From a virus: a stretch of DNA of 31,618 nt. Under the pieces are notes generated by a model. It worked only from the letters and a program-made list of their open reading frames with translations. It was not told the DNA's origin and ran no database searches. Shown here piece by piece: positions 1 through 31,618 of the stretch. The stretch spans positions 1 to 31,618 of IMG/VR virus record IMGVR_UViG_3300024520_000329. The stretch is one strand, 5' to 3'. Each line of letters starts with the position of its first letter. Position 1 is the stretch's first letter. Made by a program: the position numbers and the translations under genes.

Positions 1-12
1 CTGCGACCGCAC
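1..12. repeat. 12-base direct terminal repeat, candidate cohesive end
   Basis: The first 12 bases, CTGCGACCGCAC, are identical to the last 12 of the window. The core has dyad symmetry, TGCG-AC-CGCA. Either this is an assembly overlap of a circular molecule, or it is the filled-in cohesive overhang of a linear virion genome. It lies upstream of the terminase genes in reading direction, as cos does in lambda-type phages, separated from them only by the methyltransferase gene. The sequence alone cannot decide between the two. Confidence 0.55.
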
Positions 13-352
13 TACGCCTTATGATAGCTATTTGGGAGAACCTAAAAAGGGGGGGGTTTGCCTGTTTTTCCCAAAAAATAACGATTTTTGATAAAATTTC
101 CATTTTTTATTTCATTCTCTTATTTAACTCAAAACACTCAAAAAACCTTCAAAATCACTAAAAAAACCTATTTTCTTTAATTTTCAAACAATCTAAAAAA
201 CAACTCAAAAACTCTCAAAAACTTTCAAAAACTCTCAAAATACATAAAAATTCTTAGAAATGTTCAAAATATCTTAAAAACTCTCAAAAACTTAAAATTT
301 ACAAAAAAAACTGAAAAAACTTCAATTGTCTTTTTTTATAAAAAATAAAACT
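13..352. other. AT-rich non-coding stretch with short A-rich repeats
   Basis: About 340 bases without a convincing gene. After a G-run near 50-57 the stretch is strongly A/T-rich and repeats CTCAAAAACT-like units between about 125 and 300. It lies between the presumed end of the last transcript and the terminal repeat. Short A-tract repeats can bend DNA or bind proteins; no defined site is recognisable. An ORF at 299-568 on the minus strand is low-complexity and is not supported. Confidence 0.6.
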
Positions 353-395
353 AAAAAAAGAAATGAGCCGATGCAGCGCATAACTGCACCGACTC
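353..395 (-). terminator. Rho-independent terminator at the end of the early transcript
   Basis: On the minus strand a 12-bp stem (GAGTCGGTGCAG pairing with CTGCATCGGCTC through two G-U pairs, 7-base loop) is followed within a few bases by a run of seven T. It lies about 40 bases beyond the stop of the last minus-strand gene, as expected for the end of the leftward transcript. Confidence 0.8.
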
Positions 396-437
396 GCCAG
401 GTGAGTGAAGGAGGTCGGCAGCAGATGCCTGATGTTC

Positions 438-884
438 TCACTCTGGTTGATTGATAGATTTTCTTTTTCGATTCTCATTTGCCTTCGCGAACTTCCGCAA
501 CTGGGCGGCACGGTAGAGGGTTCGATTGATTTCATGGTGCTGGTTCCTTCCCTGGTAATTAAATTCAAGCGATACGTCGGCGATATATTTGTTAATTTCT
601 TGTCTGCTTACTTTCAGTTCCTTTGCCAAAGCTGAGATCGTTCGTCCATCAAGGAGGTCAGGCCGGTACACGTACACCAGGGCCAGGAACCTCCGGTAAC
701 TGACTTTGAGGTTGGCTTTCCCTTCTCCCGTTTTCTTCGATTTGGAATGACGGGGCCGGGATATGCAAAAGGAAATAAGCCAATGCAAAGATGATGTGAA
801 AACTTCTGTGGCCAAATCCCTTGGCTTTGGTGGCGCCGGTTCAATTGCCTCCCAATCAAAATCATATTGCTCCTGTTCGTTCAT
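438..884 (-). CDS. Helix-turn-helix DNA-binding protein, unknown role
   Basis: A 148-aa basic protein. Residues about 80-112 (TISALAKELKVSRQEINKYI and what follows) have the spacing and residue pattern of a helix-turn-helix of the kind found in sigma-like and phage regulatory proteins. The C-terminal third is rich in Arg, Lys and Asn and suits nucleic-acid binding. It is the last gene of the leftward early operon, 18 bases after the preceding small gene and just before a strong terminator. The leader before its ATG is an unusual G-rich run without a clear Shine-Dalgarno site. The role could be a late activator, a repressor or packaging accessory; nothing in the sequence distinguishes these. 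Confidence 0.65.
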   Translation of the reverse strand: MNEQEQYDFDWEAIEPAPPKPRDLATEVFTSSLHWLISFCISRPRHSKSKKTGEGKANLKVSYRRFLALVYVYRPDLLDGRTISALAKELKVSRQEINKYIADVSLEFNYQGRNQHHEINRTLYRAAQLRKFAKANENRKRKSINQPE

Positions 885-902
885 ACCGGGGGGGGTATTT
901 TT

Positions 903-1139
903 TTAGTTCAGGGCAACTTTGAAACGGTAAGTGGAATTGATCCACGCCTGTAACAAGCTTTCAGTGTGTGCCAGTTGCAGTTCAATTTCCCGCTGGGTGG
1001 CTAACGGGGCATCGCGCATTTCTGCCAGCTTGTCACAAGCTTTCACATAAACCTGATATTGCTTTTCTAACTCCTCCGCATTGGGAAAAGTTTTAATCAG
1101 AAATCGGGATTTTTTAGGGGGGGGATTTTTTTTCCTCAT
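903..1139 (-). CDS. Small alpha-helical protein of unknown function
   Basis: A 78-aa protein; family not recognised. I place the start at the ATG overlapping the upstream stop codon (ATGA), typical of translational coupling, rather than at the longer ORF start at 1247, which would run through the membrane-protein gene. After a basic N-terminus (MRKKNPPPKK) the rest looks helical and charged, with a possible coiled coil at residues 20-65. The first ten codons contain a run of eight A and a run of eight C, which makes the 5' end prone to slippage. Confidence 0.55.
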   Translation of the reverse strand: MRKKNPPPKKSRFLIKTFPNAEELEKQYQVYVKACDKLAEMRDAPLATQREIELQLAHTESLLQAWINSTYRFKVALN

Positions 1140-1357
1140 CCAAGTGGCCCCCCTGGCCATAGCCAGATGATCCCCCGGTAAAGCCCCAGGCCCATGAATA
1201 TCACCAGGCCGACAAGCATGGCAAAGCACGTCATGAATGCCACCCAAGCGACTAGCCTGGTGAAGAACATATATAAAATGCCAACGTGCTTTTCCTGAGT
1301 CGCTGCATCAGCAGCCGCCTCGGGATCATCAGCCGGCATATCTTGCGGAGTAGTCAT
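1136..1357 (-). CDS. Small integral membrane protein
   Basis: A 73-aa protein. An acidic N-terminal tail of about 25 residues is followed by one long or two short hydrophobic segments (around residues 28-64, containing FMTCFAMLVGLVIFMGLGLY). The end is Trp/Gly/Pro-rich. No family is recognised. It sits in an operon of small genes, 2 bases after the preceding gene and overlapping the next start by four bases. A role in superinfection exclusion or membrane modification is possible but is only suggested by its position among early accessory genes. Confidence 0.6.
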   Translation of the reverse strand: MTTPQDMPADDPEAAADAATQEKHVGILYMFFTRLVAWVAFMTCFAMLVGLVIFMGLGLYRGIIWLWPGGPLG

Positions 1358-1359
1358 TT

Positions 1360-1737
1360 TCAGTTTTCCTTATATGGCAAGCGGGTTAATTCGCTGCCTT
1401 CGGGTTTGTGTTGATGCCGTCCCGCAAAAAATCTTTTTGTCTCCCTCACCAAATTGTTCCGCCGCTCCCATTGCTCCTTTTCAATTTTGATCAATTTCTC
1501 CCTGAGCTCTGAGTTCTTCGGCGTGTCTGTTGTTTCAGCCAACAGGCGCCGGGTCTTTCCAATAAGTTCATTCAGTTTTTTCAACCCCTCCTCTGCATCC
1601 AGGCAGTTCGTGCATTGTGTCCGAAACTTAAATTCTCCATAGAAATCAATTTTTCTACACTTCACGTGCTCAAAAGCACAATGCTCGCACTGATCAGCCC
1701 AGGGGTCTTTCAATCCGTGAAAATGTAAATTGCTCAT
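1360..1737 (-). CDS. Cys-rich, probable zinc-binding small protein
   Basis: A 125-aa protein when started at the ATG of MSNLHFHG; a GTG 84 bases upstream gives a longer form with a less plausible N-terminus. CEHC near residue 15, a further Cys about eight residues later, and CTNC near residue 43 form a possible zinc-binding cluster. The middle and C-terminus (about 48-110) are charged and probably coiled-coil. Family not recognised. It lies between the small membrane-protein gene and the 57-aa gene in the early operon. The start lacks an obvious Shine-Dalgarno site. Confidence 0.55.
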   Translation of the reverse strand: MSNLHFHGLKDPWADQCEHCAFEHVKCRKIDFYGEFKFRTQCTNCLDAEEGLKKLNELIGKTRRLLAETTDTPKNSELREKLIKIEKEQWERRNNLVRETKRFFAGRHQHKPEGSELTRLPYKEN

Positions 1738-1953
1738 GTTATGCTTTTTGTTGTTACCTATTCTTCCGATTGTTGTTAGGGGGAAAGGGCATAAGCCGCG
1801 GACAAGGGGGGTGTTATTCACTTTGCACTGTGCGCGTGTTTTCGTGTATTACACTGATGAAATGTGAAAGCCCCTTAGATTGAATCCTCGGGCCATTAAA
1901 GGGTAGTGTGTGGCCTGTTTCTATTTGCCCACTTTGATGGTCGTTTTTTTGAT

Positions 1954-2127
1954 TCATACCAAAGTTTTTCGGCCGCCGCATTTGTTGTCGTGATGATTCA
2001 GGCGCCGGTTGATTGCCTGGCGGGTTTCAAAATCTACCGCCTCCAGAAATGTCCGGCTGATTTGCTTTTTCCCTTTGGGCGCATTTTCCAGCGCGTATTT
2101 TTTCACCTTGCTTGCGTTGATCAGCAT
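1954..2127 (-). CDS. 57-aa basic protein, possible histone-fold-like
   Basis: This short gene starts with ATG inside the last codons of the preceding winged-helix gene (7-base overlap) and ends TGA. It reads MLINASKVKKYALENAPKGK, then RTFLEAVDFETRQAINRRLN, and ends GGRKTLV. From memory, the pattern S-K-V-K near the N-terminus, R-x-F-L-E-A-[LV]-D in the middle and G-R-K-T-L at the end recurs in small bacterial and phage proteins thought to adopt a histone-like helical fold. Here the spacing is similar but the second half is divergent. The overlap and the coherent, basic sequence make it a likely real gene; DNA binding is inference. Confidence 0.55.
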   Translation of the reverse strand: MLINASKVKKYALENAPKGKKQISRTFLEAVDFETRQAINRRLNHHDNKCGGRKTLV

Positions 2128-2429
2128 TCGGTTTCCTCCTTTGCCACATACACGGCAGCGTTCCCCCCGGTGGGAGTGGGCCGGGTTCCGATTTTATAGA
2201 TTAACCCCTCACGCTTTAATTCCGTCAGGCGGCCGCTGACGGCGTTTGGAGTGGTTTCAAGTAGTTCGGCAAGCTCATGCACTGTTAAGCCCTTAGAGCC
2301 CACCTGGAAGATCGCACAGAGGCACAGGGCGCGTCGGGCGGGTAAGTCACAGCGGATTTTCAAAAAAGCTTCCTTTGATTGCGGGTTGCCCCGGTGCCTG
2401 TTTTGGCAAATGTCTGTTTCCATTGTCAT
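2121..2429 (-). CDS. Winged helix-turn-helix protein
   Basis: A 102-aa protein. Residues about 33-95 form a canonical winged helix: a first helix (RRALCLCAIFQVG), TVHELAELLETTPNAVSGRL as helix-turn-helix, the recognition helix, and a wing ending in AAVYVAK. This is the general architecture of MarR/ArsR-like and phage replication-associated regulators. Its ATG overlaps the TGA of the replication initiator (ATGA), so the two are probably co-translated. It may regulate early genes or assist replication. No metal or ligand site is evident. Confidence 0.7.
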   Translation of the reverse strand: MTMETDICQNRHRGNPQSKEAFLKIRCDLPARRALCLCAIFQVGSKGLTVHELAELLETTPNAVSGRLTELKREGLIYKIGTRPTPTGGNAAVYVAKEETEC

Positions 2430-3202
2430 AAGTTTTGCATCTCCTTTTCAATTTCTTTGAGCCTGGCGTCCGGCGTGTTGTTCTCCAGGGCTTTGGGTTT
2501 GCCGTTTGTTTCCTCCTGGCCGGGGCGCCGAATGCCTTGCCATCCGTTTTCTATGGTGTGTTCAAGTGCCTCTATGGCGCCGGCTTCCCCCAATTCCGAT
2601 AGCCGTTTGAGTTGTTTGGTGACTTGTGTGGGCTTCAGGGGCTTTTTGATTTCAACCCGATGTGCAACCCATTCTTTCCATGCCTTCTTAAATTTCTCAG
2701 AAATTAAATTTTTGGGAAATACCCCCTCCAGGGGGTTGGGGGTTTTCCCTTCCCTTCCATTCTTTTCTATTCCCTTCCCTTCCCTTCCCTTCAACGCCGC
2801 TAATCTCCCGATGTCCGCCGATGCATCGGCAGAGTCCGCCGATGTATCGGCAGAGTCCGCCGGTGGCTGGTCTGATATTATCCAGCCGGATGAACACAAG
2901 TAGGGAAGAGCCTTCACAAAGATCTTTTCAGGCGCTCTGGTTTTCACCGCTAATTCTTCAGCGTCATATGGTCGACCATTGGAACTTTTCAGAACACCGC
3001 GCTCAACGCATTTACTCGCAACCTGTATGAGTAGAATCCAAGCAGCGAAAATCTCCGGGCCATCCTTGCGATTCATCAACCGGGAGTATTCAACTGAGTC
3101 GTGACCATTCGGAATCGGAACCCAATTCAAATTTCTGAGTTTGCGGCTGGAGCAATTTTCAAAAATTGTGTCCCAATCGGTGATGGAGAAAACTGGATTC
3201 AT
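2426..3202 (-). CDS. Phage replication initiator (lambda O / replisome-organiser type)
   Basis: A 258-aa protein. Residues 1-110 resemble the winged-helix N-terminal region of phage replication proteins (FAAWILLIQVASKCVERGVL, then KTRAPEKIFVKALPYLCSSG). Residues 113-153 are low complexity (Ala/Asp/Ser repeats, then Gly/Lys/Arg/Glu). Residues 171-224 match a familiar C-terminal module of phage replication proteins: FKKAWKEWVAHR, then KPLKPTQVTKQLKRL and ENGWQGI. These proteins bind origin iterons and recruit the host helicase. The low-complexity codons contain repeats and a polypurine tract, reported separately as an origin candidate. No helicase or separate loader is encoded nearby, so host DnaB is the probable partner. 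Confidence 0.75.
   Translation of the reverse strand: MNPVFSITDWDTIFENCSSRKLRNLNWVPIPNGHDSVEYSRLMNRKDGPEIFAAWILLIQVASKCVERGVLKSSNGRPYDAEELAVKTRAPEKIFVKALPYLCSSGWIISDQPPADSADTSADSADASADIGRLAALKGREGKGIEKNGREGKTPNPLEGVFPKNLISEKFKKAWKEWVAHRVEIKKPLKPTQVTKQLKRLSELGEAGAIEALEHTIENGWQGIRRPGQEETNGKPKALENNTPDARLKEIEKEMQNL
2743..2862. repeat. Candidate replication origin inside the initiator gene
   Basis: Two tandem 21-bp repeats (2819-2839 and 2840-2860; CGATG-Y-ATCGG followed by CAGAGTCCGC) differ at one base. The first includes a perfect 12-bp palindrome CCGATGCATCGG (2818-2829) and the second a near-palindrome (2839-2850); a partial third copy begins at 2808. On one flank lies a pyrimidine tract of repeated CCCTT (2746-2791). 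Iterons beside a purine/pyrimidine tract within the initiator gene is the layout of lambda ori in gene O. Origin function is inference. Confidence 0.5.
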
Positions 3203-3891
3203 CAGTCTTTGGCGTTTGCTTGGAAAACTGCTTCCGCAAATCCCCTCGGGGTTTCGCTTCGAATGTTTTTGGTTTTTTGGCTTTTTCCTCCAAGTTTCAA
3301 ATGCTGTTGGCTATATCCCGAGCGCACTTCTACCGGAAGTGGATCAGGCATGACAAAACCGTTGCCCGTCCATAAGCAGGTTTTCTTTGGGTACGCATCT
3401 CGGGCGGCAATGTAATCAGGCCAGCGCGGGTGCCGATCATCTTCTGGCAAATACCCTCCAAATTCATAAGGGTTAAATGTATGATCCGGTTTGCCACAGT
3501 ATGAGCTGAAGGTGCTCACCGGGTTTTCAATCAGGTAGGGGGCACCCAGGAAATCAGCAACCTCCCGCGAGGTGGCAAAGAGGTCTAGGGACAGGCTCAG
3601 GGCTCTCGGCCCTTTTGCCATGAAATGAGCAGCACCCGAAACCGCGACGTGAGTGCATTCGGGGAAAGCACTCACAAACGTCACCCGATCAATTATATCA
3701 CGAAAGGGGAGCCAGCCATATCGCAGATCGGCCCCCACCCTGAACAGATTGTGTTGATGATTGTCCCTCGTAATTCCTCGGGGGTGCTGGATGTCCACGA
3801 TGTAGGCGATGAACCCAGCATTTAGCCACGGCTGAACCATCACACCCGTGAGATCAAACAAACTAATTATGATATTTTTTCCAGAGCCCAT
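3202..3891 (-). CDS. DNA cytosine methyltransferase-like phage protein
   Basis: A 229-aa protein. The N-terminus (ISLFDLTGVMVQPWLNAGF, residues 8-26) matches an SAM-binding motif I variant seen in a compact phage family annotated as DNA cytosine methylases. FPECTHVAVSGAAHF (about 74-88) corresponds to the motif IV region with Pro-x-Cys-Thr, and YLIENPVSTF (about 119-128) to the Glu-Asn-Pro motif. The length is well below typical C5 methylases and no clear target-recognition domain is seen. It could modify phage DNA or act on another substrate. The ATG overlaps the upstream stop by one base within the early operon. Confidence 0.65.
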   Translation of the reverse strand: MGSGKNIIISLFDLTGVMVQPWLNAGFIAYIVDIQHPRGITRDNHQHNLFRVGADLRYGWLPFRDIIDRVTFVSAFPECTHVAVSGAAHFMAKGPRALSLSLDLFATSREVADFLGAPYLIENPVSTFSSYCGKPDHTFNPYEFGGYLPEDDRHPRWPDYIAARDAYPKKTCLWTGNGFVMPDPLPVEVRSGYSQQHLKLGGKSQKTKNIRSETPRGFAEAVFQANAKD

Positions 3892-4178
3892 CAGTCCTTG
3901 GCCCTTGCCAGGCTTGGCGCCTTTTCTGTTTTTTGCTCAAGGTAGTCCATCAGTGACTCGAACAGAACCAGCCGGGCACCCCTTGCTGCTCCTGCTGTCT
4001 TGAGGGAGCAAGATTCAACCGGTGGGAGATGGTTATTGCGTGAACAGGGGAGGATGAGCTGATTCATTTTTGACCTCGATAAGCCCGTCCACGGGCACCG
4101 CTCGCCGGTTTTGGGAAGGCGAATAAATCGGGGTTCCATCAACTCCTCCTGTTCTGAAACCTCTTGAAGGGTAATCAT
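3891..4178 (-). CDS. Small DNA-binding-like protein (AlpA/excisionase-like)
   Basis: A 95-aa protein. Residues 14-80 (EPRFIRLPKTGERCPWTGLS, then LILPCSRNNHLPPV and GAARGARLVLFESLMDYLEQ) resemble small helix-turn-helix proteins common, as I recall, in Verrucomicrobia genomes. The first and last genes of the pair share a C-terminal tail (TEKAPSLAR) with the neighbouring nuclease. Its ATG overlaps the nuclease stop codon (ATGA). Function is probably regulatory, but this is inference. Confidence 0.5.
   Translation of the reverse strand: MITLQEVSEQEELMEPRFIRLPKTGERCPWTGLSRSKMNQLILPCSRNNHLPPVESCSLKTAGAARGARLVLFESLMDYLEQKTEKAPSLARAKD
3906..3931. repeat. 26-bp direct repeat, copy 1 (gene 3' end)
   Basis: TGCCAGGCTTGGCGCCTTTT followed by CTGTTT. 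An identical copy lies at 4196-4221, 290 bases away. Both copies are at the 3' end of a gene and in the same reading frame, giving both proteins the tail TEKAPSLA. It looks like a duplicated gene terminus. Confidence 0.85.
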
Positions 4179-5266
4179 GTGGCCTCCTTTGACCGTGCCA
4201 GGCTTGGCGCCTTTTCTGTTTCCTTGGTGATGCCGTCCAGCAGGGATTTCAGTTCCTCATCCAATGCCTTGCCCTTGAGGCCGGAGGCGGTTTTGAGGAG
4301 GGCTTTCAACTTCCCCTTCCCTACATCGCAAACATCAACAAATTCATGAGGGAGGACCGCATGGCGCTCATTCATCCGGCTGAATAATTTCTGAGGGCTT
4401 GCCACCTTTGTCATGGTGGCGCCGGCCTTTAAAGTCCAGCCGGCCACAGCGCCCGAATCCAATTCAAGAATGCTTTTTGCCCTGGCTTCAATGGCGGCGA
4501 TGATCTTTTTGGCGGCGCCACAAGCGTCAAGAAGCTCTGGCAATTTCTCTGATGGCAGTTCAAGATTCTCATACTTGATCAGGTCAGTGGTGAGGGCAAT
4601 AGCCTCAGGGCAATCAGCTTTCGCTTTGCAGTATTTGCACTGAACCGGCCCCGGGTGCCGCTCGGCTTTCGGGTCAGAGGATTTCACAATGATGGCCGCG
4701 ATTTCCTGCCGGGCAATCTGCAAAGCTTTTTGATCAAAGAATGCCTGGGAGACTTCCGGCCACACCCGTGGCTGCACAATTGTGACGGTGATTTCCTCAA
4801 GGTGGGGGAATTTTTCTTTGACCAAAACCGCATAGCATTTCAGCTGCATATTCTGTTCGGCCTCAATGGCATCCAGATAACCCGTTTTGTAATCAATAAT
4901 GATGGCGCGGGAACCTTTTTGAATTCCGAAATCTACTTGCCCGGAAACCTGCTCATCCAAGCCCCAAAGGCGCTGCTCACTGAATGTCTCATAAACCCCA
5001 TCGCCATCCATCCAGCGTTCCACCAAATCCTCCCTGAGCTCCTTGGCCCTCTCCGCAATTTTCCTTTCATCATCATTTAATTTTGAAAAGTCATCGAGGT
5101 ACAAACCTTTGTGAATGTCCACCCCAGAAGTTGAGAGCGGATTTGATTGATCGGGCTTGTCCATCTCAGCACCATTGCTGCCAGGGCAAAGCGCCAACCT
5201 ATCCAAACGGCTGCCGGAAATGCGGCCGCGCCTGGGGTCTTTTTTCTTAGATTTTTTCTTTGTCAT
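4175..5266 (-). CDS. RecB/Cas4-like PD-(D/E)XK nuclease (DUF2800-like)
   Basis: A 363-aa protein with the PD-(D/E)XK catalytic pattern: Asp112 in SGQVDFGIQ, then Asp125-x-Lys127 in IIIDYKTGY. Four cysteines (Cys27 in LALCPGS, Cys210, Cys213 and Cys219 in CKYCKAKADC) have the arrangement of the iron-sulphur clusters of AddB/Cas4-type nucleases. Phage proteins of this type (DUF2800) often accompany RecT/Bet annealing proteins and supply the 5'-3' resection that loads the annealing protein. Here the Bet-like gene lies immediately upstream. The N-terminus is basic (MTKKKSKKKD). A long inverted repeat sits before the start. Confidence 0.75.
   Translation of the reverse strand: MTKKKSKKKDPRRGRISGSRLDRLALCPGSNGAEMDKPDQSNPLSTSGVDIHKGLYLDDFSKLNDDERKIAERAKELREDLVERWMDGDGVYETFSEQRLWGLDEQVSGQVDFGIQKGSRAIIIDYKTGYLDAIEAEQNMQLKCYAVLVKEKFPHLEEITVTIVQPRVWPEVSQAFFDQKALQIARQEIAAIIVKSSDPKAERHPGPVQCKYCKAKADCPEAIALTTDLIKYENLELPSEKLPELLDACGAAKKIIAAIEARAKSILELDSGAVAGWTLKAGATMTKVASPQKLFSRMNERHAVLPHEFVDVCDVGKGKLKALLKTASGLKGKALDEELKSLLDGITKETEKAPSLARSKEAT
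4196..4221. repeat. 26-bp direct repeat, copy 2 (gene 3' end)
   Basis: Identical to 3906-3931; it encodes the tail of the RecB/Cas4-like nuclease. Recombination between the two copies would remove almost exactly the small gene at 3891-4178. Confidence 0.85.
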
Positions 5267-5276
5267 TGTATGAATG

Positions 5277-5325
5277 GGGCAGCATCCAGCGACAAGCGGG
5301 ACGGCTTAAATGCCGGATGCTGCCC
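5277..5325 (-). promoter_or_regulatory. Long inverted repeat between the bet-like and nuclease genes
   Basis: The arms GGGCAGCATCC (5277-5287) and GGATGCTGCCC (5315-5325) are perfect complements, and the stem extends to about 14 bp with one G-U pair. It lies in the 73-base gap between the bet-like stop and the nuclease ATG and has no T-run. A role in setting the ratio of the two proteins, or in mRNA stability, is plausible. Confidence 0.6.
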
Positions 5326-5339
5326 GGTTGCGAGGCTGC

Positions 5340-6002
5340 CTAACTAGCCTCGACAGTTTCAGGGGTTGTTTCCATCTCTGCCCCTGGGGGTGAATCCTCT
5401 GCGAATAGTTCAATGGCCGGGGCGCTGGCATCAGGCTCCACATTGGCCACTTGCTTCTCCATATCTTCGCTCTCAGCGTCTTTGGGCACTCCATCCTCCC
5501 CATCTGCATAGCCGGCAAATCCAAACGCTGTGCGGACGCCCTGGGCCAAAGCTTTCCACCTGAGCATCCGGTGAGGGTATTGCTGCCAGGGCTCAGTGTT
5601 CCGTTTGCACTCAGACATAAACTCTGTTATCACTGTCGGGTTGTCACGGCCCTTGACCCATATGGTGCAAGCGATTGACACGGGTGCGCCCTTCTCATCA
5701 ATGTTCGTATGAAAATGAATGCCGTTGAATTTGGGGTGGCTGTTCATTATCCGAATCCAGCCATCAACAGAGATGACCGGGACAATGCCGCCGCCGCGAC
5801 CGGGGAAGGCATAGATTTCTCGGCAGAGGGGATTCAGGCCGTGCTCATTAGCGACCACGACCAGGGCCACCATTTCCTCATCTGATGCGTTTTTGAAAAC
5901 CGTTTGCTTCAGTGTCTTGTGAAGTTTTGCCGGTTCGATTGAAAGCCTTTCGGCCATAGCCGCCAGGGCTGATTGTTTATTTACCTTCAGGGCGTTTGCC
6001 AT
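5340..6002 (-). CDS. bet: Bet/RecT single-strand annealing protein
   Basis: A 220-aa protein that matches lambda Bet along much of its length: LHKTLKQTVFKNASDEEMVA, then ANEHGLNPLCREIYAFPGRG, GIVPVISVDGWIRI, and RMLRWKALAQGVRTAFGFAG. Bet binds single-stranded DNA and anneals complementary strands during phage recombination and replication. The C-terminal 50 residues are acidic and Pro/Ala-rich, different from lambda, and may be a protein-interaction tail. A good ribosome site (GGAGAAAAGG) precedes the ATG. It forms a two-gene recombination module with the nuclease downstream. Confidence 0.9.
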   Translation of the reverse strand: MANALKVNKQSALAAMAERLSIEPAKLHKTLKQTVFKNASDEEMVALVVVANEHGLNPLCREIYAFPGRGGGIVPVISVDGWIRIMNSHPKFNGIHFHTNIDEKGAPVSIACTIWVKGRDNPTVITEFMSECKRNTEPWQQYPHRMLRWKALAQGVRTAFGFAGYADGEDGVPKDAESEDMEKQVANVEPDASAPAIELFAEDSPPGAEMETTPETVEAS

Positions 6003-6162
6003 TTTTCCTTTTCTCCGTTTGGGGTTTTGTGTTGGTTAGATTATCCATTGAAAGTTCCCGATTGATTGACTCCGTGCAGACTGTGCACGTGTAGTGATTT
6101 GGCAGCACCGGATCGGCGCACAAAATACAAACCGGCTCCGGCGATTTATCTTGCTGGGGCAC
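5977..6162 (-). CDS. Small zinc-ribbon-like protein (start uncertain)
   Basis: A possible 61-aa protein. CILC and, ten residues later, CTVC form a paired Cys-x2-Cys zinc ribbon; the tail is basic. The frame continues upstream to 6357 but there overlaps the excisionase-like gene, so I prefer the GTG at 6160-6162, close to the end of that gene. The last 26 bases overlap the bet-like gene. The start has no convincing ribosome site, and the frame may instead be entered from another non-ATG codon. Comparable Cys-rich mini-proteins occur in many phage early operons. Confidence 0.4.
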   Translation of the reverse strand: MPQQDKSPEPVCILCADPVLPNHYTCTVCTESINRELSMDNLTNTKPQTEKRKNGKRPEGK

Positions 6163-6409
6163 TGGAAAGAAATTGTCGGATTGAGGAGAGTGGAATGCGG
6201 GTGATGTGCGGTCCAAGCTTTCGACTTTTGAGCCGGCCGGTGGCAAGCAGCTTGTCAATGTAGGAGATGTGACAATCAAGCAACTCGGCCGCTGACTTCC
6301 GGGAGAGACATTTGAGCCCGGCAACTTCCTCAGCCAATTCAGATTCTGATTTTTCATTTGTGATCACTTTTTTTTTGTGTGTGTTTGTGTGTCGTACACG
6401 GGCACACAT
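6146..6409 (-). CDS. Excisionase-like helix-turn-helix protein
   Basis: An 87-aa product from the ATG at 6409; a GTG at 6367 would give a shorter protein that keeps the domain. CLSRKSAAELLDCHISYIDK with the following LLATGRLKSRKLG and ITRIPLSSIRQFL is the HTH_17/excisionase-type fold (recognition helix plus wing, then a final helix). Such proteins act as directionality factors for tyrosine integrases or as small transcription regulators. It is the first gene of the early operon, downstream of the operator-bearing control region, which fits either role. The initial codons are a low-complexity run of Thr, His and Lys. Confidence 0.7.
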   Translation of the reverse strand: MCARVRHTNTHKKKVITNEKSESELAEEVAGLKCLSRKSAAELLDCHISYIDKLLATGRLKSRKLGPHITRIPLSSIRQFLSSAPAR

Positions 6410-6607
6410 TAACACAAAACCCGCCGTTGCCCATCACTACTTGTTGTTTCCTATTGCCAGACAGTTCACATGATACCGGCGCACCCACCCCCTATGGAAA
6501 TGAGGGATACCCCCCTCTGAAAAAGAGGGAGGGGTGAAGTCAAGGCCCTTAATTGGGGCAATTAAATCCCCACCGTAAAACCCCACAAAAACAGGCCCAA
6601 ATAAATG

Positions 6608-6633
6608 CGGACAAACTTTCGAAATGTTGTCCG
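6608..6633. promoter_or_regulatory. 26-bp dyad, candidate repressor operator 1
   Basis: Arms CGGACAA (6608-6614) and TTGTCCG (6627-6633) flank an internal palindrome TTTCGAAA (6617-6624), so the whole element has twofold symmetry apart from two central-arm pairs. Typical size and shape for a dimeric repressor. Confidence 0.5.
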
Positions 6634-6654
6634 AATTAAGTCAAGGCCGGAACT

Positions 6655-6681
6655 GGGACAATCAGCCAGGCAATTTGTCCC
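6655..6681. promoter_or_regulatory. 27-bp dyad, candidate repressor operator 2
   Basis: Arms GGGACAA (6655-6661) and TTGTCCC (6675-6681) share the GGACAA/TTGTCC half-sites of the dyad at 6608-6633. Centre-to-centre spacing is about 47 bp, near four and a half helical turns. The middle is not symmetric here. Confidence 0.5.
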
Positions 6682-6707
6682 GATTATTCTATTGACACAA
6701 CGGGCAC

Positions 6708-6740
6708 AAAAAACCCCCCCCTTGTGAATCAAGGGAGGGG
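6708..6740 (-). terminator. Rho-independent terminator upstream of the control region
   Basis: On the minus strand CCCTCCCTTG pairs with CAAGGGGGGG across a five-base loop and is followed by six T. It lies just after the stop of the RHH ORF and would isolate the integrase region transcript from the early operon. Confidence 0.75.
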
Positions 6741-6756
6741 TGGGAAATTGGGCCGG

Positions 6757-6906
6757 TTAAAGCTCCTTCATGGGCGGTTTCAGTTTGTCATTTTTCAGGG
6801 CTTCTTTTACTACATGCCGAATAAATTCGGACTGTGGCATATTCAATTTCGCCGCTTCCAGTTTGATGGAATGGGCAATTTTTTTATCAACCCAGGCTGA
6901 AACCAT
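6757..6906 (-). CDS. Ribbon-helix-helix ORF overlapping the membrane-protein gene
   Basis: From the ATG at 6906 this reads 49 aa: MVSAWVDKKIAHSIKLEAAK, then LNMPQSEFIRHVVKEALKND. That is the strand-helix-helix pattern of Arc/CopG-type repressors, with the hydrophobic and Gly/Asn-turn spacing expected. The same frame is open further upstream without a normal start codon, and reads KRRKPPQRSTDQR just before the Met, which looks like natural coding sequence. It overlaps the C-terminal end of the membrane-protein gene in the -1 frame. It may be an independent gene or the end product of a frameshift (see findings). Confidence 0.5.
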   Translation of the reverse strand: MVSAWVDKKIAHSIKLEAAKLNMPQSEFIRHVVKEALKNDKLKPPMKEL

Positions 6907-7322
6907 TCTTTGATCGGTTGAGCGCTGGGGGGGCTTTCGCCTCTTTGTATATGGAGCGCCGTGCGCCCTGTTGGCGTTTGGGCGTTTACATCCGATAAAT
7001 TTGAAACCTGTTTTACGATGCTTGATGAATCTGGGTTGATCTCTTTGGGCGCCTGGGCTAATTGCTGGAGCTTTTTTTCTCCCGCCTCTCTGGCATCAAA
7101 TATTGCCACCACAGCGGTTGCCAAACACAACAACGCAAAAAACATTGCAACAAATGGCCAGGCACACGATTGAACGCAAACGATCTCCGACCAGAATCTT
7201 TTCATGGGATGACGGAGTTTGTCTTCCAGTAATGTTTTGAGTCCCAAGCCCTGAAGGTAGCTAGCCTCCTCATCATTCACTTGGGTGCTTACTTGTCTTA
7301 TTTCTTTTCTTGGCTCAGCCAT
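6843..7322 (-). CDS. Single-pass membrane protein of unknown function
   Basis: A 159-aa protein started at the ATG of MAEPRKEIRQ, after GGAAAGGG and a short A-rich spacer. An N-terminal charged cytoplasmic part (about 50 residues) precedes a hydrophobic segment (PFVAMFFALLCLATAVVAIF, about residues 53-72). The rest is polar. Seven A followed by G at 7078-7071 gives A-AAA-AAG in register, a classic -1 slippery heptamer. The C-terminal 20-30 residues overlap a ribbon-helix-helix reading frame. Family not recognised. Confidence 0.55.
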   Translation of the reverse strand: MAEPRKEIRQVSTQVNDEEASYLQGLGLKTLLEDKLRHPMKRFWSEIVCVQSCAWPFVAMFFALLCLATAVVAIFDAREAGEKKLQQLAQAPKEINPDSSSIVKQVSNLSDVNAQTPTGRTALHIQRGESPPSAQPIKEWFQPGLIKKLPIPSNWKRRN

Positions 7323-7442
7323 ACCTTTTATTCCCTTTCCGATTTGTGGTTGGTGTAGTCGCTGGTTCTGTTGGGTAGCATAGGGCAACCCAAGCGCCCA
7401 GCCTTTTCTGTTAAAAGTTTCTCATGTTATACACAGCGCGAA

Positions 7443-8840
7443 TCAGGCGACCTTCTTAATGGCCGGCTTGGGATCGCCGGCTGCACCGGGCAAAGTGGCC
7501 GTGATGTCCTCATATACGGGATATTCAACCAGGGCCTCATAGGTGCCCTTGGTTGTGGCATAGCTGGCATGGCCAAGGATGTGCATGACGGCCACCAGAG
7601 ATTTCGTCCTGTCGGCCACCATTGCGCCGAACCATTTGCGGAGCTCGTGAATGCACATCCGGCGCTTCCAGCCTTTGGATCTCATGTAAGCTGAAACCGC
7701 TTTGCCAAGCTGCCATCTTCTGAATTCATGGGTGCCCCCGATCACATACGTCTCATCTGTTTCCATATCAATAAGCTCCTCATAAAGCCCCTGGCAGATT
7801 CTCACGGGCCGTTCATTGCCCGACTTGGTGCCGGCATTGGCGCCGTTGTCTTTGACTGTAATAAAAACCCCCTCTGTCCTTTCCTGGATTTGATCCCACA
7901 TCAGAAAACGGAGTTCGTCCAGGCGCAACCCGGTATCGGCCGCCAGCTTGAAACCTTTGTAAACTTCAGGCTGCTCCGCTTTGAGTTGGGGCATCCCATT
8001 CCACAACTTGCCAAGCTCCCTGGCGGTGGGCACCGCATAGTCCACCTTGCCAGGCTTTTTGAATGTGTATCGCTTTTTAAATTCCATCAGGGAATCGGGC
8101 AGCCGAAACTTTTGATAGATTCCCTCGATCGGGCAAATCAGATTTTTGACCTGGGCTGAGGCATGGGCAAACATCCCCCGTGCCTGGGCAAGCTCTGTCC
8201 GGATTGAACTTTGAATGCGCTTCAAATCAGGCCCGGAAAGCTCACCGCCTTTAGATTCTAAATGGGCCGGCCGGACTTCATGCGAGAGAATGTCTGGCCC
8301 CTCAGCAATTCTTAAATCAACATACCGATCCACCAGGTCCCCCGTGAGGATGGTCATGGGCAGTTTGCCCACTTGCTCCTCACGATATTTTGCCGCCTCC
8401 TTTGACCCGCCCACCTTCACTGAGTTTCTGCGGAGACGCTTGGCAATATGGCTGCCAGGCTTTTGGTTCAGGGGCGTCTCAATCCCGTAGACCAGCGCCA
8501 CCAGTTTCGTGAGGCTGTTGATGTTGGCATTGATGGAGGATTTTTTGAGATTGTTTTTGACCCGGCTGTGGCCCCGGTAATGGTCGATGATTTCCTGAAG
8601 CAACGGCACCCGTTCTTTTCGGAGTTTGGCTTGTGCCACTACTTCATCAAAACCCAAAACGGCATTTGCCAGCAGTTCATTTGCTTCCTTGAAAACAGCT
8701 TTGGGAGGAGTCCCGTGTTTGTTGGGCGCCGCCTCTGTTTCTAAAACCTGTTGCAGTCTTGGAATGCCTGGGCCTGGACTTATCCTAAGCCACCATTTTT
8801 TGTTTCCCCTCTGTTGCAGGTGCTTTTTTTCAACCTTCAT
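7443..8840 (-). CDS. int: Tyrosine recombinase / phage integrase
   Basis: A 465-aa protein. The catalytic domain occupies the C-terminal half: Arg306 in DTGLRLDELR, a Lys around 330-339 in the beta-hairpin, His398 and Arg401 in HELRK, His420/His424 in HILGHAS, and the nucleophile Tyr434 in GTYEAL. The N-terminal half contains a core-binding region (about 95-250), longer than in many phage integrases. It integrates the phage into a host tRNA gene: an attP-like sequence with paired arm repeats lies about 190 bases before its start. All genes including this one point the same way. Confidence 0.93.
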   Translation of the reverse strand: MKVEKKHLQQRGNKKWWLRISPGPGIPRLQQVLETEAAPNKHGTPPKAVFKEANELLANAVLGFDEVVAQAKLRKERVPLLQEIIDHYRGHSRVKNNLKKSSINANINSLTKLVALVYGIETPLNQKPGSHIAKRLRRNSVKVGGSKEAAKYREEQVGKLPMTILTGDLVDRYVDLRIAEGPDILSHEVRPAHLESKGGELSGPDLKRIQSSIRTELAQARGMFAHASAQVKNLICPIEGIYQKFRLPDSLMEFKKRYTFKKPGKVDYAVPTARELGKLWNGMPQLKAEQPEVYKGFKLAADTGLRLDELRFLMWDQIQERTEGVFITVKDNGANAGTKSGNERPVRICQGLYEELIDMETDETYVIGGTHEFRRWQLGKAVSAYMRSKGWKRRMCIHELRKWFGAMVADRTKSLVAVMHILGHASYATTKGTYEALVEYPVYEDITATLPGAAGDPKPAIKKVA

Positions 8841-8950
8841 TTTTTTGACCTTTCGTTTTCGTGCCCCCGCACGGGTTTGTTTATTGTCCTATTGTGTTAC
8901 ACGCTTCAACGCTTTTTTCTTAATTGTTGCCCCCATCTTTTTCCCCAAAT

Positions 8951-8970
8951 CTGGTAACTAAACTGGTAAC
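8951..8970. repeat. Arm-type integrase site, pair 1
   Basis: Two copies of CTGGTAAC start 12 bp apart (8951 and 8963). A near-identical pair lies at 9180-9199 on the other side of the tRNA-like core. Paired direct repeats flanking the core are typical of the arm sites bound by the integrase N-terminus. Confidence 0.65.
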
Positions 8971-9027
8971 GGCCACAAGGGCCGGCGGTGGGAAATGCGG
9001 GTGAGCTTGGAAAAACAGGGATGGAAA

Positions 9028-9082
9028 TGGTACGCCCTGAGGGAATCGAACCCCCAACCTCCTGATCCGTAATCAGGAGGGC
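9028..9082 (-). other. attP core: 3' half of a tRNA-Arg(ACG) gene
   Basis: The minus strand carries the anticodon arm CCTGA-TTACGGA-TCAGG (anticodon ACG), a variable loop, a T arm with GGTTCGATTCCC, and the 3' acceptor strand AGGGCGT-A-CCA ending at 9028. The 5' acceptor strand that should pair with AGGGCGT, and a normal D arm, are absent upstream, so this is a partial tRNA. Integrases commonly use such a 3' tRNA segment as the identity region with attB. The likely attB is a host tRNA-Arg(ACG) gene that integration would restore. Confidence 0.75.
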
Positions 9083-9179
9083 ACGCACCCCTTCACTACC
9101 CTTGACCATACTTTTCCTAGGGAATTTGAAAAACGTGCCGCCATTGCTACCCTTTGCCACCCTATGCACCCCCCCAAAA

Positions 9180-9199
9180 CTGGTAACGAAACTGGTAAC
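9180..9199. repeat. Arm-type integrase site, pair 2
   Basis: Two CTGGTAAC copies start at 9180 and 9192, with the same 12-bp period as the pair at 8951-8970. Together the two pairs bracket the tRNA-like core at about 60 and 95 bp. Confidence 0.65.
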
Positions 9200-9201
9200 G
9201 G

Positions 9202-9226
9202 TTTCGCTCATGCGTTCTCCTCCTCA
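9202..9226. repeat. 25-bp repeat of gene-junction sequence, copy 1
   Basis: TTTCGCTCATGCGTTCTCCT plus CCTCA is identical to 9714-9738. In both copies, on the minus strand, it holds the end of a gene (EEENA), the Shine-Dalgarno GAGGAGGAG and the ATG of MSE. In this copy the ORF after the ATG runs into the arm sites and tRNA-like core, so a downstream gene appears to have been replaced. Confidence 0.8.
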
Positions 9227-9723
9227 TCAAGTGCACTTTTGGCGACTTTGTACAGGTCCACTTTCTTGCCCCCCTTATACCCGTGGAGCTCGGGCGAATT
9301 GTACGCTCCACAAAGTTTGCACCTTGTGCGCCTTCGCTGGTAGCCAAGCACCTTCAGCGCCTGTTTGATTGTCACTGGGCCGATGTTCCGATAGCGAATG
9401 AGTTCATCATTCCTACACGCATCCAGAAAGCCATCCAGACTCTTGTGGGCGGGATCATCGTTTTGGCACAATTTCCAGAACAGATCCAGGGTCCGGTTGT
9501 TAAACCCCGCCCGAACCCACCAATGGGCCTTCGTGAATTGTTCTACCGTCATCCCTGAGTCCCGTGCGAACCACCACACTTGCCGTTGGGCGCCCGTGGT
9601 ATGGCCGTCCAGTTCAGCAACCATCCGCTTAAACTCGGCAGCATCCTCCTCAGGGGTTAAATCTTCCCTGGGTTGCGGGCGAGGGCCGAGTGAGTCTTTG
9701 CGACTGTTTTCATTTTCGCTCAT
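9208..9723 (-). CDS. Unknown protein with helix-hairpin-helix-like segment and Cys pair
   Basis: A 171-aa protein that I do not recognise. Residues 1-35 are charged and probably disordered. About 105-130 contains NDELIRYRNIGPVTIKQALK, which looks like the helix-hairpin-helix of the RNA polymerase alpha C-terminal domain and of DNA-repair proteins. It is followed by CKLC (about residue 137). The Trp-rich middle (QVWWFARDSG, KAHWWVRAGF) may be a small helical domain. The gene overlaps the previous one by four bases (ATGA) with a strong GAGGAGGAG ribosome site. It ends right at the attP region. Confidence 0.65.
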   Translation of the reverse strand: MSENENSRKDSLGPRPQPREDLTPEEDAAEFKRMVAELDGHTTGAQRQVWWFARDSGMTVEQFTKAHWWVRAGFNNRTLDLFWKLCQNDDPAHKSLDGFLDACRNDELIRYRNIGPVTIKQALKVLGYQRRRTRCKLCGAYNSPELHGYKGGKKVDLYKVAKSALDEEENA

Positions 9724-9738
9724 GCGTTCTCCTCCTCA
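9714..9738. repeat. 25-bp repeat of gene-junction sequence, copy 2
   Basis: Identical to 9202-9226; here it forms the functional junction between the 63-aa gene and the 171-aa gene. Confidence 0.8.
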
Positions 9739-9911
9739 GCAGCCTTTTTCGCCCGGTGCTTTGCCCACCTGGTCTGAGCCGCTTTGCGGCAGATTTCACT
9801 CCGGCCTGGCTTCCCTTTGTTTGCGGTGCCGCCCCGGCGCCCCATGTCTGCCATGTACTTTGAAACGGCCGGTGGCACGTCGGGTTTTGTTTTCTTTTTG
9901 CTCATGCTCAT
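9720..9911 (-). CDS. Small basic Gly-rich protein (KGG-like)
   Basis: A 63-aa protein with the start at MSMSKKKTKP, chosen for the AGGAGGAATT ribosome site; a Met two codons later is an alternative. DMGRRGGTANKGKPGRSE with a following basic helix (CRKAAQTRWAKHRAKK) is the pattern of small basic phage and bacterial proteins around R-R-G-G/K-G-K-P, which I associate with nucleic-acid binding. The end (EEENA) duplicates that of the neighbouring gene. Confidence 0.55.
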   Translation of the reverse strand: MSMSKKKTKPDVPPAVSKYMADMGRRGGTANKGKPGRSEICRKAAQTRWAKHRAKKAAEEENA

Positions 9912-9977
9912 AATTCCTCCTGCCCGGATAGTGCATGGCGGCTTTGTAATTTGCAAGGTCATTTTTCCCTTTGGGAT

Positions 9978-10217
9978 TTAGTTTTGCAAAGAGGCTTTGG
10001 CTTTGGTGAATATGGCAGCGGCTTCGTCGAGGCGCTGCTGTTGGCTCCTCATCTCTTTGGCCTTTTCCAGTGCTTGCTCTAAAATGAACAGGCCGTGGAA
10101 ATCTGCTTCGCCACTGAATGCTTCGGCGAGAATGTCGATTGTTTCGCCGATGGTCTTTCCTGGGTAGCGAACTGATTTTACGATTGCCGGTGTGGCTTGG
10201 TAGTTTTCTTTTTTCAT
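9978..10217 (-). CDS. Unknown helical protein
   Basis: A 79-aa protein; family unknown. Residues 25-79 look like a helical hairpin, with LEQALEKAKEMRSQQQRLDE likely coiled coil. The leader AGGAACAAAACAAG before the ATG is nearly the same as those of the two genes upstream. It lies 66 bases upstream of the next gene in the operon. Confidence 0.55.
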   Translation of the reverse strand: MKKENYQATPAIVKSVRYPGKTIGETIDILAEAFSGEADFHGLFILEQALEKAKEMRSQQQRLDEAAAIFTKAKASLQN

Positions 10218-10239
10218 CTTGTTTTGTTCCTTTGGTTAT

Positions 10240-10261
10240 GGGGCGCCCCGTAGGGCGCCCC
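10240..10261. other. G/C hairpin between two small genes
   Basis: GGGGCGCCCC followed by GTA and GGGCGCCCC: two nearly identical palindromes that also pair with each other, giving a 9-bp G/C stem. It lies in the 52-base gap between the genes at 10270-10536 and 9978-10217 and has no T-run on the minus strand. It is more likely an mRNA stability or attenuation element than a complete terminator. Confidence 0.55.
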
Positions 10262-10269
10262 GTTAAAAT

Positions 10270-10536
10270 CTACCAGGCGGGACCGTTCCTGTATCCTGGC
10301 GCCGTCACGTAAACGCGATGGCTGTTTTGGATAGGCTCCACCGTAATGGTGGTGGCCGTGTAGAATTCCACCGCTGCCCGCACCATCTCCACCGGCCACA
10401 CTTCGGGATCGATGACCTGGGCGATTGGGTTTTTCCAATCTTTGGAATCCCGCACCGCATGAAATGCGTTCCGGAGTTGAGTTTCGCCAAAAACTTTAGT
10501 GGCCTTTTGGCTTGGCCGTTGGTCGTTCGAATTCAT
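10270..10536 (-). CDS. Unknown small protein
   Basis: An 88-aa protein, family unknown. The start at MNSNDQRPSQ is favoured by the shared leader AGGAACACAAAACAAG. A helical middle (FGETQLRNAFHAVRDSKDWK) is followed by an alpha/beta-looking end with TITVEPIQNSHRVYVTAPGY. No catalytic motif is visible. It lies between a terminator and a gene with the same leader. Confidence 0.5.
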   Translation of the reverse strand: MNSNDQRPSQKATKVFGETQLRNAFHAVRDSKDWKNPIAQVIDPEVWPVEMVRAAVEFYTATTITVEPIQNSHRVYVTAPGYRNGPAW

Positions 10537-10686
10537 CTTGTTTTGTGTTCCTGTCACTGGTCAAACCTTAGTGCATAGCCGCTGTGCATGGGAAGCTTTT
10601 TTTTCATTTAATTTAAGGCATGGCTGTTTGGGTCCATTATTCGTGGGGGATCGGGGCAAAAAAAACTTTGCCCAAAAGAGAAGGAA

Positions 10687-10718
10687 ATAAAAAAGGAGGG
10701 GGCTTTCACCCCCTCCCT
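10687..10718 (-). terminator. Rho-independent terminator
   Basis: On the minus strand GGAGGGGG-TGAAAG-CCCCCTCC is followed by six T and more T-rich sequence. It starts about ten bases after the stop of the basic protein gene at 10728-10949. Confidence 0.85.
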
Positions 10719-10727
10719 GAACCTCTA

Positions 10728-10949
10728 TCAGATAGAGTACCAACAGGCAATCGACGTTGCCCCGATTAAACAAATCTTCGCCTTAAACCGGTAGTAGGGG
10801 CCGAGTTTCCTCCACTCCCTTTTGATCCGCTTTTTCCACTCATTGCTGAGCTTAAGAGTGCTGAACCTGAGTGCCTCCATAAAGGTGGCCTCTTTTTTAG
10901 TTCGTGCGGTTCTTCGTTTTTTCGGCGCTGTCGTTTTTTTGTTTTTCAT
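10728..10949 (-). CDS. Small highly basic protein
   Basis: A 73-aa protein. The first 20 residues are almost all Lys, Arg and Thr (MKNKKTTAPKKRRTARTKKE), followed by a mixed helix (KLSNEWKKRIKREWRKLG) and a short hydrophobic end (KICLIGATSIACWYSI) that may touch the membrane. No family is recognised. It has the duplicated AGGAACA leader, and its transcript ends at the terminator immediately downstream. Confidence 0.5.
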   Translation of the reverse strand: MKNKKTTAPKKRRTARTKKEATFMEALRFSTLKLSNEWKKRIKREWRKLGPYYRFKAKICLIGATSIACWYSI

Positions 10950-11039
10950 CTTGTTGTGTTCCTAGTGGGTGCGTACACGGTACGCTTTTTTCCCACGCCT
11001 TAATAGACGTGCATAGCGGCCATGTAGTTCAATAAACTT

Positions 11040-11102
11040 TCATTTTTTTTGAGTTGGCTTTTGCAGAATGGAAAACGTATTTTGCCGCCGTCGATGATTC
11101 AT
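11040..11102 (-). CDS. 20-aa mini-ORF behind a duplicated leader
   Basis: ATG at 11102 preceded by AGGAACATCGACAAG, the fourth copy of the leader found before the genes at 10949, 10536 and 10217. It encodes MNHRRRQNTFSILQKPTQKK and stops. It could be a leader peptide, a real micropeptide or the stump of a deleted gene. The duplicated ribosome site is the only support. Confidence 0.25.
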   Translation of the reverse strand: MNHRRRQNTFSILQKPTQKK

Positions 11103-11173
11103 CTTGTCGATGTTCCTAAAGGGGCTGTGCCGGTTTTCCGGCCGGTACCGGCGCGGCCCTTTTTTTTTCTCCA

Positions 11174-11208
11174 CAAAAAACCCCCTCACCTGGGGGAAGG
11201 TGAAGGGG
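11174..11208 (-). terminator. Rho-independent terminator after the lysis cassette
   Basis: Minus strand: CCCCTTCACCT pairs with AGGTGAGGGG across a C-rich loop and is followed by six T. It lies about 54 bases past the lipoprotein stop, closing the late transcript. Confidence 0.8.
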
Positions 11209-11261
11209 TCACATGGGGGAAGGTCAAGGAACCCCATGTGCGCCCGAGGCATCGGGCTAAA

Positions 11262-11498
11262 TTACTCAGGAGGCAAGCCGCCGGCATACCATCCGGCCGG
11301 CAGCTTCACCTTGTTATGTGACCGGACCCATCGACCATCTTTTTGATAGTACACATGGCCCTCAACATCGTCAGCCAGACGGATCACATCCTGAGTTGTA
11401 TCCACAAAGATCACGTCCGGGCTAGTCACGCAACTCATCAATGTCATCGCGTATGTGGCGGCGCCAACGCTCACGCAAAGTTTCAGGTGTTTCAGCAT
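11262..11498 (-). CDS. Small lipoprotein, candidate outer-membrane spanin (Rz1-like)
   Basis: A 78-aa protein with a type II signal: a basic start (MLKHLKL), a hydrophobic segment to residue 22 and Cys23 in LMSC as lipidation site. The mature part (about 55 residues) ends in KLPAGWYAGGLPPE. Its start lies inside the preceding 52-aa ORF in another frame (77-base overlap), an arrangement like lambda Rz/Rz1, though classical Rz1 is shorter and more Pro-rich. It may act in outer-membrane disruption, or be a surface lipoprotein with another role. Confidence 0.55.
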   Translation of the reverse strand: MLKHLKLCVSVGAATYAMTLMSCVTSPDVIFVDTTQDVIRLADDVEGHVYYQKDGRWVRSHNKVKLPAGWYAGGLPPE

Positions 11499-11580
11499 CT
11501 CCGGCGGTGTCCTTTCTTTTTGCCCGGCCTTTGATTAACTCCGAGAGGAGTGAAAGCAACGCCTTGAAAAAAGCTGTCAT
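11422..11580 (-). CDS. 52-aa amphipathic/helical protein nested with the lipoprotein gene
   Basis: It starts with an ATG overlapping the preceding stop (ATGA). MTAFFKALLSLLSELIKGRA is an amphipathic or weakly membrane-bound helix, followed by a highly charged helix (TLRERWRRHIRDDIDELRD). The coupling to the gene before it and the 77-base overlap with the lipoprotein suggest a real gene and a spanin-like partner. The hydrophobic segment is shorter than in usual inner-membrane spanins, so this role is uncertain. Confidence 0.5.
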   Translation of the reverse strand: MTAFFKALLSLLSELIKGRAKRKDTAGDAETPETLRERWRRHIRDDIDELRD

Positions 11581-11834
11581 TTATTGGGGTTCATTTTGGC
11601 GAGCCCTCTGCTCACCCCATAACCCAACGCACTGAGGGCGCCGGCAATGAGTCCGGCCGCCCGGTTCACATTTCCATCTGCATCAGATCCCAAATCCAGG
11701 ACCCCGGCACCCCACAAGATTGAGAGGAGCGCACAAAGAGAACACAGCCAAAATTCCGTGCTTCGGATTCCGGGCTTTTGTGTTTCGGGTTTGCTAGTTG
11801 ATGTGATGGGCTTCGCTGTTTTTTTTGCTGCCAT
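11577..11834 (-). CDS. Holin-like small membrane protein
   Basis: An 85-aa protein started at MAAKKTAKPI, behind a GGAG ribosome site; an ATG at 11876, coupled to the upstream stop, gives 14 more residues. After a Lys/Thr/Pro-rich tail there are two hydrophobic segments: FWLCSLCALLSILWGAGVL (about 30-48) and a Gly/Ala-rich helix AAGLIAGALSALGYGVSRGL (about 60-79). This N-in two-segment layout with a charged end suits a class II holin. It lies in a run of overlapping membrane-protein genes. Confidence 0.55.
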   Translation of the reverse strand: MAAKKTAKPITSTSKPETQKPGIRSTEFWLCSLCALLSILWGAGVLDLGSDADGNVNRAAGLIAGALSALGYGVSRGLAKMNPNK

Positions 11835-11872
11835 TTTATTTTTCTCCGTTTGTGACCTGTTGGCGGTCAACA

Positions 11873-12037
11873 TCATTTTGTGGATTCCCCTTTGTCGTCT
11901 ATTTCTAATTTTTCCCGGAGTGCCCCTTCAATTCCATTTTGTAAAAGGCCAAGGCCAATCCCCAGGAGCATCCACAACAGGCTGCCGAGAACAAACCCTG
12001 CCAGCCCCCCCACTAATAATGCCTGAACGGTCGTCAT
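11873..12037 (-). CDS. 54-aa single-span membrane protein
   Basis: It starts with an ATG overlapping the stop of the preceding gene (ATGA) and ends in an ATGA overlap with the next ORF. A long Gly/Leu-rich segment (LLVGGLAGFVLGSLLWMLLG, about residues 7-26, continuing to 32) is followed by a charged C-terminus. It could be a holin or antiholin. It is clearly part of the same translationally coupled cassette. Confidence 0.6.
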   Translation of the reverse strand: MTTVQALLVGGLAGFVLGSLLWMLLGIGLGLLQNGIEGALREKLEIDDKGESTK

Positions 12038-12249
12038 CTTTTTAATAAAAGTGTATCTAATTTTTCTTCAATCCGTTCCAACGTCTCACGCATATCGTGT
12101 TCGCTTTGTTTCATCCTTGCCAGCTCAATTTCAATTTGGTTCATTCGCTTTTGCCCATCATCCAGCATTGCTAAAATGCGTTTGATGAAGAATCCGCAAC
12201 CCGCCACGGCAAGCGCCATGCCTCCTTGAATTAGTTCAATGATTTCCAT
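12034..12249 (-). CDS. Membrane-anchored coiled-coil protein (XhlA/spanin-like)
   Basis: A 71-aa protein. Residues 5-27 (ELIQGGMALAVAGCGFFIKR) form one membrane helix, and 30-70 an almost uninterrupted charged coiled coil (ARMKQSEHDMRETLERIEEK). XhlA-type holin partners and inner-membrane spanins combine these two elements, though XhlA usually has the order reversed. A copy of the 25-bp repeated motif ends 9 bases before its ATG. It starts the lysis cassette after the tail fibre. Confidence 0.55.
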   Translation of the reverse strand: MEIIELIQGGMALAVAGCGFFIKRILAMLDDGQKRMNQIEIELARMKQSEHDMRETLERIEEKLDTLLLKR

Positions 12250-12258
12250 TTGCCCTTT

Positions 12259-12283
12259 TACTAATAGCCGAAACGTCTACCTT
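12259..12283 (-). promoter_or_regulatory. Five-copy 25-bp junction motif, copy at lysis cassette
   Basis: Minus strand: AAGGTAGA, 11 bases including CGTTTCGGC, TTAGTA. It lies 9 bases before the ATG of the coiled-coil membrane protein, directly after the tail-fibre stop. The two blocks and the spacing are the same in all five copies. Confidence 0.7.
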
Positions 12284-12289
12284 GCCCGC

Positions 12290-15121
12290 TCATTGCTGGC
12301 TGTGCTCCATATCAAACAGCCTTTCCCTCAGATCTTTTACCTCGGCGCTCAATTCCTTCACGGCGGCAATCAGCACCGGGGTGAGCTTATCATAATCCAA
12401 GGTTTTGAAATCTTTCCTGGTGCCCACAACCTCCGGAATAATCTTTTCAACCTCCTGGGCAATCAGGCCAATATCATGGCCCTCTTTTTTTACTTCCCGT
12501 TTGGCCATCTCATTCCACTCAAACTCTACCGGCCTGAGCGCCTCAACTTTTGCCAGGGCGCCGGTTAGGTTTTCGACGTTCTTTTTCAACGCCTTATCCG
12601 ATGGGCCGCCGCCCGTTGTGAAATCAATTGTGCCGGTTCCGATTGATGTATCAATGCTCCCGTCCGAACTAGTGAAAGTGACACTGGTATCGCCCAGCCC
12701 TAGAGTTTCATAGGACCCATCATCTGCGTAAAATTTGTGCTCGGTTTGAGCCATCCCGCTCACGGAGTTCCAAGCGAGTGATGCGCTTGGTCCGCTTGAA
12801 ACTGAAAGCACCGTGCTTGCCGAGCCCATTGCCAGCACGTCCAAGGTCGGCACACCTAAAGTGACGCCCGAGCAATAAATCAAATCCCCTTCGGTGTAAC
12901 TGGATGCCCCCAGCCCTGTGCCGCCATAATCAGCTTTCAGCACCGATGTATCTGCGACAGTCAAAGTGCCGCTTGTTGTGATGGGTGTTCCGGTAAAAGC
13001 TAACCCAGTGTTTCCACCGGAAATTGCCACGCTTGTGACTGTTCCGCTTCCACCGCCTCCGCCTGATATGGCGACATTGGCCACTGTCGTGATTCGGCCA
13101 TAAGCATCTACTGTCACTTGTGCTACGTTGGAGGCATCCCCATATGTTCCCGCCGTGGCGCCAGAAGTTGCCAGTGCTACGGTCCCGCTGCTGGTAATCG
13201 TTCCCCCGGTCAACCCTGTCCCTGCGGTGATACTGGTGACAGTGCCATTATTTGTGGCGGCCACGGTAACAGTCCCGCCAGCCCCGGCATCGGTCAGACT
13301 GATCCCGGTGCCAGCCGTCAACACCCTTTCATTTGTCAGGGTGCCATTCGTGCTGAGGGTCACAAAAGTTGCATCAGCCGGAGCCCCTCCGCTGGAGCTG
13401 CCCGACGAGGCGGCAGTCAATCGGCCCTGGGCATCGACCGTCAGATTTGTGTTTGTGTAGCTGCCCGGCGTCACCGCTGTATTTGCTAAATTTATTGTGC
13501 CGCTGGTCGTTATGGCGCCGCCAGTCAGCCCGGTCCCAGCCGTGATGCTGGTGACAGTTCCAGAGCTGGAAGCGGGGATTGCCCATGAATTATTCCCGCA
13601 CAAAAAATGCGAACTGCTGGGCGAACCACTTGCGGACAGATCGGCGGTGATTGTGCCGCTGGTCGTTATCAATCCCCCGCTGATATTTACATAGGACCCG
13701 GAACTTGTTGCGATGCTGGTGACTGTTCCACCCGTGTTATTTATTGTAACCTCATTGCCGATCACGTTGGTGGCAATGTTTGTGCCGCCGGTGAGTTTGA
13801 TTGTGCCGCTTGTTGTGATGCAGGGGCTGCCGACAGCATTGTCAGCCTCGACACAAATGCTTGTCACTGTGCCGCTGCCGGTTGCATCTATGGTCACTGT
13901 GGTGCCTGAGACGCTCGTGGTGCAATTTGTTCCGCCAGTGAAGGTGAGGGTGCCGCTAGTCGTTATCGCCGTGCCTGTGCCTGAATCTGCGGCCGGGGTA
14001 ATGCTAGTGACAGTACCGCTCCCGCCGCCGCCGCTTCCATTGCTCGCATAGGTGATTCTGCCTTGCTGGTCTACCGTCAAATCTGTGTTGGTATAGCTGC
14101 CAGCAATCACCAGGGTATCCGCCAAATCAATTGTGCCGCTGGTCGTGATCGTGCCGCCATCAAGGCCAACCCCTGCCGTGATACTTGTGACCGTGCCTGA
14201 GCCCCCGGATGGTGTTGCCCAGGTATTATCTCCCCTCAAAAATGTTGTCGCGTCTGCTGTTCCCGTTGCTGAGAGATCCGCTGAGACTGTGCCTGTTACC
14301 GAAATCCCTGAAACGGGATCAGTGGCCACATCAATGAAAACGCCATTCAGCGAATTGATTTCTGTGACGGTGCCGCCCCCAGTTGCATCGATGGTCACTG
14401 TTGTCCCTGAGACGCTTGTGGAGCAGTTTGTTCCGCCAGCAATAGTGATGGTCCCCGCCGTTGTTATGGCCGTCCCTGTGCCCGTATCGGCGCCGGGTGT
14501 GATGCTAGTGACGGTGCCGCTGCCACTCCCTCCCCCCGCATCAATCCAGGACATGGTGAAACTCCCATCCGTTGAAAGCACCTGGCCATCCGTCCCATCG
14601 GCTGCCGGCAATGTCCAAATGCAATCCCCGGTCATTGCCTGGGCCATAAAACCGGCCGACTCTGAACCAAAGCCAAGCCGGATTTTTCCACCGTTGCCGG
14701 CAGTCGTTGTCGCCGGCCAATTTTGGGGAACCACTGTGAACCCATCCTGTTCAAACTGGTAGAAGTAAGGACCGGCCCCGGAACCCCCTGGGCGGGTTGC
14801 CCGAATTCCGTGATCTAATAAAATCAAATCTGCCGTCAGTTTCGGGTCAGGGTCGCATTCCAAGGCGGTCCGCAAATCCAACTCAAATGTCACCTGATTC
14901 GTGTTGTCTAAATTGAGTTTGAATTTATTTGCGTCAGGGGCGCCAGTGGTGATTTCAGATATGGACCTGAATACGATATTTTCAATGAACCGCTTGACCC
15001 GCTGCGCCTCAGCCGAATCAAGGAGGGTCGGTGAAGTGCCCTTCTGAAATGAAGCCCCGAACAGATAAGCATTGTTGGGAGTGGCCCCGACATTTGAGGA
15101 CTCAATAATGTTATCACTCAT
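12290..15121 (-). CDS. Repetitive tail fibre with S74 chaperone domain
   Basis: A 943-aa protein. The N-terminal 190 residues vary; a central region (about 200-760) repeats Gly-Thr-Val-Thr-Ser-Ile followed by a T-x-G-G/T-S-G-T-[IL]-x-[LF] strand many times, consistent with a beta-rich fibre shaft. Residues 841-943 form an intramolecular chaperone of the S74 type: SDKALKKNVENL, then ALRPVEFEWN, HDIGLIAQEVEKIIPEVV and a final coiled coil. In known fibres this domain trimerises the shaft and cleaves itself off before the Ser of SD. It binds the host surface. The repetitive shaft is a likely substrate for recombination. Confidence 0.85.
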   Translation of the reverse strand: MSDNIIESSNVGATPNNAYLFGASFQKGTSPTLLDSAEAQRVKRFIENIVFRSISEITTGAPDANKFKLNLDNTNQVTFELDLRTALECDPDPKLTADLILLDHGIRATRPGGSGAGPYFYQFEQDGFTVVPQNWPATTTAGNGGKIRLGFGSESAGFMAQAMTGDCIWTLPAADGTDGQVLSTDGSFTMSWIDAGGGSGSGTVTSITPGADTGTGTAITTAGTITIAGGTNCSTSVSGTTVTIDATGGGTVTEINSLNGVFIDVATDPVSGISVTGTVSADLSATGTADATTFLRGDNTWATPSGGSGTVTSITAGVGLDGGTITTSGTIDLADTLVIAGSYTNTDLTVDQQGRITYASNGSGGGGSGTVTSITPAADSGTGTAITTSGTLTFTGGTNCTTSVSGTTVTIDATGSGTVTSICVEADNAVGSPCITTSGTIKLTGGTNIATNVIGNEVTINNTGGTVTSIATSSGSYVNISGGLITTSGTITADLSASGSPSSSHFLCGNNSWAIPASSSGTVTSITAGTGLTGGAITTSGTINLANTAVTPGSYTNTNLTVDAQGRLTAASSGSSSGGAPADATFVTLSTNGTLTNERVLTAGTGISLTDAGAGGTVTVAATNNGTVTSITAGTGLTGGTITSSGTVALATSGATAGTYGDASNVAQVTVDAYGRITTVANVAISGGGGGSGTVTSVAISGGNTGLAFTGTPITTSGTLTVADTSVLKADYGGTGLGASSYTEGDLIYCSGVTLGVPTLDVLAMGSASTVLSVSSGPSASLAWNSVSGMAQTEHKFYADDGSYETLGLGDTSVTFTSSDGSIDTSIGTGTIDFTTGGGPSDKALKKNVENLTGALAKVEALRPVEFEWNEMAKREVKKEGHDIGLIAQEVEKIIPEVVGTRKDFKTLDYDKLTPVLIAAVKELSAEVKDLRERLFDMEHSQQ

Positions 15122-15846
15122 TATTCAGCCTCAGCATAATATGTGATCATCTCCCAAATGTTCCCAGCGCCATATGCTCTTTTTACCTCTGCATCTTTGC
15201 AGACAAATTCTGTATCGGTAGCCGTCCCGTCCACCTTGGTTTTATATTCCGCATAGGTGAGGGTTGGAGGTGTTGCTGAGCTTGGCGACAATGCCCCGGC
15301 ATTGGTGATTGTGTTATCATCGACATAGTTCACGTATGCCATTGTTGCCGTTTGAATTAGTTGTGCCGGGATCACTGTGAATGTTGACCAGGGCGTTGTG
15401 CTCATCACGTATTCATGGCGCTCCCTGATCCGGACGATTTTAGTAAGGGGCGGCCGGTAGACACTTGTGGCCGGCGAAACCGGCGCATCTGCATTCCATT
15501 CTGAATAGTAGCCAGGAAAGGTCACGGCCCCAAATGAGTAAGTATCAAATGCACTTGGTATGGTTGCATTCCAGCGAATCCATTGAAACATCCCCCCGGT
15601 CTGCGAGTATTCCGGCGTTGATTCCTCGTAAAGATAAAATCCGCTGTTGTATGGATCCTCCGTGTCCAATGCTTCGGCGGTCCAATACGCTTGCTGCTGG
15701 GCATAGGTTCGACCGAAAATGATTGCTGTAAAATTTCCGTACTGTTGAAGGGGATATTTCCAGCGCGTCCAATATAGCGGAATCGGTGTTTGGAAATCTG
15801 GGTATCCATCTTGTCCCACCCCCGGTGCATCATATGTGATTGCCAT
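15121..15846 (-). CDS. Unknown virion protein between tape measure and fibre
   Basis: A 241-aa protein, Tyr/Trp/Thr/Pro-rich, probably mostly beta structure (PIPLYWTRWKYPLQQYGNFT, then GGMFQWIRWNATIPS). It has no recognisable domain. It is the only gene between the tape measure and fibre, where phages normally carry several tail-tip proteins, so a distal-tail or baseplate function is plausible. Its stop overlaps the start of the fibre gene by one base. Confidence 0.6.
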   Translation of the reverse strand: MAITYDAPGVGQDGYPDFQTPIPLYWTRWKYPLQQYGNFTAIIFGRTYAQQQAYWTAEALDTEDPYNSGFYLYEESTPEYSQTGGMFQWIRWNATIPSAFDTYSFGAVTFPGYYSEWNADAPVSPATSVYRPPLTKIVRIRERHEYVMSTTPWSTFTVIPAQLIQTATMAYVNYVDDNTITNAGALSPSSATPPTLTYAEYKTKVDGTATDTEFVCKDAEVKRAYGAGNIWEMITYYAEAE

Positions 15847-15853
15847 TTTTACT

Positions 15854-18730
15854 CTATTGGTTTGTGAACCGCCCTTTTAAGGTGCGGTCGATTGATTTCA
15901 AGGTGCCATCCATTGAGGTCAGTTTTGAAACAATGGGCTTCAAACTGGTGCGCAAGGTGCCGGTCGTAATTTGGGCTGCCACGCGCCTCCCTTTTCCACT
16001 CCCACCCCCAACCCCGGCCCATTCCAACGCCCCCCCGATTGCGCCCCCCACGGCGCCGACTGCTTTGCCAGCCAACTCCAAAGCCTTCCCGCCGATCTCC
16101 ATAATTTTGCCAAAAATCTTTTCAATCACTTTCCCCATGTTGGTGAAAGCCTGGAGGAGCGTTTTCACTAGGCGCCCCATCGAATCAAAAACGCGCTCAA
16201 CTGCTTTGCCCATTGATTCCACTACATTCACAATGCCATCAAAAACGATTGTGAAAATATCGGCAATGCCCTGGAGCACTACCCCGACCACTTCTTTGAA
16301 CGTCTGGAAGATTTTGAAAATTGTTTCAAGCACCGCTCTCACTAGCTTTTCAATAAATTCAAAAGCCCTTTTGAAATCTTTTGTGATAGTGCCCCCGAAA
16401 AGAACCCAGTAAACAAAATCCTTCAGCTTTTTGAAAAGGCCAATGATAAAATCAATGACCCATACAATCATATCCTTGATGCCATAAAAACAGATAACGA
16501 ATGCCTCTGAAAATTCTGCCAGGATATGTTTTACCCCAAGATAAAAGTATTTCAAATAAACCCAGATCGCCTTCAGTCCCTCCACGACAGCCATGACAAA
16601 ACCCGAAATGATTGAGGCAATAAACAAAAAGGCCGGCTCTAACATCATTATCGCATTCAGCATACCGGTAATGTATGCGATACACGCTTTGAGTCCTTCG
16701 ATAAAAAAGTAGATGAAGGCGGCCGCTATTTTGAAAGCCAACGGCAGCAACTCTGACAATGACGGCGCCAGTTCGGTTATTAGGCGCAAAGTAAATTTCG
16801 CAATCACCCCCACAACCTTCAACAAAGCCGTAAGCAGCAGCACAGATAGAACAATAATTTGTCCCAAAGATTCGCCCAGGTATTCCAAAGCCTGGCGCCA
16901 CCACACCGTACCTTTCACATTTTCCCCCACCGCCCCGGTCATATCTCTGTATGCCCCAATGAGCGCGCTAATCTCCCCCATAATTTCATGTTTGAGAATT
17001 TTGAAAGCGGCTACCAAAGCGGCGAGGGCGTCAGTAAAGCCGGGGATTGAGTGAAGCAACTTCCCAAACTTATCAAAAATGGATTTTACCAATTTCGAAA
17101 AAGCGTTTTCCACCCCCGTCACAATTTGCCCCACTGTTCCCCTAATGACTTCCCAAAGCCTCAAAAAAAGCCCACGAACGGCGCCGCCCAAACCAGAAAA
17201 CTTTTGCTTTAGAAACCCCAGAAGCCACTCGAATTTTGCCGCTGTTGGGTTTATCAAAAACCACATGACAGCCCTAATAATTTCAAAAGCATCCTTGAAA
17301 ACCAAACCAATTTGAGGTGCCATCTTGGCGAGGAATGCAATGAGAAAGAAAAACTTTGTATAGAGGAAAGCAAAGTAGCCAGCCAACACGGATAGCATGG
17401 GAATAATCATTGGAGTCAGTCCCACAATAATTTTCCCGATTCTCTGAATTGATATGATTATCATCTTGGCAATGGGAAGAAGGAAATTCCAGAGGTCTTG
17501 CCAGGGCATACTGCGAATAGCATTCCCCACAGCATCAAATGTAGGTTTCAAACCCATATGCCAAACCCGAGCAAATCCATTGATGATTTTTGCCCAGTTT
17601 ATGGAATCAATGCCGGCAATGATGCGCATGAAAATTGGGGTGATTTGATGAATCAAAGGGGCAAGGGCTTTGCCAAATTTAATCATGGCCACTTTCAGGG
17701 CTGCGTGCATTTTTTCAAATGACCGCGCCAAGCCTTTATCCATTTGAGCAAAAGCAGTATTTGCTTGGCCGGCATTGTTGGTCATTCCGGCAAGGACCGT
17801 GTTGAATTGCTTGCCCCCGTCAGAGGTTAAAGTTAATACAGCGCTGATTGCCTCCACCGATCCCAGCAGTTTCCTCATGGCTTGCATATCGCCATTCGTT
17901 GCCACTTTTATCATGTTCATGGCTTTGACCAGTCCGCCAGGGCCGGCCATGACCTTCCCCAATTCCTTTACGTTCAGCCCGTATTTGGCAAACCACTTGG
18001 CGCTCCGGGTCGAAGGGGCAATGATTGACTGAATGGCCGCCTTGAGTTGGGTCATCACCTGGGCAGTCGGGACACCTTTAGAAGTCATGGCAGCCGTGGC
18101 CGCTGATATTTGTTCAAAGCCCACGCCGGCTGCATTGGCAATTGGGAGCACATTGTAAAGGGTCGCCGCCAATTCTCCGAATGTGGTTTTGCCCATTTTC
18201 ACAGTTTCAAACATCATATCGGCAGCCCTGGCGGTACTGATGTTTGCGAGCCCGTAAGTATTTGTCACCGTGGATAGAGCATCCACAGCCGTTTTCATAT
18301 CCACGACGCCGGCCTTGCTGGCCTTAATAGCAGTCTCCATGAATTTGAAAACATTGGCCGGCGGAACCCCTGCCGAGAGTGCCTGGTAAAGAGCCGGGAC
18401 AACCTCATCTGGAATCACTCCCATTTTTTTAGCCAGGGCCAAAGCCTGATCCCCCATTTGCCCCATTGCTTTTTTTGACATCCCAGGGACCAAGGTGAAA
18501 ACCTCATTCATCCCCTTCTCAAAGCCTGAAAATTCGCGAATAGATTTGTATGCGAAATAGGCCACAGCGCCGGCGGCAACCAGCATCCCGTTTCGTATTA
18601 GCCTCCCGACCTTTGCCATGACTGTTCGCGCCCAGCCAATCATCCGCGCCGCTGCCGCTTTTAATCCCACCGCCAGCCTTTTACTGTTCACCCCCAAGAT
18701 GGCCGTGACTGAGAAAACTTTACCCGCCAT
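15854..18730 (-). CDS. Tape measure protein
   Basis: A 958-aa protein. The start at MAGKVFSVTA has a strong AAAGGAG site, 11 bases inside the preceding gene. Residues 60-300 match the conserved phage tape-measure region: GFEKGMNEVFTLVPGM, then ALYQALSAGVPPANVFKF, TTFGELAATLYNVLPIANAA and GVPTAQVMTQLKAAIQSIIA. The rest alternates hydrophobic helices and amphipathic segments, ending Gly-rich. Tape measures set tail length (about 1.5 angstrom per residue), implying a tail of roughly 140 nm and a siphovirus-like (non-contractile) or similar virion. No sheath gene is recognisable. Confidence 0.88.
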   Translation of the reverse strand: MAGKVFSVTAILGVNSKRLAVGLKAAAARMIGWARTVMAKVGRLIRNGMLVAAGAVAYFAYKSIREFSGFEKGMNEVFTLVPGMSKKAMGQMGDQALALAKKMGVIPDEVVPALYQALSAGVPPANVFKFMETAIKASKAGVVDMKTAVDALSTVTNTYGLANISTARAADMMFETVKMGKTTFGELAATLYNVLPIANAAGVGFEQISAATAAMTSKGVPTAQVMTQLKAAIQSIIAPSTRSAKWFAKYGLNVKELGKVMAGPGGLVKAMNMIKVATNGDMQAMRKLLGSVEAISAVLTLTSDGGKQFNTVLAGMTNNAGQANTAFAQMDKGLARSFEKMHAALKVAMIKFGKALAPLIHQITPIFMRIIAGIDSINWAKIINGFARVWHMGLKPTFDAVGNAIRSMPWQDLWNFLLPIAKMIIISIQRIGKIIVGLTPMIIPMLSVLAGYFAFLYTKFFFLIAFLAKMAPQIGLVFKDAFEIIRAVMWFLINPTAAKFEWLLGFLKQKFSGLGGAVRGLFLRLWEVIRGTVGQIVTGVENAFSKLVKSIFDKFGKLLHSIPGFTDALAALVAAFKILKHEIMGEISALIGAYRDMTGAVGENVKGTVWWRQALEYLGESLGQIIVLSVLLLTALLKVVGVIAKFTLRLITELAPSLSELLPLAFKIAAAFIYFFIEGLKACIAYITGMLNAIMMLEPAFLFIASIISGFVMAVVEGLKAIWVYLKYFYLGVKHILAEFSEAFVICFYGIKDMIVWVIDFIIGLFKKLKDFVYWVLFGGTITKDFKRAFEFIEKLVRAVLETIFKIFQTFKEVVGVVLQGIADIFTIVFDGIVNVVESMGKAVERVFDSMGRLVKTLLQAFTNMGKVIEKIFGKIMEIGGKALELAGKAVGAVGGAIGGALEWAGVGGGSGKGRRVAAQITTGTLRTSLKPIVSKLTSMDGTLKSIDRTLKGRFTNQ

Positions 18731-19334
18731 GATTCTCCTTTTGTGCCTCTGCGATTGCAGCAATCATATCAGCCCGGACCTGATCGGCGTTAGGGCTGAA
18801 GCTTGATGAATTTTTCCCCTCGCTGGTTCGGTGCACCATTGCCTTGGAAAGAATACAGGCGCGCTCGATGGGCATATTCATAATGGCATCCGATGTCCAA
18901 TGGTATTGGCTGGCAAATGCGTCAATCAGTTCCGGCAGCCAATTAGGCTGAATCCCTCCCTCATCGGCCGAGCCCATATTTTCACCCACGGCCACCATAT
19001 ACTCGGCAATGAGGTTTGCGTATTTTCGCCAATCGATAAGGTAATTATTCCAGCAGAATTTTTTCCCTGCCCATTCACCCACCCGAAAGCCTGGTGAATT
19101 GATCCACAGAAACGCCAGGACATCTTCTTTGGTAGGTTCGATTTCGCCCGTGACAAAAGGAGAATTTATCTGCTCCAACCAGAGCAGTCTTTCAATTGTC
19201 AGCGGCGCAATCTCAAAGCGGCCGAGCGGGACAATTATTGGCAAAAACGAAAGCGCAACCTGAGCCCGATCCTTTTCCCGCGCATCGGCCAGCTTTGGTT
19301 TGAACCGTGTCCAAACCTCAGCAGCCGTTTCCAT
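18720..19334 (-). CDS. Probable tail assembly chaperone
   Basis: A 204-aa protein placed between tail tube and tape measure, the usual site of tail assembly chaperones. The sequence is helical, with LSFLPIIVPLGRFEIAPLTI and NAIMNMPIERACIL-type motifs but no strong family match. Many such genes are read with a frameshift to make a longer product; no clear slippery site is evident here. The start overlaps the upstream stop (TGATG). Confidence 0.6.
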   Translation of the reverse strand: METAAEVWTRFKPKLADAREKDRAQVALSFLPIIVPLGRFEIAPLTIERLLWLEQINSPFVTGEIEPTKEDVLAFLWINSPGFRVGEWAGKKFCWNNYLIDWRKYANLIAEYMVAVGENMGSADEGGIQPNWLPELIDAFASQYHWTSDAIMNMPIERACILSKAMVHRTSEGKNSSSFSPNADQVRADMIAAIAEAQKENHGG

Positions 19335-19693
19335 CAGTTAATTTTTTCGTATCCGCTAACTGAACACTTCGCATAGTCGCCAGAGCTTTGGGCGTCGCCC
19401 ACTTCTGTGATGACATAAGTTGAATTATTCCGGCCGTTGGTTGAGCTTGTGACCATCTCCTGGCCAATGGTGGGGTTCGCCGTTGTTCCCGCTGCATATT
19501 GCAATGACGCTGAAAATTCGACTCGGTTGGGTACCACTACTGAGCCCAGGGGCTCACCGTTAGAATCGTTTACATCAACACGGTTTGAGCCGTAGGTGAA
19601 TGACATAGATTCGCAAACATAGGTGACTAAGTTGATTGTTACCGGGCTGTCCTGGATTCCGAACGATTGAGTGCCGTCTGAAGTAATGGCCAT
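19334..19693 (-). CDS. Probable major tail tube protein
   Basis: A 119-aa protein started at MAITSDGTQS, behind GGGAGAAAAG; the longer ORF to 19753 would read through the leader. Alternating hydrophobic and polar residues (SPVTINLVTYVCESM, RVEFSASLQYAAG, AKCSVSGYEKIN) suggest a compact beta-barrel. Its position before the chaperone and tape measure, and its size, suit the tail tube subunit. One repeated motif copy and a short hairpin lie in the 96-base leader. Confidence 0.55.
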   Translation of the reverse strand: MAITSDGTQSFGIQDSPVTINLVTYVCESMSFTYGSNRVDVNDSNGEPLGSVVVPNRVEFSASLQYAAGTTANPTIGQEMVTSSTNGRNNSTYVITEVGDAQSSGDYAKCSVSGYEKIN

Positions 19694-19745
19694 GATTTCT
19701 TTTCTCCCTTTTTCTCCTGTGTGCAAGTGAGGCCGGTTAAGCCTT

Positions 19746-19763
19746 AGCAGCATCAGTGCTGCT
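19746..19763 (-). other. Short hairpin in the tail-tube leader
   Basis: AGCAGCA and TGCTGCT form a 7-bp stem with a four-base loop directly after the repeated motif (3 bases downstream) on the minus strand. It lies about 50 bases before the tail-tube ATG and has no T-run; perhaps it stabilises a 5' end or marks a processing site. Confidence 0.45.
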
Positions 19764-19766
19764 TCT

Positions 19767-19791
19767 TACTAAAGGGCGAAACGTCTACCTT
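19767..19791 (-). promoter_or_regulatory. Five-copy 25-bp junction motif, copy at tail tube
   Basis: Minus strand: AAGGTAGA, 11 bases, TTAGTA. It begins inside the stop codon region of the upstream gene (ending DDAWPT) and is followed by a hairpin and the tail-tube gene 74 bases on. Confidence 0.7.
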
Positions 19792-20491
19792 ACGTCGGCC
19801 AGGCATCGTCTCGGATTTCAAAGGTCAACTCGTACATCAATTGCGTCACATTCATATCGCCATCCACCTCATAATCAGCGGCGGCCGGCATTAGTTTTTT
19901 CACATCGTAATAAGGAAGATTTGATGCACTCAATGCGAGGGTGCCACTATACGCCCCCCCGGCGGCTGTCGTCACATAGAGCTCTGAATCTGAAACAATG
20001 GAGGAAACAGCAAACGCATTGCCGTCAACTGTGAAGCGGTCCCAGACTTCAAGTTGAGTAGTGAAGGCCGTCCCGGTGCCGGTCAAATATGTTGCGCCGT
20101 TTGCAATGGTTCCGGTTCCCGCCAGGGTTCCCCCTGCCCCCCCGCCAAACCAATTTGAGGCCGAACGCATGAGGGACGTGCGAACCTTAGATCGATATGT
20201 GGAGTGATCGGCCGCGCCCCCGGTCGCATTATCGGTAATGACCCGGCATTGAAAAACGCCTGAATAAGCCCGATAGTCTTGGGTGGATGATGAGGCACCG
20301 CCGTTGCGCGGAGCAAAGGGCTCCATCGCCGCATCCACAAAAAGCTGAATCTCTAACCGGGGCGCGGTCAGGCTGTCCTCGATAACGGTGCGGAATACAT
20401 CCAGGCCGGTATCTGTATTGAGGAAAGTCGCGGCAGCGGTTTCAAAGTGATATTCAAAATTGTTCAGGTCGTTGAGATCAGTGGCGGCCAT
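19790..20491 (-). CDS. Tail terminator-like protein with inserted beta domain
   Basis: A 233-aa protein from MAATDLNDLN, whose ATG overlaps the upstream stop. Residues 1-120 (FRTVIEDSL through RSKVRTSLMRSASNW) resemble phage tail terminator or neck proteins. Residues 125-190 are an inserted Gly/Thr-rich beta domain (GTGTIANGATYLTGTGT, then DRFTVDGNAFAVSSIVSDS). The last part returns to the first fold (MYELTFEIRDD). Sure that it is a virion protein from context; the terminator assignment is moderate. Confidence 0.55.
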   Translation of the reverse strand: MAATDLNDLNNFEYHFETAAATFLNTDTGLDVFRTVIEDSLTAPRLEIQLFVDAAMEPFAPRNGGASSSTQDYRAYSGVFQCRVITDNATGGAADHSTYRSKVRTSLMRSASNWFGGGAGGTLAGTGTIANGATYLTGTGTAFTTQLEVWDRFTVDGNAFAVSSIVSDSELYVTTAAGGAYSGTLALSASNLPYYDVKKLMPAAADYEVDGDMNVTQLMYELTFEIRDDAWPT

Positions 20492-20832
20492 TAGTTGTCT
20501 CCCTGGTAACGACTGATGCAAGTGATTGTGAGAAGCACACCGCCATTGCCTATTGACGATTCCCAAACTTTGTAAGACCGGGAGCCGGCGGTTAAAACCC
20601 ACCCCTTCGACGGGTAAGTTGAAACCCCATTGATGTTGATAAAAAACCGCTGATCCACCATCTGCTCGCGGCCGTTCAATTCTACTTCGTACCGCTCGCG
20701 GAGAGCCTCCTGGGATGCGGTAAATTCCACCCCGACACTTGAGGAGGGAGTGACAGTGGTGAGAGTGACTTGGAAATCGTTATTGGCGAAATCCAAATCA
20801 GATGACAGTTGGCTGGTCGTTACGCTGGCCAT
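20491..20832 (-). CDS. Head-tail connector-like protein
   Basis: A 113-aa protein in the head-to-tail neck position after the major capsid protein. It is probably mostly beta: DFQVTLTTVTPSSSVGVEF, then GREQMVDQRFFININGVST and GGVLLTITCISRY. It could be a head-closure (gpFII-like) protein; no motif proves this. It is preceded by a terminator. Confidence 0.5.
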   Translation of the reverse strand: MASVTTSQLSSDLDFANNDFQVTLTTVTPSSSVGVEFTASQEALRERYEVELNGREQMVDQRFFININGVSTYPSKGWVLTAGSRSYKVWESSIGNGGVLLTITCISRYQGDN

Positions 20833-20836
20833 GTGT

Positions 20837-20873
20837 AAACAAAACCCCGCCCCGGAAGGTCGGGACGGGGTTT
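20837..20873 (-). terminator. Rho-independent terminator after the major capsid gene
   Basis: Minus strand: AACCCCGTCCCG pairs with CGGGGCGGGGTT and is followed by TTTTGTTT. It lies about 35 bases beyond the capsid stop and would reduce tail-gene expression relative to capsid. Confidence 0.8.
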
Positions 20874-20906
20874 CGTGTTATCCCCTAGCGGTTATCCCCT
20901 TGGCAT

Positions 20907-21833
20907 TTAAGCTCCGGTGATTTTTTCGCCGGCATTGGCATTGATGATGATTTCATCAACGCAGTTGCGCACCCGGACAACGCTGGCGGGCGGTTGTTCG
21001 GTGCGGTATGTCTCCGAGACAAACTGACCGCCCCGCGCATTGTACGCCAGGGTTCGGCCGATGCCCCCGTTTGAGAATGGGCCATTGCCCAGGCTGGCGA
21101 CGTAGTAGCTGGCGGTAGGCCAGATTTTTGTCGTGGTGCGGCTTTGGCCTTTGGCTGCTGAATTGTATCGCGTATTGCAAACCACAACATCATCCACGCC
21201 CAGGACCCTGGCGACCTGATCGGTGGCCCAGGCAAAGGTACCGCTGCCGTTGATGAGGTTTCTCATATCGTCAGTCTGCAGCATTTCCTGGTACAGACTC
21301 GCTTCGATGACCAAATGAATCCCCCGGAATATGCCGTTGGCATTTAGGCGCATCACAGCATTGTTGATGTCCGCGATGGGCGTGGCGGTTGCCACAACAC
21401 TCATGGCGGCCGTGGCGGCCGTAGAAGTGAAGCTGGCGCCACTAAGTGCCGTTGCAACGCGCAACTCATGGCCGACCATCAAATCATCTGCCAACTGGTT
21501 GGCGGTGACGGTGGCAATGTCCAGGAGGGCATCCGTTTGAGCATTGGCGATGTCTAAATCATCGAGGGAATTTTCCACTCCATATTCAACACATTCAAAG
21601 CTAGCGCTCTCATATTCCCCTGAAGCCGATGCAAAGTTGGCGCCGGCTGCACGGGGTTTGGAAATATCATTTTCAAATTGATTTCCTTTGATCAAAACAT
21701 ATTTGCCCGTCTGGGTATCAGAACCCTGAACCGGCAAAATGCGTGTGCCCACAAACTCCTGACGGTCAACCTCGTTGACTGCCTCGTTGATGATGGGGTT
21801 GAAACTCGCTGTGGATGATGCAAATACAGACAT
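20907..21833 (-). CDS. Major capsid protein (HK97 fold)
   Basis: A 308-aa protein with a strong ribosome site (AAGGAG). SVFASSTASFNPIINEAVNE, then YESASFECVEYGVENSLDD, TVTANQLADDLMVGHELRVA and a C-terminal ASVVRVRNCVDEIIINANAG match phage major capsid proteins of the type that directly follows protease, scaffold and decoration genes. The gene is followed by its own terminator. Monomers assemble into the procapsid around the scaffold. There is no long delta domain, consistent with a separate scaffold. Confidence 0.85.
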   Translation of the reverse strand: MSVFASSTASFNPIINEAVNEVDRQEFVGTRILPVQGSDTQTGKYVLIKGNQFENDISKPRAAGANFASASGEYESASFECVEYGVENSLDDLDIANAQTDALLDIATVTANQLADDLMVGHELRVATALSGASFTSTAATAAMSVVATATPIADINNAVMRLNANGIFRGIHLVIEASLYQEMLQTDDMRNLINGSGTFAWATDQVARVLGVDDVVVCNTRYNSAAKGQSRTTTKIWPTASYYVASLGNGPFSNGGIGRTLAYNARGGQFVSETYRTEQPPASVVRVRNCVDEIIINANAGEKITGA

Positions 21834-21846
21834 GATTTTTTTCTCC

Positions 21847-22227
21847 TTATGCTAAGAATGTTTGGTGGGGAATCACTTCAATCACATCGCCATCGGTGGA
21901 TGATGCCTTGAGCGCCAGGCCGATTTTCGTGTTTGTGGTATCGGTGCCGACCTTACCGCTGCCGTCCAGATACACAGTGGCAGCCACCGCGATTGTATCG
22001 CCGCCGGCTATCAACTGAATGGTGCCCCCGGTGTTGAGCATTTGAACGCTGCCATAAGCAGAGGCGGCCACATCCTCAGTGACTGCTCCGATACATTGCT
22101 CGGTGGCATTGTCGCCACTTACGGAGATTGTCCCGCTGGAGTCCACAGTCACTAAACTGTAAGCGGGGATTGCGACGGCAGTCGCCTCGAAAGTGCGGTT
22201 GCCTGTGTTGAATGTAGTCGTAGACAT
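21847..22227 (-). CDS. Capsid decoration/cement protein (DUF2190-like)
   Basis: A 126-aa protein, Gly/Thr/Ser/Ala-rich. AIPAYSLVTVDSSGTISVSG, then CIGAVTEDVAASAYGSVQM and IGLALKASSTDGDVIEVIP match the DUF2190/gpD-like cement family. Such proteins stabilise the expanded capsid. It lies between scaffold and capsid genes, as in many lambda-like phages. The start lacks a strong ribosome site. Confidence 0.75.
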   Translation of the reverse strand: MSTTTFNTGNRTFEATAVAIPAYSLVTVDSSGTISVSGDNATEQCIGAVTEDVAASAYGSVQMLNTGGTIQLIAGGDTIAVAATVYLDGSGKVGTDTTNTKIGLALKASSTDGDVIEVIPHQTFLA

Positions 22228-22238
22228 ATTTCAGTGGG

Positions 22239-22910
22239 TTAGTTGTTTTTGAATAGTTCGGGATTTGTTTTTGCGATCGCCAGAACTGCCGTGCTCCGGC
22301 TGTCGTTGGGGTTCTGTTCTAAATGTTTTGAGATGAGATGCTTTTTGGCATCCTTGAGAGTGGTGAAAGCCGAGCCGGCTTTTTCAGCAATCGGGGCTGT
22401 GCCCTGGCTAAGTTTTTCAAGTTCCTCAACCCGGGCCTTCAGGGCAGTTGATTCGCCATCTTCGGAAGCTTCAGCCCTGGTATCCGGCACCCCGGTCATG
22501 TCCATGACTTCACGCAAGCGGTTCAGTGCAGCTTCCATGTGGGAATAGAGTTCCTCAACAGCAGCGCGCATTTTTTCCTGATATTCATTATCAGGCTCCT
22601 CAAGCTCCTCTAGCTCATCGGCTTCAGGTTTCTCATCGTCATCCCGATCCTCAGCGGCATCATCTTCCTGGGCTTCTTCTTCGCCCTGGTCTTCCTTGGC
22701 AATTTCATCTTCCTCGCCGCGCTCCTCATCTTCGCGGTCCTCCTCATCCTGCTCAGCCAGTTTTTTCTTTGTCTTCTTCTTTGGCTTGGGTTCCGGCGCC
22801 GGGACAGTTGGCGCAATTTTTCCTTCCTCGGCGGCCACAGCGGCCTCATGCGCTTCGGACGCGGACTCATCGAGGGCGACTACTGTTTTTTTCTTTTTAG
22901 AAGTTTTCAT
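22239..22910 (-). CDS. Internal scaffold protein (Nu3-like) from an in-frame start
   Basis: In-frame ATG at 22910 (MKTSKKKKTVVALDESASEA) gives a 223-aa protein identical to the C-terminal part of the protease. It has a basic start, a long Glu/Asp-rich middle (EEAQEDDAAEDRDDDEKPEA) and helices LEELEE...YQEKMRAAVEELYSHMEA, like assembly scaffolds. A motif copy at 22925-22949 precedes the ATG by 14 bases, and AGAGAGCAGAGC lies between them. This supports, but does not prove, independent production. Confidence 0.55.
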   Translation of the reverse strand: MKTSKKKKTVVALDESASEAHEAAVAAEEGKIAPTVPAPEPKPKKKTKKKLAEQDEEDREDEERGEEDEIAKEDQGEEEAQEDDAAEDRDDDEKPEADELEELEEPDNEYQEKMRAAVEELYSHMEAALNRLREVMDMTGVPDTRAEASEDGESTALKARVEELEKLSQGTAPIAEKAGSAFTTLKDAKKHLISKHLEQNPNDSRSTAVLAIAKTNPELFKNN

Positions 22911-23897
22911 GGTGCTCTGCTCTCTACTAATTATCGAATTGTCTACCTTAGCGCTGAACAGAGCCCCGTTCGCTGCCGGGGTATCCACAAAGTCGGCGGA
23001 GGTAATTGCCAGGGGCCGGACTGTGGGCACACTGAACCGGGCATTTTCCGGCGCCTCAAAACCAACATCCATTCCCATTTCTGATCCGTCTGCCATTTCC
23101 CAAAATAGTTGGCCTTCAAACACAATCGAAACCCCAAAGGATTCCGGCGCCACCTCGGCAATTTCAAAAAGCCGCTCATATTTTTCAGCCTCATATTTTT
23201 TGAAGCTTTCCAAGGCCACAAATTTGTTTGCCCTGATTTTGTCCTTGTCGCGGTAGAATTCCGAAAAGTAACCGGCCTCAGTTAACAGCCGATCCCCAGA
23301 GGCGCCGCCGTGGGAAACGTAGGCAGGGAGCGATTTCCCGAGGAGAAGGGTGATTGAAGATTCCAAGGTCTTTTGTGAAATCATCATGTGATGCCCCTTG
23401 GCTTCACCGGATGAAATGATTGAGATGCCTTCGATGCGGCCCGCCTCCCGGTCAACCTTTGATGGGCTTTGAGCTTCCAAGCAAAAGTTTGAAAACGTGC
23501 TGGTGCCGGTCAGGGCAGACGCCATTTCCTCATCGTCTGTTGCCATGTCCAAAAGCTTCCCGGCAGCATTGAAGATTTCCGTTTCTTCAGTTTGGCCGGC
23601 GCGGCTTCTAATGGCCTTCAGGCCGTTGATGCTCACATTCTTGAAATCACTGGTGAAGGGATATTTCCAATGCGCCTTAGTCTCGGGGTCAAATTCCGGG
23701 TCTTTCCCCAGGAACCATTTCCCAAAATCTTCCCAGCCGTTTTTTTCAATATATCTATTAGCGGTGATGGCCTTTGGGCCGCTCCACTTGGCAGATTCCA
23801 CAAACTTGCCTTCCCGAATTAAATCCCTGGCATGGTCAAAGCCCGGGTCATTTTTCGAGGTGGCGAGCTCAACAGCAATGGCAGAAGGTGCTGACAT
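22239..23897 (-). CDS. Prohead protease fused in frame to scaffold
   Basis: A 552-aa protein. Residues 1-110 are a variable N-terminal part; about 155-330 look like a prohead serine protease, including PAYVSHGG (likely His), VAPESFGVSIVF (candidate nucleophile Ser) and TSADFVDTPAANGALFSA near the end. Residues 330-552 are a separate scaffold-like part: a Lys-rich start, a very acidic stretch (about 370-450) and two helical segments. As in lambda C/Nu3, a second start (Met330) probably makes the free scaffold; the repeated 25-bp motif lies just before it. The 5' end overlaps nothing and follows the 56-aa gene by one base. Confidence 0.75.
   Translation of the reverse strand: MSAPSAIAVELATSKNDPGFDHARDLIREGKFVESAKWSGPKAITANRYIEKNGWEDFGKWFLGKDPEFDPETKAHWKYPFTSDFKNVSINGLKAIRSRAGQTEETEIFNAAGKLLDMATDDEEMASALTGTSTFSNFCLEAQSPSKVDREAGRIEGISIISSGEAKGHHMMISQKTLESSITLLLGKSLPAYVSHGGASGDRLLTEAGYFSEFYRDKDKIRANKFVALESFKKYEAEKYERLFEIAEVAPESFGVSIVFEGQLFWEMADGSEMGMDVGFEAPENARFSVPTVRPLAITSADFVDTPAANGALFSAKVDNSIISREQSTMKTSKKKKTVVALDESASEAHEAAVAAEEGKIAPTVPAPEPKPKKKTKKKLAEQDEEDREDEERGEEDEIAKEDQGEEEAQEDDAAEDRDDDEKPEADELEELEEPDNEYQEKMRAAVEELYSHMEAALNRLREVMDMTGVPDTRAEASEDGESTALKARVEELEKLSQGTAPIAEKAGSAFTTLKDAKKHLISKHLEQNPNDSRSTAVLAIAKTNPELFKNN
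22925..22949 (-). promoter_or_regulatory. Five-copy 25-bp junction motif, copy inside the protease gene
   Basis: Minus strand: AAGGTAGA, 11 bases, TTAGTA, read in frame as KVDNSIIS within the protease ORF. The ends are intact although the middle differs most from other copies, so the conserved parts AAGGTAGA and TTAGT appear important. It lies 14 bases before the internal scaffold ATG. Confidence 0.65.
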
Positions 23898-23898
23898 C

Positions 23899-24069
23899 TT
23901 ATTTGGTTTTTTTAGATGGAGCCGGGGCCGGGGCGCCGCCCTTCTTTTGGCCGTCCGGCCATTTGTCTTGGGTGGCTAATGTTTCGGCAAATGCCTGTTC
24001 TTCGCCTGTTAACTCTGCCAACTTTTTTGGGGTCGGGGCGTGCATATAGTCCCAGAATTTTTTTCTCAT
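23899..24069 (-). CDS. 56-aa protein between portal and protease
   Basis: It begins with an ATG overlapping the portal stop codon (TAATG) and ends one base before the protease start. It reads MRKKFWDYMHAPTPKKLAEL, then TGEEQAFAETLATQDKWPDG, with a Lys/Ala/Pro-rich end. Tight coupling on both sides makes it a real gene; small proteins at this position occur in many lambda-like head modules, but the function is unknown. Confidence 0.65.
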   Translation of the reverse strand: MRKKFWDYMHAPTPKKLAELTGEEQAFAETLATQDKWPDGQKKGGAPAPAPSKKTK

Positions 24070-25571
24070 TATATTGGATCTCCGTTTTGGTTTTTTTCGA
24101 TTTCCGGGCTTTCCGGTTTCAGCGGTATATCCTCCCGCAATTCCGTGAGCTCGGTGAAATTGGCGTTTGCAAACGTGGGAAGCTGATTGAAGATTTCCCG
24201 GTAATCACTCACACCAAATTCTTCCGCCACCTGTTTGGCATCCGCAATGTTTTGAGCTTTGCGGCGCATAATGTTCAGGGCTGAATCCCCAAAGCTACTG
24301 GCCACATCGTCCAGGCTCATGGCGCCGAGCCCTACATATTTCAAATCAGATTCGACCTGGCTGCTCCGGTTGATCCAGCGGAATCGGGGTGGCTGGAATC
24401 GTACCTGAAACGGTTTTTTCACTTCAGGCGGAATTGACAGATCCCCATCCGCAACCCATTTAGAAACCCGCCACCGATAGATCCGATGCAATAAGCTGAT
24501 GAGGCAATTCTGTTCCTCCTCCACGTTGGTTTGATACTGCATCACAACGCCCTGGCTGGCGCTGAATGAACTGCCGCCAATGTCGCCCAGCATAAATTCA
24601 TAAGGCACCCCGATTGACGCGCCCACCTTTCGGAGCTCAAAAGCCAGCCATTGAATGCCGTCCACATTGGGCCGGCCGTTGGGAGCAATTGTTGAAACAT
24701 CTTCCCCGGGCTCCAGATAGTGAAACGTGCCAGGCTCAAAGTTTTCCAAACGCCCCTCGGTATCCTGTTCGTTTTCCGGCGCCCGGTTGGCCAGTTCAAA
24801 ATTTACGGACCCTTCCCGTTTTATAACCGCTGATAAACTGGCCGAAACCTTCGCGGCAATCATTTCGATTTGTTCGTACTCACTCACGTCCATTAGTGTA
24901 TTGACTGAGGCCGCCAGGGTAGGAACGCCGCGCCATTGGCTTGGGCGCATCCGTTTCATGTAGAGGGAAAAGTCAGAAGCCGGCACATTCACCACATTGG
25001 TCAAAACCCCGTTCACCCTCTGCCCAACCTGGTATTCAATCGGCCGGCCGTAGTCATTAACGATGACGCCGTTTTTGTCCGGGTCATCCTCATTGAATCC
25101 GGTGCTGCCCATCGGCGACCCAATCCGCGACCCCTCAAAAACCTGAATCTGCCCATTATCCAAATAGAGCAAACCTATATCCCCAAAGAAAAGCGGCGCA
25201 TCCACAATCTCCTGTTGGAGCTCCGTCATGTTCATCATCCCGGTGATTTCCGGCGCCTTGCTCCATTCCTCCCATAGGTCCAAAATCTGTTCGTTATATT
25301 TTTCATTCGGGCTGGCGGGTTGTGGCTTTATCCCTGAGCCCACAACGTCGGTGCGCTTCAGCCTGGAAATGCTTTTTACGATGGGATTGTTCCGCTTCAT
25401 GTTGAGCAGATTCCCCACAAGCTCATCCCGGTCAAAAGCTGAAAGCTCAACATTCTCATCCCGGATTGGGTGATAGCCCTTCGCCTTCCGGTAACGATTT
25501 GAAACAACGGCATCATATCCGAACAAAATCCGGGCCGCTTTTTTTGCTCTATTCCAAACCTTCAATTCCAT
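24069..25571 (-). CDS. Portal protein (lambda gpB family)
   Basis: A 500-aa protein. RFQPPRFRWINRSSQVESDL and the surrounding region, ERKYNEQILDLWEEWSK-like N-terminal sequence and the ASIGVPYEFMLGDIGGSSFS motif (about residue 325) match lambda-type portal proteins. The portal dodecamer is the DNA entry vertex and docks the terminase. It overlaps the gpW-like gene by 10 bases and the next gene by one base. Length fits the family. Confidence 0.88.
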   Translation of the reverse strand: MELKVWNRAKKAARILFGYDAVVSNRYRKAKGYHPIRDENVELSAFDRDELVGNLLNMKRNNPIVKSISRLKRTDVVGSGIKPQPASPNEKYNEQILDLWEEWSKAPEITGMMNMTELQQEIVDAPLFFGDIGLLYLDNGQIQVFEGSRIGSPMGSTGFNEDDPDKNGVIVNDYGRPIEYQVGQRVNGVLTNVVNVPASDFSLYMKRMRPSQWRGVPTLAASVNTLMDVSEYEQIEMIAAKVSASLSAVIKREGSVNFELANRAPENEQDTEGRLENFEPGTFHYLEPGEDVSTIAPNGRPNVDGIQWLAFELRKVGASIGVPYEFMLGDIGGSSFSASQGVVMQYQTNVEEEQNCLISLLHRIYRWRVSKWVADGDLSIPPEVKKPFQVRFQPPRFRWINRSSQVESDLKYVGLGAMSLDDVASSFGDSALNIMRRKAQNIADAKQVAEEFGVSDYREIFNQLPTFANANFTELTELREDIPLKPESPEIEKNQNGDPI

Positions 25572-25801
25572 TTTTCAAAATCCACTCGGTTTTTGCCGTG
25601 CGCCTTTAGGCTTGTTGAACGCATTGCAATCAGGCGTTCCAGGTTTTCAATCTCAGCCCATAAATCTTTGCGGGAGGAATAGACAAAGGTGCGATCTCCC
25701 AGGGTGTAACTTGCCGAGGGGCTTGTGGATATTGCCGTGTATGCCGTGACCAGATTATCCCTGAGGGTGATCAGGGTGCTTTGTGCAATACGTTCCGCCA
25801 T
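25562..25801 (-). CDS. gpW-like head-tail joining protein
   Basis: A 79-aa protein. MAERIAQSTLITLRDNLVTA, then YTLGDRTFVYSSRKDLWAEI and ENLERLIAMRS fit the fold and size of lambda gpW (helix, beta-hairpin, helix). The position between terminase and portal is the same as in lambda. A copy of the 25-bp motif ends one base before the ATG, leaving no space for a Shine-Dalgarno site. gpW seals the portal after packaging. Confidence 0.75.
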   Translation of the reverse strand: MAERIAQSTLITLRDNLVTAYTAISTSPSASYTLGDRTFVYSSRKDLWAEIENLERLIAMRSTSLKAHGKNRVDFEKWN

Positions 25802-25802
25802 C

Positions 25803-25827
25803 TACTAAAGGCGCGAACGTCTACCTT
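25803..25827 (-). promoter_or_regulatory. Five-copy 25-bp junction motif, copy at gpW-like gene
   Basis: Minus strand: AAGGTAGA, 11 bases, TTAGTA. The motif starts two bases after the stop of the upstream gene and ends one base before the gpW-like ATG, so the whole intergenic gap consists of little else. Confidence 0.75.
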
Positions 25828-25829
25828 GC

Positions 25830-26534
25830 TTACGGGGAAATCCTCACGCCGGGATATTTCTTCCCAATTCTGGCGGCTGATTTGAAAACTCCCATTTTCA
25901 TATTTGTTTGGAAATACGCCTGGCGCCCGCCCATTGCTGATTTGATTGCGAAATGGCCCCTGGCGTTTTTGTTTAAACACGCGACAGAATTATTATAAAT
26001 GTGGATTTGAAACTTGTGGAATCGATGCAGCTGCCTCCCGTTCTCCGTTGTGTTTTTATAAAATGACGTTGCTTGGGATGCAATTGCCTTGTCTAAACTG
26101 GCTTTTGATTTGAATCGTGAACTGTTAAGGCGCGCTTTTCGGGCCATTATTAGCCACACAGCTTTACCTGAAAACACTCTGAGCTTCGCGCGTTTTTTGT
26201 AGAAATCCAATTTCTTTTTCATCTCGTCCCAGACTGGTTTTGGATAATAGTTTGAGGTGCTATATTTCTTTCCCCGCATAAAGACAAAGGGCACCAGATT
26301 CGGATTTTGCTCAATGGGGCCGGTTTTCCGGCTTTGCTTTGTAGAGCGTTTGATGGTGTAGCGAGATTGGATGTCTTGTTTGTTGGCGCGTTTTGTCAAA
26401 GTTGACGCCCGCACCAAAATCGCCGCCGCTTCCGATTTTACTACCTCCGAGGCTGCAACCCCCTTTCCCATGCTCCGGCTTAGTTCTCCCAAATAGTTGT
26501 TAAACTCCCTGACATGGATTCGGTTCGTCATCAT
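25830..26534 (-). CDS. Basic virion-module protein of unknown function
   Basis: About 234 aa from the ATG at 26534 (a second ATG follows immediately). The long ORF to 26684 extends into a repeat and is not needed. The protein is very basic, with helices NNYLGELSRSMGKGVAASEV and EMKKKLDFYKKRAKLRVF, then KAVWLIMARKARLNSSRFKS and a Gly/Arg/Lys-rich C-terminus. It may be a neck or minor tail protein, or an accessory to packaging, as it sits between terminase and gpW. A motif copy lies just before the start. Confidence 0.55.
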   Translation of the reverse strand: MMTNRIHVREFNNYLGELSRSMGKGVAASEVVKSEAAAILVRASTLTKRANKQDIQSRYTIKRSTKQSRKTGPIEQNPNLVPFVFMRGKKYSTSNYYPKPVWDEMKKKLDFYKKRAKLRVFSGKAVWLIMARKARLNSSRFKSKASLDKAIASQATSFYKNTTENGRQLHRFHKFQIHIYNNSVACLNKNARGHFAIKSAMGGRQAYFQTNMKMGVFKSAARIGKKYPGVRISP

Positions 26535-26536
26535 CT

Positions 26537-26561
26537 CACTAAAGGGGCAAACATCTACCTT
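26537..26561 (-). promoter_or_regulatory. Five-copy 25-bp junction motif, copy at first head gene
   Basis: Minus strand: AAGGTAGA, 11 bases, TTAGTG. It ends two bases before the ATG at 26534. The bases next to the A-type repeat continue directly into it. Confidence 0.7.
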
Positions 26562-26564
26562 CCA

Positions 26565-26667
26565 CGGTTGCCCCAAAACGCCCCTAAAAAAAACGCACGC
26601 CCTGGAATCGGTGTTTTTTTGGGGCACTTTTTCGGGGACCGCGGCACCGGAGCCCACGATTTGTGGG
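26565..26667. repeat. Long direct repeat type A, copy 1
   Basis: About 103 bp, repeated at 26693-26795 with a 128-bp period and only a few substitutions. It contains arms TGCCCCAAAACGC and GTTTTTTTGGGGCA that can pair, an AAAAAAAACGCACGCC segment, and GGACCGCGGCACCGGAG. Open frames across both copies are poor and non-conserved in detail, so I treat this as non-coding. It shares GCACTTTTT-CGGG with the hairpin repeats that follow. Confidence 0.85.
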
Positions 26668-26692
26668 CTTAAACGACATTGCACCCCTTCCG

Positions 26693-26795
26693 CGGTTGCC
26701 CCAAAACGCCCCTAAAAAAAACGCACGCCTTGGAATCGGCGTTTTTCTGGGGCACTTTTTCGGGGACCGCGGCACCGGAGTCCACGATTTGTGGG
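26693..26795. repeat. Long direct repeat type A, copy 2
   Basis: Same unit as 26565-26667, with GGCGTTTTTCTGGGGCA in place of GGTGTTTTTTTGGGGCA. The upstream flank CTTCCGCGGTTG extends the similarity a further six bases on the left. Confidence 0.85.
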
Positions 26796-26851
26796 GTTGT
26801 TTGGGTTCCCGCCAACGAGGTGGGCCAAATTTTTCGGGATTTTTCGAAATG

Positions 26852-26926
26852 CACTTTTTTTTCGGGAGTCAATTTGTGTTAGTAGCCGACTGTTACTAAC
26901 GGTTTTTGACTCTGAAAAAAAAAGTG
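26852..26926. repeat. 75-base nested inverted repeat, unit 1
   Basis: Outer arms CACTTTTTTTTCGGGAGTCA and TTGACTCTGAAAAAAAAAGT(G) are nearly complementary; inner arms GTTAGTA and TACTAAC also pair around GCCGACTGT. It is the first of three complete units with a fourth partial one. As RNA or cruciform it would fold into one long stem. Confidence 0.85.
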
Positions 26927-26958
26927 TATTCCTAAATTTTTCGGGATTTTTCGAAATG

Positions 26959-27033
26959 CACTTTTTTTTCGAGGGTCAATTTGTGTTAGTAGCCGACTGT
27001 TACTAACGGTTTTTGACTCTGAAAAAAAAAGTG
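26959..27033. repeat. 75-base nested inverted repeat, unit 2
   Basis: Same as unit 1 with one small change (CGAGGG for CGGGAG), 107 bases downstream. The 32-base spacer between units 1 and 2 contains AAATTTTTCGGGATTTTTCG. Confidence 0.85.
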
Positions 27034-27151
27034 AATGGCCAAATTTTTCGGGGGCAATGCGCTGAAAGCCCTGTTTTTGTGGGGTTTTTCGTTTTGTAGG
27101 CCGGGCTTCGCTTTCGCACAATATCTGCTCAGCGTATTTTTTTTCGAAATG

Positions 27152-27226
27152 CACTTTTTTTTCGGGAGTCAATTTGTGTTAGTAGCCGACTGTTACTAAC
27201 GGTTTTTGACTCTGAAAAAAAAAGTG
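27152..27226. repeat. 75-base nested inverted repeat, unit 3
   Basis: Identical in outline to unit 1, 300 bases after it. Units 1/2 and 3/4 are both 107 bases apart, so the whole pair appears duplicated. Confidence 0.85.
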
Positions 27227-27258
27227 TATTCCTAAATTTTTCGGGATTTTTCGAAATG

Positions 27259-27312
27259 CACTTTTTTTTCGGGAGTCAATTTAGTAAGTGGGCAGTCTGT
27301 TACTAACGGAAA
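27259..27312. repeat. Inverted repeat unit 4, truncated
   Basis: Retains the left arm CACTTTTTTTTCGGGAGTCA and the inner TTACTAAC, but the inner left arm has changed to TTAGTAAGTGGGCAGTC and the right outer arm is missing. Confidence 0.8.
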
Positions 27313-27380
27313 TTAAAAGGGGGGCAAGTTCCTAATCTCGGAAATTGGCTTTTTTTATCCACAACCGCGGCCGACTTTTT

Positions 27381-29189
27381 TCACCAGATTGATTTTTTTG
27401 ATGATTTTCTGGGACGGCTGGGACGGCTGGGACGGGCTTTAGAAGTCTTTGCCAGGTCTTTGCCCGTTCGTATCACGGCGCCGCCCAGGCCGAAAACATG
27501 GGAAAGGGTGAGAATGTACGTTTCACAATCCCAGTAATGATCTTGCCTGTGCCCTTCCACAACCCACTCAAATTTGACTTTGCCTTTCCGGTCCACTTTC
27601 TCTTTTTGATTAGTGGAAAGCATTTGCCGGATGTATTCCGAATCTGTTTCCTTATAAGTGAACCAGTTCAAATTTGTCCCGTTGCGGCGTTTCAGCAACT
27701 CACCCATCCACACATCCTTGTTGATGTTCAGAATGTTGATGGATTTTTTAGTGAACTTCTTATCCTTCATGGGGCTGAATGGGTCTACCCCGGTCATCTT
27801 GTATGGGTGCGGCAATCGCTCCCAACCCCTGGCGCCAAACCAGAAAGGCCGGCGCGCATGGATCTCCTCATAAATTTCCTGAGTCCGGTAAGCCGTATCA
27901 CAAATGCCATAGGCGCATTCATAGGTTTCGGCCAGGGCCGTGAGGTCATCAAAGCTTGGCGCGGTGCCATGATCCACGAGCCAGCTTGTCCCGTCCTTGT
28001 CAAACCCCCGCACAACCCAAAAGAAAATCGACCGCTGCACATCAACCCCGATGATCCGATATTCACCACGAATATCGCCACGGGAATAATCACGCTCAAG
28101 CACGCGAAATGTGTCCGGGTCAATTGATCCTTCTTGCGGCCGGTACGGTTCAGCCAGCCAGCCATTCACGAATGCTTGCATGGCGCCGGGGTTTGTCCTG
28201 GCCTTCAGGTATTCCACCGCCAGCCGGCCAAAAGTTAGAATGGGGGAATAGATAGAATTGAGGTGATAGCTTCGCACCCCTGATTCAGAGCTTGAGCTAG
28301 TGGCATTCCAATTCCCATCGCGGAGCATTTTGGACTTGTGGGCATTTGTGATTTCCCCCTGGCACTCCTCGCAAATGTAAACCGTTGAGGATTCGACCAG
28401 GTGCAAATCATGTTCCGATTCAGATAAATTGGCTTTATTGTCCCACTTCAAATTCAAATCCCCCTCTGCATTTTTTAAACGGAATATGATTTTTGCCTGG
28501 CAATGGGGGCACGGCATATAGTAGCGGCGCCGGTCGCCTTCCTGAAATTCCTGCCAGATTCCCCCCGTTTCAGTAACCGGCGTTGAGCTTTGAAGCACTT
28601 TGTAATCATGGCGCCCCTTCACTCGGTCCATGCACTCCCGGCGGGTTCGTTCGTCGATCACATCAATCTCATCCAAGACCAGAACTGAAACCGGATAGCT
28701 CCGGACATTGGCCGAACTGCCGGCGCCCACCAGATTCATGGTGCACCGGGAAAATTCCTGTTTGGTGAGGGTGAAGCGATCCGCATCAATTGAGCCATCA
28801 ATGTAGTGGGGCAAGTGTTTCAGCAGGGCCTTTGATTCTCGGCAGAATGGCATCCAGCGCTCTGAGCTGAAAGTTTTGCATAGTGAGAGATTTGGAAAAA
28901 CCCACAAAATGGCTTTGGGGTCCTGGTCAATTACATGGCCCAGCATCACATAAAAGGTTGTTGTTTTGCTGGTCTGGCTGCCCCAACAGAGGGAAATCCT
29001 TTTGATTCTGGGGTTTGCTATACCCTCCAAAATCTCATTGCAATAGGGATGAAGCCTGGTCGAAAACGGCCCAGGCTGTTCCGTGATCCGGGGCGACAAT
29101 TCCACATTCTCCTCAGCCCATTCCAGCACCGTCTGTTCCTTGGGCCAGATAAAGAACCGCGCCCCAAATCGTTCCAGTTCAGTGGTCAC
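27381..29189 (-). CDS. Terminase large subunit (lambda gpA family)
   Basis: A 602-aa protein. Walker A-like GSQTSKTT at 70-77 in SLCWGSQTSKTTTFY; Walker B VLVLDEID near 169-176; nuclease region beginning IIGVDVQRSIFFWVV and YGICDTAYRTQEIYEEIHAR, then KKSINILNINKDVWMGELLK and VEGHRQDHYWDCETYIL. This is the gpA-type ATPase/nuclease that cuts at cos and drives packaging. The C-terminus is basic (SRPRKSSKKSIW). Its ATG overlaps the small subunit's stop (ATGA). Confidence 0.93.
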   Translation of the reverse strand: MTTELERFGARFFIWPKEQTVLEWAEENVELSPRITEQPGPFSTRLHPYCNEILEGIANPRIKRISLCWGSQTSKTTTFYVMLGHVIDQDPKAILWVFPNLSLCKTFSSERWMPFCRESKALLKHLPHYIDGSIDADRFTLTKQEFSRCTMNLVGAGSSANVRSYPVSVLVLDEIDVIDERTRRECMDRVKGRHDYKVLQSSTPVTETGGIWQEFQEGDRRRYYMPCPHCQAKIIFRLKNAEGDLNLKWDNKANLSESEHDLHLVESSTVYICEECQGEITNAHKSKMLRDGNWNATSSSSESGVRSYHLNSIYSPILTFGRLAVEYLKARTNPGAMQAFVNGWLAEPYRPQEGSIDPDTFRVLERDYSRGDIRGEYRIIGVDVQRSIFFWVVRGFDKDGTSWLVDHGTAPSFDDLTALAETYECAYGICDTAYRTQEIYEEIHARRPFWFGARGWERLPHPYKMTGVDPFSPMKDKKFTKKSINILNINKDVWMGELLKRRNGTNLNWFTYKETDSEYIRQMLSTNQKEKVDRKGKVKFEWVVEGHRQDHYWDCETYILTLSHVFGLGGAVIRTGKDLAKTSKARPSRPSRPRKSSKKSIW

Positions 29190-29809
29190 TTGAGCTCCTT
29201 TTGAACTATCTCAAAAAGTTTTTTCATACCTTCCCTGGCGGCCTCCTCGGCAAGTTGCGGGTCGGTTGGGTTTGCCTGGACCGCAATTGATTTAGGGTAA
29301 GCATCGAGCAGAGAGCGAAACGGCTGCAACGTCCTTTTGATGGCGGCCTTTGCGTCCTGCATGGGCACCAGGCCAGCTTCGGCCTTCGCATATTCCAACT
29401 CTCTGAGTTTCCGAATGGCATCCTCTTTGCCCGCCTGGGCGCGCAAAAGTTTGGTGCGCAAATCCCTCACCTCACTAGATTGATTATCCTCATTTTGCCA
29501 ATGGGGATTTTCACTTGCCCGGCGTTCTAAAAATTCTTTCCAAGTTGCCAGGTCATAAGATTCAGGGCCGCCATGCTTATCCCTAAGCTCCCACACACTT
29601 TTCCGGGTGATTCCTAATTCTTTAGCCAGGGCCGTCCAGGAGCGGATTTTTTTGGTGCGGGTGCCGTCGCCCTGGCTGTCGATTATCCCTTCCAATAAAT
29701 CTTGCTCGGCCCGGCTCAAAACTTTCCCGGCCGCGACTTTCCGAACCACATTTTCCAAATTCTTCCGGAGGACTTTGGCGGCTTCATCGGAGGTTAAGAG
29801 ATCGGCCAT
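29186..29809 (-). CDS. Terminase small subunit (Nu1-like)
   Basis: A 207-aa protein preceding the large subunit. A helix-turn-helix at about 55-80 (WTALAKELGITRKSVWELRD) would bind the packaging site. Residues 100-165 are charged coiled coil (VRDLRTKLLRAQAGKEDAIR), with the C-terminal helices expected to contact the large subunit. Gene order and overlap identify it; sequence family match is moderate. Confidence 0.82.
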   Translation of the reverse strand: MADLLTSDEAAKVLRKNLENVVRKVAAGKVLSRAEQDLLEGIIDSQGDGTRTKKIRSWTALAKELGITRKSVWELRDKHGGPESYDLATWKEFLERRASENPHWQNEDNQSSEVRDLRTKLLRAQAGKEDAIRKLRELEYAKAEAGLVPMQDAKAAIKRTLQPFRSLLDAYPKSIAVQANPTDPQLAEEAAREGMKKLFEIVQKELK

Positions 29810-29812
29810 ATT

Positions 29813-31417
29813 TTAAACTTTCAACAACTCGGGGTCTTTGCCTGTCACCTCATGCCAACGCTCGATGGCAACCGCGACGTATTCGGGGGCGAGTTCGATT
29901 GCCCGACACTTGCGCCCGAGGTTTTCGCAAGCGATGAGGGTTGACCCGCTGCCGAGGAATGGTTCGATGACCAACGCCCCGCTCGGCGTGCTGCTCTTGA
30001 TGCAACGGCACATCATCTCAACGGGTTTCGGGGTGGCATGGCCATGCCGCTCCTCGCCGCTCACTCGGGGGAATTGCCAAACGTCGGTCATGTTCTCATG
30101 CGTATTGTCGAAGTAAGCGCGGGTCGCGTAAAATGCTTGCTTGAGTTCGTCATGCTCCCGCTTGAGTTCGTCATGCTCCCGCTTGAAGGCGTCATGCTCC
30201 CGCTTGAAGGCGTCATGCTCCCGCTTGAAGGCGTCATGCTCCCGCGCCGCATCTTGTAGCTTTTTGTAATGTTCTCCGGGAATAAATGTCCATTGCGATT
30301 TGGTGAACCAATGGCCAAACATCCCGACGCCGCAAATGCGCTCAACGTCTTTCGCGCCCCATCCCATCGCCTCGCAATCTGCCGCCAGCGCGGCGCGTAT
30401 TCCCTCCCACCCTTCCCAATAATTATCGGCGTTGTTGTTAAATCCCTGCTCGCCAAGCATAAAGAAAAGGCAACGCTCGGTTTCTTGCGGGTACAATCGC
30501 AAACCCTCCGCGCCGATGTGACTTATTCCACCCGCGCCCGCGCTGCCTTTTGCCCACGCAATCTCATTGCGAAACGTCAACCGCTCCGAATCTGCCAAGC
30601 CGCCAACATACCAAAGCCGCCAAAGGTCGGGCGCGTTGCCCCAAATGTATGCGCTCGCGTTGTCCTCAAGGTGAGGCCGACAAGCCCGCCACCAATCCAT
30701 CTGAAACGCATCGAGCTTGTCGCGGTAAAGGTTGTCATTGGCAACGCCGTCTTTTTCCTTGCCCATTCCGTAAGGCGGGTCGGCGTGTAGCAGCGCGGCC
30801 TTTTCCTCGCCCATCAGCTTCGCCAGCGTTTCGGGTGCAGTCGAATCCCCGCAAGCAATCCGATGCTCGCCCAACTCCCAAACCTGCCCGAGCTTGGTTC
30901 CCCATTTCGTTTGCAGTTCCTTCGCTTGGTCAATCTTCGGCTCGGCATCGTTTTCCTCATCAACATGAAATTGAGTCAACAGCGTTTCCAAATCAGTCTC
31001 GGTGAATCCCGTCAAATCCATATCAATTGCCCCGGTATCCAAATCGCTCAACAATTCCTTCAGGCTTCCAGAATCCATTTCTGAAATCTCTGCTAGCCGA
31101 TTATCCGCGACAAGGTGCGCCAATTCATCAGCCTCATTTTCAAAATCCTGAAAGTTTACCGGGACCGATTCCACGCCCAGGATCATGGCGGCCTCATACC
31201 GGCCATGACCTGAAACCATCAGGCCGCTGAAATTGGAAATCAGAACGGGCAAGCGCCAACCCTGGTGCCTGATAATTTTTGCCAGCAACTCAATCTGTGC
31301 CGGGGGATGCCTGTTTGGGTTTCGGGGGTTGGGTTTGATTTCCGGCACGGCCACCATTTCATCAAAGGCGCAATGCACAGAAATTTCTGGCGGGGGGGAT
31401 GTGGGTTGGTTGCTCAT
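29813..31417 (-). CDS. ParB-like domain fused to beta-class DNA methyltransferase
   Basis: A 534-aa protein; I take the ATG of MSNQPTSPPP as start, as the frame continues to 31552 through unlikely sequence. Residues about 18-115 are a ParB/Srx-like domain (VPEIKPNPRNPNR, SGHGRYEAAMILG, HLVADNRLAE). Residues 183-534 are an amino-methyltransferase: DPPY at 213-216, then a target domain, then FLGSGST at 487-493 (order IV-TRD-I, as in beta-class enzymes modifying N6-adenine or N4-cytosine). Residues 393-427 carry five heptads of EHD-[AE]-[FL]-K-R. It probably modifies phage DNA against restriction or marks it for packaging, since it precedes the terminase genes. Confidence 0.88.
   Translation of the reverse strand: MSNQPTSPPPEISVHCAFDEMVAVPEIKPNPRNPNRHPPAQIELLAKIIRHQGWRLPVLISNFSGLMVSGHGRYEAAMILGVESVPVNFQDFENEADELAHLVADNRLAEISEMDSGSLKELLSDLDTGAIDMDLTGFTETDLETLLTQFHVDEENDAEPKIDQAKELQTKWGTKLGQVWELGEHRIACGDSTAPETLAKLMGEEKAALLHADPPYGMGKEKDGVANDNLYRDKLDAFQMDWWRACRPHLEDNASAYIWGNAPDLWRLWYVGGLADSERLTFRNEIAWAKGSAGAGGISHIGAEGLRLYPQETERCLFFMLGEQGFNNNADNYWEGWEGIRAALAADCEAMGWGAKDVERICGVGMFGHWFTKSQWTFIPGEHYKKLQDAAREHDAFKREHDAFKREHDAFKREHDELKREHDELKQAFYATRAYFDNTHENMTDVWQFPRVSGEERHGHATPKPVEMMCRCIKSSTPSGALVIEPFLGSGSTLIACENLGRKCRAIELAPEYVAVAIERWHEVTGKDPELLKV
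30137..30241 (-). repeat. Five 21-bp tandem repeats inside the methyltransferase gene
   Basis: Three copies encode EHDAFKR and two EHDELKR, giving a 35-residue charged helix (residues 393-427) between the target domain and the SAM-binding motif. The repeats are nearly identical at the DNA level, so they are recent and probably variable in number. Confidence 0.95.
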
Positions 31418-31606
31418 AAAGTCTGGCCTATGCATAGCGGCTAAGAATGCCCCGCATTGCCCTGAGTTTGCCATGTAAGCCGTCGAGTGAATCGATTGGC
31501 ATAGCGACTCGAAAAGGTGCGTCCAGGAGCGCACGCGCAAACCTCGGCTCAACGGGCGCGGGGCGTAACCATCCCGAACCGGTTCGGTTTATACAAAAAA
31601 GACGAG
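31418..31606. promoter_or_regulatory. Non-coding region between terminal repeat and first gene
   Basis: About 190 bases. It holds the perfect palindrome CCGAACCGGTTCGG (31574-31587), TATAAA on the minus strand just beyond it (31591-31596), a GTGCG...CGCAC inverted repeat (31517-31534) and a TCGAGT...ACTCGA pair near 31484-31512. In a lambda-type map this is the cosB/terminase-binding side of cos. Whether the palindrome serves terminase, a repressor or a promoter is not clear from sequence alone. Confidence 0.45.
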
Positions 31607-31618
31607 CTGCGACCGCAC
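31607..31618. repeat. 12-base direct terminal repeat, right copy
   Basis: Identical to bases 1-12 (CTGCGACCGCAC). Confidence 0.9.

Follow-up and report, generated by a model that had tools for sequence, protein, structure and literature searches.

The window, that is the whole stretch of DNA analyzed here, comprises 31,618 bases and corresponds to a complete virus record of IMG/VR (IMGVR_UViG_3300024520_000329), with nearly all genes on the minus strand. It encodes a terminase large subunit with GpA ATPase and nuclease parts (27381-29189, minus strand), a terminase small subunit and a ParB-domain methyltransferase near the large-subunit gene, as well as a tape measure protein, major head protein, protease, portal, head-tail adaptor and a phage integrase (7443-8840). 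By this content of integrase, head, tail and terminase genes, the window is a temperate tailed phage. The late gene next to the large-subunit gene (25830-26534, minus strand) encodes a 234-aa protein for which no Pfam or PHROG family was found. Among 50,697 phage records the best terminase relatives showed less than 30% identity, and in an attempt to trace the host, no terminase relative was found in genome contigs. Just upstream of the integrase gene, at ~9028-9084 (minus strand), a sequence resembling the 3' half of tRNA-Arg(ACG), with CCA at its end, is the probable core of the attachment site. A gene-start motif, approximately AAGGTAGAYG-N5-CCCTTTAGTAGATGG, is dispersed in the window (26559, 25825, 19789 and 12281, minus strand) and is located 5' of several structural genes in the window and in the related viral contigs L010, L012, L013 and L015.

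Between the stop codon of the terminase large-subunit gene and the next late gene we found a repeat block of 826 bp (26558-27383), the limits of which were set by the empty sites of relatives described below. An initial annotation had recognized a block of about 800 bases at 26565-27370, slightly short of this extent. On the plus strand, the block begins with two copies of a repeat A (26558-26670 and 26686-26798), 95% identical and spaced by 128 nt. The annotated pair of A copies stood, with the length corrected from 103 bp to a 113-nt register. The A repeats are followed by three full copies of a repeat B, a 75-nt nested palindrome of the form CACTTTTTTTTC/GAGTCAA/GTTAGTA-GCCGACTGT-TACTAAC/TTGACTC/GAAAAAAAAAGTG with feet GCAC/GTG(T/A). 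B1 (26852-26926) and B3 (27152-27226) are identical, B2 (26959-27033) carries the variant CGAGGGTC in the 5' arm, and a broken fourth copy (27259-27316) has an intact 5' outer arm, an altered loop and no 3' outer arm. The spacings of 107, 193 and 107 make the B pairs recur at 300. The copies, coordinates and spacings of the initial annotation were reproduced. The spacer between the B pairs (27057-27140, plus strand) holds a weak hairpin and contains CCTGTTTTTGTGGGGTTTT at 27070-27088. This sequence recurs between genes of the same phage at 6577-6595 (minus strand), and its 15-17-nt core is also present in repeated promoter-like modules of the relative G006. The region at 6410-6850 of the window looks regulatory, with GGACAA...TTGTCC palindromes and the 19-nt sequence in common with the array.

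The open reading frames tested in the block matched nothing in Pfam or PHROGs, in agreement with the annotated lack of a supported gene, and the repeat spacings of 107, 128 and 193 are not multiples of three; a coding role was therefore rejected. GANTC occurs nine times in the block where three are expected, an enrichment that follows from the sequence being repeated.

Empty and filled sites in relatives

Relatives were collected by a terminase search of viral contigs, which gave 22, and by a profile search, which gave 54 loci. Three of them, L011, L012 and L013, have a terminase 95-96% identical to that of the window and are without the block. In L011 and L013 the terminase gene ends ATATGGTAG, and the next gene begins 19 nt after the stop. 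The junction of L012 is the same save for an 18-nt tandem duplication; at 3500-3550 of this contig, at the empty site, TATGGTAG is duplicated around CCTGAGGCTG, which can be read as an insertion footprint or as a simple tandem duplication. The block was found in the independent contig L010 (IMGVR_UViG_3300040985_001996), where it measures 566 bp and consists of three B units and a half copy. The A block of the window is absent from L010, and the right ends of the two blocks differ. The 75-base unit thus occurs in L010 and is absent from L011, L012 and L013. Both filled junctions read ATATGG or ATCTGG, then TGAAAAAAGTCGG, the remainder of the 566 or 826 bp ending in AAGG, and then TAGATGTTTGCCCC, the start region of the next gene. 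Comparison of empty and filled sites shows the block to be an insertion at the ancestral terminase stop, placed precisely between TGG and TAG. The insertion supplies a new terminase stop codon, TGA, leaves the downstream start region intact, and is flanked at most by the dinucleotide CC (plus strand). Alignment with L013 over the 6-kb structural block revealed no further indel of similar size.

The initial annotation had proposed a packaging or recombination site, and the position beside the terminase gene and the iterated palindromes would be in keeping with a cos or pac site, or with a site for replication or partition. A cos or pac site would be expected in all phages with the same terminase; the block is absent from the three relatives with a 95-96% identical enzyme, and packaging in these close relatives does without it. 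At 27355 the block contains a perfect DnaA-box-like TTATCCACA, with no second one in the window, but a single 9-mer is weak evidence. The ParB-domain methyltransferase is encoded nearby; against it, L013, which has no block, conserves part of the methyltransferase region. A role of any of these kinds is thus very improbable. Even less credible is an assembly artefact, an outcome the initial annotation had allowed for. Short-read assemblies can miscount repeats, and the exact copy number may be off, but the block with its shared left 426 bp is present in an independent contig. Furthermore, L033 (IMGVR_UViG_3300024517_000716), which matches the window at 99.9% identity, breaks off within an A copy matching copy 1, as a true repeat would cause.

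In further lineages, unrelated non-coding repeats were observed at this terminase end. A GC-rich, non-coding 75-nt unit is present once in L035 and twice in L036, and in L042 (5981-6154) a 10-nt unit, TGGTGAGAGT, is repeated ~17 times starting directly at the terminase stop codon. In L040 and L041, 831 nt precede the next long open reading frame, with apparent reversed genes. A plain reading is that the terminase junction is a hot spot that tolerates insertions.

Divergence between the two carriers is unusually low within the block. The shared left 426 bp differ at four positions (0.9%), compared with 51 of 254 four-fold sites of the adjoining terminase gene (20%; Fisher p 3.6e-19), or 12 of 82 such sites in the last 600 nt of that gene (Fisher p 1.6e-7). 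The block is thus ~20 times less diverged than the four-fold sites of its neighbor, and the change in rate sits at the block edge, with three differences within the last ~22 nt of the terminase gene. On the right flank, the next gene differs at 6 of 149 positions over its first ~150 nt, beyond which divergence reaches 30-46% in places. This pattern would be accounted for either by movement of the block and its right flank between lineages after their split, by homogenization of the arrays, or by strong constraint. At 25,100-25,800 the window and L010 share a nearly identical tract beside regions with 15-40% divergence, which points to recent recombination and a mosaic history of the two genomes.

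Hairpins, exchange between copies and searches elsewhere

The long stem annotated for the 75-base palindrome, as RNA or as DNA, was borne out by predicted folding. Each full B unit gave z-scores of -5.0 to -7.0, as RNA or DNA and on the strands tested, with none of 200 dinucleotide shuffles as good, and a B pair reached z ~-9.5. Repeat A folded more weakly (z -0.9 to -3.6; copy 2, -2.4 to -3.6), and the fold of the spacer hairpin at 27057-27140 was not significant. The palindromes of L035 and L036 and an array of 59-nt units in G006 showed no clear folding beyond composition (the L036 unit gave z -2.8 in one frame), and among the arrays folded, the strong predicted hairpins thus appear peculiar to the window and L010. 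The G006 array, in a contig whose terminase identity is 77% (L069, 5191-6413), is a 1.2-kb non-coding stretch of ~18 T-rich units directly after the integrase stop. The same contig has five promoter-like modules, at 9885, 12061, 13114, 14345 and 15121 (TTGGAC and TATATT separated by a 16-nt spacer that holds a GAGGCGGCCTC palindrome), several of which end directly at ATGACGAACGAC starts, as if giving leaderless transcripts with a shared N-terminus.

The main rival to an insertion of little consequence is a functional RNA, in which hairpins of the late transcript would serve as RNase III or stability sites that uncouple a low terminase level from strong expression of the head proteins, or as antisense terminators. 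Very stable hairpins are predicted on both strands, and the variable positions of the B arms (A/G opposite U on the plus strand) still pair through G-U on that strand. Terminator-like sites, defined as a GC-rich stem with a T run immediately after it, number nine in contrast to 3.2 expected (sd 2.1), a count inflated by the repeats, and eight of the nine lie on the strand opposite to the operon. The very low divergence would also be expected of a functional sequence. However, the closest relatives lack the block and couple both genes directly, copy number and the entire A block differ between the two carriers, and no Rfam family matched the block at gathering score. The weak Rfam hits, all far below threshold, arose because the long stem matched microRNA models of eukaryotes, and were judged long-stem artefacts. 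On this evidence we regard a functional RNA as unlikely.

Sequence differences among the B copies suggest that the array has been reshuffled. In the window, B1 and B3 have one and the same sequence, yet each differs from its positional partner in L010, whereas B2 equals its partner; this indicates that array copies exchange sequence, by conversion or re-duplication. In one L010 unit the arms are unchanged but enclose the 9-nt core ACAGTCGGC instead of the GCCGACTGT of all other units, with AAA in place of TTT beside the core. The broken copy also has AAA but keeps the core in the common orientation, and the core inversion in L010 is therefore probably derived. Template switching between inverted repeats is known to produce spacer inversion and arm homogenization (PMC8604942). 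The spacer inversion in L010 matches the products expected from that account, and by this analogy a hairpin probably formed in the DNA during replication.

Searches for copies elsewhere bear on a third reading, a non-autonomous element of MITE- or REP-like type that a host transposase, with this junction as its target, would mobilize in trans. It would explain the precise empty sites, the palindromic structure, and the abrupt change in divergence at the left edge, which is what insertions falling repeatedly on one target would leave. However, B was found in its own genome only within the block, and B core, B flank and A patterns in viral contigs occurred only in the carriers and in one isolated copy of unrelated context in L032, judged a chance match. 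Phage and plasmid records gave no match to A or B, and one exact core pattern was absent from genome contigs of 84,980 species. Neither the window nor 13 relatives encode a Y1 transposase detectable with PF01797. The block ends share only CC, with no good terminal repeats, and B is without a GTAG or CGTC foot. Among the four options of the initial annotation, a MITE-like or mobile origin fared best, through the empty sites and the low divergence; the dispersed copies, terminal repeats, target duplication and transposase that should accompany it were not found. We consider such an element rather improbable. Separate from these patterns, CCCCTGTTTTTGTGGGG occurred in other viral contigs in unrelated contexts, probably by chance except for a repeated module in G006, and 12-mers common to the block and relatives were slightly above shuffles for G006 only (3 of 200 shuffles reach it).

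Origin and significance of the block

Compared with known systems, the behavior of the block most closely resembles that of the RHE, repetitive hairpin-forming elements in the mitochondrial DNA of sponges, fungi and plants (PMC2800124), minus the dispersed copies. Like the block, RHE are non-coding intergenic hairpin repeats scattered among close relatives, with tandem and block duplication and no known function, and those of Allomyces also lack a target duplication (PMC2800124). As in RHE, the hairpin insertion is intergenic and differs between close relatives; copies at several places in the genome were not found. The block further differs in residing in a phage, at one junction only, and in its longer (75-nt) nested palindrome. 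REP/BIME sequences with RAYT (PMC3733652) are likewise extragenic palindromes downstream of coding regions and plausibly transcribed. They are palindromes of 20-40 bp whose foot carries an unpaired GTAG or CGTC tag; the B unit has no such tag and is about twice as long, and the block was rejected as a member on this consensus. Dispersed copies were not found in the viral, phage, plasmid and genome records searched, nor a Y1 transposase in the window and 13 relatives. Bacterial MITEs such as Correia, RUP and ERIC (PMC2229807) share the small, non-coding, palindromic character and the presence or absence at a precise site between relatives, but comparison of the block ends with the empty sites revealed no clear terminal inverted repeats or target-site duplication, and the block has a single location. 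The spacer inversion between inverted-repeat arms in one L010 unit resembles quasipalindrome template switching (PMC8604942, PMC7202029), which is a mutational process rather than an element and would here act on a phage repeat array. Integron attC sites (RYYYAAC...GTTRRRY) were rejected, as the inner arms GTTAGTA/TACTAAC are in the opposite order and by inspection do not fit the consensus; the integrase, ~18 kb away, is a phage integrase.

On balance, we slightly favor a recent, lineage-specific, non-coding, repetitive and hairpin-forming insertion at the terminase stop, grown by local duplication and conversion. It entered between TGG and TAG, a position clear of the next gene's start signal, where it breaks neither gene. 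Growth would then have proceeded by tandem and segmental duplication of the 107-bp B unit, the 300-bp pair and the 128-bp A unit, with reshuffling by conversion between copies and, as a putative mechanism, polymerase template switching on extruded hairpins. The block may have spread between phage lineages as DNA, and is probably dispensable and nearly neutral. Stopping of antisense transcripts, or an RNase III site between the terminase and head genes, are possible RNA by-products. Several points give counterweight to the favored insertion: block copies were found at the terminase junction only, strong constraint on the sequence, i.e., function, would likewise keep divergence low, and the little-diverged right flank suggests that ordinary homologous recombination may have moved the block. 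A bolder version, a new non-autonomous, site-specific hairpin element that targets the phage terminase stop/start junction, moves between lineages and has entered the same site more than once, is decidedly doubtful.

In the compact genomes of phages, long arrays of non-coding palindromes within a late operon should carry a cost and be prone to instability. Here such an array is caught between the empty and the filled state in close relatives, and so shows how these repeats enter and grow, and the core inversion would document, in nature, that hairpins form in phage DNA. Should movement rather than constraint underlie the low divergence, the block would point to a phage hairpin element so far unrecognized; should constraint underlie it, to a new RNA signal of the late operon.
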